This document shows, one piece after another, positions 1-64,000 of a stretch of DNA of 64,000 nt. The DNA comes from an alpha proteobacterium SCGC AAA015-N04 (GTDB taxonomy: Bacteria; Pseudomonadota; Alphaproteobacteria; Puniceispirillales; Marisalimonadaceae): positions 78,147-142,146 of the forward strand of contig KB910521.1 of the NCBI GenBank assembly GCA_000383115.1. Direction: 5' to 3'. The position numbers were made by a program, and so were the translations under genes. The notes below the pieces were generated by a model. The model ran no database searches. It was not told where the DNA came from and was given only the letters and a program-made list of their open reading frames with translations. Every line of letters starts with the position of its first letter. Within the stretch, counting starts at the first letter, position 1.

Positions 1-835
1 CATGACTATATCTACAAGAAGGATAAGGTTTTACTCCCAAGTTAAGTGTTTCAAATTTATTTCCTAAACCGTCTAATGCTTTTTTTGTGTCTCCTCCTGA
101 AGCATATGCATGTAGATAACCCCACTGACCCTCAAAAGCTTTAGAAGGACCTTTGAAACCTTCCGCCGCCATTGTTGCACAATTTAGACCGTTCTGTGCA
201 GCTTGTCCTACATGCGATCTTTTTGTCCAAGCACCATCTGTTAAAAATTGCATAGATCCAGCTGATTGACTTAGGGCTATTCCAAATGCAGATACAAACT
301 GATCTTTGGTCAAGCCCATAAGATAGCCAGCTGAAGCTACGGCACCAAACACACCACATGTTGCCGTTGGATGAAATCCTTTTTTATAATGTGCTGACGA
401 GCCTCCAGCTAATCCTAGTCTTATTTGTATTTCATAACCAGCAACACATGCTGTTATTAACTCTTGTCCTGATGATTTGTTCATTTGTGCTGCAGCCAAG
501 GCGGCAGAAAGTATTGGAGCACTGGAATGTAAAGAGGCTTCAGCATGAGTGTCATCAAAATCAAGAGAATGAGCTAAAGTTCCATTAAGTAGAGCAGCTG
601 CACTTGGAGAGTAACTATTTTTATCTGAAAAAACTTGGCAACTTCCATTACTCATTTCTAATCTGTCGATTGCTGCGACTAAACTAGCAGTTGATTCCGC
701 ATCATGTCTTGCTCGTATTATTATTCCAACAGTATCAAGAATTAACAATTTTGTTCTTTTTATAACGTCTGAAGATAAATTTTCGTATCTAATTTCGGCA
801 CAAAACTCAGCAAACTTTTCGGTCATATTTTCCAT
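1..835 (-). CDS. MmgE/PrpD family protein (3' end beyond window)
   Basis: The reverse strand from an ATG at 835 reads without a stop to the window edge, giving about 278 residues. The N-terminal helical domain is recognisable, with the LNGTLAHSLDFDDTHAEA stretch typical of MmgE/PrpD (2-methylcitrate dehydratase / cis-aconitate decarboxylase superfamily) and later GFHPTATCGVFGA. Family members are about 440-460 aa, so roughly 170 residues are missing. The substrate cannot be named: the family covers dehydration, decarboxylation and uncharacterised reactions. A purine-rich stretch (GGAGAAATAA) precedes the ATG. It is divergent from the amidase at 941, and it is one of three MmgE/PrpD paralogues here. 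Confidence 0.9.
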   Translation of the reverse strand, partial: MENMTEKFAEFCAEIRYENLSSDVIKRTKLLILDTVGIIIRARHDAESTASLVAAIDRLEMSNGSCQVFSDKNSYSPSAAALLNGTLAHSLDFDDTHAEASLHSSAPILSAALAAAQMNKSSGQELITACVAGYEIQIRLGLAGGSSAHYKKGFHPTATCGVFGAVASAGYLMGLTKDQFVSAFGIALSQSAGSMQFLTDGAWTKRSHVGQAAQNGLNCATMAAEGFKGPSKAFEGQWGYLHAYASGGDTKKALDGLGNKFETLNLGVKPYPSCRYSH

Positions 836-940
836 TTATTTCTCCCAAAACATATTGAAAAGGTTAAACTAAAATTTCATTTTACAAAACTAAAAAATAA
901 TCATTAAGATATCGTTATTAAAATCATATGAGAAAATACC

Positions 941-2215
941 ATGACAAATCCTTTTGAATTAACTGCAACTGATGCAATTAAACTGATTGGTAACAATAAG
1001 TTATCGAGGTATGAGTGGATACAAAGTTGTTTCGAAAGAATACGTGAAAAAGAAGATCTTGTAAAAGCTTGGATATATTTGGATGAAGATAGAGCCCTAG
1101 AAAAAGCTAAACAGTTAGATAATAAAAATGATAAATCACAACTTGGAATTCCATTTGGAATTAAAGATATAATTGATGCAAGTAATACACCTACTGGATT
1201 TGGAACTAATTTTTATCAAAACAATGTTCCTATGAGAGATGCTGCTTCGGTATCCGTTGCAAAACAATCAGGATGTATTTTTATTGGCAAAACTGTATCT
1301 ACTGAACTAGGACATAGAGCTCCTGGATTAACAACAAATCCACATAATAAAGATTTCACACCTGGAGGCTCAAGTTCTGGATCGGCTGCAGCTGTAGCAT
1401 CTATGATGGCACCTGTTTGTTTTGGTACACAAACTACTGGGTCGGTAATAAGACCTGCTGCTTACTGTGGTGTTATTGGGTATAAACCATCTTATGGTGA
1501 TTTTGATAAATCAGGCATTCTACCAAATTCTCCATCAATCGATACTTTAGGATTGATGTCTAGGTCAGTAGAAGATATTGCACTTTTTCGATCAATCCTT
1601 CTCGAAGAAGATTTAGTATCAATACAAAAAGTAGATTTAAGCAAAATTAAAATTGGATTTGTTAGAACACCACACTGGGATAAAACTGATGATTCTACAA
1701 AGGAAGCTTTTGAGCATTTTCTTAATTTACTCCGTTCAGATAAATTAAATGTAGTTGATTTAGAAATTGATAACCTTATTTCAAAATCTGATGCACTTCA
1801 TTTAGATATAAGTGGATATGAATTTAAAAGATCAATATCTCACGAAAGATTCAATTATTATGATCAATTAAGTGACCAATTAAGAAACGGCAGGCTAAAT
1901 GATGGATATCAAGTGAGTAATAAAAATTACCAGTTAGCTTTAAAAGACTTGTCAATTACAAAAAATCAAATAGACGCTGTATTTGACAATACTGATTTAA
2001 TAATTACTCCTAGTGCACCTGGCGAAGCATTAAAAGGATTAGAATATACAGGATCACCGATATTTAATACAACTTGGTCTCTAAACGGAAATCCATGTAT
2101 TACCCTGCCCCTATTTAAGGGTAAACAAGAATTACCAATTGGATGCCAACTTGTTGCCAGGTTTGGAGAAGACGATCAACTTTTAAATTATGCAAAAGCC
2201 TTCTTAGAACTTTAA
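941..2215 (+). CDS. Amidase signature family amidohydrolase
   Basis: A 424-aa amidase-signature enzyme, expected to hydrolyse a carboxamide to acid plus ammonia in the cytoplasm. The Ser-cisSer-Lys triad is visible: Lys75 in GIKDIIDA, cis-Ser about 144 in PGGSSSGSAAAV, and nucleophile Ser168 in TQTTGSVIRPAA. The usual Gly before the nucleophile block is Thr (TTGS rather than TGGS), a mild variation. Length fits free-standing amidases rather than GatA (about 480 aa), and no gatB or gatC is adjacent, so a catabolic amidase is more likely. It ends with a 4-bp stop-codon overlap against the convergent dctM. Confidence 0.9.
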   Translation: MTNPFELTATDAIKLIGNNKLSRYEWIQSCFERIREKEDLVKAWIYLDEDRALEKAKQLDNKNDKSQLGIPFGIKDIIDASNTPTGFGTNFYQNNVPMRDAASVSVAKQSGCIFIGKTVSTELGHRAPGLTTNPHNKDFTPGGSSSGSAAAVASMMAPVCFGTQTTGSVIRPAAYCGVIGYKPSYGDFDKSGILPNSPSIDTLGLMSRSVEDIALFRSILLEEDLVSIQKVDLSKIKIGFVRTPHWDKTDDSTKEAFEHFLNLLRSDKLNVVDLEIDNLISKSDALHLDISGYEFKRSISHERFNYYDQLSDQLRNGRLNDGYQVSNKNYQLALKDLSITKNQIDAVFDNTDLIITPSAPGEALKGLEYTGSPIFNTTWSLNGNPCITLPLFKGKQELPIGCQLVARFGEDDQLLNYAKAFLEL

Positions 2216-3495
2216 TTAAAGTGAGATTCAACTAATAGTTCTGGAAGTGTAAGTGCTAAAGCTGGAAATAGAAGCACTATGATTAATACAACTGTGTCAG
2301 AAATACAGAAAGGAAATGATCCTTTTATAACGGTTGTAACTGGTAAGCCAGTTACTCCACTAACAGCAAACAAATTTAAACCAACGGGTGGGATAACACT
2401 TCCTATTTCTATGCATAATGCTGTTAAAATTCCTAAATGAATAGGATCTACACCAAGAGCCAATGCAACAGGGAAATATATAGGTACTGTTAAGACTAAA
2501 ATTGCTACACCTGTTAGAAACATGGATAAGAATAATAACGATCCCATAAGTGCAAATAAAAATCCTGTTTTACTCAGACCCAATTCACCAGCCCATTCGG
2601 CAATCATTTGAGGCCAACCCATATTTGCAAGATAAAATTGGAAGATTCCAACACAACCCAATAGAAAAAACACAACTGCAGTTAGGTTCATAGTTCTCAG
2701 AGTTGTTGGCATTAATTCTTTCGCAAATGTTTTTCTTTTAAAGATTAATCCATAAAAAAGAGCATAACTAGCAGCGGCAGCACCTGCTTCAGTAGGAGTG
2801 AATAAACCTCCATATAAACCACCTAATATAATTACAGGCATTAACAAAGCAGGTAGAGCTTCTTTAAAACACCTCCAAACCTCACATAAATCAAATTTTC
2901 CTCGAGGTAATTTAATAAAAAGAGATACACTAACAATTATAACTGCATCACTCATAGCCAACATCAATCCAGGAATTATACCTGCGAAAAACAAATCAAC
3001 TATAGACATTTCTGTTATGACACCAAACAGAATTAAAGTTATACTTGGTGGAATAAGAAGTGCTATACCACCTGCGGAGGCAATAACTCCCGCTGCCATC
3101 CATTTTGGATAACCTCTTTTAATTAATTCGGGATAGGCTATAACACTCATTGCAGCAGCCATTGCTGTGGATGAACCAGAAATTGCTCCAAATAAAACAG
3201 CTGCAAGCAATGTTGCATAAGCAAAGCCACCTGGAACCCAACCCACTATTGAGTCAGCAAATTTAAAAAGACTTGCAACTAAACCAGTTTTTTCCATTAA
3301 AAAACCAGCAAAAATAAAAAAAGGAATAGCTACTAATGTGTATTTAGTAAGGAAGCTAAAAAAAGCTTCGAACAAGGTGCTATAAGTTAAAAAATCGTCG
3401 AAGAGTACAAGAAGAGCTGTGGCACCTGCTAGAGCTATACCTATTGGGGCACCAGCAAATAATAAACCGAATAAAGATCCTCCTAAAGCCCACAT
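2212..3495 (-). CDS. dctM: TRAP transporter large permease (DctM family)
   Basis: A 427-aa, very hydrophobic protein with about 12 predicted membrane spans. It is the translocation subunit of a sodium-driven TRAP importer and works with the small permease (3520-4071) and periplasmic binding protein (4126-5295). Family stretches such as ISGSSTAMAAAMS, PPSITLILFG and FTPTEAGAAAA are present. It is last in a minus-strand block that begins near 11.3 kb with CoA-transferase, hydratase and lyase genes, which suggests a small organic acid as substrate. Length is normal for DctM. Confidence 0.95.
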   Translation of the reverse strand: MWALGGSLFGLLFAGAPIGIALAGATALLVLFDDFLTYSTLFEAFFSFLTKYTLVAIPFFIFAGFLMEKTGLVASLFKFADSIVGWVPGGFAYATLLAAVLFGAISGSSTAMAAAMSVIAYPELIKRGYPKWMAAGVIASAGGIALLIPPSITLILFGVITEMSIVDLFFAGIIPGLMLAMSDAVIIVSVSLFIKLPRGKFDLCEVWRCFKEALPALLMPVIILGGLYGGLFTPTEAGAAAASYALFYGLIFKRKTFAKELMPTTLRTMNLTAVVFFLLGCVGIFQFYLANMGWPQMIAEWAGELGLSKTGFLFALMGSLLFLSMFLTGVAILVLTVPIYFPVALALGVDPIHLGILTALCIEIGSVIPPVGLNLFAVSGVTGLPVTTVIKGSFPFCISDTVVLIIVLLFPALALTLPELLVESHFN

Positions 3496-3519
3496 TATAC
3501 ATTTCCTGTATTATTAGTA

Positions 3520-4071
3520 TTAAACATCTGTAGCAGCTTCAACTTCTGCAGTAAAATGGTCACCCTTTATATAACTATGTATATCTTCAATAAATTGAAG
3601 AAAGGCTACTAAAGACATTAATCCCATACCCAGAGCCAATATAAAATAAAAAGGCCACATAAAGAAAAATAAACTCTCAGTTCTTTCACCAATTTGTATT
3701 GAATATTCAACCGTTGAATACGCAGTATATGTTAAAGAACCAGTGAATACAGAAACAAAGAGAGAAACAAAAATTTTACAAAAACCTACTGTTCTGTGAA
3801 AACCTTTTGTATTTAAAAGTTGTAACACAGCACTCATAACAAGATGATTCCTATTGATCTGTGTAACGCAAATGTAAAAGGCAACTGAAGAAACCATCAT
3901 GTAAATAACAGCATCCTGACCCCATTCAAAAACAACACCAAAAATATATCTTCTAATAATTTCAGCTAACGCAAAGAGTGTGACGGCTATCATTAGGAAT
4001 GCAGAACACCTACCTAATATAGCAGTGATGGAAGACTGAATTTTGTTTGAGATTTTGTAAAAATTATCCAT
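3520..4071 (-). CDS. dctQ: TRAP transporter small permease (DctQ family)
   Basis: A 183-aa protein with four hydrophobic spans and the DctQ pattern: N-terminal helix, WGQDAVIYMMV after span 2, and TESLFFFMWPFYF near the end. It supports the large permease of the TRAP importer. I chose ATG 4071; a TTG three codons upstream is possible. It lies between dctP and dctM, with a 24-bp gap to dctM. A strong hairpin with a U-tract lies 15 bp before this start, so translation and expression of dctQM are probably set below those of dctP. Confidence 0.9.
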   Translation of the reverse strand: MDNFYKISNKIQSSITAILGRCSAFLMIAVTLFALAEIIRRYIFGVVFEWGQDAVIYMMVSSVAFYICVTQINRNHLVMSAVLQLLNTKGFHRTVGFCKIFVSLFVSVFTGSLTYTAYSTVEYSIQIGERTESLFFFMWPFYFILALGMGLMSLVAFLQFIEDIHSYIKGDHFTAEVEAATDV

Positions 4072-4086
4072 GATAATCAACTAAAT

Positions 4087-4118
4087 AAAAAAGGCCTGAC
4101 ATAAGTCAGGCCTTTTTT
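4087..4118 (-). terminator. Intercistronic terminator/attenuator between dctP and dctQ
   Basis: A perfect 14-bp inverted repeat: AAAAAAGGCCTGAC (4087-4100), loop ATAA, and GTCAGGCCTTTTTT (4105-4118). Read on the minus strand it is a GC-cored stem ending in six U, eight bases after the dctP stop. It has the form of an intrinsic terminator, but the next genes on the same strand are its partner permeases. It therefore probably gives partial termination or 3' protection of the dctP message, yielding an excess of binding protein. Confidence 0.9.
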
Positions 4119-4125
4119 GATTGAT

Positions 4126-5295
4126 TTATTTTCTTGACTTTTTCTTGTATAAAGCTGTTCCTTTTGCAAATTTAGCAAAGTCGGAAGCAAACGCTGTACA
4201 ATCAGTCTTTTCTAAAGCACTTGATCCCATTGGATTAGCTGAAACTAAAGCTTTTGCTTCAGCAGTGAACTGATCAACCATTTTGTCTCCAGTTGCATCA
4301 ACCTTAGACTTAATCCAGTTATTAGTTGCACCACCTTCTTTTGCTTGAAGAACTCCAGCTTCTGCAGGGCTCATCACATAAATTCCAGGAGCACTTTTAT
4401 CAGTTACTTTAAACTTATCAACTAACCTTTTATCATTACAAAAGTTAATAGCCTTTTGATAAGGAATAAAATCATTCATAATAATATCAGTTAGAGCTGC
4501 CTGTTGTTTTTTATCAAGAGTTGCCCACCATTTATTTGATGCACCAATCCAGTAGTAATCACCAACAATACCATTAATTCCAGCAACTGTGAAATATGGA
4601 GCTTGTTCTTTAGTAGCATTAAATCCACCTAAACTTGTTAGCAATCCATCAATAACTCCTGTTTGGAGAGCAGGTGGAACATCACCAAAAGCCATTGTAG
4701 TTGGGTTCGCACCTAAAGCTCCTAACAATGCATTTTCAGCTGGTCCCATACTTCTAACCTTCTTACCGGCAAAGTCAGCAGGAACTAACATTCTACTTTT
4801 AACAGCACCAGCACCCATATACATACTCAAGTGACCAGAACCAAAAATAGTTATCCCGTGCTTGTCATTAAAAACTTTCTTTAATTGAGCAAAAGTTTTT
4901 GTTCCATCAAGGCCGTTGATAGCACCAGGTGATGTTAATTTTCCAGCACCAACAATAGTATTAGCATAGGGCTCAACACTTGAAGTTTTACCAAATTGAC
5001 CAGTCATCATCTCAAGATTACCTTTTGTAAGAGCTTGTGTTCCTTTTGGAACGTTATAAAGTGACTTAGCCCAATAAATCTGAACTTTACTTCCAGGAAT
5101 TTTCTTCTCAACCTGCTCTGCAAAAAACATTTCTGCAATAGCTGCAGGATGTGGCGGACCAGAATGGTCAGAAGCCCAACGCATCTTAATAGGTTTTACA
5201 GCATGTCCATCAGCTAAAGCTAAATTGGTTCCAGCTGCAAAAGTTAGAGCAACAGCGCCAGCTGCACCTAACAATGATAGTTTATTTAATTTCAT
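4126..5295 (-). CDS. dctP: TRAP transporter periplasmic solute-binding protein (DctP family)
   Basis: A 389-aa protein with a cleavable signal peptide (about residues 1-28, ending near NLALADG). It is the high-affinity receptor of the TRAP system. The KVRSMG stretch, holding the conserved Arg that usually salt-bridges a substrate carboxylate, and the following TTMAFGDVPPALQTGVIDGL are typical of DctP. A good ribosome site (GGAGGAAATTTAATG) sets the start. The 109-bp gap to the upstream CaiB gene may hold its own promoter. The substrate is probably an organic acid; its identity is not readable from sequence. Confidence 0.95.
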   Translation of the reverse strand: MKLNKLSLLGAAGAVALTFAAGTNLALADGHAVKPIKMRWASDHSGPPHPAAIAEMFFAEQVEKKIPGSKVQIYWAKSLYNVPKGTQALTKGNLEMMTGQFGKTSSVEPYANTIVGAGKLTSPGAINGLDGTKTFAQLKKVFNDKHGITIFGSGHLSMYMGAGAVKSRMLVPADFAGKKVRSMGPAENALLGALGANPTTMAFGDVPPALQTGVIDGLLTSLGGFNATKEQAPYFTVAGINGIVGDYYWIGASNKWWATLDKKQQAALTDIIMNDFIPYQKAINFCNDKRLVDKFKVTDKSAPGIYVMSPAEAGVLQAKEGGATNNWIKSKVDATGDKMVDQFTAEAKALVSANPMGSSALEKTDCTAFASDFAKFAKGTALYKKKSRK

Positions 5296-5404
5296 TAAAT
5301 TTCCTCCAAATATTTAGAATCACAACCTATAACGATATGCTTTTCAGGTAAACCCTTAATTGCAATAAAACCGATTAATTAGTTAATATGTTATGTAATT
5401 CTGT

Positions 5405-6610
5405 TTAGATTATGCCTTTGTTTTTGAAAGTACTTATTTGTTCACTAGTAAAACCGATCCCTTTAAGTACATCATCTGTATCTTCACCTAGTTCTGGGGC
5501 AGTTTTATCTTGAAAGCTGCTATCTTTCACATGTACTGGTGTTTTCAATAAACTGATGTCAACACCCCTTTTTGTTTTTAATTTTTGGATATTTTTTCTA
5601 TCTTTTAAAAATGGGTTTTCTAAAGACTCTTTTAAATTTAAAATTGGAGCAGCTGGAACAATTCCTCCAAACTCATCTAGCCATTCAGAGGTCTTTTTTT
5701 TCATTAATTCTTCATCAAGAATTCTAGTTATTTCATCTCTATGTTTTTGTCTAGATGAAAAGTTAACAAACTTAGAATCATCAATTAGATCTTTCCTACC
5801 TAGTTTTTTACATAATACAGGCCAAAAGCTCTCTTTATTACACATCAAAAATATCCATCCATCTTTAGTTTTATACAGTTGACAAGGAACTAAAATGGGA
5901 TGAGCAGATCTATCTAATCTCTCACTTTTAAAATCAGTGTTTAGAGTCCAGGCTGCCATATAACTTTGATTAAACAGGGCCGTATCAAACAAATTGACAT
6001 CTACATCTCTTCCAACACCAGTAGCCCTTGCAGACAATATCGCACTTACAAGTCCAAATGACATAGTAAGTCCAGACATGTAATCAACTATTGAAAGTCC
6101 AAATCTTGAGGGAGGACCATTAGGTTCGCCAGTAAGAGAAAAATAACCTGCCTCTGCTTGCATAAGATAATCATATCCTGGCCAATTTTTTCTTGGCCCC
6201 TCTCTGCCATAAGCAGAACAATGTGCTGAAACAATTGCTTTGTTATAATTCTTAAGCTGGTCATAAGTTATTCCAAGCTTTTCAGGAACATCTCCTCTTA
6301 AATTGTTAGAAACTGCGTCAGCATTCTCAATTAATTTTCGCAGAATAATTTTTCCATCATTAGAGAGTACGTCTAAAGTTATACTTTTTTTATTTCTGTT
6401 AAGAGCTTGAAAAAAAATACTAGAAGCAGAATTCCTATCTTCGCCATCAATAAAATAAGGACCAATTGCTCTTAAATAATCACCACTTGTACCAGATGGC
6501 TCAACTTTAATTACCTCTGCCCCTAAATCAGCTAAATATTGAGTGCCAAATGGTCCCGCTCCATATTGTTCAAAAGCAATTACTTTCACTCCTGATAAAG
6601 GTAAATTCAT
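5405..6610 (-). CDS. CaiB/BaiF family CoA-transferase
   Basis: A 401-aa class III CoA-transferase that moves CoA between carboxylic acids through an enzyme aspartyl-thioester. Visible family features: N-terminal VIAFEQYGAGPFGTQYLADLGAE, then NRNKKSITLD, and the likely catalytic Asp176 in LSIVDYMSG. It is third from the end of the metabolic part of the block, 11 bp after the MaoC gene. A second CaiB (7991-9145) is in the same block, so one may activate the imported acid and the other recycle CoA from a product. The exact acids are unknown. Confidence 0.92.
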   Translation of the reverse strand: MNLPLSGVKVIAFEQYGAGPFGTQYLADLGAEVIKVEPSGTSGDYLRAIGPYFIDGEDRNSASSIFFQALNRNKKSITLDVLSNDGKIILRKLIENADAVSNNLRGDVPEKLGITYDQLKNYNKAIVSAHCSAYGREGPRKNWPGYDYLMQAEAGYFSLTGEPNGPPSRFGLSIVDYMSGLTMSFGLVSAILSARATGVGRDVDVNLFDTALFNQSYMAAWTLNTDFKSERLDRSAHPILVPCQLYKTKDGWIFLMCNKESFWPVLCKKLGRKDLIDDSKFVNFSSRQKHRDEITRILDEELMKKKTSEWLDEFGGIVPAAPILNLKESLENPFLKDRKNIQKLKTKRGVDISLLKTPVHVKDSSFQDKTAPELGEDTDDVLKGIGFTSEQISTFKNKGII

Positions 6611-6621
6611 GGTATTATTCT

Positions 6622-7161
6622 CTAATTAGCTGCTTCATTTATAATTTCGTCAACTACACTATGGCCACGTTTGGCTACCAAGAAAGATCTAACCATATCC
6701 ATTACAACAATTTTGTCTTGATTTTTACCAATGTGTCTTACCTTAACGATGCCTTGTGTGGGTCTTGATTTTGATTCTCTTTTGTCTAAAACCTCAGTTT
6801 CAGAGTATAATGTATCACCTACAAACACAGGTGCAGGTATTTTTATTTCTTCCCATCCCAAATTAGCTATTGCTTTTTGGCTAGTACCGCTAACACACAT
6901 CCCTGTTACGAGGGCTAGAGTAAAAGCCGAATTTACCAAATATTTACCAAACTCAGATTTAGAAGCATAATTTGCATCAAAGTGAATAGGATGAGTATTC
7001 ATTGTTAAATTTGTAAACCATATATTGTCAGCCTCGCTTACCGTCCTACCAGGCCAATGCTCATAAACATCACCTACTTGAAAGTCTTCAAAATATCTAC
7101 CTGGATCTTCTCTATACCTTTGGGGTCCTATTTTTTTAATTCCATAAGAATTTTTATCCAT
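6622..7161 (-). CDS. MaoC-like hotdog acyl-CoA hydratase/dehydratase
   Basis: A 179-aa single-hotdog MaoC-family protein. The active-site stretch is TMNTHPIHFDANYA (about residues 53-66), the usual hydratase-2 position; the catalytic Asp of (R)-hydratases appears as Asn, with the His retained. Homologues are annotated as mesaconyl-, methylmalyl- or itaconyl-CoA hydratases. It directly abuts the CitE-like gene (stop and start separated by 0 bp), which strongly couples hydration to lyase cleavage. I infer it adds water to an unsaturated dicarboxyl-CoA before C-C cleavage. The substrate is not proven. Confidence 0.88.
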   Translation of the reverse strand: MDKNSYGIKKIGPQRYREDPGRYFEDFQVGDVYEHWPGRTVSEADNIWFTNLTMNTHPIHFDANYASKSEFGKYLVNSAFTLALVTGMCVSGTSQKAIANLGWEEIKIPAPVFVGDTLYSETEVLDKRESKSRPTQGIVKVRHIGKNQDKIVVMDMVRSFLVAKRGHSVVDEIINEAAN

Positions 7162-7974
7162 TTAATCCTCCCTTGATATAATCAGCCTTGCAACCGCTAA
7201 CACGGGTGCATCAACCATTTTACCTTGATATTTAAAAGCACCAGAACCTGCTGTTTTTGCTTCTTCTAAAACACCTTTTGCCCATTCAAGTTCTTCTGTT
7301 GTAGGTCTATAAGCATCATGTATAGGTTTAATCTGATCTGGATGTATAGCAAAACGTCCTTTAAAACCCATAGTTTTGACATACAATGTCTCTTCTCTAC
7401 ATCCATTAGGATCTCTGAAATCCAGCCAGACACCGTCAAGAGCAAGTGTGTTGTATAATGCAGCCGCATTAATTATTTTACCCCTTCCATACGCTAAACT
7501 GGCTTTACCCATATCACCACCGGTAGATGCACAATAATCTGCTGACCCAAATCCAATTCCAGAAAACTCTATGTTTGAACAATCCCAACTTTCAATAGTT
7601 GCGATACCACGCGGCGTTTCAATTTGAGGTAAAATTAATATATTAGTTCCAAGATCTTTTAAAAAAGTCCTACATTCATCAGCAGACTCTATTTTAGGAA
7701 TGGCAATAGAGTATGGAAGAGAAGGTAAAGACCTTAACATTGTTATATCATGTTGATATTCTTCAGTATCTAAAGCATTAATGCGCAATAACAGCTTCTC
7801 TGCTTGACCGTCATAATTTCTATTTGCCAGATCAGCAAAATTAGATCTACCCATAGCTTTGTTTTCACGGGCCAAACCATCTTCTAAATCGAAAATAACT
7901 TTATCGGCCCCAGATCCTATAGCCTTTGGTAACCTTTCAATTTTATCCGTTGGTAAAAATAAAATACTTCTCAA
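7162..7974 (-). CDS. CitE-like HpcH/HpaI lyase (malyl-/citramalyl-CoA lyase type)
   Basis: A 270-aa TIM-barrel lyase. N-terminal RSILFLPTDKIERLPKA, metal/substrate motifs VIFDLEDG, LLLRINA, PQIETPRG and GFGSADYCAS match stand-alone CitE proteins that cleave beta-hydroxyacyl-CoA (malyl-, methylmalyl- or citramalyl-CoA) to acetyl-CoA or propionyl-CoA plus an oxoacid. The start codon is TTG at 7974 with AGGAG upstream. No citrate lyase citD or citF is nearby, so it is not the citrate lyase beta subunit. It sits between a CaiB and a MaoC gene, matching the three-step transferase-hydratase-lyase logic of itaconate or mesaconate breakdown. Confidence 0.9.
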   Translation of the reverse strand: MRSILFLPTDKIERLPKAIGSGADKVIFDLEDGLARENKAMGRSNFADLANRNYDGQAEKLLLRINALDTEEYQHDITMLRSLPSLPYSIAIPKIESADECRTFLKDLGTNILILPQIETPRGIATIESWDCSNIEFSGIGFGSADYCASTGGDMGKASLAYGRGKIINAAALYNTLALDGVWLDFRDPNGCREETLYVKTMGFKGRFAIHPDQIKPIHDAYRPTTEELEWAKGVLEEAKTAGSGAFKYQGKMVDAPVLAVARLIISRED

Positions 7975-7990
7975 ATTTATCTCCTATTTT

Positions 7991-9145
7991 TTAAGAACTA
8001 AATTCAGTTCTAATTTTTTTCCCATGTTCATCTAATTCAGGCATTTTTTTCACTTCTGGTATAAAGTTGTCATGTATTGCCCCTGGACCTAAAACCTTTA
8101 CTTTGCCGTTTTTGGTTTCAATTTCTAAAAAATTGTTTTGGGGATGGTTTTTTAATTGTTCCATATCAGATATTCTTCCGTAAGCAACGCTTGCTTCTTC
8201 AAGTTTTTCAATTAACAACTCACGTTCAAAAGTAATAAATTTATCTTGAATAATTTTTTCTGTTAATTCACGATTAGTGACACGATCTGAGTTTGTTTTA
8301 AAGCGAGTATCATTAACCATACTTTCGTCGTCTAATACAATTTTACAAAGTTTCACCCATTCTCTATCATTTTGTATAGCAATTAAAATAGTCAAATTAT
8401 CTTTACAATTATATGAACCATAGGGAACTATTATTGGGTGGGTCATACCGTTTCTTTTTGGAATTTTGTTATTATAAACATAGCCAAGGTAGAAAGGGTT
8501 CATCCAATCTGCAAGTGAATTAAACATAGAAACTGATATATGTCTGCCTTTTCCACTTATACTTCTCTTTATCAGTGCTTGCAAAATTGCTTGATAAGCT
8601 GTCATTCCTGCGGATATATCACAGACTGATGGGCCAACCTTTGCTCTTCCATCAACCCCAGCTTTATCTGGAAGACCAGTTATATCAATAACACCAGTTT
8701 CAGCTTGAATTAACATATCATACGCTTTTTGGTTTTTATATGGGCCTTCGTCTCCAAATCCAGAAATAGAACATGTAATTAAAGATGGATATTTTTTTCT
8801 TAATTCATCTAAATTTAAACCAAGGCGGTCAAGTGCACCTGGTGCTAAATTTTGGATTAAAATATCAGATTTTGAAATAATATTCTCAAAAATTTTAAAA
8901 TCTTCATTGTTTTTAAGATCTAAAGCAATTGACTCCTTACCTCTATTCAACCAAACAAAATAAGCGCTATTTCCAAGTGCATTGCTATCATAGTTTCTGG
9001 CAAAATCACCTTCAGGTCTTTCAACTTTTATAACTCTGGCACCTGCATCTGCCAGTCTGCACGACGTATAGGGGGCTGCCACAGCTTGCTCAACTGTTAC
9101 GACTAATAAACCTTCTAAATCCTTTCCGGAATTTTGTCTTTCCAT
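7991..9145 (-). CDS. CaiB/BaiF family CoA-transferase
   Basis: A 384-aa class III CoA-transferase. The TVEQAVAAPYTSCRLADAGA start, the WLNRGKESIALDL stretch and the likely catalytic Asp176 in PSVCDISAG are diagnostic. It is only distantly similar to the other CaiB of this block, so the two are unlikely to be recent duplicates. The ATG at 9145 shares one base with the stop of the upstream MmgE/PrpD gene, which implies translational coupling. Candidate role: loading CoA on the substrate of the hydratase and lyase genes that follow. Confidence 0.92.
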   Translation of the reverse strand: MERQNSGKDLEGLLVVTVEQAVAAPYTSCRLADAGARVIKVERPEGDFARNYDSNALGNSAYFVWLNRGKESIALDLKNNEDFKIFENIISKSDILIQNLAPGALDRLGLNLDELRKKYPSLITCSISGFGDEGPYKNQKAYDMLIQAETGVIDITGLPDKAGVDGRAKVGPSVCDISAGMTAYQAILQALIKRSISGKGRHISVSMFNSLADWMNPFYLGYVYNNKIPKRNGMTHPIIVPYGSYNCKDNLTILIAIQNDREWVKLCKIVLDDESMVNDTRFKTNSDRVTNRELTEKIIQDKFITFERELLIEKLEEASVAYGRISDMEQLKNHPQNNFLEIETKNGKVKVLGPGAIHDNFIPEVKKMPELDEHGKKIRTEFSS

Positions 9146-10464
9146 TAGCTAACCAAACAATCTACTAAAGAAGCAACTTTACTTTCAGAGGGCGAGTTTA
9201 AGATTTTAGAAATTTCATGAGATTTATTTTTTGATAGCAATGAGGCAGATTTGTTAACAATTTTATTTTCCAAAATATTTTGATCAATCTTGTCTGATAA
9301 ATCATGTTTATTTTTTATATCTCTAGTTCCATCTCTAATAGAAATTAAAGACTGAGTATTTGTTAATTTGTCATTAGGTATGACCCTTACCTTGTCCCTA
9401 ACATTATTTATTTTTTCATCAAAACAAATATCATCGTTGTACGTCCCTAAGTCGGCTGTGTCTTTGCCATAAATTGACATGGCTGCTGTTAATTTATAAG
9501 AAAATTTTGATTCTAAACCAGTTTTAGGTTCTTGAATATTACACACTTTGAGCCAAGAAGGATTAGTTTCAATTGCAATATCTTCAATTGATTCAGGATT
9601 AAAGTTGTTTTCTTGTTTTAATTCCTGAAGTGCTTCTAGGAAAGAATGTAGACCATGACAACAGGCATGAAATTTATACTTAATTTCAGGAAACAGGAAG
9701 TCTGTTCCTAAGTTTTCTACAGCTCTTGTAGGAGTTTTTTTATCCCAACCATGAGTTTGAAAAAAACCTTGATCACACTCAATACCATCTTCTCTTGACA
9801 CAAACCCAAGTTTAGATAATTTGGCAGCCTCAATACCATTTGATGCAGCCATTCCTGCGTGATACGGTTTACCCATAGTACCAAATTGGGATTTAATTCC
9901 AGATGCTCTCGTTGAAACCAAACCAAGCGCATTTATTGTCTGATCCTCGCTCAAATTTAGTAATTTTGATGCAACAATTGTCGCACCAAATGATCCACTT
10001 GTAGCAGTTTGATGGAACCCTGCATTATAATGAGAATAGCCTAAGATATGACCAATTCTAGTAGAGACTTCAACTCCAGACATATAAGCAAGTAATAAAT
10101 CTTCTATAGATAATTCTAATTCTTCGCCTAAAGCTAAAGCAGTTGGTAATGCACTTGAAGTTGGATGGCCAACAAAAAGAAAGTGAGTGTCATCATAATC
10201 TAATGCATGACCAGTAGCTCCATTAGCTAAAGCTGCGCCTCTTGATGAAACGTTGTATCCAGTTGAAATCACTCGTGCTTGATTAACGCCATTTTCTTCT
10301 TTAACCATTTCAGAAACTATTTTCGAAACCGGTTCTTGTTTTGCTGCATAGGCTACTCCACACCAGTCTAGAATAGACATCTTTGCAAAAAACTTCATTT
10401 CATCATTAAAGCTGTCTAGCGTACTACTAAATCCGTAACTACCAAATAATTTTGTAATCGACAT
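9145..10464 (-). CDS. MmgE/PrpD family protein
   Basis: A 439-aa full-length MmgE/PrpD protein with the ALANGATGHALDYDDTHF signature around residues 78-95 and the HACCHGLHSFLEAL segment in the lid domain. The superfamily contains 2-methylcitrate dehydratase and cis-aconitate decarboxylase (which makes itaconate), plus many enzymes of unknown reaction. In this operon it precedes CoA-transferase, hydratase and CitE-like lyase genes, so it may form or isomerise the unsaturated acid they process. That assignment is inference. The C-terminal 70 residues are Lys/Asn-rich and look less conserved. Confidence 0.92.
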   Translation of the reverse strand: MSITKLFGSYGFSSTLDSFNDEMKFFAKMSILDWCGVAYAAKQEPVSKIVSEMVKEENGVNQARVISTGYNVSSRGAALANGATGHALDYDDTHFLFVGHPTSSALPTALALGEELELSIEDLLLAYMSGVEVSTRIGHILGYSHYNAGFHQTATSGSFGATIVASKLLNLSEDQTINALGLVSTRASGIKSQFGTMGKPYHAGMAASNGIEAAKLSKLGFVSREDGIECDQGFFQTHGWDKKTPTRAVENLGTDFLFPEIKYKFHACCHGLHSFLEALQELKQENNFNPESIEDIAIETNPSWLKVCNIQEPKTGLESKFSYKLTAAMSIYGKDTADLGTYNDDICFDEKINNVRDKVRVIPNDKLTNTQSLISIRDGTRDIKNKHDLSDKIDQNILENKIVNKSASLLSKNKSHEISKILNSPSESKVASLVDCLVS

Positions 10465-10484
10465 AACTTATCCTTTCCCTAAAT

Positions 10485-11342
10485 CTATTTAAAACGTGCT
10501 TCAGCTTGCATGGTCATTCCTGTACCTTTTACGGCACCCCAACAACTTACACTTCCATCAGTGTTTTCTTTTGCGCCAATTATATAGTCACTGTTTGCAA
10601 AAACAGGAGCCATAACTTTATGATTAAAAGAGGTTACCGTTTTACCTTTTAGTTTTTCGGCTGCTCTTAATAAAAAAGTAGCTTGTAAGGGTCCATGAAC
10701 AATTAAATCAGGATAGTTCTCTTCATTTTTAGTATATGGATAATCATAATGAATTCTATGACCTACAAAACCAATTGCTGAATAACGGAACAAAATTGTT
10801 GGATGCATAAAAATAGTTTCTGTATAATCTGCATCATCGGGTATTGTATCTGAATAACCAGAACCACCACCTGCCTTAGTTACATCTCTATAAACAATAT
10901 TATGAAGTTCATGCAATCTCACCTCTTCATTAACTAAGAATTCATACTCTGCAGTAACAAAACAAAGCTGTCCTGTCCTACCTTCTTTTAGTTTTATGTC
11001 AGCTACTTTAGATTTTTTTATTACTTTATCACCTACTCTTAAAGGTTTTATTACTTTGATCTGACTCCCTGCCCACATTCTTCTTGGAAGTGGGACTGGA
11101 GGCAAAAAATCACCTCTAGCTGGATGAGAATCTACACCAAGTTCGTCATTTTTTTTTAAATCCCAACCTAACATCCAATGCAAACCAGAGGTTGCATCCT
11201 CCCCAATTTTGGGATCGCCTGGATCAATATTTAATGTTGCTCTGTACCTCTGTTCAACAATTGGTGTAAGATAATCTGTTACAGTCTCTATATTACCTAA
11301 CCATTTATTTAAATGATTAATATCAAGCGCTTCATTTTCCAT
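10485..11342 (-). CDS. HTD2/mesaconyl-C4-CoA-hydratase-like dehydratase (FAS1-like hotdog)
   Basis: A 285-aa double-hotdog protein. The N-terminal half carries LGVDSHPARGDFLPPVPLPR-type sequence with RRMWAGSQIKV after it, a hallmark of HTD2-like/mesaconyl-C4-CoA hydratases. The E-L-H-N-I-V-Y-R-D segment and the HRIHYDYPYT active-site region in the second hotdog support this. Such enzymes hydrate mesaconyl- or itaconyl-type CoA esters. It is the first gene of the minus-strand block, 20 bp upstream of MmgE/PrpD. The block thus encodes two different hydratases, perhaps for two successive hydrations or for two isomers. Confidence 0.88.
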   Translation of the reverse strand: MENEALDINHLNKWLGNIETVTDYLTPIVEQRYRATLNIDPGDPKIGEDATSGLHWMLGWDLKKNDELGVDSHPARGDFLPPVPLPRRMWAGSQIKVIKPLRVGDKVIKKSKVADIKLKEGRTGQLCFVTAEYEFLVNEEVRLHELHNIVYRDVTKAGGGSGYSDTIPDDADYTETIFMHPTILFRYSAIGFVGHRIHYDYPYTKNEENYPDLIVHGPLQATFLLRAAEKLKGKTVTSFNHKVMAPVFANSDYIIGAKENTDGSVSCWGAVKGTGMTMQAEARFK

Positions 11343-11438
11343 TTACCGAACCTTTATTTTTAAGAATATTTGAAACTATTAAATATAAAAATTATATTAA
11401 TATCAATTAATAAAATATTTAATGATAGGATCTTTGAA

Positions 11439-11783
11439 ATGCCTTCTTTAATTTTACATGTAGATGAAACCTTAGAAAATATTTTTGAAATTTCTGCAGT
11501 TAAAGCAATAGAAAAAAGCATAATAGATATTATCCAAGAAGAGTTAGAGGCTGAAAAAAACAACTGTCAAATTATATGGGTTAAGAGTAAAATAATCTGC
11601 TCAAATTATAAAATATTTGGTGAATTGAAGTTTAGAGATAAAGAGACTAGAAATATTGACAAAAGAGATAAATGTTTAAAAAGAATTGGTAAAATTTTAC
11701 AAAATAAATTTAATGCCTTTATTAGACTTAGGGCATTCTCAATTCAAGATGCATCAATAACTGCACTAGATATTGTAAATTAA
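11439..11783 (+). CDS. Tautomerase-superfamily protein (CHMI-like)
   Basis: A 114-aa protein starting MPSLILHVDET. Pro2 directly after the initiator Met is the catalytic amino-terminal proline of tautomerases, which fixes the start at 11439 (AGGA eight bases upstream) rather than a longer reading from 11370. Length and the C-terminal segment IRLRAFSIQDASITALDI resemble 5-carboxymethyl-2-hydroxymuconate isomerase (HpaF type), which shifts double bonds in unsaturated dicarboxylates. No homoprotocatechuate genes are nearby, so another enol acid substrate is likely. It heads a four-gene plus-strand run. Confidence 0.7.
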   Translation: MPSLILHVDETLENIFEISAVKAIEKSIIDIIQEELEAEKNNCQIIWVKSKIICSNYKIFGELKFRDKETRNIDKRDKCLKRIGKILQNKFNAFIRLRAFSIQDASITALDIVN

Positions 11784-11820
11784 AATTGTATTTCAAGTGA
11801 TAAAAATAGAAGGATCAGTA

Positions 11821-12612
11821 ATGAGTAAAAATATTGTATTAACAAGCGTAAATGAAAGAGGAATTGCTGAAGTTATTTTAAACCGTCCAGAAAGAAATAA
11901 TGCATATAACGGAGATATGATTATTGAATTAATCAAAAGCTTTGAATCTTTATATAAAAATAATTCTGTAAGAATAGTGCTCATTAAAGGCAATGGAAAA
12001 CATTTTCAAGCAGGAGCTGACTTACAATGGCTTAAAGAAATTGGTAAACTTAGTCAAAAAGAAAATATAGAGGTTTCAAGAAAAACAGCTTCAGCGATTC
12101 AAGGTCTTACAATGTTTCCTAAGCCAACAATAGCCTTGATCCATGGAGGATGCTTTGGAGGTGGAACTGGAATTGCCGCAGCAGCTGATATAGTAATAGC
12201 TAGTGAAGACGCTATTTTTTCTATTTCTGAAGCTAGATGGGGTGTAATGGCAGGAATAATAATACCTCATTTAAACGCCAGTATTGGCGTAAGAAACGTC
12301 AGAAGATATGCTCTTACATGTGAGCGTTTTAACTCTAGTCAGGCCAAGGAAATGGGTTTAGTTCACCAAGTTTGTAAAACGGGTGAGCTTGAAAATGCTA
12401 TTCAACCTGTTATTGAGGACTTGTTAATGTGCGCTCCAGATGCATTGGAAGCTACAAAAAGAAGAACTTTGATTGAAAGTGGTTTAATGTTGTCAGATGA
12501 AAAATTTGACGAACTTGTTTTTGAACATTCTCAAAAAAGGATGACTAATGAAGCAAAAGAGGGTCTAAATAGTTTTCTTGAGAAAAGAACTGCATCTTGG
12601 TATCAAAATTAA
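11821..12612 (+). CDS. Enoyl-CoA hydratase/isomerase family (LiuC/methylglutaconyl-CoA hydratase-like)
   Basis: A 263-aa crotonase-fold protein from ATG 11821, preceded by AAGGA; an in-frame upstream extension to 11797 is unlikely. The oxyanion-hole stretches are HFQAGADLQWL and GGCFGGGTGIAAAADIVIA, followed by SEARWGVMAGIIIPH. The last segment resembles methylglutaconyl-CoA hydratase of leucine breakdown more than generic FadB. No other leucine-degradation genes flank it, so the substrate may be another branched unsaturated acyl-CoA. It is 16 bp upstream of the PcaB-like lyase. Confidence 0.88.
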   Translation: MSKNIVLTSVNERGIAEVILNRPERNNAYNGDMIIELIKSFESLYKNNSVRIVLIKGNGKHFQAGADLQWLKEIGKLSQKENIEVSRKTASAIQGLTMFPKPTIALIHGGCFGGGTGIAAAADIVIASEDAIFSISEARWGVMAGIIIPHLNASIGVRNVRRYALTCERFNSSQAKEMGLVHQVCKTGELENAIQPVIEDLLMCAPDALEATKRRTLIESGLMLSDEKFDELVFEHSQKRMTNEAKEGLNSFLEKRTASWYQN

Positions 12613-12628
12613 ATCATAGGATATATAA

Positions 12629-13984
12629 ATGCCTGCATTAGTTACGAATTCAAAAATATGGGGAGAAATGTTTGGTACTAAAGAAATGCATTTCTTATTT
12701 TCTGACAAGAGTACCACACAACTTTATTTAGATGTAGAAGCTGCTTTAGCAAGATCACAATCAAAGTTGAATATTATTCCAAAAGAAGCTGGAGAAAAAA
12801 TAACCCAAGCAGCAAAAGTAGATATAATTGATTGGGAGAAACTTGAAAAAAGGACATCTATAGTTGGATATCCAATTCTTCCACTAGTAGAACAACTAAG
12901 TGAAAAAGTTGAAGGCAACTTTGGACAATTTTGTCATTGGGGCGCTACAACACAAGATATTATGGACACAGCAGATGTCCTTCAAATTAGAAAGGGTCTT
13001 AAATTGTTATCTAAAGACCTAAAGTCAATTTCAGATGCTTTAGAAAAAATTGTTGAGTATCACATCAAAACACCTATGGCTGGTAGAACACATTTGCAAC
13101 ATGCTTTACCTATATCTTTTGGTTACAAGGCATCTACTTGGTTATCTGGTATAGATAGGCATCACAAAAGACTAGAAGAAATAAAGAAACGTATTTTCAA
13201 TGTTTCATTTTTTGGAGCAGCAGGAACACTTGCTTCTTTGGGAGAAGATAATGGTCTTAAGACACAGTCAATTCTTGCAGAAGAATTAGATCTGAATGTA
13301 CCTGACGTAAGTTGGCATTCTATTAGAGATAATTTTTGTGAAGTAACTGGTTGGCTTGCAATGGTCGCCGCATCGCTTGGTAAAATAGCTTATGATGTGA
13401 TGTTAATGATGCAAACAGAAACACAAGAAGTGACTGAACCATATCTTCACGGACGAGGTTCTTCTTCGACAATGCCTCAAAAAAGAAATCCCATTTCTTC
13501 TGAGATAATACTGGCTTGTTCAAAACTATTAAGAGAACATCATTCATCTATGTTAGATGCTATGGTCCTTGACCATGAAAGAGCTACAGGTCAATGGCAT
13601 GTAGAATGGCATGTAATACCTAACGCCTTTTTGGTTGCTTCTTCATCTTTCAACTCTGCTAAATATCTTTTGGAAGGTTTAGAAGTTTCACCTGAAAAAA
13701 TGAAGGAAAACATTTATAAAACTAATGGGTTAATTGTGGCAGAGTCTGTTATGATGGCCCTCGCACCCAAGATGGGAAGACAAATTGCTCACGATTTAGT
13801 TTATGACTGTTGTAGGGAATCAATCAAAAACAACATATCATTCATAGATATATTATTAAAAAACAAAGAAATTTCTAAATTTTTTAAAGAACAAGATTTT
13901 TTAAAAATGATAGATCCATCTAATTATTTAGGAGCGGCTCCTACTATGGCACAGAGACTTTTAGATAAAAGAAAGTTAACATAA
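12629..13984 (+). CDS. Fumarase/aspartase-superfamily lyase, 3-carboxymuconate cycloisomerase (PcaB)-like
   Basis: A 451-aa protein with the superfamily signature GSSSTMPQKRNPISSE (about residues 274-289), the HWGATTQDIMDT helix and AGRTHLQHALP. The C-terminal arrangement EHERATGQWHVEW-like plus DPSNYLGAAPTMAQRLL is that of 3-carboxy-cis,cis-muconate cycloisomerase and relatives, not purine-pathway PurB. It could serve protocatechuate breakdown (pcaHG lie 17 kb away), or it could be a different lyase working with its hydratase and tautomerase neighbours. Only the superfamily is certain. Confidence 0.85.
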   Translation: MPALVTNSKIWGEMFGTKEMHFLFSDKSTTQLYLDVEAALARSQSKLNIIPKEAGEKITQAAKVDIIDWEKLEKRTSIVGYPILPLVEQLSEKVEGNFGQFCHWGATTQDIMDTADVLQIRKGLKLLSKDLKSISDALEKIVEYHIKTPMAGRTHLQHALPISFGYKASTWLSGIDRHHKRLEEIKKRIFNVSFFGAAGTLASLGEDNGLKTQSILAEELDLNVPDVSWHSIRDNFCEVTGWLAMVAASLGKIAYDVMLMMQTETQEVTEPYLHGRGSSSTMPQKRNPISSEIILACSKLLREHHSSMLDAMVLDHERATGQWHVEWHVIPNAFLVASSSFNSAKYLLEGLEVSPEKMKENIYKTNGLIVAESVMMALAPKMGRQIAHDLVYDCCRESIKNNISFIDILLKNKEISKFFKEQDFLKMIDPSNYLGAAPTMAQRLLDKRKLT

Positions 13985-13988
13985 TCTA

Positions 13989-14405
13989 ATGCAACAATTA
14001 ATGACAAAAGAAAGCCTTGATAAATTTTTAAATAAAGAATTTCCTCAAGTAAGCAAAAACTTCAAGATATTAAATGTAAGCGACCAGTCTTTTTCAATGC
14101 TAATGTACATTACAGAAGAACATTTGAGACCAGGGGCAACAGTTTCAGGCCCAACGATGTTTTTATTGGCTGACGTAACTTTTTATTTAGCAACACTAAG
14201 CATTATAGGACCAAAAAGTCTTACTGTTACAACTAATTGTTCAATAAATTTTTTAAGAAAACCAAATGAGAAAAATTTAACTAGTAAAGCCAGAATTTTA
14301 AAATTAGGAAAAACTTTAAGTGTAGGCGATGTTTTAATTTATTCAGAAGATATTGACGAGCCTGTTGCCCACGCATCACTTACATATTCTATTCCACAAA
14401 AATAA
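13989..14405 (+). CDS. PaaI-type hotdog thioesterase
   Basis: A 138-aa single-hotdog protein of the acyl-CoA thioesterase (PaaI/YbgC-like) group. RPGATVSGPTMFLLADVTFY around residues 42-61 contains the helix-start Asp used by these enzymes, and the TVTTNCSINFLRKP strand follows. It begins 4 bp after the PcaB-like stop and closes the four-gene run, so it probably releases CoA from a pathway intermediate. MTKES at 14001 is an alternative start. The convergent fghA ends 2 bp away, leaving no room for a terminator. Confidence 0.85.
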   Translation: MQQLMTKESLDKFLNKEFPQVSKNFKILNVSDQSFSMLMYITEEHLRPGATVSGPTMFLLADVTFYLATLSIIGPKSLTVTTNCSINFLRKPNEKNLTSKARILKLGKTLSVGDVLIYSEDIDEPVAHASLTYSIPQK

Positions 14406-14407
14406 AT

Positions 14408-15232
14408 TCATATTCTATCTCTATGCCAAATTAAATGATCTGACATAAAAGTTGAAATAAAGTAGTATGAATGGTCATAATTTGGATGCATTCTAAGTTT
14501 TAAATTAATTTTTGTATCTTTACATGCATCATCTAATAGCCAAGGTCTTAACCCTTCTTTTAAAAAACTATCCGCATCTCCTTGATCAACAAGAATTTCA
14601 GGAAAATGATAACCATTTTTAACTAAAGCTACACTATCATACATTTGCCAATCACTTTGATTTAAACCAATATATTTTTTAAAGGCATCACTAGACCAGC
14701 TGGCTGTCGATGGCTCGACAATTGGAGCAAATGCAGAACAACTTTTAAATTTCTTTGGGTTTCTTAAAGCCAATACAATAGCTCCGTGACCACCCATTGA
14801 GTGACCAAAAATACTTTGTCTAGACATATCAAAATCGAAATTATTTTCAATAATACTTGGAAGTTCTTCAATTATATAAGTGTACATATTATAATTTCTG
14901 TTATATGGCGGTTCTGTTGCATCCAGATAAAAACCAGCCCCACTGCCAAATTGCCAATTGTCTTTTTCGTCGGGTATATCTTCCCCTCTAGGACTAGTAT
15001 CAGGGCAAATAATTGCCATGCCTAATTCAGCAGCCTTTTTTCTGTACTCACCTTTTTCCATTACGTTTAAGTGACTACAAGTTAAACCAGATAGATACCA
15101 CAAAACTGGAGGTTTTTTTATTTTGGGAGGGATAAAAACTGCAAAAGTCATTTCACAATTATTAACCAGAGACTGATGACTACAGACTAATTGTTTACCC
15201 TCAAATGAAAATACTTCAGATATATTTTTCAT
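14408..15232 (-). CDS. fghA: S-formylglutathione hydrolase
   Basis: A 274-aa alpha/beta hydrolase of the esterase D family. The nucleophile elbow is GHSMGGHGA, and LWYLSGLTCS forms the oxyanion region; the late Asp and His of the triad are in LVDQGDADSFL and MHPNYDHSYYF. It hydrolyses S-formylglutathione to formate and glutathione, the second step of formaldehyde detoxification. Its ATG overlaps the adhC stop by one base. In marine methylovores this pair handles formaldehyde released by demethylation of methylated compounds. Confidence 0.97.
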   Translation of the reverse strand: MKNISEVFSFEGKQLVCSHQSLVNNCEMTFAVFIPPKIKKPPVLWYLSGLTCSHLNVMEKGEYRKKAAELGMAIICPDTSPRGEDIPDEKDNWQFGSGAGFYLDATEPPYNRNYNMYTYIIEELPSIIENNFDFDMSRQSIFGHSMGGHGAIVLALRNPKKFKSCSAFAPIVEPSTASWSSDAFKKYIGLNQSDWQMYDSVALVKNGYHFPEILVDQGDADSFLKEGLRPWLLDDACKDTKINLKLRMHPNYDHSYYFISTFMSDHLIWHRDRI

Positions 15233-16341
15233 TAAAAAACTACGACTGATCTTATTGATTCACCAGCATGCATCAAATCAAAGCCTTTGTTAATATCTTC
15301 TAATTTTAAGTTATGAGTAATCATTGGATCGATGTCAATTTTGCCTTGAAGATACCATTCCACAATTTTAGGAACGTCGGTTCTTCCTCTTGCTCCACCA
15401 AAAGCTGTACCCTTCCAGCTTCTACCTGTAACTAGTTGGAAAGGTCTAGTTTTAATTTCTTGCCCTGCTCCAGCAACCCCTATTATTATACTTTCTCCCC
15501 AGCCTTTATGTGCGCACTCTAAAGCTTGTCTCATTACATTTACATTCCCAATACATTCAAAAGAGTAGTCTGCACCACCACCTGTAAGATCAACCAAGTA
15601 ATTAACTAAATCACCATCAATCTCTGATGGGTTTACAAAATGTGTCATACCAAACTTTTTTCCCCAAGATTCTTTTTTGTTATTCATGTCGACACCAACA
15701 ATCATGTTTGCTCCTATCATTCTCAAACCTTGAATAACATTAAGACCAATACCACCTAAGCCAAAAACTACTGCGTTACAACCTGCAGTTGCCTTTGCTG
15801 TATTGATAACGGCTCCAATACCTGTAGTTACACCGCATCCGATATAACAAATTTTATCAAAGGGAGCTTTTTTGTTTACTTTAGCAAGCGCAATTTCAGG
15901 AACTACAGTGTAATTTGAAAAAGTAGATGTCCCCATATAATGCAATATGGGTTTCCCATTTATCGAAAATCTGCTAGTGCCATCTGGCATTACTCCTTTA
16001 CCTTGGGTAACTCTTATGGCCTGACATAAATTAGTTTTTGGATGCAAACAATACTCACACTCTCTGCATTCCGGTGTATAAAGAGGAATTACATGATCAC
16101 CTTCTTTAAGAGATATTACTCCTTTACCCACTTCTCTAACAACTCCTGCTCCTTCGTGCCCTAATATTGCTGGGAAAAGTCCTTCAGGATCATCCCCAGA
16201 AAGTGTGAACTCGTCAGTATGGCATATACCTGTTGCTTTTATTTCTACTAGAACTTCTCCGGAACGAGGCCCTTCTAAATCCACATCCATAATTTCAAGC
16301 GGTTTTCCCGACTCTACAGCAACTGCAGCTCTAGTTTTCAT
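15232..16341 (-). CDS. adhC: S-(hydroxymethyl)glutathione dehydrogenase / class III alcohol dehydrogenase
   Basis: A 369-aa zinc-dependent medium-chain dehydrogenase that oxidises the glutathione-formaldehyde adduct to S-formylglutathione with NAD. Class III landmarks: [32 protein letters not shown], structural zinc Cys set [15 protein letters not shown], and [12 protein letters not shown] for NAD. I chose ATG 16341 (MKTRAAV); a TTG four codons upstream would place the start at 16353. It is co-transcribed with fghA, and both are divergent from the enoyl-CoA hydratase at 16462. Confidence 0.97.
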
Positions 16342-16461
16342 TGTGTCACCCAAACAAGAATTTTTTAAATGTAAAATTCATTATGATTTAATATCCATGA
16401 CTTGCAAGATTTTTTAGTATATAAATTAGGTTTCAAAGATTTAGATATTAGGAGCATCTCT

Positions 16462-17271
16462 ATGAGTTTTGTTGAAACTGAAATTAGTGGCCAAATAATT
16501 ACTATCAGATTAAATCGTCCAGAAAGATTAAATGCTTTAAGTACCGTTATAAGAAAAGGAATGGCAGAGGCGTTTAATAGATTTCATGAGGATAAAGATC
16601 TAGAAGTAGCAATTTTGACAGGAACTGGAAGAGGATTTTGTGCAGGCGAAGATATGAAAGAATCTATTGACAGAGGCATACCAGGATCCCCAAAAGAATT
16701 TGTAGAAGAAAATTTAGTTGACCCATTTCAGAAAGGTACCCTTCAAAAGCCAGTCATAGCAGCAGTAAATGGATATGCAATGGGTGGTGGATTTATGTTA
16801 GTCGAGAGAACAGATCTCAGGATTGCTGTAAAAGAAGCAATTTTTGAAATGTCAGAAGCAAAAAGATGGCTTCTTGGCGGTTATAATCATGGACATTATG
16901 GCAATCTCCCACATCCCGTTGCAACTGAAATGGCTTTTGGATATAGAATTTCTGCTGAAAGGATGCATCAAGTTGGTTTCATTAATCGTTTAGTGGAAGC
17001 TAAAGATCTTATGAGTGAAGCTTATTCAATGGCAGAACATCTGCTATCACTACCTCCTGCTGCAAGAGTAAACACACTTTATATGATGAAGCATATGGCA
17101 CCAAAAATCAGTCCTAATATTGCAGACCTTGCTGAAAAACTACATCTTCACGGAGACACTGAGGATAGAATGGAAAGTAGAAGAGCCTTTGCAGAAAAAA
17201 GAAAACCAAACTTCAAAGGTTGGCTTAAACCAGAAGATAGATATAATATGCCAAAATTAAAGGAAAATTAG
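16462..17271 (+). CDS. Enoyl-CoA hydratase/isomerase family protein
   Basis: A 269-aa crotonase-fold protein. The start at 16462 (TAGGAG nine bases upstream) gives the canonical VETEISGQIITIRLNRPERL opening; a 20-residue longer reading from 16402 has no support. Acyl-CoA pocket elements are GTGRGFCAGEDMKES and NGYAMGGGFML. The second region has ERTDLRIA in place of the usual cleavage-pocket Glu pattern, so hydratase versus isomerase cannot be settled. It is 8 bp upstream of a CaiB gene, suggesting a CoA-activated substrate handled by the pair. Confidence 0.9.
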   Translation: MSFVETEISGQIITIRLNRPERLNALSTVIRKGMAEAFNRFHEDKDLEVAILTGTGRGFCAGEDMKESIDRGIPGSPKEFVEENLVDPFQKGTLQKPVIAAVNGYAMGGGFMLVERTDLRIAVKEAIFEMSEAKRWLLGGYNHGHYGNLPHPVATEMAFGYRISAERMHQVGFINRLVEAKDLMSEAYSMAEHLLSLPPAARVNTLYMMKHMAPKISPNIADLAEKLHLHGDTEDRMESRRAFAEKRKPNFKGWLKPEDRYNMPKLKEN

Positions 17272-17279
17272 AGGTCAAA

Positions 17280-18491
17280 ATGAGTGAAATAAATGGAGCT
17301 CTTTCTGGGTTAAAAATAGTTGCATGTTCTACGGCGCAGGCTGGAACTGTTCCCTACATGCTAATGGCAGATCTTGGTGCTGAAGTAATTAAAATTGAAA
17401 CACCAGGTAAAGGTGATAATAATCGTAACTCAGGTTTTTTAGAAGGAGAGATTGGATCATTTTTTGAGACTAATAACAGAGGAGTTAAAAGTTTAACTCT
17501 CAATCTCAAGTCAGAAACCGGACAAAAAATACTTCACAGTTTAATAAAAGATGCCGATGTATTTGGTCAAAATTTTAGACCAGGCGTTGCTGAAAAACTT
17601 AATTTTGATTATGAAACTCTAAACAAAATTAATCCTAAAATAGTTTACGCCTCTGTTTCTGCTTATGGACCTAACGCGCCAGATGGACATTTACCAGGAA
17701 CTGATGCTGTTGGACAAGCTTTGAGTGGTATCGCTGAAGCATATTCGATACCTGGAAATAATTTAAGAACTGGAGTAGCCTCAGTTGCAGATGAAAGCTG
17801 TGCAATTCTAACTTTCGGAGGAATTTTAGCTGCATATATAAATGCTCAGAAAACAGGTAAAGGTCAAAAGTTAGAAACTTCTCTAGTTGGGAGTGCTTTT
17901 AGACTTCTTGGTTGGACTATGACTACAGCAATGTGGAGCAAAAGACCACCAATTACAGGAGCCAGAATTAATGGAACAAGAGAAAGGCCAGGCATTGCAG
18001 CATGTTTTAATGATATTAATGGTAAGCCTTTCGCACTCCAGCTTGATCCAGATGACTGGCGGGAAGCAATGAAAGCCCTTAACTTTTTTGATGTTTTGTC
18101 AGAAAATGGCCTCATTGATCTTGGTTTAGCGTTTGAATCTGAAAAAAAGAAAACAGAAATTTTAGATAAACTTGCGGAATTATTCTCGACAGATACTAGG
18201 GATAATTGGATATCAATTTTAAGAAAAGCCGATATGATATCCACCCATGTTAACACAATGCTTGAAGCATCTGATGATCCAAATATTAAAGAAAATAATT
18301 ACGTAACGGAAGTGTGGTACCCAGAACTAAATAAAAATATGAAAGTACACGGTACTCCGTGGAAATTTTCTAAAACACCCGCAAACATAAAAAGGGCTCC
18401 TAAACTCGGAGAACACAATAATGAAATATTATCAGGTTTAGGTTATACTAAAGGTGAGATTGAGAATTTAAAAGACGATAAGGTTATTTAA
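17280..18491 (+). CDS. CaiB/BaiF family CoA-transferase
   Basis: A 403-aa class III CoA-transferase, third of the window. It shows ACSTAQAGTVPYMLMADLGA, NNRGVKSLTLNL and a likely catalytic Asp171 in ASVADESCAI. It follows an enoyl-CoA hydratase by 8 bp, an arrangement seen for carnitine-like or other CoA-activated acid degradation, but no specific substrate is readable. Its stop codon overlaps the convergent carbonic-anhydrase-like gene by 8 bp. Confidence 0.92.
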   Translation: MSEINGALSGLKIVACSTAQAGTVPYMLMADLGAEVIKIETPGKGDNNRNSGFLEGEIGSFFETNNRGVKSLTLNLKSETGQKILHSLIKDADVFGQNFRPGVAEKLNFDYETLNKINPKIVYASVSAYGPNAPDGHLPGTDAVGQALSGIAEAYSIPGNNLRTGVASVADESCAILTFGGILAAYINAQKTGKGQKLETSLVGSAFRLLGWTMTTAMWSKRPPITGARINGTRERPGIAACFNDINGKPFALQLDPDDWREAMKALNFFDVLSENGLIDLGLAFESEKKKTEILDKLAELFSTDTRDNWISILRKADMISTHVNTMLEASDDPNIKENNYVTEVWYPELNKNMKVHGTPWKFSKTPANIKRAPKLGEHNNEILSGLGYTKGEIENLKDDKVI

Positions 18492-19014
18492 TCTCTTTCA
18501 TCTCTTTTGCAAACTTTTTGAAGTTTGCAACATAATGCTTTGATGACCTTGTCATATTATCAATCATCTCTTTACTTAGTTCTCTTACAGCTTTAGCCGG
18601 TGAACCAACAATTAACCAACCATCAGGAAATTCTTTATTTTCAGTAACAAGTGCACCAGCACCTACAAGACAATTATTTCCTATCTTAGCATTATTAAGA
18701 ATTGTTGCGCCCATACCAACAAGAGAATTATTACCTATTGTACAACCGTGAATAATTGCATTATGACCAATTGTACAATTATTACCTATTGTGACAGGGC
18801 AATCAGGATCGACGTGAATAATTGTGTTTTCTTGTATGTTTGTTTCTTCACCAATCTTAATGACATCATTATCACCTCTTAAAACTGATCCAAACCATAC
18901 CCCAACATCTTTTCCTAAAATAACATTCCCTATAACGTGTGCATCTGGAGCAACCCAAAAAAAGTCATTTTCAGGTAATTGAGGTTTTTTTTCACCTAAG
19001 CTATAAATTGGCAT
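18484..19014 (-). CDS. Gamma-carbonic anhydrase-like left-handed beta-helix protein (YrdA/CaiE family)
   Basis: A 176-aa hexapeptide-repeat protein (about residues 25-135 form left-handed beta-helix coils). The three zinc-ligand histidines of the gamma-carbonic anhydrase family are in place: His67 (NTIIHVDPD), His84 and His89 (TIGHNAIIHG). Members form trimers with metal sites between subunits; some are active carbonic anhydrases, others such as CaiE or PaaY relatives act in CoA-linked pathways. It is convergent with a CaiB gene, but its own partner is unknown. Confidence 0.92.
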   Translation of the reverse strand: MPIYSLGEKKPQLPENDFFWVAPDAHVIGNVILGKDVGVWFGSVLRGDNDVIKIGEETNIQENTIIHVDPDCPVTIGNNCTIGHNAIIHGCTIGNNSLVGMGATILNNAKIGNNCLVGAGALVTENKEFPDGWLIVGSPAKAVRELSKEMIDNMTRSSKHYVANFKKFAKEMKEIK

Positions 19015-19107
19015 TTGCTCTCCTTTAAAAGAAATTATTATAAATATATATTATATAATTTTTTCTTATTGTTAATATATTTATTACTATAAAGATGGTA
19101 TATCTTA

Positions 19108-20202
19108 ATGATTGATAGAAGTAATATTATTTCTAAAGTTTCAATTTATAGACTAGATGTCCCTCTAATAAAGCCATATAAATTATCCTATAATACTTTC
19201 TATTCTTTTGAGCCATTGCTAATTCATATTATAGATGATGAAGGAAATGAGGGATGGGGTGAACAGCACATTTCACCAGGCTCCAGTAGCGAAACCAGAG
19301 ACGGTGGATGGACATTTGCCAGAGTTATATCAAATTTAATTTTGAATAAAACCATACACGATGCAAAAGAAATAATTTTATCTCTTTCCTCTATCAGTAT
19401 TGTTGCTTCCAGTGCTATCTACACAGCAATTGAAATGTTAGAAAAAAACGATGTAATAAGTCATAAGAATTCTCTAAAACTGAAATTATTAACTTCCTTT
19501 AATGCTGAAGAGAAATTTGAAATTAAAGACGAGTTGGATAAAGTGATCGAGCAAGGATTTACCACTATCAAAATTAAAGTTGGTAAGGATGTTTCTTTTG
19601 ATCTTAAAAAAATTAGCATTATTCAAGGTCATTTAGATGGAAGAGCTAATATCAGAATAGACGCTAATAGAGGATATACAGTGGAACAAGGTTGTGAGTT
19701 TGTTGCTGGATTAAAACCCAATTATATTGAGTTATTTGAACAACCTTGTGATGCAAACAATTGGGAGGCAAATGCAGCGGTCGCAAAATTATCAAGAATT
19801 CCGATTATGTTAGATGAACCTATCTGTAGCATCAAGGACATTGAAAAGGCTTCTCGCATTGAAGGAGTGGGATTATGCAAACTTAAGTTGAAGAGATTTT
19901 TATCTATAACAAAATTGACTGAAGCAATAAAATTTGCTCACAAATTAGGTTTAAAAATTGTACTTGGGGATGGACTAGGTACAGAAATTAATTGTTGGAT
20001 GGAAGCTAAAATTGCAGAAAAACTCATTGATAATGCTGGAGAATATAATGGCTTTTTAAAAATAGAACCACAAGCAAGAATTTTGTCCAATCCACTTAAA
20101 TTTAAAGATGGCTTTTTAATAATTTCTGAAAATTGGGATCTTGAAATTGACAGAGATAAATTAGAAAAATACAGTACTTATAAAGAAACAATTTATAACT
20201 AA
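19108..20202 (+). CDS. Enolase-superfamily enzyme (muconate lactonizing / mandelate racemase-like)
   Basis: A 364-aa protein with an N-terminal capping domain (about 1-130) and a TIM-barrel. The barrel carries the MLE-subgroup residues: Lys155 and Lys157 (TIKIKVGKD), metal ligands Asp185 (RIDANRGY), Glu211 (LFEQPCD) and Asp236 (MLDEPIC), and a KLKLKR lysine about 260. The chemistry is abstraction of the proton alpha to a carboxylate: cycloisomerisation, racemisation or dehydration. It heads a run with a TauD-like oxygenase and a TctCBA importer, so it probably acts on an imported carboxylate. Confidence 0.88.
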   Translation: MIDRSNIISKVSIYRLDVPLIKPYKLSYNTFYSFEPLLIHIIDDEGNEGWGEQHISPGSSSETRDGGWTFARVISNLILNKTIHDAKEIILSLSSISIVASSAIYTAIEMLEKNDVISHKNSLKLKLLTSFNAEEKFEIKDELDKVIEQGFTTIKIKVGKDVSFDLKKISIIQGHLDGRANIRIDANRGYTVEQGCEFVAGLKPNYIELFEQPCDANNWEANAAVAKLSRIPIMLDEPICSIKDIEKASRIEGVGLCKLKLKRFLSITKLTEAIKFAHKLGLKIVLGDGLGTEINCWMEAKIAEKLIDNAGEYNGFLKIEPQARILSNPLKFKDGFLIISENWDLEIDRDKLEKYSTYKETIYN

Positions 20203-20222
20203 AATATAACTGGAAATTTGTT

Positions 20223-21077
20223 ATGAAATTATTAAGTAGCGATAAAAGCTTGGGTGGAGAAATTGTTGGGTTGGACATTAGTAAAAAATTAACACATGAT
20301 CAAGTTAACTTCATTAATGAATCTTGGAATGAAAGACTGGTTTTAGTATTTAAAAAACAAAATTTAGACGATCCCAAATTAATAAATTTTAGTAAAAATT
20401 TTGGTGAGCTTGATCCACCTGGACCTAATCCTTATGGAATAACTTTCTTACCAGAATTTCCTGAAATAAATGTAATTTCAAATGTCAAAAATGAACAAGG
20501 CGCACCTATAGGTAATTTGGGAGATGGTGAAGCCGTATGGCATGCAGATATGACTTACCTAGAATTACCTCCAAAGGCTGGAATTCTATATGCACTTGAA
20601 GTGCCTGAAAACCAAGGTAATACACACTTTGCAAATATGACACTAGCTTATAGTGATTTATCAGACGATATTAAAAAGAAAATTGATGGGAAAATCCTAA
20701 TCCATGATTCTGCGCATAATAGTGCTGGTATACTTAGAAAAGGATATTCAGAGGTAGACAATCCAACTGAGACACCCGGAGCTAGACACCCAATGGTAAT
20801 TAAAGATATAAGTACCAACAAAAAACTTCTTTTTCTCGGAAGAAGACCCCATGCTTATATTGTTGGTTTAGAAATTGAGGAAAGTGAAAATTTGTTGGAT
20901 GAAATTTGGAAACATGCAACACAAGAAAAATATACTTGGACACAGAAATGGGAAAAAGGTGATTTACTAATGTGGAAAAACCTTAATGTACTTCATAAAA
21001 GAGATGCCTTTGATCCAAATACAAGAAGAATAATGCATAGAACCCAACTCAAAGGTGAAATGGCGATTACTGCTTAA
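20223..21077 (+). CDS. TauD/TfdA-family Fe(II)/2-oxoglutarate dioxygenase
   Basis: A 284-aa non-haem iron oxygenase. The facial triad is visible: His107 and Asp109 in VWHADMTY and His258 in LNVLHKRDAF, with Arg268/Arg269 positioned to bind 2-oxoglutarate. Such enzymes hydroxylate a carbon next to a leaving group (sulfonate, aryloxy or amine), releasing succinate and CO2. It follows the enolase-superfamily gene by 20 bp. Substrate unknown; taurine-specific neighbours are absent. Confidence 0.9.
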   Translation: MKLLSSDKSLGGEIVGLDISKKLTHDQVNFINESWNERLVLVFKKQNLDDPKLINFSKNFGELDPPGPNPYGITFLPEFPEINVISNVKNEQGAPIGNLGDGEAVWHADMTYLELPPKAGILYALEVPENQGNTHFANMTLAYSDLSDDIKKKIDGKILIHDSAHNSAGILRKGYSEVDNPTETPGARHPMVIKDISTNKKLLFLGRRPHAYIVGLEIEESENLLDEIWKHATQEKYTWTQKWEKGDLLMWKNLNVLHKRDAFDPNTRRIMHRTQLKGEMAITA

Positions 21078-21164
21078 TTTTTATATTAATATATCTGAAA
21101 CACTTATTGATTTATTATAAAATCAATAGCAAACTAAATTATAATTTTTAATCGGGAGAGAAAT

Positions 21165-22160
21165 ATGAGACAACTTAAAAATTCTTTTAGAAGAAGTATT
21201 GTAAAGGCAAGTTTAGGTGTTGTCGCTGTTGCAGGAATTAGTACTATTGGTTTAGTTTCTGTTGCTAGTGCTGACAAATATCCCAGTAAGCCGATAGAGT
21301 TAGTAATACATGCTAAATATGGTGGGGGAACTGACACTACTGCAAGAATGGTATCTATAAGAACAAGAAGAAATTTAAAAACTGATATATCTATTGTAGC
21401 CAAAAGAGGTGGATCTGGAGCAAAAGCTCAAAACTATGTTTTAACTAAGCCTGCCGACGGTTATACAATCATGGCTTTAACACAATCTCATCTCTACACA
21501 ATGGCTAGAGGTAAGTCTAACATGAAGATTGACGACATAGTAGGAGTTGCAAGAGCAATGGATGACCCAACCTTCATTACTGTATCAGGAAAAGGAAAGT
21601 TTAACACTCTAGAAGAGCTTGTAGCTGCTTCAAAAAAAGCTCCATTAAACTGGGGTGTTGCTCAGATTGGGGGAACTGAACATATAGGTTTGGCACAGTT
21701 CGCAAAAGAGGCTGGAATTAAGTTTAAAGTTGTGCCATTTGGATCAGGTGCGCAAATGGTACAAGCACTTATGGCAGGCAAAATTGACGCTACATTACCT
21801 AATGTGAGTGAGGCTGCTAATCAAGTTGCTGATGGAAGCTTTAAAGCTCTTGCTGTAATGGCTGAAGACAGACTTAAAGACTATCCAAATGTTCCTACTA
21901 CTTATGAAAAAGGAATAAAGGCAAAGTGCTCGACAACTAGAGGTTATGCTGTATTAGCATCTACTCCGCAGCCAATTATAGATCAGATTTCAAAAGCTAT
22001 GGTTAAAGCAATGAAACACGACGTCTTTGCTAGTTACCTTGCTGGAGCGGGTTTAACAGTTGAAGGAAGCGTTGCTGGAACAAAAGTTTGGGACAAACAA
22101 CTAAAAGCTGAATATAAAGTTGCAGCATCTGCTCTTAAAGAACTTGGTTTAATAAAATAA
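21165..22160 (+). CDS. tctC: Tripartite tricarboxylate transporter substrate-binding protein (TctC/Bug family)
   Basis: A 331-aa periplasmic receptor with a long positively charged N-terminus (RQLKNSFRRSIVKAS) and a signal peptide ending near SVASADKYPSKPIELV. The family stretches YGGGTDTTARM, KPADGYTIMALTQSH and AQMVQALMAGKIDATLPNV are clear. GGGAGAG lies upstream of the ATG. It delivers a carboxylate to TctAB encoded immediately downstream. Genes upstream suggest an aromatic- or muconate-like or hydroxylated acid, which is inference. Confidence 0.93.
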   Translation: MRQLKNSFRRSIVKASLGVVAVAGISTIGLVSVASADKYPSKPIELVIHAKYGGGTDTTARMVSIRTRRNLKTDISIVAKRGGSGAKAQNYVLTKPADGYTIMALTQSHLYTMARGKSNMKIDDIVGVARAMDDPTFITVSGKGKFNTLEELVAASKKAPLNWGVAQIGGTEHIGLAQFAKEAGIKFKVVPFGSGAQMVQALMAGKIDATLPNVSEAANQVADGSFKALAVMAEDRLKDYPNVPTTYEKGIKAKCSTTRGYAVLASTPQPIIDQISKAMVKAMKHDVFASYLAGAGLTVEGSVAGTKVWDKQLKAEYKVAASALKELGLIK

Positions 22161-22180
22161 ATTTTTAGGTTTTTTAAAAT

Positions 22181-22699
22181 ATGAAGAATAAAGAAAATGC
22201 ATCCAATTCGTTGGGTGCATTATTAAACAAAAGTGATACAATAATTGCAATTATTTTAACTTTAATTATTGCTTTTTTGTGGTTTGAAACAACTAAATTT
22301 GAAAAAGTCCCTGATTTATTTTCAAATAATATTCCGCCAGAAATGTTTCCTCAAATATTACTCATAATTATACTCGGGATGGTTTTAATAATACCCTTTG
22401 AACATATATTTTTGAAGAAAAGCGGGAAGAATATAGATTCTTCAAGGAAAAACCCTGTAGAGATTTCAACTATTGGAACTATGATCATTTTGACAGCAAT
22501 TATAGCTTCTTCACAAATTCTAGGCGCTGCTCTAACAATTATTGCTGTTAGTATATCATTACCGTTATATTGGGGAGAAAGAAGATTAAAAGTATTAATA
22601 TCTTATGTTGTTGGATTTCCATTATTCGTAATAGTTCTATTTAATGTAATTCTTGGAGTTCATTTTGAACCAGGATTATTAGATCTCATAAAAAATTAG
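22181..22699 (+). CDS. tctB: Tripartite tricarboxylate transporter TctB family protein
   Basis: A 172-aa protein with about four hydrophobic spans, the expected size and position (between tctC and tctA) for the small membrane subunit. The N-terminal IIAIILTLIIAFLWFETTKFE and the C-terminal VVGFPLFVIVLFNVILGV are typical. Sequence conservation in TctB is low, so the call rests on topology and synteny as much as on sequence. It follows tctC by 20 bp. Confidence 0.88.
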   Translation: MKNKENASNSLGALLNKSDTIIAIILTLIIAFLWFETTKFEKVPDLFSNNIPPEMFPQILLIIILGMVLIIPFEHIFLKKSGKNIDSSRKNPVEISTIGTMIILTAIIASSQILGAALTIIAVSISLPLYWGERRLKVLISYVVGFPLFVIVLFNVILGVHFEPGLLDLIKN

Positions 22700-22712
22700 A
22701 GAGGATCAAAAT

Positions 22713-24185
22713 TTGGAAGATATCGTTAAAGGGATAGGGTTATTACTAGAATTTCAGAATATCCTCTTAATTTTGTCAGGAGTGTTAATAGGTGTTTTAG
22801 TTGGAGCCTTACCAGGTTTAAGCTCTCCTATGGCAATTGCACTTCTAATCCCTTTTACAATTTCTCTAGATCCTGTTGCTGCAATTGCTATGATGGCTGC
22901 ACTGTATTGCGCTGGAACTTTTGGTGGGTCAATTACTGCTATTCTAATTAATGCACCAGGTGCTCCACCTGCGGTTGCAACTGCTTTGGATGGATATCCA
23001 ATGGCAAAAAATGGTGAACCAGGAAGGGCTCTTGGTTTAGCTGCTGTTTCTAGTGTTTTTGGTGGTATTTTTAGTTTAATAATTTTTATATTCGCAGCTC
23101 CACTTTTAGCAAAACTTGCTTTAGAATTTGGACCTGCAGAATATTTTGGGCTTGCCGTATTTGCTCTTTCTATGCTTGCATCTATGAGCGGAAAGTCTTC
23201 CCTAAGAAATCTTATTTCAGGTCTAGTCGGTGTATTAATAGGTACAATAGGTATACATCTAACTACTGGTGTAGAAAGATTTACATTTGATATTCCAGAC
23301 CTTGAAGAGGGTATTCATTTCGTGCCCGTTCTTATTGGTTTGTTTGCTGTAAGCGAACTCTTCAAGCAATCTGAAAAACTAAATGCAGTTGTTGAACGAA
23401 TACAAGCTAAAGCTCTAAGATTACCATCGCTATTTGAGTTAAAAAAACTTAAATATACAATCTTAAGATCGTCAGGGATTGGAACCTTTATTGGGATACT
23501 TCCAGCTGAAGGTTCTACAGTTGCAGCAATAATTGGTTATAATGAAGCTAGACGATGGTCTAAAGATAAAGATAAATTTGGTAAAGGCTCACCTGAAGGC
23601 ATAGTAGGGCCGGAGGCTGCTAATAATGCAGCTGCAGGTGGAGCTATGGTTCCTACACTTGCACTGGGAATACCAGGAAGTGGATCAACAGCTCTTATAT
23701 TGGCTGCATTAATTATGCATGGTTTTAGACCTGGTCCTTATCTAATTAGTGAAACACCAGAATTTGTATATGCAATTTTTGGGGCTATGTTAATTGCTAA
23801 CTTGGGATTTTTATTTATAGGTTTAGTTGGTGCCAAATTCTTTTCTTTGGTAGCTTTCATCCCTAAGAAACTTCTTTGGCCAGCAGTTTTTATCTTTTCT
23901 ATGATTGGCTCTTATTCTTTCGCATCGTCAATGTTTGATGTATGGGTAATGTTAACTGCTGGTCTAGTAGGTTATTTTATGGATAGACATGGTTTCTCAG
24001 CAGCTCCGCTCGTTATGGGATTAATCCTTGGAAAATTAGTTGAGGAAAGCTTTTCTCAATCGATGATTATTCATGACAATAACTTCTTTGCATTATTAGA
24101 AAGTCCTGTTGTCTTATTATTTTTTGTGCTGACATTCTTAAGTTTATCATCTCCATTTTGGACAAGGTACTTTTCAAAAAAATAA
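22713..24185 (+). CDS. tctA: Tripartite tricarboxylate transporter permease (TctA family)
   Basis: A 490-aa integral membrane protein with about 10-12 spans. The diagnostic N-terminal GVLVGALPGLSSPMAIALLIP and AGTFGGSITAILINAPGAPP, and the repeat ALGIPGSGSTALILAALIMHG with PGPYL in the second half, match TctA. The start codon is TTG at 22713 with GAGAGGA upstream; no ATG lies in a suitable position. It is the ion-coupled translocation subunit working with TctB and TctC. Confidence 0.95.
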   Translation: MEDIVKGIGLLLEFQNILLILSGVLIGVLVGALPGLSSPMAIALLIPFTISLDPVAAIAMMAALYCAGTFGGSITAILINAPGAPPAVATALDGYPMAKNGEPGRALGLAAVSSVFGGIFSLIIFIFAAPLLAKLALEFGPAEYFGLAVFALSMLASMSGKSSLRNLISGLVGVLIGTIGIHLTTGVERFTFDIPDLEEGIHFVPVLIGLFAVSELFKQSEKLNAVVERIQAKALRLPSLFELKKLKYTILRSSGIGTFIGILPAEGSTVAAIIGYNEARRWSKDKDKFGKGSPEGIVGPEAANNAAAGGAMVPTLALGIPGSGSTALILAALIMHGFRPGPYLISETPEFVYAIFGAMLIANLGFLFIGLVGAKFFSLVAFIPKKLLWPAVFIFSMIGSYSFASSMFDVWVMLTAGLVGYFMDRHGFSAAPLVMGLILGKLVEESFSQSMIIHDNNFFALLESPVVLLFFVLTFLSLSSPFWTRYFSKK

Positions 24186-24204
24186 TTTTATTAGATGTAG
24201 TAAA

Positions 24205-25584
24205 ATGAATAATATTGAAACTTCTGTCGCTGAAAAATTTTCAGATTGGGTTCACAACCTTAACATAAATGATATACCAGAAGAAGTTGTGAATAAATTA
24301 CAACTTATTATAATAGATTCTTTTGGACTTATGGTTTCCGCTAAAAATGAACCATACATCAAAAGTCTTATTAATGCGCTTCAAGAACATGGAGATTGCA
24401 CATTAGTTGGACACAATAAAAAGGTTAATCCATTTAATGCGTCAATAATTAATGGAACAGCAATTCATGGTGAAGATTTTGATGATACCTTTGAAGGAAC
24501 ACCTGTTCACGTAGGTTCAGTAATGATCCCTGCAATTTTATCTTCAGCACAAGCTAAAAACTTAGATGGACAAAAATTTTTAAAAGGTTTGGTTGTAGGA
24601 TCAGAATTGATTTGTAGACTAGCCTTAGTTGCACCTACTGCAGTTCACAGACAAGGTTTTCATCCAACGGCAATTTTTGGAGCTTTTGGTTCATCAATAG
24701 GTGTATCATCTTTGCTTGGGAATACCATAAATGAAATGAGTTCAGGATTAGGTATTGCAGGAAGTATGGCTTCTGGAATCATAGAGTATCTGGCCGAAGG
24801 CACATCTACAAAACGTCTTCACCCTGGATGGGCTGCTGGGTGTGGATGGCAGTCTGCCAATTTCGCTAAATCTGGTTTTTTAGGTCCAAGAACAGTTTTT
24901 GAAGGTCAACACGGTGTATTTAATAGTTTTGCTAAGAATAATATTGAACCTGACTTTTCACATATAACCTCAGATTTGGGAAAAAGGTGGGAAACAAAAA
25001 ACCTTGCTTTAAAGCCATATGCTTGCGGAACAATGGCACAACCTTTTATTGATTGTGCTTTAAAATTAAAAGGTAAAATCGGCAATGTTAAGGACATAGA
25101 TAAAATAATTGCTAGTGTAGGTGAGGGAACAGTCCACAGATTATGGGAGCCATTAAAGGAAAAACAAAATCCATCCACTCCTTATGGTGCAAAATTTTCT
25201 GTTCCATATTGTATTTCAATAGGATTAATTAATGGATCTGCAGGCTTAAATGAGTTCACTGAAAAATATTTGAAAAATTTGGAAGTGATAAAACTAGCAG
25301 CTAAAGTGAATTATGAAATTAATCCAAAAGATGAGTATCCAAAAAATTATAGTGGTAAAATAAAAATAATTATGAAAGATGGAATAACTTATTCCTCTTC
25401 ACAAGAATGTTTGAGAGGTGGCAGACGAGATCCTCTTAGCAGAACTGAAGTTATAAAAAAATTTGAAGCTAATTTAAAATTTGCAAATGTAAAGTCCAGT
25501 GAGATAGAAAAACTATATAATTTCATTACAAATATTTTTAAATCAAAAAACCTAAACGAATTAAAAGAGATTAACTTTAATTAA
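24205..25584 (+). CDS. MmgE/PrpD family protein
   Basis: A 459-aa full-length MmgE/PrpD protein: INGTAIHGEDFDDTFEGTPVH (here 20 residues starting NGTAI), GFHPTAIFGAFGSSIG, and AEGTSTKRLHPGWAA, followed by the lid segment YACGTMAQPFIDCAL. It starts 19 bp after tctA and is probably the last gene of the transport cassette, so its substrate is likely the imported acid or a derivative. The reaction (hydration, dehydration, decarboxylation or isomerisation) is not readable. It shares an 8-bp palindromic stop overlap with the convergent gene. Confidence 0.92.
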   Translation: MNNIETSVAEKFSDWVHNLNINDIPEEVVNKLQLIIIDSFGLMVSAKNEPYIKSLINALQEHGDCTLVGHNKKVNPFNASIINGTAIHGEDFDDTFEGTPVHVGSVMIPAILSSAQAKNLDGQKFLKGLVVGSELICRLALVAPTAVHRQGFHPTAIFGAFGSSIGVSSLLGNTINEMSSGLGIAGSMASGIIEYLAEGTSTKRLHPGWAAGCGWQSANFAKSGFLGPRTVFEGQHGVFNSFAKNNIEPDFSHITSDLGKRWETKNLALKPYACGTMAQPFIDCALKLKGKIGNVKDIDKIIASVGEGTVHRLWEPLKEKQNPSTPYGAKFSVPYCISIGLINGSAGLNEFTEKYLKNLEVIKLAAKVNYEINPKDEYPKNYSGKIKIIMKDGITYSSSQECLRGGRRDPLSRTEVIKKFEANLKFANVKSSEIEKLYNFITNIFKSKNLNELKEINFN

Positions 25585-26590
25585 TTAAATCTCTGCAATT
25601 TTTTCCTAAGAGTAAATCATAGAATCTCTTCCATTTTTCTACATAATTACTTCTATTTACAACCCAGTCTATATGTTCAGAATGCGGTTTATTTGGATTT
25701 ATCCTAATTCCCCACAAACCATCAACCTCATTAGGAACTGCTGAATATCTAACATCTGTTATTATATTTTTATCAATTCCTTTTCCAAGATAACCTTGAG
25801 AGAACCAATCAAATCTTTTAATATCTTTGTATTGTTGGCTTTTTTTATTAAGGTCCGAAAAATCATTTAAAAGATCAAGTTTCTTAATTTTAGATCCTTG
25901 GCAGTATTCTGATGTAGACAACAATCTTACTGCATCAACATAGTAAAAACCACTATGCTCATAGATTGTTTTCCATAAAAACAAATTTCCCAGACTAGGT
26001 TTTACAGTCAGATTTTTACTTTCATGATCCCTAAAATTGGCAATAGATTTACCAACATATTCTGCACGATTCTCTTGAAAAGCACCAAAGGTTAGATATA
26101 TCAAAATATAAAAAATACCAAAAAAGGTAATTAATTTATTTTTCATTATTATTGCAAAAAATATAACTAGAATTAGCGGAATACTTAAAAAAGGATCCAC
26201 TACTGATATATAGTTCCAAGAAATTCTTTCATCAGAAAATGGCCATAAAAGTTGCGTCCCATAACTTGTACAAGCGTCTAATAAACCGTGTGTAGCATAA
26301 CCAAAAAAGCTAAACAGATATGTTTCACCCCAACTTAGATATTTTCTGAAAAGTAGTCTCGAAAAAAAAGTTACAAACAAAGCACCTATAGGTATGAAAA
26401 TTATAGAATGTGTAAATTGTCTATGAAATTCTAATTTTAATAAAGGATCCGTGGCAGACCTTATAAAGATGTCAAGATCGGGCGCTAAACCTGCAAGGCA
26501 ACCAACTATTGATCCTACTAAAAATTTTTTCTTATTAGACATTGTTTGAGCAAAAATTGACCCGAATGCACCTTGAGTAATAGGATCCAT
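25577..26590 (-). CDS. Membrane-bound metal-dependent hydrolase (YdjM/YbcI-like)
   Basis: A 337-aa protein beginning MDPITQGAFGSIFAQ, with the LAPDLDIF and FHRQFTHSIIF motifs and the later GLLDACTSYGTQLLWP. These Asp/His motifs and about five hydrophobic helices in the first 180 residues define the YdjM/DUF457 family, thought to be zinc-dependent and membrane embedded. The C-terminal half is soluble and poorly characterised. The physiological substrate of the family is unknown. Divergent from the monooxygenase at 26694. Confidence 0.88.
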   Translation of the reverse strand: MDPITQGAFGSIFAQTMSNKKKFLVGSIVGCLAGLAPDLDIFIRSATDPLLKLEFHRQFTHSIIFIPIGALFVTFFSRLLFRKYLSWGETYLFSFFGYATHGLLDACTSYGTQLLWPFSDERISWNYISVVDPFLSIPLILVIFFAIIMKNKLITFFGIFYILIYLTFGAFQENRAEYVGKSIANFRDHESKNLTVKPSLGNLFLWKTIYEHSGFYYVDAVRLLSTSEYCQGSKIKKLDLLNDFSDLNKKSQQYKDIKRFDWFSQGYLGKGIDKNIITDVRYSAVPNEVDGLWGIRINPNKPHSEHIDWVVNRSNYVEKWKRFYDLLLGKNCRDLIN

Positions 26591-26693
26591 AATATAACCA
26601 AAATTATTAAATAAACTATTTATACACTATGTTGTCTTGACTGTTCATATTTTTTTCTTTTAACATACTGAGTTAATTACAAGAGACTTTTCA

Positions 26694-28310
26694 ATGAACC
26701 AAATTAAATCAAATAATAAAGAATATGACGCTATAATCGTAGGAGCTGGTTTCTCAGGATTATACCAACTGATCTGTCTTCGTGACCAGCTTAACCTTAA
26801 TTGTGTAGTTTTAGAAACAGGAGCTGATGTTGGTGGCACGTGGTATTGGAACCGTTACCCAGGTGCTAGATGTGATACAGAAAGTCATGCCTATTCTTAT
26901 TACTTTTCTGACGAATTACTTAAAGAATGGACATGGTCAGAAAGATATCCAGGGCATGCTGAAATTAGAAAATATATGAATTTTGTTGCTAACAAATTTG
27001 ATCTAAAGAAAGATATTCTTTTTCATCATAAAGTTACTAAGGCAACTTTTAACAGTAATGAAAACAAATGGGAAGTGGTTACTAATAAAAAATTAGAGTT
27101 TAAAGCTAAATTTCTTATATCTGCGGTTGGTTGTTTATCAAATGCAAATATTCCAAATATAAGAGGATTAGAAAATTTTGAGGGGAAATACTACCACACT
27201 GGGAACTGGCCCAAAAATGGTGTTTCATTTACTGGTAAAAATGTTGGCCAAATTGGGACCGGATCTACTGGTATTCAAGCTGTACCTGTTATTGCTGAAG
27301 AAGCAAAATATTTAACTGTTTTTCAAAGAACAGCCAATTACAGTATTCCTGCAAGAAATAAACCTTTAACATCAGAATTTAAAAAACATGTAAAAGAAAA
27401 TTCAAATATATACAAAAAACTAGTTAAAGGCACACCTAATGCTCATCCTTTTGAAATAAGTAATCGTAAAGTTGCTGACGTAAATAGAGAGGAATTAAAT
27501 CAAATTTATGAAAAGGCCTGGGAGATAGGGGGACTTCAGTTCAGAGCAGTATTTAACGATTTAGTAACTAATATTGATGCTAATAAAACAGCTTCTGATT
27601 TTATAAAAAAGAAAATAAGAGAAACTGTTTCAAATAAAAAGTTTGCTTCAATATTGTCAGATATTGACCACCCTTATGCTGGTAAACGTCCACCAATAGA
27701 CACTAATTATTTTGAAACTTTTAACAGGGATAACATAAATTTAGTTGATCTTCGCAGTGATCCTATCGATAAAATAGACAAAACTGGAATTAAAACAAAA
27801 AATAATCATTTTGAATTAGATATAATTGTTTTTGCAACTGGTTATGATGCGATGACAGGGCCATTGTTAAACATGAACATAACTGGAAAGAATAATTTAA
27901 AACTTAAGGATGCATGGAAAGAGGGTCCAAAAACTTTTTTAGGTCTTCAAGTTCCCGGGTTTCCTAATTTGTTTACAATTACAGGGCCTGGCAGTCCATC
28001 AGTTCTAACAAATATGCCGATGGCTATTGAACAACATGTAGAATGGATTAGAGATTGCATAGAATATATGAACAAACAAGATTATTCAACAATTGAAGCT
28101 AATACAAATTCTGCTGAGAAATGGGGCGCGGAGGTAAATTTAGTAGCTAATCAAACACTTTTACCAACTGTAAAACATTCTTGGTATTTGGGAGCGAACA
28201 TTCCTGGCAAGCCAAGAGTCTTCATGCCGTATGCGGGTGGTCTTCCAAGATATACTGAGGTTTGTAACAATATTAAAAATAATAAATATAAAGAATTCAA
28301 TTTGAATTAG
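26694..28310 (+). CDS. Flavin-containing Baeyer-Villiger-type monooxygenase (cyclohexanone monooxygenase family)
   Basis: A 538-aa flavoprotein. FAD site VGAGFSGLYQL near residue 16, NADPH site IGTGSTGIQ near 187, and between them the Baeyer-Villiger fingerprint F-x-G-x3-H-T-x2-W at 162-172 (FEGKYYHTGNWP). GGTWYWNRYPGARCDTES is also characteristic. It should insert oxygen next to a ketone carbonyl to form an ester or lactone. It stands alone on the plus strand between convergent or divergent neighbours, so the ketone cannot be inferred. Length is typical. Confidence 0.93.
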   Translation: MNQIKSNNKEYDAIIVGAGFSGLYQLICLRDQLNLNCVVLETGADVGGTWYWNRYPGARCDTESHAYSYYFSDELLKEWTWSERYPGHAEIRKYMNFVANKFDLKKDILFHHKVTKATFNSNENKWEVVTNKKLEFKAKFLISAVGCLSNANIPNIRGLENFEGKYYHTGNWPKNGVSFTGKNVGQIGTGSTGIQAVPVIAEEAKYLTVFQRTANYSIPARNKPLTSEFKKHVKENSNIYKKLVKGTPNAHPFEISNRKVADVNREELNQIYEKAWEIGGLQFRAVFNDLVTNIDANKTASDFIKKKIRETVSNKKFASILSDIDHPYAGKRPPIDTNYFETFNRDNINLVDLRSDPIDKIDKTGIKTKNNHFELDIIVFATGYDAMTGPLLNMNITGKNNLKLKDAWKEGPKTFLGLQVPGFPNLFTITGPGSPSVLTNMPMAIEQHVEWIRDCIEYMNKQDYSTIEANTNSAEKWGAEVNLVANQTLLPTVKHSWYLGANIPGKPRVFMPYAGGLPRYTEVCNNIKNNKYKEFNLN

Positions 28311-28313
28311 TTG

Positions 28314-28790
28314 TTAATTATCAATAGTATTTTTTATTTGATTAATTTTAGTTCTAATTTTTTTCATTCTTTCTTCAAGAACGTTTTTCTTAGGCGGGTT
28401 ATTTGTGTCAAATTGATCTAGTAGATTCGACATTTCGTTTGCCAATTCATTACTTTGTCTATTCGAATCTAAAAGTCTTATCTGAGTTTTTCTTATTAAT
28501 GCGCTTAATACGACATTAGATTTAATCATTTTTGTAAAATAAGACTTAGGTATTTTTTTTGCTACTAATTTTTGCGCACATACTTTAGCGGTGACTGTTC
28601 TTGGAACGTTGAGTAAAATAGAAGTTTCACCAAATATTTCTCCCATGCCAAGACGATTAAGTTTTAAACCATCTTTGGTCTCAATATTTACATATCCTTC
28701 CAAAATTAAATATGCCTCTGAAGCTTCATTACCAGCTTCATATATTATTTCACCAGGTTCCCAAATTGCTGACTTACCATTATCTTGCAT
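28314..28790 (-). CDS. Cyclic nucleotide-binding (Crp-like sensor) domain protein without DNA-binding domain
   Basis: A 158-aa protein. Residues about 5-115 form a cNMP-binding jelly roll (IIYEAGNEASEAYLILEGYV, GEIFGETSILLNVPRTVTAK with the phosphate-binding-cassette pattern GE-x-S-x-L-x-x-x-P-R-T). The remaining 40 residues are a short charged helix, with no HTH. Such stand-alone domains act as sensors or regulatory subunits. It is last in the pobA-pcaHG block, after a 53-aa membrane ORF. Whether it is functionally tied to aromatic degradation is unknown. Confidence 0.85.
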   Translation of the reverse strand: MQDNGKSAIWEPGEIIYEAGNEASEAYLILEGYVNIETKDGLKLNRLGMGEIFGETSILLNVPRTVTAKVCAQKLVAKKIPKSYFTKMIKSNVVLSALIRKTQIRLLDSNRQSNELANEMSNLLDQFDTNNPPKKNVLEERMKKIRTKINQIKNTIDN

Positions 28791-28823
28791 CTAATACTCC
28801 TCCTAAAGAAAAAGTAAAAAAAT

Positions 28824-28985
28824 TTAAACTGGAATATCTAGTGGCTCCATCCAAAAAATATATCCATAAAATATTAAGTAACAATAAAACAATAAATAAG
28901 CCCACCATGGTTTAGGCTTGAAAGTTTTACTTTTTTCTTCAATAACCTCTAATTCTTCTTTATAATTTTTATAATAATTCATCAT
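28824..28985 (-). CDS. Small membrane protein (53 aa), unrecognised
   Basis: An unbroken 54-codon reading frame from tandem ATGs at 28985/28982. The N-terminal half is charged (YKNYKEELEVIEEKSK), followed by KPKPWWAYLLFYCYLIFYGY and a final FWMEPLDIPV: one transmembrane helix rich in aromatic residues. It fills most of the 240-bp gap between pcaG and the cNMP-binding gene on the same strand. I see no strong ribosome site, so confidence is moderate. Function unknown; it could be a small subunit or chaperone of a membrane complex. Confidence 0.6.
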   Translation of the reverse strand: MMNYYKNYKEELEVIEEKSKTFKPKPWWAYLLFYCYLIFYGYIFWMEPLDIPV

Positions 28986-29030
28986 AAAATTAGATCTACC
29001 CAATTGACATCTCCACCATAAATTTAAGTA

Positions 29031-29651
29031 TTAAATATCTAAAAAAATTGTTTCTTCTTCGCCTTGTAAAAATATATTAAATAAATAACTACGATTTTTA
29101 ATTTTTTTGGCAATTAAACTATTTACATTACGATTTTTTATTATAGATAGAAGTGGATCATTTTTCAATTCATCACTTTCAAAATATATTCGGGTATTAA
29201 GTGTCATATTAAGGCCTCTTGAAGAAATAGATAATGAGATATGTGGACTATGAATTTTTCCATCGAAACCCTTATATGGTCCAGGTTTTACAGTTTTCAA
29301 TATGAACTTTTTTGTCAAATTATTTGGAATAAACCTTGCAAACCCAGTGTCTTCTTTGAATTCTCCTTTTTCATCACACTGCCAAGTTTCTAGCATCACA
29401 TCATCTAAAGCAATACCATTACCATCAAAAACAGAGCCTTCAATAGTTATTAACTCGCTAACATTTTTATTCTTAAAAGGTGTTTCTCCTAAATCGTTTT
29501 GATAAAGTTTTTTTATGTTAATTGCATTAGGCATACAACCTATATGAAGAAAAGGGCCTGCAGTTTGAAAAGGGGTTTCATCAAGGTTTTCTTTTGAGAT
29601 GCTCAAATCAAAGGCCTTCTTTTCTATTTTCAAAATATGTTTGTTTAACAC
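29031..29651 (-). CDS. pcaG: Protocatechuate 3,4-dioxygenase alpha subunit
   Basis: A 206-aa intradiol dioxygenase alpha chain. DETPFQTAGPFLHIGCMPNA is the family N-terminus, then ITIEGSVFDGNGIALDDVML and LETWQCDEKGEF. It pairs with the beta subunit to cleave protocatechuate to 3-carboxy-cis,cis-muconate. The start appears to be GTG at 29651, which overlaps the end of pcaH by 44 nt; no ATG exists before the conserved DETPFQTAG block, so the overlap seems real. The N-terminus is about 20 residues longer than usual. Confidence 0.93.
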   Translation of the reverse strand: MLNKHILKIEKKAFDLSISKENLDETPFQTAGPFLHIGCMPNAINIKKLYQNDLGETPFKNKNVSELITIEGSVFDGNGIALDDVMLETWQCDEKGEFKEDTGFARFIPNNLTKKFILKTVKPGPYKGFDGKIHSPHISLSISSRGLNMTLNTRIYFESDELKNDPLLSIIKNRNVNSLIAKKIKNRSYLFNIFLQGEEETIFLDI

Positions 29652-30333
29652 CCCTTAAAACAATATCAAATTTATAAGCTAATAGATTTTGTGTATTTGA
29701 TCTAGAGGTATCCAGGGCCCCAATTAAACTTTTTTTTGCTTTTTCATCTGCAATCGAATTTACCATTGGGCAATATTTTATGAGAGGGTCGCCTTCAAAA
29801 TACATTTGCGTTATTAATCTTTGTCCAAAACTTTTGCCAAATATAGAAAAATGAATATGCATCGGTCTCCACTCAATTCCTCGGTTTGGATATGGATATG
29901 GTCCAGGTTGAATAGTTAAAAATTCATAATAACCTCTTGGGGTAGTCAAACACCTTCCACAACCAGCAAAATTTGGATCAATTGGAGCTGAATTTTTGTC
30001 ATTATTATGTAAATATTTACCAGCTGAATTAGCTTGCCAAATTTCTATAAGTGCTCCTTCGATTGGATTAGAAAATTGATCATGTACAGTTCCATAAACA
30101 ATAATTTTATGACCGAGTGGAGAATTTTTATTTTTAGAAAAATTTAACGTTAAATTGTTGTCTAGTTCACCAATAATATTTTTGTTAAAAATCGGCCCTA
30201 AAATTTCACTATCAGAGGATGGAAATAAAATTTTCTTATTTTTAGGAGCTCTAAAAATACTAGATTTATAATCAGGAAAATCTACTTCTGGTTGTTTGTT
30301 ATAATTTCTTCTAATTAGTGATTTAACATTCAT
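29608..30333 (-). CDS. pcaH: Protocatechuate 3,4-dioxygenase beta subunit
   Basis: A 241-aa iron-binding subunit. The intradiol signature is present: GHKIIVYGTVHDQFSNPIEG, LIEIWQANSAGKY, TTPRGYYEFLTIQPGPYPYP and WRPMHIHFSIFG with the two iron-ligand histidines. It opens the ring of protocatechuate between the hydroxyls using Fe(III). I prefer ATG 30333 (MNVKSLIRRNY), which matches the usual beta-subunit start; a TTG seven codons upstream is possible. It lies 38 bp after pobA, which makes the substrate. Confidence 0.95.
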   Translation of the reverse strand: MNVKSLIRRNYNKQPEVDFPDYKSSIFRAPKNKKILFPSSDSEILGPIFNKNIIGELDNNLTLNFSKNKNSPLGHKIIVYGTVHDQFSNPIEGALIEIWQANSAGKYLHNNDKNSAPIDPNFAGCGRCLTTPRGYYEFLTIQPGPYPYPNRGIEWRPMHIHFSIFGKSFGQRLITQMYFEGDPLIKYCPMVNSIADEKAKKSLIGALDTSRSNTQNLLAYKFDIVLRGVKQTYFENRKEGL

Positions 30334-30371
30334 GCTATTTCTCAAATTTACCAAATTATTGATGATTAAGG

Positions 30372-31541
30372 TTAATAAGGTAAACCAACATAATTTTCTG
30401 CCAAAACTCTCTGAGATGCAACAGAATTTTCTAGATATTCTATTTCAGAGTCCTGTATCCGTTGATCAAAGGAAGACTGTTCAGGAAATTTATGAAAAGT
30501 TGTTGTCATCCACCAGCTAAATCTAATAGCTTTCCAAACTCTTGATAAGGCATTTTGTGAATACATTTTTAAATCATCATTTTTATTAAATTGGTAATAA
30601 TTTTTTAAAGCATTATGTAAATAATATACATCTGAAACAGCTAAATTTAAACCTTTGGCTCCAGTTGGAGGCACTATATGGGCAGCATCACCAACTAAAA
30701 ACAATTTTTTCCAACTCATTGGCTCACAAACAAATGAACGCAGTGGAGCAATTGATTTTTCAATTGAAATTCCTGTTACAATTGTCTCTGCAGCCTCAGT
30801 TGGAAGTCTCTTTCTTAGTTCATCCCAAAATTTTTCATCTGTCCAGTGCTCAATATTTTCATTTAACGGAGTTTGTATGTAATATCTACTCAAGTTATTG
30901 TTTCTCATGGACGCTAATGCAAAACCATTACCATGATTTGCATATATTAATTCATCACTTACTGGGGGAGTTTCTGATAAAATCCCTAACCAACCAAATG
31001 GATATATTCTCTCATAATTTTTAACTATTGATTTAGGTATGATGCTTCTACTTATACCATGAAAACCATCACAGCCAGCGATCCAATCACACATAATTTT
31101 CTTTTCTATACCATTTTTTTTGAATGTTACAAATGGAGTTTGTGTATTAACAGCTTGAGGTAAAACATCTTCAGCATTATTAATTATTTCGCCGTCTTCT
31201 TTTCTTATTATGCTATATAAATCCTTAGTTACCTCTGTTTGTCCATAAACCGTTACATGTTTATTAGTTAATTTTTTTAAATTAACTCTAAAACCATGAT
31301 TTTTAAATGATAGTTGTATACCATCGTGCTTAAAGCCTTCTCTTTCAAGCCTATTAGAAATACCTGCTTTTTTAAGCATTTCAATTGTTCCACTTTCCAA
31401 AACTCCGGCTCTAATTCTACCAGTGACATGCTGTTCAGATTGTTTTTCGAGAACTACATTGTTAATGCCGTCAATAGACAAAAGTCTTGATAATAATAAA
31501 CCTGAAGGACCACCTCCAATTATTACAACGTTTGTCCTCAT
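30372..31541 (-). CDS. pobA: 4-hydroxybenzoate 3-monooxygenase
   Basis: A 389-aa FAD aromatic hydroxylase. GGGPSGLLLSRLL binds FAD, WIAGCDGFHGISR is the DG motif, and GDAAHIVPPTGAKGLNLAVS completes the flavin site; length equals that of characterised p-hydroxybenzoate hydroxylases. It converts 4-hydroxybenzoate to protocatechuate with NADPH and O2. It is the first gene of the pobA-pcaH-pcaG run. No pobR-type regulator adjoins, and later pathway genes (pcaCDIJ) are not in the window. Confidence 0.95.
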   Translation of the reverse strand: MRTNVVIIGGGPSGLLLSRLLSIDGINNVVLEKQSEQHVTGRIRAGVLESGTIEMLKKAGISNRLEREGFKHDGIQLSFKNHGFRVNLKKLTNKHVTVYGQTEVTKDLYSIIRKEDGEIINNAEDVLPQAVNTQTPFVTFKKNGIEKKIMCDWIAGCDGFHGISRSIIPKSIVKNYERIYPFGWLGILSETPPVSDELIYANHGNGFALASMRNNNLSRYYIQTPLNENIEHWTDEKFWDELRKRLPTEAAETIVTGISIEKSIAPLRSFVCEPMSWKKLFLVGDAAHIVPPTGAKGLNLAVSDVYYLHNALKNYYQFNKNDDLKMYSQNALSRVWKAIRFSWWMTTTFHKFPEQSSFDQRIQDSEIEYLENSVASQRVLAENYVGLPY

Positions 31542-31564
31542 AAAAATTAATCCTCAATTAATAA

Positions 31565-31951
31565 TTATTTTAAATGTGTCACCAACAAAAAGATACATCC
31601 TATTATCTGTAGAAAATTTATAAACACTGAGAATTTATGTAGTTTATTAAACTTAATTGCATCCTCCAAATCTTTCGATTTATTAATCATAGGCATCAAG
31701 ACTTGCCTTGAGAAAACAAATCCAACCATAATAAGAAAAAAAATAAACATGGATAATTTATTTTCATAATATATTGAAAGGGAAAGACCAATCATACTCA
31801 GAGCAAAACCATAAAGATAGTATTTTGGAAAAAAGATTCTAAGAAATTTAGAGGACTGTTTTTCGTCAAAGACTTTAAACACAGAAGTTGCAACCACTAA
31901 TGGAAAAAAAATCATAAAACTTAGTATAGCTGCAGCTACCAATGTTAACAA
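31565..31951 (-). CDS. DUF4149-like membrane protein
   Basis: A 128-aa protein with four hydrophobic helices. The early FFPLVVATSVFKVFDEKQSS and FLRIFFPKYYLYGF pattern and the late RQVLMPMINKS are characteristic of DUF4149/TMEM205-like proteins, whose role is unknown. The start is TTG at 31951 with GGAG upstream. It lies 23 bp upstream of pobA on the same strand and may share its transcript. Confidence 0.75.
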   Translation of the reverse strand: MLTLVAAAILSFMIFFPLVVATSVFKVFDEKQSSKFLRIFFPKYYLYGFALSMIGLSLSIYYENKLSMFIFFLIMVGFVFSRQVLMPMINKSKDLEDAIKFNKLHKFSVFINFLQIIGCIFLLVTHLK

Positions 31952-32047
31952 ATTTCACTCCTACCAGATAAATATTTTCTATTTTCTTATATCAATTAAT
32001 ATCATAAAGTATACTTTGTTTTAAAAAAGTTTTCATGAGCAATAATA

Positions 32048-32590
32048 ATGAACAAAAATATCATACCTTATTCTGTAGATACATTAATTTCAGAAAAAGA
32101 AATAAAGAAACGTATTATTGAATTAGGCGAAGAAGTCAACCTTTTCTACAAGAATACTACAAAGCTTTTAGTTGTTGGATTACTAAGAGGTTCTTTTGTA
32201 TTTATTGCTGATTTAGTAAGAGAGCTTAAAATACCTGTTGAAGTTGATTTTATGACTGCCTCTAGTTATGGAAACTCCATGCAATCTTCAAATAATATTA
32301 GAATTTTAACAGACTTAAATACCGACATTAAGAATTTAGATGTACTTTTAGTAGAAGATATTATTGATACTGGACATACTCTTAATCAGGTAATCAAGTT
32401 ACTAAAAAGTAGAAAACCTAAAAGTTTAGAAGTGTGTTGCTTATTAAATAAATTTTCGCGACGGGAAACTGATATTGAGACTAAATGGGTGGGTTTTGAC
32501 ATTCCAGACGAGTTTGTCGTTGGTTATGGAATTGATTACGCACAAGATAATCGACATCTGCCATTTATAGGGAAAGTTGTACAAGAATAA
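32048..32590 (+). CDS. hpt: Hypoxanthine phosphoribosyltransferase
   Basis: A 180-aa purine salvage enzyme. The PRPP-binding loop is VLLVEDIIDTGHTL, the N-terminal SEKEIKKRIIELGEEV and LLRGSFVFIADLVREL are standard, and the C-terminal WVGFDIPDEFVVGYGIDY binds the purine. It converts hypoxanthine or guanine plus PRPP to IMP or GMP. It is monocistronic and followed by a long inverted repeat at 32594-32656. Confidence 0.95.
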   Translation: MNKNIIPYSVDTLISEKEIKKRIIELGEEVNLFYKNTTKLLVVGLLRGSFVFIADLVRELKIPVEVDFMTASSYGNSMQSSNNIRILTDLNTDIKNLDVLLVEDIIDTGHTLNQVIKLLKSRKPKSLEVCCLLNKFSRRETDIETKWVGFDIPDEFVVGYGIDYAQDNRHLPFIGKVVQE

Positions 32591-32593
32591 GTT

Positions 32594-32656
32594 GGGAATA
32601 GCTTTAATTATTTACCTTATTTAGGATAATCGTGGAGATTTTAAAAAGCTATTCCC
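32594..32656. repeat. Long inverted repeat downstream of hpt
   Basis: Perfect 12-bp arms GGGAATAGCTTT (32594-32605) and AAAGCTATTCCC (32645-32656) flank a 39-nt centre that contains a shorter ATTAT/ATAAT pairing. It lies 4 bp after hpt and 42 bp from the end of the convergent gene at 32698. It might be a two-way terminator with an unusually large loop, or a structured RNA. No U-tract follows immediately on the plus strand. Confidence 0.7.
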
Positions 32657-32697
32657 TTCGTGATGGTTTTTGCAAATTATATGCCAAAATATTATAT

Positions 32698-33021
32698 CTA
32701 TTCTATTTTAGTAAAATCGTTTAAATCAATTCTAGGAGAATATTCAACCTCACATTTACCTTCAGTAAATGAGACTGTTCCTCCCATCTCCCGAATATCT
32801 TGCCAAAATTGATTCGTCCACCCAGCCCTTTGTTGGTTGACATATTCCTTATTTTTGAAAAGATGAAATATCTCTATTGAGTTTTCGGTAACATTTGTAA
32901 AAGCTCTAATTATCATGTCTCCATCTTGAAACATATCTTTACTTCTACTTTTTAGAGCATTTATTATAGCCTCTTTAGCCAATTTATTTTGAAACTTGAT
33001 TGATCTTGTAACAGCCCACAT
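32698..33021 (-). CDS. Hypothetical protein, possibly ferredoxin-like alpha/beta
   Basis: A 107-aa soluble protein that I do not recognise. It alternates strand and helix patterns (MWAVTRSIKFQNKLAKEAII; FTNVTENSIEIFHLFKNKEY; GGTVSFTEGKCEVEY) in the manner of small dimeric alpha/beta barrels such as antibiotic-biosynthesis-monooxygenase-like proteins, but no signature confirms that. It follows the alcohol dehydrogenase gene by 36 bp on the same strand, so the two may be co-transcribed. Confidence 0.7.
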   Translation of the reverse strand: MWAVTRSIKFQNKLAKEAIINALKSRSKDMFQDGDMIIRAFTNVTENSIEIFHLFKNKEYVNQQRAGWTNQFWQDIREMGGTVSFTEGKCEVEYSPRIDLNDFTKIE

Positions 33022-33057
33022 TATTTTCTCCTATAAAATTTTAAAATTACAATATTA

Positions 33058-34197
33058 TTAACTCCATGGTTTGATCACTATTTTTATTGCATCATCTATT
33101 CTTTCTCTTGCATACTTTAAAGCAGTAGGTAGATCTGATAAATTGAAAGTATGAGTGTGTATTAGTTTAGCATTAAATCTTTTTTCTTTCATAAATTGCA
33201 TAGCTCTGTGTGTAGCACTTTTACCCTCTCCTCTTATTCCAAACATATAAATATTATTTATAACCATATGTGCAATGTTAATTTCAACTGGTTTGTGAGG
33301 GAAGGCTGCAAGACATATTTTACCCCCTCTATTTGTCATCATAATTGCATCATTCAAAGCTTCTTTTGTTCCCGCACACTCAATGACGTAATCAGAACCT
33401 TTTTCTCCAACTATTTTTTTTACACTTTGAACAATATCTTTTTCATTCTTGACATTAAGCGTGTGATCTGCCCCAAGTTGTCTTCCTATATCAAGTCTAC
33501 TTTCTCTAGTACCAATTAATATCACTTGCCCTGCGCCTAGAGCTTTAGCTACTGCAACGCCTAATAATCCTATTGGGCCAGGGCCTATTACTACTAAACT
33601 TTCCCCAGCAATTAAGCCTCCTAATTCTGTAAGACCATACATTGTAGTTCCTGCTGTTACTACTAGGGTAGCCTCTTCATCTGACATACTATCTGGAACT
33701 TTTATAAGTGTGTTTACATTATTTACAGCATATTGTTTAAATCCACCGTCTGTCGTAAAGCCATTTGCTCTATGACCTTTATTTAGGTTTCCATAATTCA
33801 AACCATAATTATGACATGAAGTATACATTCCCATCCTACATCTTTTACATTGACCACAACCAGAATGAATTTCAACGGTTACTCTATCACCAATATCAAA
33901 TTCATCTACTGATGGGCCTAATGCTACAACTGTACCCATGTATTCGTGTCCAGGAGTGAAGTTTTTATTAAATGGTAATCCGCCTTCTATTAAAGCTGGC
34001 GGGCCATGACTAATAACATCAAGATCTGTTGCACAGATAGCTACTGCATCAATCTTGACTAGAACTTCTGCCTTACCTGGCATAATGACAGGCTTGTCAA
34101 TTAACGATAGTTCGTCCGGATCTCCTAAGACCCACGCTTTCATTTTTTCTGGTAAAGGAAACTTATCTGAGGTCTTTCCATTAAATCTAGTTGACAT
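33058..34197 (-). CDS. Zinc-dependent medium-chain alcohol/polyol dehydrogenase
   Basis: A 379-aa MDR-family dehydrogenase. Catalytic zinc region AVAICATDLDVISHGPPA and GHEYMGTVVALG, structural zinc cysteines CGQCKRCRMGMYTSC, and NAD site IGPGPIGLLGVAVAKALGAG. It resembles threonine/sorbitol/butanediol-type dehydrogenases; the substrate cannot be assigned. It is upstream of the 107-aa hypothetical gene and downstream of the EamA gene on the same strand. Confidence 0.92.
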   Translation of the reverse strand: MSTRFNGKTSDKFPLPEKMKAWVLGDPDELSLIDKPVIMPGKAEVLVKIDAVAICATDLDVISHGPPALIEGGLPFNKNFTPGHEYMGTVVALGPSVDEFDIGDRVTVEIHSGCGQCKRCRMGMYTSCHNYGLNYGNLNKGHRANGFTTDGGFKQYAVNNVNTLIKVPDSMSDEEATLVVTAGTTMYGLTELGGLIAGESLVVIGPGPIGLLGVAVAKALGAGQVILIGTRESRLDIGRQLGADHTLNVKNEKDIVQSVKKIVGEKGSDYVIECAGTKEALNDAIMMTNRGGKICLAAFPHKPVEINIAHMVINNIYMFGIRGEGKSATHRAMQFMKEKRFNAKLIHTHTFNLSDLPTALKYARERIDDAIKIVIKPWS

Positions 34198-34261
34198 AGT
34201 AAATCCTTAATAAAATTTAATGAATCCATTTAATATACAATTTGTCAAATAAGATTAAATT

Positions 34262-35134
34262 TCACATTTTTTCTTTTAATTTATATTCCCGCCAAGTTGT
34301 AAATAGTCCTGACCCAATAACTATTAGTGAGCCTACAATAATCATCATATCTATACTTTCAGAAAAAATTGTAACGCCAATAATTGATCCAAATACTAAC
34401 TGAAGATACGAAAATGGTTGTACAACCGAAGCCTCAGCTACTTGTAGTGTTTTGACCATCATAAAATGTGAGGTTGCACTTAAAAGACACATAATAAAAA
34501 GCCAGAAATAATCCTCTCTAAGAATGTTATCCCATATAAAAAGACTAATTATACTCATCGTTACGGCACCACCAATACCAGTCCAGAAAAAACTTGTTAC
34601 TGCAGTATCTGATTTTGAAACATGTCGTGTTAATATAAGATAAACTGCAAACATAATTGCACCAATGATTGCAAAAACAGATCCTTCTGAAATGACATTT
34701 GTAGTTGGTCTTAAAATTACAATCACCCCTATAAATCCTATGAAAATTGCTAACCATCTCCTCCATCCAAACTTTTCTCCGAGAAAAGGAACAGACAAGC
34801 CTGCAACTATCAATGGGTAACACGCTATAATTGCATGAGTTTCAACTAAACCTAATAAAGTGAATGTGTAAACAACTAAACAATTATTTAACGAAAGAAT
34901 CACCCCTCTTGAAAATTGAATGTAGGGTTGATCTGTTTTTAAAATTTCTGATATCGGATTTTTAATAAAAAAACATGAAATTAAAATAACTAAAGCGATA
35001 AACCAGTAACGCATTGTCACAAGTGTGAATACATTATTATTTTGAGCAAGATATCTGGAAAATCCATCCATGCTTGAAAACATAAATGTTGTAATAACCA
35101 TAAGGCTAATTCCATAAAGAACATTATTTTGCAT
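34262..35134 (-). CDS. EamA/DMT-superfamily permease
   Basis: A 290-aa protein with ten predicted membrane helices arranged as two EamA repeats (about 10-135 and 150-280). PLIVAGLSVPFLGEKFGWRR and QPFSYLQLVFGSIIGVTIF are the repeat ends typical of drug/metabolite transporters. Such proteins usually export amino acids or metabolites. Substrate unknown. A terminator at 35197-35222 separates it from the DapA-family gene upstream. Confidence 0.92.
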   Translation of the reverse strand: MQNNVLYGISLMVITTFMFSSMDGFSRYLAQNNNVFTLVTMRYWFIALVILISCFFIKNPISEILKTDQPYIQFSRGVILSLNNCLVVYTFTLLGLVETHAIIACYPLIVAGLSVPFLGEKFGWRRWLAIFIGFIGVIVILRPTTNVISEGSVFAIIGAIMFAVYLILTRHVSKSDTAVTSFFWTGIGGAVTMSIISLFIWDNILREDYFWLFIMCLLSATSHFMMVKTLQVAEASVVQPFSYLQLVFGSIIGVTIFSESIDMMIIVGSLIVIGSGLFTTWREYKLKEKM

Positions 35135-35196
35135 TAAAAGAACTCAATATGACAGATATGATTAGTATATATTAAAAAAAAAATCTATAACAAGAA

Positions 35197-35222
35197 AAAT
35201 AGAGACCCGTAGGTCTCTATTT
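35197..35222 (-). terminator. Intrinsic terminator after the DapA-family gene
   Basis: AAATAGAGACC (35197-35207), loop CGTA, and GGTCTCTATTT (35212-35222) form a perfect 11-bp stem. On the minus strand the stem runs into a T-rich tract, and it lies 63 bp after the stop of the 35286-36209 gene. One of the few canonical terminators in the window. Confidence 0.85.
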
Positions 35223-35285
35223 AAATAAGGAGGAATATATAATAATTACTTTATATTCTTTATAACGACTTATAAAAAAAAACGT

Positions 35286-36209
35286 TTAATTATTATTTAA
35301 AGAGTTTTGCAGATTTAATACTTTTTTTATATGTAAGTTAGCTTCTTCAATTTGAAATTGGTCAAAGTCCTTAACTGGTTCTCTACAATAACTTGTGTTA
35401 AAAATTCCTTCTTTTACACGCAACATTTTTGAAAATTTGATAGATATATCTATGTGCTGATGTGTAAATGATAAAATTGGTAAAATTTGAGAAAATAGTC
35501 TTCTCGAGTCTTCTTTTTTATTTTCTAAATATAAGTCATAGATTTTGTTATAGATTAGTTCCATAGTTGAGGGAATTAAAGCACGCACTCCCCTATTCAA
35601 GGCTTCGATCATCCCCATAATAGCCCATCCACCACTCAGATGTAGTTGGTGATTAGTTATATTTAAAACTCTTGTATATTTTGGACCTGAATTAAGGACC
35701 TCAATTTTCAAACTTTTAAATTTATCAACATTTTTATGCAACAAAACTATATCTTCATCTCTCAATCCATAATCTGTCCATGATAAATCTTGTATCATAA
35801 GATTATCTGGCCCAACTTGAGCAATTTCATTAAAACATTTTACCAATTCACTTCCAAAAATATTTTCAGGTGCTTGACATAATATCCAATCAGCGCCTAA
35901 TTCCTTTGCATTTTTAGACAAAGAAATTCTTTCTATCTGATTTTTAGCAGTGCAACTTACAATAATTGGAATTCTATTTTTATTGTAATTTACACATTCA
36001 TTTAATATAATATTTTTTTCATCAAAACTGAGACTTGAATTTTCTCCAGCAACTGCTCCAACAAGCATGCCAGCACAACCAGTTGAAATAGTCTGGTCTA
36101 TTAATTTTCTTAAACAAGGTATGTCAATTTTATTTTTTTCATTAAATGGTGTATGCAAACTAGGTATAATACCATGCATAGATGAAATATCTTTTGGTAA
36201 TTCAGCCAA
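35286..36209 (-). CDS. Dihydrodipicolinate synthase (DapA)-family aldolase/lyase
   Basis: A 307-aa TIM-barrel protein: GIIPSLHTPFNEKNKIDIPC at the start, then the substrate loop GAVAGENSSLSFDEK (GTTGE-type) and KSLKIEVLNSG with the likely Schiff-base Lys. The Tyr of the usual YNxP motif is replaced in LMIQDLSWTDYG, so this is probably not lysine-pathway DapA but a relative acting on another oxoacid. The start seems to be TTG 36209, overlapping the csaA stop by 8 bp; the first family-like residues begin around Met11. Confidence 0.88.
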   Translation of the reverse strand: MAELPKDISSMHGIIPSLHTPFNEKNKIDIPCLRKLIDQTISTGCAGMLVGAVAGENSSLSFDEKNIILNECVNYNKNRIPIIVSCTAKNQIERISLSKNAKELGADWILCQAPENIFGSELVKCFNEIAQVGPDNLMIQDLSWTDYGLRDEDIVLLHKNVDKFKSLKIEVLNSGPKYTRVLNITNHQLHLSGGWAIMGMIEALNRGVRALIPSTMELIYNKIYDLYLENKKEDSRRLFSQILPILSFTHQHIDISIKFSKMLRVKEGIFNTSYCREPVKDFDQFQIEEANLHIKKVLNLQNSLNNN

Positions 36210-36549
36210 TTAATGTTCCATTTTCAAGTTTGACATCAGGACTTAGTAAATGCACATTCTTACCCGAGATTGCGCCAAGTACAAGAACTTCAGACGTAAA
36301 ACCTGCAATTTTTTTTGAAGGTAAATTACATACAGCGACCACCTGTCTGTCAACTAGTTTATCTAATGAATAATTAGTAATCTGAGCAGAGGTTTGTTTT
36401 ATACCAATAGCTTTACCAAAATCAATCTTTAAAATATATGCTGGTTTTATCGCTTTTGTGTTCTTTGAAGCATCTAAAATAGTTCCTAAAACAATATTCA
36501 ATTTTGTAAAATCATTAATGGAAATTTGTTCTTTATTTAATTCATACAT
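36202..36549 (-). CDS. csaA: CsaA-type tRNA-binding-domain protein
   Basis: A 115-aa OB-fold protein homologous to the C-terminal tRNA-binding domain of methionyl- and phenylalanyl-tRNA synthetases. The conserved core is LNIVLGTILDASKNTKAIKP, LKIDFGKAIGIKQTSAQIT, VVAVCNLPSKKIAGFTSEVL. Stand-alone CsaA dimers bind tRNA and have been described as secretion chaperones. It overlaps the DapA-family gene by 8 bp. Confidence 0.93.
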   Translation of the reverse strand: MYELNKEQISINDFTKLNIVLGTILDASKNTKAIKPAYILKIDFGKAIGIKQTSAQITNYSLDKLVDRQVVAVCNLPSKKIAGFTSEVLVLGAISGKNVHLLSPDVKLENGTLIG

Positions 36550-36568
36550 TATTCTAATTTTGTTTCAT

Positions 36569-36891
36569 TTAACTAAGCTTTTTCATTTTAGATATATTTT
36601 GTACCATTTGAGATATTAATATGCCACCCGAATCTTTAATAATATTTCTATAAAAAACATTTCCATCTACCATCCCAGTTGCTTTTGAATGTAAAGCTTC
36701 TGTTTCAATATCAGCACTAATCACTCCTTCAACAAAAATATTATAAGTAGACACTGTCCCGTTAAAGACACCAGTTTTTTTATAAACAAGTTTTTTACAT
36801 ATATGGAACCTTTAAAATTCCCCAAAAGCTCCATATCGTCTAGCCCAGAATAAGAACCTTGGAATAATGAGTTTTTGATGTTTTGATTTAT
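36569..36891 (-). pseudogene. Broken bactofilin-like gene
   Basis: Two minus-strand frames join into one bactofilin-like beta-helix. Upstream (36891 to about 36775) reads SLFQGSYSGLDDMELLGNFK then GSIYVKNLFIKK; downstream (to 36569) reads TGVFNGTVSTYNIFVEGVIS, followed by ADIETEALHSKATGMVDGNV. The junction is a seven-A run (36775-36781 on plus); one extra A would restore the frame, or a -1 slip on A-AAA-AAA. A TAA also stands just before the first readable codon, with no ATG ahead of the conserved part. Bactofilins polymerise as cytoskeletal filaments. A shorter functional product from GTG 36754 (61 aa) would lack half the helix. Confidence 0.65.
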
Positions 36892-36963
36892 TTATCTAAT
36901 GTATTTCTCCAATTAACTAACCTTCAAGATAATATTGAAATAAATCAAAATTAATTAATTTTT

Positions 36964-37323
36964 CTAGTCATTATTCCCGATACATCTTAAAATTATATTT
37001 TTTGTAAAAATTTCATTATAATTATTATTTATAGATCTTAAATTAGCGTTAAATGATAATGATTTGTCTTTAATTATAAATACGTAATTTAGTATGGGAT
37101 TTTCTTCAGTTGAGACCTTACTAATAGCCATTAAAGCCATTTTTGAATTCTCAACAATTTTATATTCTATAGGTTCGCCCTTTTGATCTTCATATTTTAC
37201 TAATTCACCTTCAACAGTCATTTTAGACAAATTCCCATGTTTTTTGTCTATGCATGAGTATTCAAGCGCATAACAACTAAATGAGAAATATAATAAAAAA
37301 AGTATCGAATAAAAAAATTTCAT
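36964..37323 (-). CDS. Small secreted protein, unrecognised
   Basis: A 119-aa protein from ATG 37323, preceded by GGAAGG. The N-terminus MKFFYSILFLLYFSFSCYA is a signal peptide, possibly with a lipobox-like Cys. The mature part (YSCIDKKHGNLSKMTVEGEL and later beta-rich stretches, one final RCIGNND Cys) resembles small periplasmic beta-barrel proteins, but I do not recognise a family. Two Cys may form a disulfide. Function unknown. Confidence 0.75.
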   Translation of the reverse strand: MKFFYSILFLLYFSFSCYALEYSCIDKKHGNLSKMTVEGELVKYEDQKGEPIEYKIVENSKMALMAISKVSTEENPILNYVFIIKDKSLSFNANLRSINNNYNEIFTKNIILRCIGNND

Positions 37324-37422
37324 TAAACCTTCCATATTGAAACCAAATAAGTATAAAATATTTAAAATTATTGAAAAATATAATATTATATTTGTAAATA
37401 AATTTACAAAAAATAAAAATGA

Positions 37423-37560
37423 ATGAATAGCAAAAATTTATTATTATTTGTCTTTTGGGGGTTAGCTTTTATAGTAATTGCGTGGTCACTACCTTTTTTA
37501 GCTAGAGAAAATCAAATTCTTAGTAATTTTTTGTCATTCTGTATATCAATTATAAAATGA
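37423..37560 (+). CDS. Small membrane protein (45 aa) translationally coupled to SCO1
   Basis: A 46-codon frame starting MNSKNLLLFVFWGLAFIVIA and ending in SIIK. It has one clear transmembrane helix and perhaps a second short one. Its TGA overlaps the sco1 ATG in an ATGA, the usual sign of translational coupling. Position and topology recall small accessory subunits of haem-copper oxidase or copper-insertion systems, but the sequence itself is not recognisable. No strong ribosome site is visible upstream. Confidence 0.6.
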   Translation: MNSKNLLLFVFWGLAFIVIAWSLPFLARENQILSNFLSFCISIIK

Positions 37561-38183
37561 CAAATTTATTTCAAATTAATTTTGCAAGAAAAAAATTAAT
37601 CTTACTTTCATCAATAATCATTTCTTTTATAATTCTTTTAATTTTAACTTTTCTTTTTGCAGAATATCTGTCACGTAAAAATGCTCCGAAAAAACTATCA
37701 GAAATAATCAATAAAGTTCATTTAACTGATCATTATGGAAAACCTTTTAAAAGTAGCACTTTAAAAAATAAACCTTCATTGTTATTTTTTGGGTTCACAA
37801 ATTGTCCAGAGATTTGCCCTACAACACTAGCTGATTTATCTGAAATTACCACAGAAGTAACATCAAGCATTGACGAAATAAATATAATTTTTGTTACTTT
37901 AGACCCCAAGAGAGATAATGAACAACATCTCAAAGATTATATCCAATATTTTGATGGCAATATTATTGGTGTGACAGGGAATAAAATAGAAATTAAAAAA
38001 TTTGCAGAGAATTGGGGTGTCTTTTATGAAACTGTAAAAACTTCCAATAATAATTATACTTTAAATCATACAGCAACTGTATTCATGATTGATGAATTAG
38101 GAAATTTTAGAGGAACAATATCCTGGGGTGAAAATGAAACTTCTATAATTCAAAAGATTAATAATTTGAGAAAACTTAATTAA
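37557..38183 (+). CDS. SCO1/SenC copper chaperone
   Basis: A 208-aa thioredoxin-fold protein anchored by an N-terminal helix (residues 13-33). The copper site is complete: CPEICPTT (CxxxC) and the distal His in LNHTATVFMID. SCO proteins deliver copper to the CuA site of cytochrome oxidase or act as thiol reductants. No oxidase genes are in the window. The ATG overlaps the preceding 45-aa ORF, and the stop overlaps the convergent modA-like gene by 8 bp. Confidence 0.93.
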   Translation: MTNLFQINFARKKLILLSSIIISFIILLILTFLFAEYLSRKNAPKKLSEIINKVHLTDHYGKPFKSSTLKNKPSLLFFGFTNCPEICPTTLADLSEITTEVTSSIDEINIIFVTLDPKRDNEQHLKDYIQYFDGNIIGVTGNKIEIKKFAENWGVFYETVKTSNNNYTLNHTATVFMIDELGNFRGTISWGENETSIIQKINNLRKLN

Positions 38184-38955
38184 CAATATACCCTAAACTA
38201 ATTAATTTATCCTTTACTCTCTCTGAGGATAAAAATTTTAAAAATATCATTGCCTCTGTTTTTTTCTCTCCATTTTTTAATAAAATAGCATCTTGTTTTA
38301 TCGGAGAGTATAAATTCTGAGGTATATCCCAAACTTTACCCTTTTTATTTTTAATAATAAAATCAGATTTTGCTATAAAACCAATGTCTAAATTACCATA
38401 ATAATTCATAAGAAAAACTTGATTAACATTTTTACTTAAAACAAGTTTTTTTTGTAATATATTAAAAATTTTCAGAGATTTTAATACTTCCTTAGCAGCC
38501 AAGCCATAGGGTACATATTTTGGGTTTCCTAATCCAATATATTTAATTTTTTCGGCCAACATTATATTTGGAAATGTAAAATTAAAAAGATCCTTGTTTG
38601 TACTAAACAAAAGTAATTTTCCTGTTGCGTAAGTAAATCGTGTCCCTCTAATTCCTTTAGTAGTAATTTCAAGTTTTTTTGGAAGGTCTTGATTAGCTGA
38701 GAGAAAAATATCTAAAGGAGCACCATTTATGATTTGAGAGTATAAACTTCCACTGGAACCACTTGAAAGAAAAATTTTAGTATTATTTTCATTTTCGAAG
38801 GTTTTTTTTATAAAATTCATAGGTATTAAAAAATTTGAAGCTACACCTATATGGATTTCTTTTGCAAGCAAATTTTTATAAGGAAAGATCACCAAAAATA
38901 TCAAAATATATGACGAGGTAATAATTAGCTTTATTTTTTTAATTAAGAAATACAT
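38176..38955 (-). CDS. modA: ModA-like molybdate/oxyanion-binding protein
   Basis: A 259-aa periplasmic protein (signal anchor in residues 8-30). Family features include HIGVASNFLIPMNFIKKTFE, the oxyanion Ser stretch LSSGSSGSLYSQI, GAPLDIFLSANQDLP and GLGNPKYVPYGLAAKEVL. It should bind molybdate or tungstate for ABC import, but no modB or modC is in the window. The start is taken as ATG 38955. A MOSC-domain gene follows upstream in the same direction, a weak hint of a molybdenum theme. Confidence 0.85.
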   Translation of the reverse strand: MYFLIKKIKLIITSSYILIFLVIFPYKNLLAKEIHIGVASNFLIPMNFIKKTFENENNTKIFLSSGSSGSLYSQIINGAPLDIFLSANQDLPKKLEITTKGIRGTRFTYATGKLLLFSTNKDLFNFTFPNIMLAEKIKYIGLGNPKYVPYGLAAKEVLKSLKIFNILQKKLVLSKNVNQVFLMNYYGNLDIGFIAKSDFIIKNKKGKVWDIPQNLYSPIKQDAILLKNGEKKTEAMIFLKFLSSERVKDKLISLGYIVN

Positions 38956-38959
38956 CAAA

Positions 38960-39175
38960 TTAATTAAATAGTGATATTACATTGTATATGAAAAACATTA
39001 CTATTGATAATGACAGAATAAAAATTACTAAAATTGTTTGCACATAATCTTTTATTAACACTGTAATAAATTGTTTTGTTTTTTTGAAGCCAAAGACAAG
39101 CAAACAAAACACAAGAGAAATAGGAAAAGTTAGGAAAAATAACATAGAATAAAACCAAAACTTAAAGAACCCCAT
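38960..39175 (-). CDS. Small membrane protein (71 aa), unrecognised
   Basis: MGFFKFWFYSMLFFLTFPIS begins a 71-aa protein with two transmembrane helices separated by a basic loop (GFKKTKQF). It lies 4 bp upstream of the ModA-like gene and 59 bp downstream of the MOSC gene, on the same strand, so it is probably co-transcribed. No family recognised. Confidence 0.6.
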   Translation of the reverse strand: MGFFKFWFYSMLFFLTFPISLVFCLLVFGFKKTKQFITVLIKDYVQTILVIFILSLSIVMFFIYNVISLFN

Positions 39176-39234
39176 TTCTTCAAATTTATTTTTTTCTCGA
39201 ATGGAACTGATTTTATTCTCCTTAAAAATATGGA

Positions 39235-40014
39235 TTAATTTAAATACAACTCATCATTAACTGAAATAATTCCTGTTTTTATTACCTTTGCGTATACTCC
39301 TAAATCTAAATGACCAAAATAAGAATTAATTTCATTGGGTATATTGATATCTCTAACAGCATTTTCAGGATTTACATTTGTTGCTGCACATCTTTGGGTT
39401 CTTTTAAAAACTTTTAAAACACTCTCTCCAATTTTAATTTTCTTACCAACCCAATCAAACTCCTTCCAGGGGTCGATGTTATCAATTAATAGATTTGCCC
39501 TAAATCTAGATGGATCAATTTTTTTACCTATTTTTTTTTCCAAATCAATAATTGTGTTCAGATTAATTATAGAAATAGCTTTTTCTGGAAGATCAGAAAA
39601 GGAATGTTTTAGGTTTTTAGTATTTTCATTTTTTCTTCCCTGGACTAACTTTGGTTTATTGTTGTCACCTAAATTTAAGAATTTTTGAAAAAAAACTTCA
39701 ACTTTGTTAACACTTGATTCATCATCAAGTGTTTTGTCTAGAACTATCTTTTTCTCAACTTTTATAATTAGTCTTTTTGATTTGCTAATAAATTTTGTAC
39801 TTAATTTAGCTAATTTGTCTTCTTTAACTAAAGCTAAAAAATTAGTTTTTTTCAAATATACTGGATTACTATCATCAAATGAGACATGCGATCTAGCAAA
39901 TGCATACTCACGATCTCCAGACAAAACTTGATCTTTTTCTAATAAAATCTCATCTATATTTTCACCAGAGAGGCCTTTTATTGGATAGATAAAAATTTTT
40001 TTTAATATGGTCAT
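39235..40014 (-). CDS. MOSC-domain protein (YcbX-like)
   Basis: A 259-aa protein with an N-terminal MOSC beta-barrel (IFIYPIKGLSGENIDEILLE; SGDREYAFARSH) and a C-terminal MOSC domain (PSRFRANLLID, GKKIKIGESVLKVFKRTQRC, GHLDLGVYAKVIKTG). MOSC proteins use or transfer molybdenum cofactor sulfur; YcbX and mARC reduce N-hydroxylated compounds. The conserved Cys in RTQRCAAT is the likely molybdenum ligand. Length matches YcbX-like proteins without a ferredoxin tail. Confidence 0.9.
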   Translation of the reverse strand: MTILKKIFIYPIKGLSGENIDEILLEKDQVLSGDREYAFARSHVSFDDSNPVYLKKTNFLALVKEDKLAKLSTKFISKSKRLIIKVEKKIVLDKTLDDESSVNKVEVFFQKFLNLGDNNKPKLVQGRKNENTKNLKHSFSDLPEKAISIINLNTIIDLEKKIGKKIDPSRFRANLLIDNIDPWKEFDWVGKKIKIGESVLKVFKRTQRCAATNVNPENAVRDINIPNEINSYFGHLDLGVYAKVIKTGIISVNDELYLN

Positions 40015-40120
40015 ATTTAAATTTTTAATATTAATCTAAACGAGTTACCAAATTATAGATAATGTTTAATGGTTAAATTAATACAGATTTTTAATCCAAT
40101 ATCTCATCATTTCCATATAT

Positions 40121-40543
40121 CTAAGATGCTGTTTCAAACAAAACCTCAGGGTTTGACATTGTTTTAATTTCAAGAACATTTCCATTTGGATCTTCAACAA
40201 AAAATGTTTCTTGTTCGAACTTAGAGCCTATAAACCTTCTATATGGCTTATCAAAATAATCTATATCGCTTGCTTCTATCCTTTTTTTTACTTCTTCAAA
40301 ATCATTTTCTTCTAGATGTACTCCAAAATGAGGAACACAAACGTCACCCATATCAACATCGTGTCTTTCTCTAAATTGTTTTGACTTGGTTTCATGTAAT
40401 GTTAATTCATTTCCCCAAAAATTTACATCAATCCATCGACCTTCTTCCTGATTTCCAGTTTTACAACCTAATATATCACAATAGAATTTTAAAGCAGTTT
40501 TAATATTTCCAGCAGGTATTGCTAAATGAAAACAGTTGGTCAT
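40121..40543 (-). CDS. VOC-family (glyoxalase/dioxygenase fold) protein
   Basis: A 140-aa vicinal-oxygen-chelate protein: FHLAIPAGNIKTALKFYCDI opens with the first metal His, GVHLEENDFEEV gives a later His, and ETFFVEDPNGNVLEIK ends with the metal Glu. It is one complete two-module VOC unit. Members act as dioxygenases, isomerases or resistance proteins; nothing nearby identifies the substrate. Monocistronic. Confidence 0.9.
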   Translation of the reverse strand: MTNCFHLAIPAGNIKTALKFYCDILGCKTGNQEEGRWIDVNFWGNELTLHETKSKQFRERHDVDMGDVCVPHFGVHLEENDFEEVKKRIEASDIDYFDKPYRRFIGSKFEQETFFVEDPNGNVLEIKTMSNPEVLFETAS

Positions 40544-40653
40544 TGATAATCTCCTAACATAAAATTTTAGTTTAACTAGGTTCTAATATCATAATTAAGT
40601 AAACAACTTCTTAGTTATATTTATAATATTTTATAAGTACAAATAAGTCAAAG

Positions 40654-41091
40654 TTAGCTTATAGACTTTAAAAGTTTTTTTAATAGTTTTTTTGATTTAC
40701 CATAAACCTTCACTTTTTTAATTTTGTCTAAATTACTTTTATCATCTCCAACAATAACTAAACCTATCATTCCCATAGCTTTGTGAGGAGTACATTGATA
40801 TAAATATACGCCGGGTTTAGTAAATTTAAAATTAGCATCTTTACTAATTTTTGATTTAAATTTTGATACCCCTTTTGGCATCCCTATAAATTCTACATTA
40901 TGACCTTTATCTACCGACTTCCAGGTTACTTCGTCATTCACTTTAATAGATATAACTTTTTCAGAATAAACCATTTTTTCTTTCCCAAGTTTGTTTAACA
41001 TATCAATAGTATGATTTTCCGCATTAGCAAAACTTGAAACTAATAAATATAAGAACACTGTTAGAATAGAAACTGATTTAGTTAAAAACAT
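40654..41091 (-). CDS. Pseudoazurin-type blue copper protein
   Basis: A 145-aa periplasmic cupredoxin with a signal peptide cut near FANAENH. The type-1 copper ligands are His64 (DKGHNVEFI), Cys100, His103 and Met108 in YQCTPHKAMGMIG, with pseudoazurin spacing. It carries electrons, classically to copper nitrite reductase or between bc1 and terminal reductases; neither is in the window. The promoter region holds a TA dinucleotide repeat (41112-41130). Confidence 0.93.
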   Translation of the reverse strand: MFLTKSVSILTVFLYLLVSSFANAENHTIDMLNKLGKEKMVYSEKVISIKVNDEVTWKSVDKGHNVEFIGMPKGVSKFKSKISKDANFKFTKPGVYLYQCTPHKAMGMIGLVIVGDDKSNLDKIKKVKVYGKSKKLLKKLLKSIS

Positions 41092-41111
41092 TTTTTTCCT
41101 CTTAATTATTT

Positions 41112-41130
41112 TATATATATATATATATAT
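41112..41130. repeat. TA dinucleotide repeat upstream of pseudoazurin gene
   Basis: About nine TA units in a row, beginning 21 bp upstream of the pseudoazurin ATG (41091). It may be part of the core promoter or leader. The remainder of the 260-bp gap up to 41351 shows no convincing gene. Confidence 0.8.
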
Positions 41131-41351
41131 TTAGATATTAATTTTAAACCCATATTTTAACAATTAAAGAAGATAATAATGTATAAAATTTAAATATACA
41201 ATTTGTGAAAAAAATATGGACAAAATTAAGTTCATAAAAAAGGTAATTTTAAAAATTGTTTTTTTCTTATTTATTAACTTTTCAGATGCAGTAGTTTTAT
41301 TAAAAACACTAGTAATTATATGACAGTAGAAAGTCTCAATAAATTAATAAA

Positions 41352-41684
41352 TCAAAACTTCATTTCAGAGAGTATTACAGCTAGTTGAGCACCATGCATA
41401 TCTCTATCAAAAATGTCTCCTTGTATTATCTTCCTAGGAAAAGAAAATTTAATTACATTTAAATTATCAATCTCGAATCTCTTCAAATCTTGTTCACTTA
41501 TCATAAACAAACTTGAAATTTTTGCATTTTTCAATTTATTACAAACATCTTTATATATCTTTTTATCTCCACAAAATACATCAATAGTAATCCAGAAAGG
41601 TCCTGCATTCTTAGATCTTATTTTTTTTACTTTTTCACCTAAATTTGACAAATTATACCTCTGAAATTTGAATTTGAAATGCAT
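41352..41684 (-). CDS. DUF4387 family protein (AtuA partner)
   Basis: A 110-aa protein. The stretch KIRSKNAGPFWITIDVF and the end RDMHGAQLAVILSEM are the hallmarks of DUF4387, often found next to or fused behind AtuA-type DUF1446 proteins. Its start overlaps the end of the AtuA-like gene by 32 bp, which supports a two-subunit complex. The reaction is unknown; in Pseudomonas, AtuA is needed for acyclic terpene (citronellol) use. Confidence 0.85.
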   Translation of the reverse strand: MHFKFKFQRYNLSNLGEKVKKIRSKNAGPFWITIDVFCGDKKIYKDVCNKLKNAKISSLFMISEQDLKRFEIDNLNVIKFSFPRKIIQGDIFDRDMHGAQLAVILSEMKF

Positions 41685-43008
41685 CCATTGGGTCGTCCAA
41701 TTCTAAAATATGGTTCAATGCAAATTCATAAACGCATCCCCTATTTGAATGAACTGGAGAAAATGGAAATGCAAAAGTAGGGAGTTCTTCATTAAAAGAA
41801 AGCGGAAAATGTAATAAAAAAGGATTTATTAATTTTGCTATTTCAATAGATATTTCATTTTTTGACGTAATCAAACACAAAACACCTACTTCAACGGGAC
41901 TTCCTAATTTTTTTTCTAGCTCTCCCAAAATTGAATCAAGGCCTATATGTCTGAATTCAAGTGAATATTCTGAAGAGTCTATATCCATTCTTTCATAAAT
42001 TTCTTTTTTTAAAAAGTCTGTTAGCTTATCTGTCCATTTTTTTATATTTTTCACATAATTATTATCTCTTAATAATACTAATAAAGAAGTTTGATATCCT
42101 GCAATCTTAGCTCCCTCTAACTTAACATTGTAATTTATTGACGAATTCCAGATTGCACCCTCAACCCTGACCTTTTTTCTATCAATATTATAATAATTAG
42201 AGTAGGTTACATCCATATATCCTCCTGGTTCATATAAAATATAGGGGTCAGCATTTTCATAAAGCATGTGAGCAGCTACTGTTTGAGAAGTGCAGAATGC
42301 ATTTTTAGACATTGGCTCGACAGTAAATCCAGTTTTGTCAAATTCTACCATCACAACGCCAGATGTAGGATTTGTTGAACATAGCGCACCACACTCAGCA
42401 ACTTTAGCACCATGCCAAGAAGAACCAGGATTAGCTCCTTTCATTAGAGGTAAAGCAGAAATAATTGCAGTATCAGTTGTCCTGCCAGCAAGAATAATAT
42501 CAGCCCCTGTATTGATGCATTCTTGTATTTGTTCAGCGCCTGCAAGCGCGACTATATTTGACATTTCGTCAATTACTTTATTATTAAGCTTAGGGGCAGG
42601 ATTTAAAGAAAGAATTTTATTTAATTTATAACTTTCTTTAATATATTCTTTTTGTTGATCACAATATAATTTTGCAATTTTTAAATGTTGATTTAACTCT
42701 TTAGCTAGTTCAATTGTAATGTTCTCCATCCAATCAACCATCCTGTTTGTTCCACAAGTACCACAAGAACCAATAACCAGTGGTACATTAGCTTTTTCTC
42801 TGGCTATCATAAGACTTTTCCATTCTGCTTTTATAGCAGCACGTGAATACTTTGATGTCCCTGAACCTAGAGAAAATGGACCACTATCTGTAGAGCCTCC
42901 ATCAATACTAATTATATCGGGATTATTTTTAATGCCATTATTGAGAGCTTCTAAATCAAAACCTAAACCCAGAACTCCTGAAGGAACTAAAACTTTAATA
43001 GGTATCAT
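41653..43008 (-). CDS. AtuA-like DUF1446 protein
   Basis: A 451-aa protein: VLVPSGVLGLGFDLEALNNG, ISIDGGSTDSGPFSLGSGTS, PLVIGSCGTCGTNRMVDWM and GADIILAGRTTDTAIISALP are conserved blocks of the acyclic terpene utilisation AtuA family. Length fits the stand-alone form, with DUF4387 encoded separately just downstream. In many alphaproteobacteria such pairs neighbour CaiB and MmgE/PrpD genes, hinting at organic-acid metabolism rather than terpenes. Function not established. Confidence 0.88.
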   Translation of the reverse strand: MIPIKVLVPSGVLGLGFDLEALNNGIKNNPDIISIDGGSTDSGPFSLGSGTSKYSRAAIKAEWKSLMIAREKANVPLVIGSCGTCGTNRMVDWMENITIELAKELNQHLKIAKLYCDQQKEYIKESYKLNKILSLNPAPKLNNKVIDEMSNIVALAGAEQIQECINTGADIILAGRTTDTAIISALPLMKGANPGSSWHGAKVAECGALCSTNPTSGVVMVEFDKTGFTVEPMSKNAFCTSQTVAAHMLYENADPYILYEPGGYMDVTYSNYYNIDRKKVRVEGAIWNSSINYNVKLEGAKIAGYQTSLLVLLRDNNYVKNIKKWTDKLTDFLKKEIYERMDIDSSEYSLEFRHIGLDSILGELEKKLGSPVEVGVLCLITSKNEISIEIAKLINPFLLHFPLSFNEELPTFAFPFSPVHSNRGCVYEFALNHILELDDPMDAFQIQISEV

Positions 43009-43074
43009 TGCATAATTATAGATATATTTTATTAATTTTGGAACTTACATTTATCAATAATTAATATTATAACT

Positions 43075-44010
43075 CTAATTAATGCAATACATCCAATTTT
43101 TTTCGTTTATAACTTCACCTATAAATAAAAATGGATCATTTCCAGTTTTTTTAGCATAATCTATCAAATCAGCACTTTTATCTGATTTTATAGTTAATCT
43201 ATTATTTTTAACCAATCCTTTTGATCCAGTTAGCACTATAAATTCAGATGACAAATCTACTAGACCATTTCTCGGTTGTTTTGGAACCATTATCTTCTCG
43301 TATTTGTATCCCCATGAATTCAAGCAATTAATTGAAATATCAATATATTTGGCCTTAACTTTCATTAAGCATTGTTGAAAAATATTTTTATTTATCCCCT
43401 CTAAACTACGTATAGGATAGTCAAAATTAATGTCCTCTTTACAGGAAAGATTTTTCCATTTGTTAATTTGATTATCTGATGGAAAAATAATAATTGTATT
43501 AAAATATAATTTTGATTTTACTAAAATTTCTAGCTTTATTTCTGAATTAAATTTTGGATGATCTAAAACTTTAGTCTTAATATTTTGAGAATTAAGTTTT
43601 TGTTTATGTAATTTTATAATTTTATTTATATCATTTCTTTGGGATGACGGTGTTACAATTTTCTTTTTAAAAAGTTTAACAAACTTTTTACCTCCTTCTT
43701 CTTCTCCATAGTATTTATGATATTGATTATCTAAAACACTTAATTGATATAATGAGTCAAAAGATGGTGGAGCTAATTCTCTTATTTCCATTATATTATT
43801 GTTAGAACCAATTGAGTACCATTTTGAAAGAGTCCCTCTTGACATCCCAAGTTTTTGAGCTAATTCAACCTGACTATTTTCTAACTGATTCAATGCATTC
43901 GTAATTGCTTCTGCCATTTCAAATATGCTATTTTTGACTTTATTTTTGGCTAAATTAATTTTTATTACATGATCATCAAGTGACATTATATTTGAAATTT
44001 TTGTGTTCAT
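43075..44010 (-). CDS. HTH protein fused to a degenerate MT-A70-like methyltransferase domain
   Basis: A 311-aa two-part protein. Residues about 30-65 hold a helix-turn-helix (SQVELAQKLGMSRGTLSKWY) of the ParB/XRE type. The C-terminal half follows the MT-A70 adenine methyltransferase order: YFNTIIIFPSDN where DPPW should be, YPIRSLEGI for the usual YPTMSLEEI, NCLNSWGYKYEKI, EFIVLTGSKGL, and KSADLIDYAKKTGNDPFLFI. The catalytic DPPW is absent, so it is probably an inactive methyltransferase used for binding. The next gene is MazG-like. Domain call by eye only. Confidence 0.6.
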   Translation of the reverse strand: MNTKISNIMSLDDHVIKINLAKNKVKNSIFEMAEAITNALNQLENSQVELAQKLGMSRGTLSKWYSIGSNNNIMEIRELAPPSFDSLYQLSVLDNQYHKYYGEEEGGKKFVKLFKKKIVTPSSQRNDINKIIKLHKQKLNSQNIKTKVLDHPKFNSEIKLEILVKSKLYFNTIIIFPSDNQINKWKNLSCKEDINFDYPIRSLEGINKNIFQQCLMKVKAKYIDISINCLNSWGYKYEKIMVPKQPRNGLVDLSSEFIVLTGSKGLVKNNRLTIKSDKSADLIDYAKKTGNDPFLFIGEVINEKNWMYCIN

Positions 44011-44049
44011 TTTTAATTTTATATATGTTTAAAGTTAGATAAATATTTA

Positions 44050-44418
44050 CTAAAATTTCTTACCACCTTTTTTAATTCGGTTTTCAAGTTTATGATCCAA
44101 CCGTGTTTTATTATACTCTAATTTTTCGTAAATTGTTTCACCTAAATTAAAGTTTTTCGATTCAGCTAAATCAAATATTCTAATAACAGCGTCTGCAAGT
44201 TCAACTTCCATCATAGATTTGTGTTTTAAATGATTATCCATTAATCCTTTTCTTTCACCCTCCATGGCTTCACTAATTTCAGAATGAATTAAACACAATA
44301 ATTCTCCAACATTTCTATCTTTTTTTCTACCTTTAGCATCATGCCACCAACCCCCATTAACTGCGGCTTTATGACAATCCTTTGCACAACCATTTATGCC
44401 CAAGATATTTTTATTCAT
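44050..44418 (-). CDS. MazG-like nucleotide pyrophosphohydrolase
   Basis: A 122-aa all-alpha NTP pyrophosphatase. The magnesium-binding motif is intact: IHSEISEAMEGER (ExxE) followed by MEVELADAVIRIFDLA (ExxD). It carries an N-terminal Cys/His/Trp-rich piece (CAKDCHKAAVNGGWWHD) common in phage- and alphaproteobacterial MazG-like proteins. It would hydrolyse non-canonical or alarmone-like nucleotides. It is 39 bp upstream of the HTH/MT-A70-like gene on the same strand. Confidence 0.88.
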   Translation of the reverse strand: MNKNILGINGCAKDCHKAAVNGGWWHDAKGRKKDRNVGELLCLIHSEISEAMEGERKGLMDNHLKHKSMMEVELADAVIRIFDLAESKNFNLGETIYEKLEYNKTRLDHKLENRIKKGGKKF

Positions 44419-44443
44419 TAATTAATCCTTTAAGTAATTAGGT

Positions 44444-44752
44444 TTAAAAATTAGACATTATTAAAAAACTTGCCATACCTATAGATATTGTAGCAAGAAC
44501 ATTATTCCAAATTATTGCAACTAATATTGCTATTAAAGCAGCATATAATTTAAAATTTTCAATTATGAAAAAATTCTTATTTTCAATAATTGATAAATCA
44601 TTAACAATAATTGGAGTTAAAACTGCTAAAGGAATATATTTGAATGACTGTTTCACAAATAATGGTAAATTACTAGAGATTATACCTGAAATAGGAATAA
44701 ATCTTATTAAAAAAGTAATTACACCACACAAAATAATTAAAGACCAAATCAT
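44444..44752 (-). CDS. azlD: Branched-chain amino acid exporter small subunit (AzlD)
   Basis: A 102-aa protein with four membrane helices. LIILCGVITFLIRFIPI and YIPLAVLTPIIVNDL are typical of AzlD/YgaH. Its ATG overlaps the azlC stop by 4 bp, as is usual for this pair. It forms the exporter complex with AzlC. Confidence 0.9.
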   Translation of the reverse strand: MIWSLIILCGVITFLIRFIPISGIISSNLPLFVKQSFKYIPLAVLTPIIVNDLSIIENKNFFIIENFKLYAALIAILVAIIWNNVLATISIGMASFLIMSNF

Positions 44753-45438
44753 AATTTTTTATCCAATCTATTTGAAACTATTCCTACTAAGATACCAAAC
44801 AGTCCCGACAAAATTATCCAGAAATTTATATCTAAATTTTTAAAAATCAAAGCTAAAATTCCTGCCGTAATTACTGTTAGAAGAGTTGATTTGGATTTAA
44901 TCATTGGAACAATTATAGCAATAAAAGTAAGTGGAATAATGAATTGTAAATCCAAAAATTCTGGTAAATCATCGCCTATTAATATACCGAATAATGTGGA
45001 AATTTGCCAAGAAACAAATAAAGTAATACCAGAGCCTAAAAGATGATAATGAAGTATAAAATTATTTGAATGGTTTATAAATTTTCTGATTGATACAGCA
45101 TAAGCTTCATCAGTAAGCAAATAAGCAAGTATCACCCGCCAACTTATAGATAATTTATTCAAATATTCTACCATTGATATGCTGTACAATAGATGTCTTG
45201 AATTTATTGCTCCTACAGTTGTTACAACAATACCGAATGGTGTAGAATTTGATAGAAGTTGAACAAATGCTATCTGACTAGCTCCACCAAAAATAATGGA
45301 AGACATCAGCAGTGCTTGTAAGAAAGTTAAACCACTTTCAATAGCCATAACTCCATAGATAATTCCAAATGGGAAAACACCTAATTGAAGTGGTAACTCG
45401 TCAAGAACACCTTGTTTAAATATTTGCCACTTTTTCAT
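44749..45438 (-). CDS. azlC: Branched-chain amino acid exporter large subunit (AzlC)
   Basis: A 229-aa protein with five or six helices; LGVFPFGIIYGVMAIESGL, IFGGASQIAFVQLLSNSTP and NSRHLLYSISMVEYL, then LLTDEAYAVS, are conserved AzlC/YgaZ blocks. It exports branched-chain amino acids or similar compounds together with AzlD. Divergent from nth with a 90-bp gap. Confidence 0.93.
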   Translation of the reverse strand: MKKWQIFKQGVLDELPLQLGVFPFGIIYGVMAIESGLTFLQALLMSSIIFGGASQIAFVQLLSNSTPFGIVVTTVGAINSRHLLYSISMVEYLNKLSISWRVILAYLLTDEAYAVSIRKFINHSNNFILHYHLLGSGITLFVSWQISTLFGILIGDDLPEFLDLQFIIPLTFIAIIVPMIKSKSTLLTVITAGILALIFKNLDINFWIILSGLFGILVGIVSNRLDKKL

Positions 45439-45528
45439 AACATTTATTATAAACTTTTTATGATTAACAAAATTGATATATAATTATAATTTCAAATATT
45501 ATAAACCTTAAATTTTGAGAATTAAAAT

Positions 45529-46182
45529 TTGTTAAAATCTGAGCGAGCAAAATTTATAATGGAGTTTTTGGAACAAACATATCCAAGAACGCCAGTTCCA
45601 CTTAAAAATAAAAATGTTTTTGAACTATTAATTGCTGTGTTACTTAGTGCACAGTGTACAGATGAACGAGTAAATAAAGTAACTCCCTCATTATTCAAAA
45701 TTGCGAGCAATCCTTTTGACATGCAAAAAATCCCTGTTGAAAAAATTTATAAAATTATAAGGCCATGTGGGCTTGCTCCACAAAAATCCAAAGCAATTTC
45801 AAAACTTTCTGAAATCCTTGTTAACAAATTTGATGGTATAGTTCCTAAGAATTTGAATGAGTTGGAGAAATTACCCGGTGTTGGCCACAAAACTGCAAGC
45901 GTAGTAGTTTCTCAAGGTTTTGGCATACCAGCTTTCCCAGTAGATACACACATTCACAGACTAGCTCAAAGATGGGGACTAACTAGCGGAAAAAATGTAA
46001 AAACAACTGAGAAAGATATGAAAAAGTTATTTCCAAAAGAAAAATGGAATAAGCTTCATTTACAAATAATATTTTACGGACGTGAGTTTTGTTCAGCTAG
46101 GAGTTGTGATGGAACAATTTGTAAAATATGTACAACTTGTTACCCAAAAAGAAAAAAGGGTGTCAAAACTAAGAAGAGTTAA
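45529..46182 (+). CDS. nth: Endonuclease III (DNA glycosylase/AP lyase)
   Basis: A 217-aa HhH-GPD glycosylase: LLSAQCTDERVNKVTP, the hairpin LPGVGHKTA with catalytic Lys121, and VDTHIHRLAQRWG with Asp139. It removes oxidised pyrimidines. The C-terminal cluster cysteines are spaced C-x4-C-x4-C-x2-C-x2-C (from CSARSCDGTICKICTTC), not the Escherichia coli C-x6-C-x2-C-x5-C, though similar alternative spacing exists in other bacteria. The start is TTG 45529; the next ATG (45559) would lose part of the first helix. Confidence 0.93.
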   Translation: MLKSERAKFIMEFLEQTYPRTPVPLKNKNVFELLIAVLLSAQCTDERVNKVTPSLFKIASNPFDMQKIPVEKIYKIIRPCGLAPQKSKAISKLSEILVNKFDGIVPKNLNELEKLPGVGHKTASVVVSQGFGIPAFPVDTHIHRLAQRWGLTSGKNVKTTEKDMKKLFPKEKWNKLHLQIIFYGREFCSARSCDGTICKICTTCYPKRKKGVKTKKS

Positions 46183-46184
46183 AA

Positions 46185-47708
46185 TTATATGAGTTGGAGT
46201 TGAATTTTTCTTGTTTTCGTCGTTTTAGTTCTTGTTCTACTTCCCAAATTTTTTAACACAATATTTGAATTTTTCCTATAACCTTCTTTTTTTAATATGG
46301 ATGACAGTTTTGCTTTTGCGTCTCTTATTGCAGTAGTATGGTCAACAATTGGTTCAGGGTAATCTTTACCAATTAAACAATTAATTTTTTCTTGTGTCTT
46401 TATATCCATTTTCCAGGGCTCATGTATCCACTTTTCTGGTATGTTTCTTAGTTCACAGACCCATTTTTTTATGAATTCTCCATTAATATCATGATCCATT
46501 GATTGCTTTATTGGGTTATATATCCTAAATGTATTAATACCAGTCACTCCTGATTGCATTTGTAATTGGCTATAATGAATACCAGGCTCGTAATCAGTAA
46601 ATTTCTGAGCTAAATGATGTCCCGTTTTTCTCCAATCAAGCCAAAGATCATAACTTGCAAAACTTACTAACATTGCCCTCATTCTGAATGTGATCCATCC
46701 ATTGTAATTTAGACTTCTCATACAAGCATCTATAAACGGGTAGCCAGTCAACCCTTCTTTCCAAGCTTTATAATATTTTAAATTCATATCACCTTTTCTT
46801 AATTCATCGTAAAAAGGATGCATACAAGAGGTTTCTATTGAAGGTTGAGTTTCTAATTTTTGAATAAAATGACACCTCCATGATAGTCTAGATTTAATTG
46901 CATTTAAGTTTTTATTTAAAATGTTTCTTTTATTTTGTTGGTTGATGTTTTTTGTTAAATCCAATAGGTTTATTATTTCTTTTGAAGAGATAGTTCCCCA
47001 AGTCAAATGAGGAGAAAGACGAGAGCATGTTTTTTCAGAAACTCCTGGTTTGGAAATATTAAACAAATAATTTTTACTTCTATCATTAATGAAACTTTTT
47101 ATTATTTTAAGAGCTTGAACTCTTCCACCTTTTTGAACTTTACCTACAAAATCGTTCTTAAAAATAGGGCTATCTTTTTTAGGTATTAGTCCAATCTTAA
47201 TACTTTTAACAGGTATTAAAGAAAGAGGCTTAGGAATCAAACTTTCTTTCATTCTTAGATTTCTTAGTTTCGACCAATTATCCCGATTTTTCAAATTTCT
47301 AACTATACCGTTAGTAGGATACTCTAGTAACGATATATTTTTTTTTTTACACCAATTTTTTACATTTAGATCTCTAACATAAGTCCATTTGTTTCCTGTT
47401 TCTTCATGAGCATATATAGAAATAATATTAAACTGAGTTAATAACTCGTTAAAAATATCTATAACAGATCCTGTGCGTATAATTAAAGATTGACCAATTT
47501 TTTTTAATTCGTTTCTTAGCTCCATCAAACTCTCATTAATAAAATACCAATGCCTTCTATTAGAAAATGGTTGTTTCCAATATTCATTTTCCACTACATA
47601 AATTGGTAAAATTGGTTTTAAGGTTTGTGAAGCTTCAAATAAAGGTTTGTGGTCTGTAATTCTCAAGTCTCTCTTAAACCAGACTATTTGTACTTCAGAT
47701 CTTTGCAT
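46185..47708 (-). CDS. Cryptochrome/photolyase family protein
   Basis: A 507-aa protein with an N-terminal Rossmann photolyase domain (IVWFKRDLRITDHKPL) and a C-terminal FAD-binding domain (TWGTISSKEI; LTGYPFIDACMRSLNYNGWI; FRMRAMLVSFASYDLWLDWR; HYSQLQMQSGVTGINTFRIY). The last blocks differ from classical CPD photolyase WRW-type sequence and match a subfamily common in marine bacteria and cyanobacteria. It repairs UV lesions or senses blue light. It overlaps the TIGR03643 gene by 14 bp in a conserved cassette. Confidence 0.92.
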   Translation of the reverse strand: MQRSEVQIVWFKRDLRITDHKPLFEASQTLKPILPIYVVENEYWKQPFSNRRHWYFINESLMELRNELKKIGQSLIIRTGSVIDIFNELLTQFNIISIYAHEETGNKWTYVRDLNVKNWCKKKNISLLEYPTNGIVRNLKNRDNWSKLRNLRMKESLIPKPLSLIPVKSIKIGLIPKKDSPIFKNDFVGKVQKGGRVQALKIIKSFINDRSKNYLFNISKPGVSEKTCSRLSPHLTWGTISSKEIINLLDLTKNINQQNKRNILNKNLNAIKSRLSWRCHFIQKLETQPSIETSCMHPFYDELRKGDMNLKYYKAWKEGLTGYPFIDACMRSLNYNGWITFRMRAMLVSFASYDLWLDWRKTGHHLAQKFTDYEPGIHYSQLQMQSGVTGINTFRIYNPIKQSMDHDINGEFIKKWVCELRNIPEKWIHEPWKMDIKTQEKINCLIGKDYPEPIVDHTTAIRDAKAKLSSILKKEGYRKNSNIVLKNLGSRTRTKTTKTRKIQLQLI

Positions 47709-47901
47709 GTTTTGCTCTACGGCCGTAGACTCTTTCTCTCCAAACTTGAAAACTCGTCTTTTTTAAATTTGACCTCATTATTTTTATAACTTCTTTTTCA
47801 CTCAAGTTAGTTTGAAGCTTAATAGAATCAAAACTTGTTTTGTCACACCAAGCCATCTCGATAACATTATTGATATCATAATCTTTACCATTTGTTTTCA
47901 T
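47695..47901 (-). CDS. TIGR03643/DUF2805 family small protein
   Basis: A 68-aa basic protein: [20 protein letters not shown], then [20 protein letters not shown]. This is the TIGR03643 pattern, a predicted helix-turn-helix-like small protein commonly encoded beside cryptochrome/photolyase genes. It overlaps the photolyase start by 14 bp and the DUF2256 stop by 4 bp (ATGA), so the three are translated as a unit. Function unknown. Confidence 0.88.
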
Positions 47902-48041
47902 TTCACCTTGTTCCTATTTCTTCTACATTTTTCACTACAATACTTGACTTTATCCCAAACTCTTTCCCATTTTTTTCTCCATGCAAATGGTTTTTCACAA
48001 ATAGTACAAATTTTAGTGGGTAAATTTCCTTTTTTGATCAT
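47898..48041 (-). CDS. DUF2256 zinc-ribbon-like protein (47 aa)
   Basis: A 48-codon frame: [47 protein letters not shown]. The two CxxC/CxxxC pairs (CTIC and CSEKC) and the WxxxWERVWDxVKYCS core are exactly DUF2256, a small zinc-finger-like protein found beside photolyase-type genes. It overlaps the next gene in an ATGA. Too short for standard ORF calling, but one of the clearest small genes here. Confidence 0.9.
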
Positions 48042-48053
48042 ATAAGTTCTCTT

Positions 48054-48482
48054 TTAGTTATTATCAATATCTGTTGTCTTAACTAAAAAAGCTGTATGTA
48101 GTCCTGAAGCAGCTATCTTACCAGAAGAAGAATATAATCTACCTTCTATAGAAACTATCTGCCTACCTATTTGAATAATTTTAGCAGAACCTAGTATTTT
48201 GCCTTCAAATAATGGTCTATGAAAAGTTATGTGAATATCTGTTGAACTAGGTAAATATTCGTCTTTTGTTAATATGTTTACGCTTATAGAAGTAATCTCG
48301 TCTATTGCACTTGCGATCATTCCACCTTGAACAGTATTGAATGGATTTAGACACTGTTTTGAAAATTCAAGTTCATATTTGTAAAAACCATCCTCTAAAT
48401 TCAAAAATTTTGTATTTAAAAATTTATTAGTTCCTCCCGAATTTGCTCTTTTTAATGATTTCTCTAAACTTTTATTGTCCAC
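48054..48482 (-). CDS. PaaI-type hotdog thioesterase
   Basis: A 142-aa hotdog protein: NPFNTVQGGMIASAIDEITS carries the catalytic-helix pattern (the G-G-x(4)-DE of PaaI thioesterases), then STDIHITFHRPLFEGKILGS. It hydrolyses acyl-CoA thioesters. The start codon is GTG 48482, with AGGGA upstream. It stands 12 bp upstream of the DUF2256 cassette on the same strand, which may be read-through rather than shared function. Confidence 0.87.
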   Translation of the reverse strand: MDNKSLEKSLKRANSGGTNKFLNTKFLNLEDGFYKYELEFSKQCLNPFNTVQGGMIASAIDEITSISVNILTKDEYLPSSTDIHITFHRPLFEGKILGSAKIIQIGRQIVSIEGRLYSSSGKIAASGLHTAFLVKTTDIDNN

Positions 48483-48570
48483 ATCAATTCCCTTTTTTTT
48501 TTAATTATTATAATGTTTAATAAATTAAAAAAAAGTATATATCCTAATAATAAACTTGAAAGGAAGATTT

Positions 48571-48861
48571 ATGCCTAAAGGTTATTTTTTAAGCGCCCAC
48601 CGCTCACCAGCTAATCCTGATAAAAGACAAGCATACCTAGATCTTGCTGGACCTGCTATTTTAAAAGGGAATGGTAAAATATTAGCTAGTACTAATAAGG
48701 TAGATGCTCATGAAAACGGGGTAGCTGAGCAAACTGTACTTGTCGAATTTGAAAGTTTAGAAAAAGCTAAAGCATTTTATTACGGCTCCAACTATCAACA
48801 GGCTTTAAAAGCTTTAGATGGTGGTGCAGATAGGGATATTAGAATTTTTGAAGGTATATAA
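48571..48861 (+). CDS. DUF1330 family protein
   Basis: A 96-aa ferredoxin-fold protein from ATG 48571 (AGGAAG upstream): MPKGYFLSAHRSPANPDKRQ, VLVEFESLEKAKAFYYGSNY and a final DRDIRIFEGI. These blocks define DUF1330 (YciI-like dimeric alpha/beta). The biochemical role is unknown. Monocistronic, flanked by convergent or divergent genes. Confidence 0.9.
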   Translation: MPKGYFLSAHRSPANPDKRQAYLDLAGPAILKGNGKILASTNKVDAHENGVAEQTVLVEFESLEKAKAFYYGSNYQQALKALDGGADRDIRIFEGI

Positions 48862-48982
48862 TCATTTGATACTGTGAAGATAAAAGTTAAATTATACGCA
48901 TTTAAACTATACAAAACTTTTTTTCTTATAAAATCTAATTATATATTTCACTACAATTTATAAATGCTTAAAATTATTCAAA

Positions 48983-49888
48983 TTACTTTAATTTAATATT
49001 TGCCATCCGGTCATATGTTTTGAATAATGCTTGATTGCCATTTTTACCCTCATGATGGGCACGTGTTTCTAAGAATAATGCTATAACTAGAGATAGACCA
49101 GGAAGAGGAACCCCACTTTCAAAAGCTGCTTCACTTGCTATTTTAAGATCTTTTAATTGCAGGTCTATTCTAAATCCAGCTTTATCATCTTTCTCGATTA
49201 CCTGCTTTCCTAAATTTTCTAACATCCATGAGTTCGCAGATCCTCCAATCAACGTTTCTCTTAATAATTTAAGATCACCGCCTTTAGATTTGCATAATGT
49301 AAATGCTTCACACATTGCTTGAATATGAGATCCTACCATAATTTGGTTACACATTTTAAAAATTTGCCCCATACCTAATTTTCCTGCATAGACAATATTA
49401 TTTCCAAAAGCTTTAAAAATTGGTGATGATTTCTTGAAAGTGTCTTTCTTTCCGCCAATCATAATTGCTAAATTCCCATCTATAGCACCTTTAACACCTC
49501 CGCTTACGGGAGCATCAAGAAATTCAATTTGTTTTTTTTGCAATTCTTTTCCTATTTTAATTGCAGAAGAATAAGCAATTGTGCTCATATCAATAACAAT
49601 TGTTCCTGGCCTTAAAAATTGATTAATGCCTGTATCATTATTAAATACAGTCTCTACATTGTTTGTGTCTGGTAAAATGGATATAATAAAATCACTATTT
49701 CCTAATGCTCTCAAATTATTAACGGACTTAATGTTTTCTTTTTCTAATTTTTTTGTAACTTTAGGATTAATATCATAGGCTCTAACATTAAATCCGTTAT
49801 TTATAAGTTGCTTTATCATTGGATTTCCCATTTTTCCTGCACCAATAAATCCAATTGAAAATTTATTAATATTATTACTCTTCTGCAT
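48983..49888 (-). CDS. 3-hydroxyisobutyrate dehydrogenase-family NAD(P)-dependent oxidoreductase
   Basis: A 301-aa beta-hydroxyacid dehydrogenase: FIGAGKMGNPMIKQLINNGF (NAD site), FLDAPVSGGVKGA (substrate loop) and GQIFKMCNQIMVGSHIQ with the catalytic Lys. It should oxidise 3-hydroxyisobutyrate, or reduce tartronate semialdehyde or a similar compound. No valine-degradation or glycerate genes flank it. Start chosen at ATG 49888; a TTG two codons upstream also exists. Confidence 0.92.
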   Translation of the reverse strand: MQKSNNINKFSIGFIGAGKMGNPMIKQLINNGFNVRAYDINPKVTKKLEKENIKSVNNLRALGNSDFIISILPDTNNVETVFNNDTGINQFLRPGTIVIDMSTIAYSSAIKIGKELQKKQIEFLDAPVSGGVKGAIDGNLAIMIGGKKDTFKKSSPIFKAFGNNIVYAGKLGMGQIFKMCNQIMVGSHIQAMCEAFTLCKSKGGDLKLLRETLIGGSANSWMLENLGKQVIEKDDKAGFRIDLQLKDLKIASEAAFESGVPLPGLSLVIALFLETRAHHEGKNGNQALFKTYDRMANIKLK

Positions 49889-50555
49889 ATTCAAATTATC
49901 TCAATATCTTAAACTTATTTAACAAGACAAGTTTTAAAAAAAATTAATATTGTTAAAATTAATTAAACATGTAGCATAACGAAATTGCTTAAAGGTATCA
50001 ATATATTAAAACTCAACTAATAACTGATATTTAATGAATTAATATAAATAAAAATAATGCAAAATTTATTCTTTGTAGCAGGAATATGTTTAAAGGTAAC
50101 TAAAAGATCCTTATCTAAATTGTGGTCTTTAATGAGAAAAAAGAAAAAGATCTTCAATTATATAGTCTATCATTGACAGTAAGAGAAATTTTTAAAATTA
50201 TAATCCATCTTCAAGATAAATAAACTAAAATGAGCTTGGAAATTGTTTTAAAAAATTTGTCCCCATACAAGAGTAACTTTTTTTTAGATATTAAAAAAAA
50301 CTTCAAACTAATGAAATGATACATATTTTCAAAGATAGCAAGGATGACAGAAAACCATTAATAATAGACACAGAAAAAATTACGAAGTAAAAATTTTAAC
50401 ATGTAATAACAAATTTAATTTTTTATCAAAAAATGATTACTTTGAAATTAGGTTTTAAGTAGTCTATCATTAAAAAAATGCGTAATATATTTTAAATATA
50501 GGGTTAATAAAAATATTAAAATTTACAATTAAAATAAATCAATTAGAACATAAAA
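49889..50555. other. 667-bp non-coding stretch upstream of cysD
   Basis: No gene is supported on either strand. Short open stretches exist (for example a 39-codon frame from the ATG near 50056), without ribosome sites or recognisable motifs. The 12-mer TAGTCTATCATT occurs twice, at 50163-50174 and 50460-50471. Base composition is even more AT-rich than the coding regions. It could hold a decayed gene, a long leader for cysD, or regulatory sites. Confidence 0.6.
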
Positions 50556-51449
50556 ATGAGTTATCTTAAGTATCTAGAAGCAGAGTCTATTCACATAATA
50601 AGAGAAGTAGTATCAGAGACAGAAAATCCTGTAATGCTCTATTCTATTGGAAAAGATAGTAGTGTAATGTTGCATTTGGCTAAAAAGGCATTTTATCCTG
50701 GAAAAATTCCATTTAAAATTTTACACGTGGATACTGGTTGGAAATTTCAAGAAATGTATAAATTTAGAGATATGGTTGCAAAAGAATTGTCTTTAGATTT
50801 AATTATTTACAAAAATAAATCAGGTTTTAAAAATAACATCAATCCATTTACCTTTGAAACTTCATATTATACAAAAATGATGAAAACTGAGGCATTAAAA
50901 CAAGCTTTAAAGGAAGGTAACTTTAATGCAGCCTTTATAGGCGCAAGAAGAGATGAGGAAAAAAGTAGAGCCAAAGAAAGAATATTTTCATTTAGAAATT
51001 CAAACCATCAATGGGATTATAAAAACCAGAGGCTTGAATTATGGAACTTATTTAATACAAGAATTAACAAAAACGAATCTATTAGGATTTATCCCCTTTC
51101 TAATTGGACTGAGTTAGATATTTGGGAGTATATATTTAGAGAAAATATTAAGGTTGTACCTCTTTATTTTTCAAAATCTAGACGTGTTGTAAAAAGAAAA
51201 GATTCAATAATTTTGATAGATGATGATCGTTTTGTATTCCAAAAAGGGGAAAAAATAGAATATGATAATATAAGGTTTAGAACTCTAGGCTGTTACCCTC
51301 TAACTTCAGCAGTTAAATCATTATCTTCTAATGTAAAAGAAATTATTTTAGAAATTCTTTCTCATGAAAACTCCGAGAGAAATGGAAGACTTATTGATCA
51401 TGATAATCCTTCTTCTATGGAAAAGAAGAAAATTGAAGGATATTTTTAG
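50556..51449 (+). CDS. cysD: Sulfate adenylyltransferase subunit 2 (ATP sulfurylase)
   Basis: A 297-aa PAPS-reductase-fold protein: [20 protein letters not shown] is the PP-loop, [20 protein letters not shown] and [17 protein letters not shown] are conserved blocks, and ending [17 protein letters not shown] is the CysD C-terminus. With CysN it makes adenosine 5'-phosphosulfate from ATP and sulfate. The stop overlaps the cysNC GTG by one base. Confidence 0.97.
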
Positions 51450-53311
51450 TGAAGAAAAATACTTTTGAAGAATATTTGATCTCACGTGAAAAACTAGAAT
51501 TGTTAAGATTTATTACTTGCGGTAGTGTTGATGATGGAAAGAGCACATTAATTGGCCGAATGCTGAATGATATAAATAGCATTCGTAAAGATGAATTAGA
51601 AGCATTAAGAGCAATTTCAAAAAAAAGTGGAACGCAAAAAGGGAATATTGACTATGCCCTCTTACTTGATGGTTTAACTTCAGAACAGGAACAGGGAATA
51701 ACTATTGACGTTGCTTACAAGTATTTTTCTACTGAAAAAAGAAAATTTATCGTAGCAGACACTCCTGGTCATGAAGAATATACTAGAAATATGGTTACAG
51801 GAAGTTCTGTTGCTGACTTAGCTGTAATATTAATAGATGTAAATAAAGGTATTTCGAAACAAACCTTAAGGCACACAAATGTTTGTAACTTTATGGGAAT
51901 AAAAAAAATTATACTTGCAGTAAATAAAATGGATCTTATCAATTATGACATGAATACTTTTTTAAATATTGAGAAGCATTACTTGTCAATATGTAAAAAT
52001 CTCAAATTTGAAGCTATTCAAACAATCCCTGTGTCCGCAATAAATGGAGAAAATATAAGCTCAAAAAGTAAAAACATGTCTTGGTACAAAGGGCCTTCAA
52101 TAATTGATCACTTAGAAAAAATCAATATTTCACAAAATATAGAAAATCAATTTTTTTTGCCAATTCAATTAGTAAATAGACCTACTTCTAACTTTAGAGG
52201 CTTTTCTGGTCTGATTGCATCTGGCAATATAAATAAAAATGAAGAAATTTTTGTTTTACCTAGTGGTTCAAAGGCAAAAGTTAAAAGCATTCTCATCGGT
52301 GACAAGGTCAAAAACAACGCATCATTTAATGAAAATATTACGTTAACACTTAACAAAGAGATAAGTGTTTCAAGAGGAGACTTAATTTTATCAAATATAA
52401 ACGATGTATATGTAGCCAATCAATTTGAGGCTAACATTGTTTGGCTTTCAAAAGATACAGGTTATGTTGGTAGAGAGTACATTTTAAAACTAAGCACACA
52501 AACAACAGCAGCAAATATTACATTCATTAAATATGAATTGGATATTGAAAATAATAAAAAATTAGCTTCAAAAAAAGCAACAATTAATAATTTTTATGTA
52601 GTCAATCTTAAAACAATAAAAACCATATGGTTTAAAAAGTTTCACCAAAATAAAACATTAGGTTCCTTTCTTTTAATAGATCAATTATCAAATGAAACTG
52701 TAGCTGGTGGAACTATTAATCATAATTTAACAAGATCTACTAATTTAGTTTATCAAAATTTTCTAATTAACAAAGAAACTCGTAGAATTAAAAATAAACA
52801 TAAAAGCAAAGTTTTTTGGTTAACAGGCTTAAGTGGATCTGGAAAGTCAACAATAGCAAATTTTTTTGAGCAATTTTTACACCAAAAAGGGGTTAACTCT
52901 TATATTTTGGATGGAGATAACATTCGTCAAGGTCTTAATAATGACTTAGGATTCACCGACGAAGATAGAATTGAAAATATAAGGAGAGTAGGAGAAGTTG
53001 CAAAATTATTTGTTGATGCTGGAATTGTAACCATTGTTTCATTTATATCTCCTTTTAAGAAGGATCGAGAAATGGCTCGAAGACTTTTTTCAACTGATGA
53101 GTTTGTAGAAGTTTACGTTAATACATCACTAGAGGTTTGTGAAAAAAGAGATGTAAAAGGTCTATATCAAAAAGCACGAGCAGGACTAATACCAAACTTT
53201 ACAGGAATAAATTCTAAGTACGATATTCCTTCTAATCCAGAAATAACAATTGATACTGAGAAAAAAAACCTAGAGGAGATAATAGACCTTCTATACAATT
53301 ATATAAAATAA
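51449..53311 (+). CDS. cysNC: Bifunctional sulfate adenylyltransferase subunit 1 / adenylylsulfate kinase (CysNC)
   Basis: A 620-aa fusion. Residues about 15-440 are the CysN GTPase (TCGSVDDGKSTLIGRML P-loop at 25-32, DTPGHEEYTRNM, NKMD), which activates CysD. Residues about 455-620 are CysC (WLTGLSGSGKSTIAN, DGDNIRQGLNNDLGFTDEDR), which phosphorylates APS to PAPS. The start is GTG 51449. With cysD it makes PAPS, usable for sulfotransfer or for reduction; no cysH, cysI or cysJ is in the window. Confidence 0.96.
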   Translation: MKKNTFEEYLISREKLELLRFITCGSVDDGKSTLIGRMLNDINSIRKDELEALRAISKKSGTQKGNIDYALLLDGLTSEQEQGITIDVAYKYFSTEKRKFIVADTPGHEEYTRNMVTGSSVADLAVILIDVNKGISKQTLRHTNVCNFMGIKKIILAVNKMDLINYDMNTFLNIEKHYLSICKNLKFEAIQTIPVSAINGENISSKSKNMSWYKGPSIIDHLEKINISQNIENQFFLPIQLVNRPTSNFRGFSGLIASGNINKNEEIFVLPSGSKAKVKSILIGDKVKNNASFNENITLTLNKEISVSRGDLILSNINDVYVANQFEANIVWLSKDTGYVGREYILKLSTQTTAANITFIKYELDIENNKKLASKKATINNFYVVNLKTIKTIWFKKFHQNKTLGSFLLIDQLSNETVAGGTINHNLTRSTNLVYQNFLINKETRRIKNKHKSKVFWLTGLSGSGKSTIANFFEQFLHQKGVNSYILDGDNIRQGLNNDLGFTDEDRIENIRRVGEVAKLFVDAGIVTIVSFISPFKKDREMARRLFSTDEFVEVYVNTSLEVCEKRDVKGLYQKARAGLIPNFTGINSKYDIPSNPEITIDTEKKNLEEIIDLLYNYIK

Positions 53312-53428
53312 ACTAAACTTTGTAATATTTCTATTTTTTACGTATGACACAAATACAAACTTTTTTTAAATTTTAAACAACATATAAAGTTTATTCATGT
53401 ACTTTTTAAAAATAAATGTTTTTACAAA

Positions 53429-53815
53429 TTAATTTGACAACTTATCTAATATCGGACAATTTGGCCTATTATCACCTTTACAATTTTTTGCTATATAACT
53501 AAGTTCTTTACGTAATTTATTTAAGTCATTTAATCTTTTATCTATTTCGTTTATTTTTTCCATTGTTATAACTTTAACTTCTTTACTTGATCTGTTTTTA
53601 TTTTCATACAAAGATAAAAGTTCTCTGCATTCTTCTAAACTAAAATCAAATTTTCTGGCATTAGCAACAAACTTTAGCTTTAAGATATCATCTTCAGAAT
53701 ATTCTCTGTAAGAGGTAAACTTATTTTGATATGGTTTAACTAGACCTATTTGGTCGTAATACCTAAGTGTTTTTGCTGTTAATCCTGAAAATTTTGAAGC
53801 TTTACCGATATTCAT
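53429..53815 (-). CDS. CueR-like copper-responsive MerR-family regulator
   Basis: A 128-aa MerR protein: winged HTH MNIGKASKFSGLTAKTLRYY, dimerisation coiled coil about 80-110, and the metal loop NCKGDNRPNCPIL. Cys112 and Cys120 fall at the positions that bind Cu(I) in Escherichia coli CueR, and Ser77 replaces the Cys of Zn/Hg sensors, so a monovalent coinage-metal sensor is likely. It is divergent from the DUF4396-cytochrome operon and most likely controls it through the operator at 53830-53850. Confidence 0.92.
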   Translation of the reverse strand: MNIGKASKFSGLTAKTLRYYDQIGLVKPYQNKFTSYREYSEDDILKLKFVANARKFDFSLEECRELLSLYENKNRSSKEVKVITMEKINEIDKRLNDLNKLRKELSYIAKNCKGDNRPNCPILDKLSN

Positions 53816-53826
53816 TATATCATTAC

Positions 53827-53857
53827 TTTACATTACCCCTAGGTTAAGGTTTATAAA
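53827..53857 (+). promoter_or_regulatory. MerR/CueR-type promoter and operator
   Basis: A -35-like TTTACA (53827-53832) and -10-like TATAAA (53852-53857) are separated by 19 bp, the overlong spacer typical of MerR-controlled promoters. Inside, ACATTACCCCTAGGTTAAGG plus T (53830-53850) is an imperfect dyad, ACnTTAnCC and GGnTAAnGT. It faces the DUF4396 gene whose ATG is at 53879. Confidence 0.8.
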
Positions 53858-53878
53858 TTAAAAGATAAGGTTTAGTCA

Positions 53879-54316
53879 ATGGATGATATAATTTCAATTA
53901 ACTGGTTTTGCAGTAATACTTGGTATACAGCTTCAAAAAACACATTATGGTGTTTGCTTGGTTGTTGCATTGGAGATTTAGGTACAATTGCATACTTCCA
54001 ATTTATGGAAATTAAATGGCCAGTTTTATTAATTATGTCTCTGGCTATTATTAACGGGATACTAACTTCTATCGCATTAGAGACATTTATTCTTTCCAAA
54101 CAAATGCCTATTAAATTGGCTTTTAAAACAGCTGTTGGAATGTCTTTAGTTTCAATGATTTCTATGGAATTAGCTATGAATATAACTGATGTTGCTCTTA
54201 CTGGTGGTGCAATTTTAACTTGGTGGGTAATTCCTATAATGCTGGTTGCAGGATTTGTGACACCATTGCCGTACAATTATTGGCGATTAAAAGCTTTAGA
54301 CAAAGCATGTCATTAA
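53879..54316 (+). CDS. DUF4396 membrane protein, copper-linked
   Basis: A 145-aa protein with four transmembrane helices. The NTLWCLLGCCIGDLGTIAYF segment, the MSLVSMISMELAMNITDVAL Met-rich helix and the end AGFVTPLPYNYWRLKA match DUF4396, a family often next to multicopper oxidases or copper pumps. It is first in the operon behind the CueR-type promoter and overlaps the cytochrome c gene by 10 bp. A copper or cation role in the membrane is inferred from context. Confidence 0.85.
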   Translation: MDDIISINWFCSNTWYTASKNTLWCLLGCCIGDLGTIAYFQFMEIKWPVLLIMSLAIINGILTSIALETFILSKQMPIKLAFKTAVGMSLVSMISMELAMNITDVALTGGAILTWWVIPIMLVAGFVTPLPYNYWRLKALDKACH

Positions 54317-54807
54317 ATTTTAAACATTTTACTAAAAATAAATTTTTATTTTTAATATTTATTCCTTCCATAATATTGATCTTTGGAATATTCAAATATA
54401 TGCCTGAAAAAATAGTTGCTAAAGCAGCAGTTACTTTAAATCCTTACAATAAAGAAACCATTTTATTAGGAAAATCTGTATATATTCAAAATTGTGCATC
54501 ATGCCATGGTACAAAATTAGAAGGTCAAAAAGATTGGATGTCAAGACTGCCAGATGGATTAATGCCTGCTCCTCCACATGATGAGACAGGTCACACTTGG
54601 CATCATAGTGATAAATATTTATTTATGATTACTAAATACGGTATTGAAGAAATTATTGGTCAAAAATATCCTAACAATATGCCTGCTTATAAAAACATTC
54701 TATCAGATAAAGAAATTATTTCAGTATTATCCTACATAAAAAGTACTTGGCCAAACAAAGTTATAAAAATCCACGATCAAATCAATGACCGTGAGAAATC
54801 AAAGTAA
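54307..54807 (+). CDS. Membrane-anchored c-type cytochrome
   Basis: A 166-aa protein from ATG 54307 (the frame extends upstream, but only inside the previous gene). An N-terminal helix (residues 11-30) anchors it, then CASCHGTKLEG binds haem c, and NNMPAY supplies the axial Met. The His-rich DETGHTWHHSD is a possible metal-binding stretch often seen in cytochromes of copper-resistance operons. It shares the CueR-type promoter with the DUF4396 gene and probably passes electrons in copper oxidation. Confidence 0.9.
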   Translation: MSLNFKHFTKNKFLFLIFIPSIILIFGIFKYMPEKIVAKAAVTLNPYNKETILLGKSVYIQNCASCHGTKLEGQKDWMSRLPDGLMPAPPHDETGHTWHHSDKYLFMITKYGIEEIIGQKYPNNMPAYKNILSDKEIISVLSYIKSTWPNKVIKIHDQINDREKSK

Positions 54808-54837
54808 CATCTAATTAAGTTATTAATGGAGATTGAT

Positions 54838-54867
54838 ATGCTATCTCGACGTCAATTTTTAAATTAA
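54838..54867 (+). pseudogene. Truncated Tat-signal remnant (probable multicopper oxidase relic)
   Basis: Behind GGAG at 54828-54831, an ATG opens MLSRRQFLN and then a stop. SRRQFL is the core of a twin-arginine signal, the usual start of CopA-type multicopper oxidases, which belong in such copper operons. Nothing recognisable follows up to the convergent GST end at 54900, so only the first nine codons appear to remain. Short match, so moderate confidence. Confidence 0.4.
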
Positions 54868-54899
54868 TTTTACTTAGATTTTTATTTAATTTGAAATAT

Positions 54900-55505
54900 T
54901 TAAATTAACATAGCATTTTGAAGAGCAACCCTAGATAGTAATCTTTCTAGATAATTGCACAAATTAGTCATATTTGAAATATCAGCACCTACTCTTTTTG
55001 CACCCAAACATGCATGACCTGTCATTATATCCGCCCCTGAAAACGAACCTATTAAATAATCTTTATTTTTTAGATTATTATCTACATTCTTCAGCGCAAC
55101 ATTTAAAAGTTTGAAAGCTCTGGCAACATTTACTTCATTCTTTCTCTCAGGAGGCAATAAAATAGTTTCTACAACAATAATGTTAACTTGTCCCATAATT
55201 GAACCTTCAGCATAATGAAGCCATTGAAGATAGTAAGGAAAAGCTGGATCATTTTTATTTGGACAAAACTTTCCTTTGTCATATTTAGCTAGTATGTACT
55301 GTAAAATTGCTCCAGATTCATATATTTTAATATTTCCGTCTTCTAACACAGGTACTCTTCCCATTGGATGTAATTTAAAATATTCAGATGTTCTTAGAGC
55401 TTTATCTCCCACTGTAAATTTTTTTATTTCATAGTTCAAACCCAACTCTTCAAGAAGCCACGCAATTCTTACGGCTCTTGAGTTAGGCGCAAAATATAAT
55501 TTCAT
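54900..55505 (-). CDS. Glutathione S-transferase family protein
   Basis: A 201-aa GST: MKLYFAPNSRAVRIAWLLEE is the thioredoxin-like start with the activating Ser/Arg region, RVPVLEDGNIKIYESGAILQ holds the cis-Pro and the glutathione-binding ES pair, and a helical C-terminal domain follows. The start is ATG 55505 with GGGAGG upstream. It conjugates or reduces with glutathione; substrate unknown. Confidence 0.92.
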   Translation of the reverse strand: MKLYFAPNSRAVRIAWLLEELGLNYEIKKFTVGDKALRTSEYFKLHPMGRVPVLEDGNIKIYESGAILQYILAKYDKGKFCPNKNDPAFPYYLQWLHYAEGSIMGQVNIIVVETILLPPERKNEVNVARAFKLLNVALKNVDNNLKNKDYLIGSFSGADIMTGHACLGAKRVGADISNMTNLCNYLERLLSRVALQNAMLI

Positions 55506-55611
55506 CAAAACCTCCCATGTAGAATGAATAATTCTTTAATTTTGTATATTAGATTTTTGTGTTTTATATAATAAAATAATAATAAATTAACTAGAAAATG
55601 TAGAGAAAATA

Positions 55612-56517
55612 ATGAATTTAGAAAATATACTTATTACGGGGTCATCCGGTTTAGTAGGTTCCCCATTAGTAAAAAAACTTTTAAAAAGATGTAATCTTAT
55701 TATTGGAATTGATCCCATTATTAATTCAGAAAATAATATTAAATATAAACATGTTTCAAAAACTTTGAGTGATACTAAAGATATTTTGAGTTTATTAAAA
55801 AAAAATAATATTACAAAAATAATTCATGCAGGTGGAATTTCTGGTCCAATGCTCTATAACGAAAAACCAAATTTAATAATTGAAAACAATATCTTCTTCA
55901 CAATGAATCTCATTGAAGCAGCTAGATTATATAAGGAAATTAACAGATTTATTTTCTGCTCCTCTATTTCTTCATATGGAAAACTCACAAAAATTAACAC
56001 AAAGGAAGATTATCGTTTTGCACCCGAGAATCTCTATGGCGCAACAAAAGCATCTTGTGATATGATTTTAAAGAAATATTTTGAAAATTATGGATTAGAC
56101 ATAATATCCTTAAGATTATCAACTATTTATGGCCATAAAAGAAAAACAAGTTGTTTTATAAATGACATTATAAATTCTGGAATTAAAAACAGAAAAATAA
56201 CACTGCCATTTAAAAAAGATTTTTGTTGGCCGTATATATATGTAGATGACGCTGTATCATGCATTGAAAAATGTTTATTTCATAATGAGAAGCATTTTTA
56301 TGATTACAATGTCTCGGGACCAGATTTTCCTTCTTATGAAAAAATAGTAAATGAGATTAGTCTACACTTTAAAAATTTAAAAGTTAATTTTCTAAATCAT
56401 AATTCCATCAATGATAGAAAACTTTTTAGTATAAGTAAGATTAAAAAAGATTTTCGTTGGAAACCTAACTATCCGATTGAGATGGGTATTAAAGAATATA
56501 TTACTAATTTATCGTAA
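55612..56517 (+). CDS. NAD-dependent epimerase/dehydratase (extended SDR)
   Basis: A 301-aa extended SDR: ENILITGSSGLVGSPLVKKL binds NAD, HAGGISGPMLYNEKP and the SSISSYG strand follow, and the catalytic YGATKASCD (YxxxK) is intact. Similar enzymes epimerise or dehydrate sugar nucleotides or oxidise uronic acids. The gene is alone between the divergent GST and a second SDR. Confidence 0.88.
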   Translation: MNLENILITGSSGLVGSPLVKKLLKRCNLIIGIDPIINSENNIKYKHVSKTLSDTKDILSLLKKNNITKIIHAGGISGPMLYNEKPNLIIENNIFFTMNLIEAARLYKEINRFIFCSSISSYGKLTKINTKEDYRFAPENLYGATKASCDMILKKYFENYGLDIISLRLSTIYGHKRKTSCFINDIINSGIKNRKITLPFKKDFCWPYIYVDDAVSCIEKCLFHNEKHFYDYNVSGPDFPSYEKIVNEISLHFKNLKVNFLNHNSINDRKLFSISKIKKDFRWKPNYPIEMGIKEYITNLS

Positions 56518-56761
56518 CTGTCTACATTTTTAAAATATCTCCCATAAAGATTATAATATTAATGTAGGAGAAGCCAGCGGGTCTAAACTAAGAACAGTTA
56601 AATATTAAAATACTTAAATATTTTTTCAATTAATAAATTTTTTATTCAAATATACATATTTTATTAGTAACATTTTACGTTAAAGTTTTGAAGTCACTAA
56701 AGCTCATATCTATAATTAATAAAAAAATTTAATAAAACTTGTTTTTGTTTATAATTAACAT

Positions 56762-57775
56762 ATGACAACAAAGAAAAAAATATGTGTGGTAGGCGCAAGT
56801 GGCCTAGTTGGATCTAGCATAGTCAGATATGCACTAGAACGAGGTTATTTTGTAAATGGAACTCTTACAGACAAGTCAGATATAACTAAGGTCAAGTATC
56901 TAAAAAAACTTAAGAATTCTGGTAACTTAGAATTGTTTAGTGCCAAAATGGAAAACGAAAAAGATTTTATAAATCCGATGCAAAATTCAGATGCTATTTT
57001 TATAGCATGTCTAATTCCCACATATAAGGGTAAAGATGGGACCCTAGCCAAAGATATGGACGATAAAAAAGGGTATGAAGAAATAATAAATCCGACAGTT
57101 AATGGTTGTTTAAATATAATAAAAGCAGCTAAAAATAATGGTATAAAAAACGTTATCATATGTTCTTCTACATCTAGCACGAACCCTGTTCCACCTGTAG
57201 AATATAAGAATGAAATAGAACATTGGTCCGATGAAAAAGAACAATGTAAAGCAAAAAAATACACATCTGCTACTAAAACAGTGATGGAGAAAATGGCTAT
57301 TAAATTTTGTGAAGAAAATAATATTAGACTTTCAATTATTTTACCTACAGGTTTATATGGTGATCCCGTTTTACCTAATCATTTAAACCACAACCCATTT
57401 ATTTGGTTAAAAAGAGTAATTGAAGGTGGTAGTCCTCGACATGAGAAAATACCTAATGATTCTGCTTCGATGATACATTTAAGGGATCTTGCAAAAATAT
57501 TTTTAGCAGTATACGAGAACCCTAGTGCTTCTGGTAGATATTTTGGCGTTTATAAAAGTTTTCACTGGGAAGATATTTATTATGAATGTAAAAGGTTAAT
57601 ACCAAACATGAAGATGCCCCAACGTTTTTCCGAAGCACCAGTAAAACCAACTACTTTTGATTTTACCAGAAGAGACAGACTTAATGTAAAAATAAGAGAT
57701 TTTTCTACAACTTTAAAAGAAACTATTGAATGGCTAAAAACAGATCCTTTTGGCAAAAACACAAAAAATGAATAG
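56762..57775 (+). CDS. NAD(P)-dependent SDR, dihydroflavonol reductase/cinnamoyl-CoA reductase-like
   Basis: A 337-aa extended SDR: CVVGASGLVGSSIVRYALER for the cofactor, VIICSSTSSTNPVPP, and YTSATKTVMEKMA in place of the usual YxxxK, here T-S-A-T-K with Tyr retained four residues before Lys. The C-terminal half (HLRDLAKIFLAVYENPSASGRYFG) is that of the DFR/CCR group, which reduces carbonyls of varied ketones. Bacterial substrates are rarely known. Not adjacent to the other SDR in an operon-like way (244-bp gap). Confidence 0.85.
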   Translation: MTTKKKICVVGASGLVGSSIVRYALERGYFVNGTLTDKSDITKVKYLKKLKNSGNLELFSAKMENEKDFINPMQNSDAIFIACLIPTYKGKDGTLAKDMDDKKGYEEIINPTVNGCLNIIKAAKNNGIKNVIICSSTSSTNPVPPVEYKNEIEHWSDEKEQCKAKKYTSATKTVMEKMAIKFCEENNIRLSIILPTGLYGDPVLPNHLNHNPFIWLKRVIEGGSPRHEKIPNDSASMIHLRDLAKIFLAVYENPSASGRYFGVYKSFHWEDIYYECKRLIPNMKMPQRFSEAPVKPTTFDFTRRDRLNVKIRDFSTTLKETIEWLKTDPFGKNTKNE

Positions 57776-57845
57776 AATAGAACTTATTTTGTTTTCATTA
57801 TTCATACTTTTTTTACCTACAGTATTATATTGGGTTAATATTTAA
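57768..57845 (+). CDS. Possible 25-aa single-pass membrane peptide
   Basis: MNRIELILFSLFILFLPTVL followed by YWVNI and a stop, overlapping the preceding stop codon (ATGAATAG). It is a single hydrophobic helix with a conserved-looking layout but no ribosome site of its own. It may be real through reinitiation or may be chance in AT-rich DNA. Confidence 0.3.
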   Translation: MNRIELILFSLFILFLPTVLYWVNI

Positions 57846-57885
57846 TTTTTCTTTATTTTCTTAATAACATGAATAGAATCTTATT

Positions 57886-58491
57886 ATGAACTATTTCAAA
57901 GAAAGAAATTTTTTCCATGCAGGTATGAGAGAACTCAAAGACCTTTTTGATGGCCGAAGAACAGTGGAAGCTATAAAAAAATAGAAAACATTATGAATTT
58001 TGGAAAGATGAAGTAGAATTAATAAAGATTTCTTAGTTTTTCTTTATTGCAAGTTCATGGAATGGATACATTGATTGTAACATAAAATCTGGGGATCCAG
58101 GTTTTGTAAAAATAATTGAAAAAGGAATTATTGAGTATCCTGAATATGACGGAAATTCAATGTATCGTACTGCTGGCAACATTTCTAAAAATCCAAATAT
58201 AGCTTTACCTGTTCTGAACTTTGACGGAAAAGTCGAAGAATTAGGATAAATGGTTATGCAACTATCCATCATGACAACAAATCTCTAGAAAAATATTTTG
58301 GTGCCAAGTTTGTTGTAAGAATTAATTGCGAAATATATTCAAACTGTCCAAGGTATATTCCAAATCTAGAAAAAGATGAACCGTCAGTTTATATAACAAG
58401 AAAGGGCAAAGGAGATCCACCTGCGCCTGAATGGAAAGAAAGAGATTATATAAAAAATATATTACCCAAGAATGACCCTCATAAAAATTGA
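57886..58491 (+). pseudogene. Decayed pyridoxamine 5'-phosphate oxidase-family (PNPOx-like) gene
   Basis: Three frames join into one about 200-aa flavin-reductase-like split-barrel protein. Frame 1 from 57886 reads FHAGMRELKDLFDGRRTVEA and shifts at a seven-A run (57975-57981; one A too many). Frame 2 reads KHYEFWKDEVELI, meets an in-frame TAG at 58034, then SSWNGYIDCNIKSGDPGFVK, and shifts again at AAAA 58228-58231 (one A too few). Frame 3 reads RRIRINGYATIHHDNKSLEK, EPSVYITRKGKGDPPAPEWK and ends at 58491. Two indels and a nonsense codon indicate a pseudogene; the indels alone could be sequencing error. Confidence 0.85.
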
Positions 58492-58805
58492 AATTAATAT
58501 TAGTTTCAGAGTGACTAAAATTGATTCGTTGTGAATTATAATCTTTGTAATATATTGAATAAATTAATAAAATATATGCAAAATTTTTAATCAATAATAT
58601 TCTCTTATATTAAGTTTTCTTTTGTAATACAAAAACAAATATAATTTGACTTAAAGTTTACTAATATATTATTGCCTATTTATTGGGCAAAAATCTTTCT
58701 TGCTAACTTTTAATTGACTCATCATTCTATTTTATCAATCCTAAACAACACTTGGAAGTTATTGGTGAATAACATTCAATAGATAAATAAATTGGAGGAG
58801 AAATA
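58492..58805. other. 314-bp leader/promoter region of the ABC sugar operon
   Basis: No gene seen. A possible promoter is TTGACT (58646-58651) with TATTAT (58667-58672) 15 bp later. Just after it, TTGCC and GGCAA around 58672-58687 make a small inverted repeat that could be an operator or hairpin. The region ends in TTGGAGGAG, a strong ribosome site for the binding protein at 58806. Confidence 0.4.
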
Positions 58806-60149
58806 ATGAATAAGTTTTTTAATTATATTTTTTATAGTCTATTTTTTTTATTATTTTCAAACTTAACTAATGCTGACACAATAAAATTTTGGACTACAGA
58901 GGAGCAACCCGCGCGTCTTGCAAAACAAAATGCCATGGCTGCAGATTTCTGGCAAAAGACTGGACATGAAGTAGAGGTTATACCTGTCTCAGAAAAAGAT
59001 CTAGGTAAAAGAGCAACAGCTGCATTTGCTGCTGGTGACTTACCTGATGTTATCTATCATACATTACAATATGTTCTACCTTGGTCAGAGGCTGGTATTT
59101 TGGATGTAGAAACTAATGATGACATAGTTAATTCTCTAATGAAAAGGACCTTTGCACCAGGCGCAATTAAAATGGCGCAATTTGACGGCAAAACAGCTGC
59201 AGTACCAGTTGATGGTTGGACGCAGATGGTAGTTTATCGTAAGGATATTTTTGATGCTGCTGGATTAGCTCCACCAAATAGCTATGCAAACATTGAAAAA
59301 GCTATTGATAAATTACATAATCCACCAAATATGTATGGTTTTGTTGCAGCAACTAAGGTTGATGAAAATTTTATGAGTCAAGTTTTAGAACATGTTTTTT
59401 TAGCTAATGGGGTATCTCCTGTAAATAACAATGGTTTCAGCCCATTGGACCAAAAAGCAACTTCTGAAGTTTTAAACTTTTATAAAAAGATTGCTAAAGC
59501 TTCTCCAGCTGGCGAGTTGTACTGGAAACAGTCTCGAGCAATTTATTTTGCTGGTAAAGCTGCGATGATCATATGGTCACCTTTTATTTTAGATGAATTA
59601 GCTGGTTTGAGAAACTCCGCACCACCTACAATTAATGATGATCCAACTTCAAAGGCTTTAGCACAAAAGACTGGTATTGTAACTACTTTTGGAGGTCCAT
59701 CTAATCCTGCTGGTGCTGCTTGGGCAGATATAAGATATTTCGGAGTAACCTCAGACGCAAATACTGACGTTGCTGCAGAGTTTGTTAAATATTCAATGAA
59801 AGATGGTTATACTAAAACACTGTCCATTGCACCAGAAGGCAAATTCCCAGTTCGTAGAGGTGAGCCTTTTGACACAGCAAAATATGTAACTGCATGGTCA
59901 AAGTTACCAGTTGGTGTTGATAGAAAAGCTCCTCTATCGGATTTGTATTCAGATGTTACAATTAATAAAATTGTCTCTGGACTTCAAACTGCTGATAGAT
60001 GGGGTGTAAAAGAAGGTCAACTATCTTTAGCATCAAAAATTATTAATTCTCAAATAATTAATAGAGTTGTTCGTGAATTTATTGATGATCAAATTGATGT
60101 CAACACTGCTGTAAGCAAGTTAAATAAAGAACTTTCAAAAATAAATTAG
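58806..60149 (+). CDS. ABC transporter sugar-binding protein (family 1 extracellular solute-binding)
   Basis: A 447-aa periplasmic receptor. The signal peptide ends near SNLTNADT; then TIKFWTTEEQPARLAKQNAM, FAAGDLPDVIYHTLQY and the conserved PVDGWTQMVVYRKDIFDAAG, GAAWADIRYFGVT. Such proteins bind mono- or disaccharides or glycosyl osmolytes. GGAGGAG upstream gives strong translation. It is first of a four-gene run with two permeases and a GH63-like hydrolase; no ATPase gene is in the run, so it may follow the window end or be shared. Confidence 0.93.
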   Translation: MNKFFNYIFYSLFFLLFSNLTNADTIKFWTTEEQPARLAKQNAMAADFWQKTGHEVEVIPVSEKDLGKRATAAFAAGDLPDVIYHTLQYVLPWSEAGILDVETNDDIVNSLMKRTFAPGAIKMAQFDGKTAAVPVDGWTQMVVYRKDIFDAAGLAPPNSYANIEKAIDKLHNPPNMYGFVAATKVDENFMSQVLEHVFLANGVSPVNNNGFSPLDQKATSEVLNFYKKIAKASPAGELYWKQSRAIYFAGKAAMIIWSPFILDELAGLRNSAPPTINDDPTSKALAQKTGIVTTFGGPSNPAGAAWADIRYFGVTSDANTDVAAEFVKYSMKDGYTKTLSIAPEGKFPVRRGEPFDTAKYVTAWSKLPVGVDRKAPLSDLYSDVTINKIVSGLQTADRWGVKEGQLSLASKIINSQIINRVVREFIDDQIDVNTAVSKLNKELSKIN

Positions 60150-60156
60150 ATTATTT

Positions 60157-60185
60157 GTTAGACGATCTTTAGGAGGTCGTCTAAC
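60157..60185 (+). other. Intercistronic stem-loop after the sugar-binding-protein gene
   Basis: GTTAGACGATC (60157-60167), loop TTTAGGA, and GGTCGTCTAAC (60175-60185) pair over 11 bp with one G-U. There is no U-tract, so it is more likely a message-stabilising or processing hairpin than a terminator. It sits between the binding-protein stop and the permease start, like the dctP hairpin at 4087. Confidence 0.75.
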
Positions 60186-60213
60186 TTTAAATAATAATTT
60201 TAAGTATTTTTGA

Positions 60214-61497
60214 ATGACAAATATCAAAAAAAAAAATAAGAACACCTTATTAGAAAAAGAAAAAAAACTTGGTCTAATACTCCTACTACCAACTATTTTA
60301 ATAGTATTATCTGTAGTTATATTTCCACTCTTAGCTAATTTTTGGATTTCCTTTAAACCGGTATCCTTGGGAGACCTTCGTCCACCAACGCTTATAGTAA
60401 AAGAACACATTAAAGGAAAATTATCTGACAAAAATCATCTTGCAGAAATTAAATATAGATACAGAAATTCATCAATTAAATATGATCTTGAAAATGTAAT
60501 AATTAAAGACATAATACCGAATGGTTTAACAGTTAAAGATTTGCAACCAGCACAATTTTGTAAGTTAAAATTAAAGGAGTTAACGTGTAATTTAGATAAT
60601 GTTTCCTCAAGATCCTCTGGAAAGATACTTATTAAAGTGCATAAGAATGATCAATGGCAAAAAGAACTAGATAACCCAAAAAAAACCAAACCGTTGGTGA
60701 CTTTTTCAAGTAAAAATGTACTAACATCTTTTGAATTTAACACTGAAAATTTTAAAAAAGTTTTTTCCGCTTCCGAATTTTTTGAAGTATTAAAAGTTTC
60801 TTTTTACTACACCATATTTGGCACTGCTGGAGCATTGTTAGTTGGACTTCTAGCAGCACAAATTTTACAAAAATCTTTTAGGGGAAGGTCATTGGTTCGT
60901 GGTTTACTTCTTTTCCCTTATGTCTCACCAGTAATAGCGGTAGCTTTTGCGTGGGTAATATTATTTGATCCTTTTTCAGGTATTATAAATTCAATGTTAG
61001 TTCAAATGAATGTCATTGACCAACCAATTAATTTTTTTGGACAAAAATATACTGACATAATTATTTTTGGTTATGTGTTTAAATTTCCTTTAGCTTTGTC
61101 AATGGTAATAGCTTTTGAAATTTGGAGATATTTTCCTCTTTCTTTTTTATTTATTCTTGCTCGTATGCAGTCGTTTCCTGAAGAAGTATATGACGCTGCC
61201 AAAATTGACGGGGCGTCACCATTCCAACAATTCATTTATATTTCACTTCCATTTTTAATTGGTATTATGTCTATTTTATTTTTACTAAGATTCATATGGA
61301 CCTTTAATAAATTTGATGACATTTTCTTATTGACTGGCGGAAACGCAGGAACAAGAACCTTCACTGTAAATGTTTATGAACAAGCATTTGCAATTTCTAA
61401 TCTTGGAGCAGGAGCGGCCGTGGCAGTAGTAATTTTTATATTTCTACTTACATTCTCTTTACTTTTTATGAGATATTCAAACAAGGAAACATTTTAA
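60214..61497 (+). CDS. ABC sugar transporter permease (MalF-type) with DUF11-like periplasmic insertion
   Basis: A 427-aa protein. The first helix is about residues 18-38, then about 150 residues of soluble sequence, then five or six helices with the permease EAA motif EEVYDAAKIDGASPFQQF. The soluble insert contains ENVIIKDIIPNGLTVKDLQP, FCKLKLKELTCNLDN and SSRSSGKILIKVHK, which follows the strand order and Cys placement of DUF11/secreted-repeat domains. MalF also has a large periplasmic loop, but not of this kind. The insert may contact the binding protein. Confidence 0.88.
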   Translation: MTNIKKKNKNTLLEKEKKLGLILLLPTILIVLSVVIFPLLANFWISFKPVSLGDLRPPTLIVKEHIKGKLSDKNHLAEIKYRYRNSSIKYDLENVIIKDIIPNGLTVKDLQPAQFCKLKLKELTCNLDNVSSRSSGKILIKVHKNDQWQKELDNPKKTKPLVTFSSKNVLTSFEFNTENFKKVFSASEFFEVLKVSFYYTIFGTAGALLVGLLAAQILQKSFRGRSLVRGLLLFPYVSPVIAVAFAWVILFDPFSGIINSMLVQMNVIDQPINFFGQKYTDIIIFGYVFKFPLALSMVIAFEIWRYFPLSFLFILARMQSFPEEVYDAAKIDGASPFQQFIYISLPFLIGIMSILFLLRFIWTFNKFDDIFLLTGGNAGTRTFTVNVYEQAFAISNLGAGAAVAVVIFIFLLTFSLLFMRYSNKETF

Positions 61498-61498
61498 A

Positions 61499-62722
61499 AT
61501 GTTTTGGAAATATGGCTTATTTTTTTCGATTTTGTCTGGAGGTATATGGGGTATTTTTTGGCAAATCTTTTTTACCGTAGTTGGCATTTTAACGTTTGGA
61601 ACTCCCTTAAGTTTAGATTTAAGTCAAATCATGATTATTGGACCATTAGCAGGTATTATGTACATCAAAAATCAAAAATTTTTATCCATAAAATTCCATC
61701 TTACTGCTATAATTATAATTACTTTTCTTATTTTTATTTCTCACTTAGGAAACCCATATCAAGCAGAAGATGAAAATCAACTAATAATATTTATATTAAT
61801 TTTATTAACTTCATTTTTTATATGGGTAAGTTTGAACCATTCTTTATATAATTTAAGTCCTGGAAAATTGTCAAAACATGATATCGAAAGTTTTTTCATA
61901 AAATTCATGTGGGGAATAGGTTTAATTATATTAATTTTGATAACCTTAATTCCCTTTTATATTATGATTATGACAAGTTTAAAAAATCAACAAAGCTTGA
62001 TTTTAAACCCTCTAGATTTGTCTGTTAATTTAAATACCGATTTTAAAATTCTATTTAATTCTTACATCGAATTGTTTACTAATTTCAATTTTCATTTGTT
62101 TTTAATTAATTCTTTCATTGTATCCTGCACAACAGTAATTATAACTTTATTTTTTTCAATTCCTGGAGCTTATGCACTTGCTAGATTAAGGATACCCAAC
62201 AAAAAAATTTTTTCAGGTACTGTAATTTTAATTTATTTAATTCCTTCTATAGTTTTAATTATTCCACTCTATGCAATTTTTTCTTATATAGGCTTAAGAA
62301 ATTCTTTATTTGGTCTAATACTTGTTTACCCAGCAACTACAATTCCTGTTGCGCTTTATATGCTAAGAGGTTACTTTAGCGCATTATCAAGCGAAATTGA
62401 TGATGCTGCGTTAATGGATGGTCTTTCTCGTATTCAAATAATTTTAAAAATAGCTATACCTTTATCTAAACCAGCTATTGTTAGTGTTGGGTTATATGTA
62501 TTCATGATTGCTTGGAATGAATTCTTAATTGCGTTCATGTTTTTGGATGATCCTAATATATTTACATTGTCTAGAGGTATCATGTCTTTAAACTCTTCAG
62601 AAATTCCACAACAGCACCTAATGGCGGGGGCAGTAATAGCAACAATTCCTGTCATGATAATTTTTCTCTATTTAGAAAAATTTTTAATATCTGGTCTTTC
62701 AGCGGGTGGGGTTAAAGGATAA
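61499..62722 (+). CDS. ABC sugar transporter permease (MalG-type) with extra N-terminal membrane domain
   Basis: A 407-aa protein. Residues about 140-407 form a standard MalG permease: PFYIMIMTSLKNQQSLI, PGAYALARLRIPNKKIF, and the EAA loop SEIDDAALMDGLSRIQIILK. The first 130 residues add about four transmembrane helices (SGGIWGIFWQIFFTVVGILT; GTPLSLDLSQIMIIGPLAGI), absent from ordinary permeases of about 280 aa. It begins one base after the MalF-type stop and shares one base with the hydrolase start. Confidence 0.9.
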   Translation: MFWKYGLFFSILSGGIWGIFWQIFFTVVGILTFGTPLSLDLSQIMIIGPLAGIMYIKNQKFLSIKFHLTAIIIITFLIFISHLGNPYQAEDENQLIIFILILLTSFFIWVSLNHSLYNLSPGKLSKHDIESFFIKFMWGIGLIILILITLIPFYIMIMTSLKNQQSLILNPLDLSVNLNTDFKILFNSYIELFTNFNFHLFLINSFIVSCTTVIITLFFSIPGAYALARLRIPNKKIFSGTVILIYLIPSIVLIIPLYAIFSYIGLRNSLFGLILVYPATTIPVALYMLRGYFSALSSEIDDAALMDGLSRIQIILKIAIPLSKPAIVSVGLYVFMIAWNEFLIAFMFLDDPNIFTLSRGIMSLNSSEIPQQHLMAGAVIATIPVMIIFLYLEKFLISGLSAGGVKG

Positions 62723-64000
62723 TGATTAGAGAAGGATTTCAAAAAGCAGTTGAAATAATAACCAAAAATGATCGTGGTGGTTTTACTGTTCCAACATCTA
62801 AACTTTATCCACACCAATGGAATTGGGACTCTGCTTTCACAGCTTTAGGTATTTCTACTTATAACAAAATAAGAGCATGGAAAGAACTAATTTTTCTGAT
62901 TAAAGCACAATGGAAAAATGGAATGATCCCTCACATAATTTTTCACGAAAATAATCCAAATTATTTTCCTGGTCCAAATCATTGGCAAATCAAATCAAAT
63001 GCTAATACTAGTTGTCACTCTCAACCACCAGTGTTGGCTAGCATAATATGGGATATGGTAAATAATGGAAATAATTATGATTTACGGAAAGGTAAAAGTC
63101 TTTTTAATTCTTTAATGGCATATCACGAGTGGTTTTTTTCTGCAAGAGATCCAAATAATGAAGGTTTTATCAGCATAATTCACCCTTGGGAATCTGGAAG
63201 AGATAATTGTCCTGATTGGGATTTAGGTTTACATAATGTCAATGTTCCAGATAATTTTGGAGATTATATTAGAAGCGATACATCACATGTACAAATATCT
63301 CAGAGACCTACAAATAAAGATTATGATAAATTTATGTCTATAGTCCAATATGGAAGAGACTGTAATTGGGACCCAAAAAAAATGTATGATGAGGGTCCTT
63401 TCTTGGCAATTGATCCGGGAATAAATTTTATTTTTTTAAAGGCAAATAAAGATCTTTTATCATTAGCAAAATTATTTAATTATACGAACACAGTAAATAA
63501 AATTGAGAGTTGGATAAATAAACTTGAGGACGGTTGCCAAAAATTTTGGAATGATAAAGTAAAAGCATTCACAGCATTTGACATGAGGACCAATCAATTC
63601 TGCGATGCTATAACTAATGCATCAATGCTTTGCTTATATGCTGGCACAGGTTCAGAAAAGCAAAAAAATTATACAATTAAGCATTGTGAACGAATTTTAA
63701 ATAATTGCGTTTATGGAATGCCAAGCGTCGATCCAAAACATAAAAAATTCGAAAGTGAAAGATATTGGAGAGGTCCAGTTTGGTCAATCATGAATTATAT
63801 GATCTCACATGGTTTAGAGCATGAAGGTGAATACTCACTAGCCAAAAGAATTAAGGATGATACTATTAAACTTATAGAGGTTGGTGGTATGCATGAATAT
63901 TTTAACCCATTTACAGGAAAAGGCCTAGGTGGACATGACTTCTCATGGACAGCTGCAATTTTATTAGTACTTGGTAGAGATAGTTCTAATTTAAAATTTA
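62722..64000 (+). CDS. GH63-like glycoside hydrolase, glucosylglycerate/mannosylglycerate hydrolase type (3' end beyond window)
   Basis: At least 426 aa of an (alpha/alpha)6-barrel hydrolase; the frame is open to the edge. TSKLYPHQWNWDSAFTALGI, KNGMIPHIIFHENNPNYFPG, IIHPWESGRDNCPDW, ESERYWRGPVWSIMNYM and GLGGHDFSWTAAILL match MGH1-type enzymes that hydrolyse mannosyl- or glucosylglycerate, relatives of GH63 and trehalase. The Asp in WNWDSAF region and Glu in EYFNPFTG are candidate acid/base residues. It overlaps the permease stop (TAATG), so the imported substrate is probably such a glycosyl osmolyte. Only about 20-30 residues should be missing. Confidence 0.88.
   Translation, partial: MIREGFQKAVEIITKNDRGGFTVPTSKLYPHQWNWDSAFTALGISTYNKIRAWKELIFLIKAQWKNGMIPHIIFHENNPNYFPGPNHWQIKSNANTSCHSQPPVLASIIWDMVNNGNNYDLRKGKSLFNSLMAYHEWFFSARDPNNEGFISIIHPWESGRDNCPDWDLGLHNVNVPDNFGDYIRSDTSHVQISQRPTNKDYDKFMSIVQYGRDCNWDPKKMYDEGPFLAIDPGINFIFLKANKDLLSLAKLFNYTNTVNKIESWINKLEDGCQKFWNDKVKAFTAFDMRTNQFCDAITNASMLCLYAGTGSEKQKNYTIKHCERILNNCVYGMPSVDPKHKKFESERYWRGPVWSIMNYMISHGLEHEGEYSLAKRIKDDTIKLIEVGGMHEYFNPFTGKGLGGHDFSWTAAILLVLGRDSSNLKF

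Follow-up and report, generated by a model that had tools for sequence, protein, structure and literature searches.

We describe here a locus in a SAR116-cluster genome that is best explained as a copper-detoxification operon which has lost its oxidase, and in which a protein of the DUF4396 family, located in the inner membrane, most likely deals with Cu(I); to this reading as a whole we assign a probability of roughly two in three. The evidence lies in the identity of the regulator, the geometry of its promoter, the order of the genes, the loss of the oxidase and the recurrence of the arrangement across genomes, all of them established by sequence comparison. The locus was found in a window of 64,000 nucleotides (the whole stretch of DNA that was analysed) from source genome G000, an assembly of 1.71 Mb in 74 contigs that is 66.8% complete and whose closest named relatives are SAR116 single-cell genomes.

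A CueR-type regulator and its promoter

The regulator gene, cueR (53429–53815, minus strand; 128 aa), encodes a Cu(I)-responsive regulator of the MerR family. Its product scores 149.4 bits against the TIGR02044 CueR model, above the curated cut-off of 147.4, and far under the cut-offs of the ZntR, MerR and CadR models. Over residues 1–127 no gap is needed to align it with E. coli CueR (1q05), and the Cu(I) residues C112, C120 and S77 are all present when the protein is aligned to its orthologues and to E. coli CueR. The score and the alignments thus bear out the preliminary description, which had seen in the gene a CueR-type sensor with these three residues. No second CueR was found in an assembly-wide search, the assembly being 66.8% complete.

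Between the regulator and the DUF4396 gene lies a CueR-type promoter and operator (53827–53857, plus strand), made up of a −35 element TTTACA (53827–53832), a 19 bp spacer (53833–53851) and a −10 element TATAAA (53852–53857). Scored against a 31-nt consensus of the CueR type, it agrees at 25 positions, while shuffled versions averaged about 15.6 and equalled it in no more than 1 case in 301. Centred in the spacer is a dyad visible in the sequence, ACATTACCC-CTA-GGTTAAGGT (21 bp; 53830–53850), with seven of nine arm positions complementary. The divergent promoter with a 19 bp spacer and a well-placed dyad, claimed at first from inspection, is therefore confirmed by the sequence of 53827–53857 and by the shuffled controls. 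The same promoter architecture stands 5′ of DUF4396 in the sister genomes, and when the 31-nt consensus was scanned across 107 distinct DUF4396 upstream regions, 66 reached the floor of the shuffle test.

We infer that this promoter is activated by CueR in a Cu(I)-dependent manner: cytosolic Cu(I) would bind CueR, which would untwist the over-long 19 bp spacer and so switch on DUF4396 and a membrane-anchored cytochrome c. Sensors of the MerR family that carry Ser77 (CueR and GolS) bind monovalent coinage metals generally, and the switch might instead sense silver, gold or thiol stress, as GolS-type relatives of CueR do. This we hold to be very improbable, given that the regulator scores as a CueR, far above the other MerR subtype models, that its partners in the sister operons are an oxidase, CopC and CopD, and that exposure to gold or silver is, to our knowledge, negligible in the open ocean.

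The operon and its lost oxidase

The lead gene of the operon, divergent from cueR, encodes DUF4396, an inner-membrane protein of 145 aa (53879–54316, plus strand; PF14342, 121.6 bits against a cut-off of 27). It overlaps by 10 nt the gene for a membrane-anchored class I cytochrome c of 166 aa (54307–54807, plus strand; PF00034, E = 2.2e-11). Both features of class I cytochromes c are present, a CxxCH heme site (CASCH), after which comes APPHDETGHTWHH, and a downstream Met ligand (NNMPAY). To call this cytochrome ‘His-rich’, as was initially done, overstates the case: there are seven histidines in 166 aa, and GHTWHH is a family-wide signature, found in 52 of 53 distinct homologues.

Directly 3′ of the cytochrome gene we identified, by alignment to the sister genomes, the remnant 5′ end of a multicopper oxidase gene (54826–54867, plus strand). 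It comprises 13 codons and a stop (ATG GAG ATT GAT ATG CTA TCT CGA CGT CAA TTT TTA AAT TAA) and reads MEIDMLSRRQFLN, where the sister oxidases read MEINMLSRREFLNFSAATIALTS; positions 54809–54865 agree with the beginnings of the sister oxidase genes in 51 of 57 nucleotides, an alignment score of 45 where none of 200 shuffles exceeded 20. A multicopper oxidase homologue was not found elsewhere in the assembly, which is 66.8% complete. The gene order within the genus is DUF4396, cytochrome c, multicopper oxidase, with a full oxidase gene in the sisters. Other genomes have DUF4396 followed by CopC and CopD, or combine all of these genes, as at locus L047, where CueR, DUF4396, cytochrome, CopC, CopD and oxidase occur together. 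Pfam confirms the Cu-oxidase domains and CopC in the sister operons; the gene that we read as copD may be so, the partial protein that was scanned having given no Pfam match.

These comparisons change how the set of target genes is to be understood. The preliminary description had held that the targets were not the usual CopA and CueO, and this stands insofar as neither CopA nor an intact oxidase was found in the incomplete assembly. The implication that the set is unrelated to CueO fails, because the sisters encode the oxidase and/or CopC–CopD and the window itself keeps the start of the oxidase gene. From gene order and the remnant, then, the locus is apparently a copper-detoxification operon from which the oxidase has since been deleted, a shortened version and not a novel target set.

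It might be objected that the oxidase is missing through an artefact of assembly or single-cell amplification and that the operon is whole in the living organism, since the assembly is 66.8% complete, is broken into 74 contigs and, as with single-cell assemblies in general, could contain chimeric joins. However, the oxidase break lies inside a 230-kb contig, the same gene has decayed independently in other genomes (through stop codons in G031 and an internal deletion in G026), and two further genomes (G024, G007) carry the operon without the oxidase. We therefore consider an artefact improbable and retain the reading of an oxidase lost by deletion.

Several other features of the operon and its surroundings were noted. 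At four loci (L009, L013, L019, L118) a cytochrome c′ (PF01322 in L009) takes the place of the class I cytochrome after DUF4396. Genes for a GST and an epimerase lie 3′ of the operon here (window positions 54900–56517) and 5′ of DUF4396 in the sisters; this difference in position indicates that the region has been rearranged. The same window also contains genes for a SCO1/SenC copper chaperone (37557–38183, plus strand) and a plastocyanin-type cupredoxin (40654–41091, minus strand), some 13–16 kb from the CueR locus.

Distribution of DUF4396, CueR and the copper ATPase

Among 389 alphaproteobacterial genomes sampled across the class, 35 carry a window-like DUF4396, subfamilies being assigned by identity to the window protein (assignment by reading-frame length was dropped, as it was wrong for G196). 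A divergent CueR gene adjoins the window-like DUF4396 in about 21 of these 35 genomes (including one weak and one frameshifted case); a promoter of the CueR type lies 5′ of it in 22 of the 34 that were scored. The loci of 80 named relatives, mostly alphaproteobacteria, give a similar picture: the fetched flank holds a CueR gene in 38, nearly all of them divergently adjacent to DUF4396 at a near-constant distance, and many of the 80 have an oxidase, CopC, CopD or the GHTWHH cytochrome nearby. The co-occurrence of DUF4396 with CueR-like genes, which had been suggested as a check, is thus found in both sets, and the conservation of promoter and gene arrangement across many genomes supports the proposed control of DUF4396 and cytochrome c by CueR. 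The remaining genomes with a window-like DUF4396 belong mainly to small-genome lineages, in which the gene often stands alone, without copper neighbours.

Adjacency is not universal, even close to home. In many genomes of the same genus cueR lies at an unrelated locus, unlinked from DUF4396, as might be expected if DUF4396 and cytochrome c were housekeeping genes that merely happen to sit beside a cueR controlling only itself. Yet a CueR-type promoter is still found 5′ of DUF4396 in these genomes, on DUF4396's own contig. The link is therefore to the DUF4396 promoter and not to the neighbourhood, the unlinked cueR presumably still controls the DUF4396 operon in most genomes of the genus, and the housekeeping explanation is, in our judgement, very improbable. 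That the locus is a copper-controlled operon we consider highly probable.

Two further arrangements connect DUF4396 with copper. In a 1.4-Mb genome from one of the small-genome lineages (L173:4653–6402) a CsoR-family repressor (PF02583), a cupredoxin and a GHTWHH cytochrome lie beside DUF4396; as far as gene content tells, this is an independent copper link for DUF4396, through an unrelated type of sensor. In two other alphaproteobacterial genomes a divergent DUF4396 is fused to a multicopper oxidase, in proteins of 643 aa (L192:4711–6642) and 617 aa (L196:7867–9720). We regard the copper link of DUF4396 as well supported.

Where cueR is unlinked in the genus, it is found in most genomes between purN-like and drug/metabolite-transporter genes (L056, L059, L061–L071). 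Second copies of DUF4396 without CueR or operator, 60–67% identical to the window protein, occur in three genomes: G302 (L205, L206), G113 (L175, L176) and G270 (L202, L217). In G362, which has a copper ATPase, a DUF4396 gene with two stop codons lies beside a frameshifted CueR gene (L209), and the module as a whole appears from these lesions to be decaying. A plasmid search for DUF4396 returned two distant Streptomyces proteins only, and the one inspected had no copper neighbours.

The second distributional pattern concerns the P1B-type copper ATPase. A model search found no match in G000, which in an assembly 66.8% complete is weak evidence when taken alone. Among 61 relatives the ATPase is complete or near-complete in three (G037, G043, G060) and partial in two more; DUF4396 is present in 22 of 23 high-quality relatives. 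Insofar as the assemblies reveal it, CopA is thus really absent from the genus. Across the class-wide sample the ATPase occurs in 8 of the 35 genomes with a window-like DUF4396 as against 264 of the 354 others (Fisher p = 2e-9, a value that ignores phylogeny). Strict mutual exclusion of the two, considered on a first count of 1 in 15, was rejected on the larger sample; because eight genomes carry both, replacement of the ATPase by DUF4396 is not strict. Copper export could also come from other genes, such as RND pumps.

Possible roles of DUF4396 and comparison with known copper systems

The AlphaFold2 model of DUF4396 (mean pLDDT 86.8) contains about four membrane helices, and the placing of positive residues suggests that both termini are cytoplasmic. 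Three motifs stand out: C25xxGC29 in TM1, M96xxxM100 in TM3 and a C-terminal CH. C25 and G28 are invariant in all 75 of 75 DUF4396 sequences, divergent subfamilies included; C29, M96 and M100 are kept in most, and the C-terminus is usually H or CH. CTR copper transporters carry what may be comparable motifs (MxxxM, GxxxG and a C-terminal CH), a resemblance from which we do not claim homology. Neither a PDB sequence search (no match) nor a Foldseek search with the model (no significant match) produced a relative, and the best structural matches, to 4u9l (a membrane-protein domain, Z 7.7) and to designed bundles, are within noise for helical models.

We propose that DUF4396 would deal with Cu(I) at the inner membrane and might stand in for CopA. 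In the mechanism that we prefer, it would move Cu(I) outward through the TM1 cysteines and TM3 methionines, the simplest path leading from cytosolic Cys/His residues to the TM1 cysteines, on to the TM3 methionines and finally to the periplasmic oxidase. In the periplasm, the multicopper oxidase would then oxidise Cu(I), with the cytochrome taking the electrons. The cytochrome may thus accept the electrons released when Cu(I) is oxidised or, alternatively, act as a periplasmic copper ligand by way of APPHDETGHTWHH. A respiratory-linked copper response, as first suggested, may also be involved, its one line of evidence being the presence of the cytochrome c. That DUF4396 itself binds and transports Cu(I) we advance tentatively. 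The broader proposal, that DUF4396 is a family of small Cu(I) exporters which has replaced CopA as principal target of CueR in marine alphaproteobacteria, SAR116 among them, and feeds a partner oxidase, sometimes fused to it, is more doubtful still.

A role without copper transport can also be envisaged, in which DUF4396 would be an anchor or assembly factor for the periplasmic oxidase and cytochrome, or an electron relay to the respiratory chain. The fusions of DUF4396 to multicopper oxidases fit such a role, and so does the frequency of cytochromes c and c′ among its neighbours. A parallel is found in Rhodobacter capsulatus, where the oxidase CutO is active only with the help of a dedicated protein, CutF (PMC8456105). 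DUF4396, however, persists without the oxidase in the present window and, elsewhere, without either an adjacent oxidase or an adjacent cytochrome, and a pure anchor role does not predict the negative association with the copper ATPase. We therefore judge this explanation unlikely, although worth keeping in view, and continue to prefer a role for DUF4396 in the handling of Cu(I) at the inner membrane.

The closest known counterpart is the E. coli Cue system (CueR, copA, cueO), which resembles the present one in its sensor, in its promoter with a 19 bp spacer and dyad and, if the sister operons are considered, in its oxidase. It differs in that a single fragment is all that was found of a copper ATPase in the genus described here, and in that DUF4396 heads the targets with a c-type cytochrome behind it. 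The oxidase has been deleted in the source genome; in place of the CueO-type oxidase of the canonical Cue regulon, this incomplete assembly holds only the 13-codon remnant (54826–54867). Non-canonical CueR targets are likewise known in Salmonella (CueR/GolS and CueP) and in Pseudomonas aeruginosa, whose CueR regulon comprises PA3515–3519, copZ and mexPQ-opmE (PMC7922089). Both organisms keep copA in the regulon, unlike the genus here, and DUF4396 does not figure in the description of any target listed.

The alphaproteobacterial cutFOG operon of R. capsulatus is alike in that a multicopper oxidase is co-transcribed with small proteins, CutF being needed for copper tolerance; maturation of CutO requires the CopA efflux pathway, whereas SAR116 genomes mostly lack the copper ATPase, and DUF4396 does not appear in cutFOG in the portion of the report available (PMC8456105). 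An organism with an oxidase but without CopA would therefore have to obtain its periplasmic Cu(I) in some other way. Plasmids of Roseobacter and Azospirillum carry copper islands (L167–L169) that similarly place a GHTWHH cytochrome c beside a multicopper oxidase and a heavy-metal P-type ATPase; cueR is annotated in one of them, the ATPase is present, and DUF4396 is not annotated. A full-text literature search for DUF4396 found one paper only, which names it in passing, next to a metal-resistance island (PMC7760498), and a search for the accession PF14342 found none; DUF4396 as a conserved lead target of CueR was not found in the literature searched.

With CueR, the promoter and the oxidase all standard, the unusual element left in the locus is its lead gene. 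We suggest that the locus is a variant of the CueR copper regulon and that DUF4396 is a candidate new copper-handling family. Copper shapes microbial life in the ocean, and SAR116, an abundant group, mostly seems to do without the copper pump known from textbooks; should DUF4396 fill that gap, this would give a function to an uncharacterised protein family.
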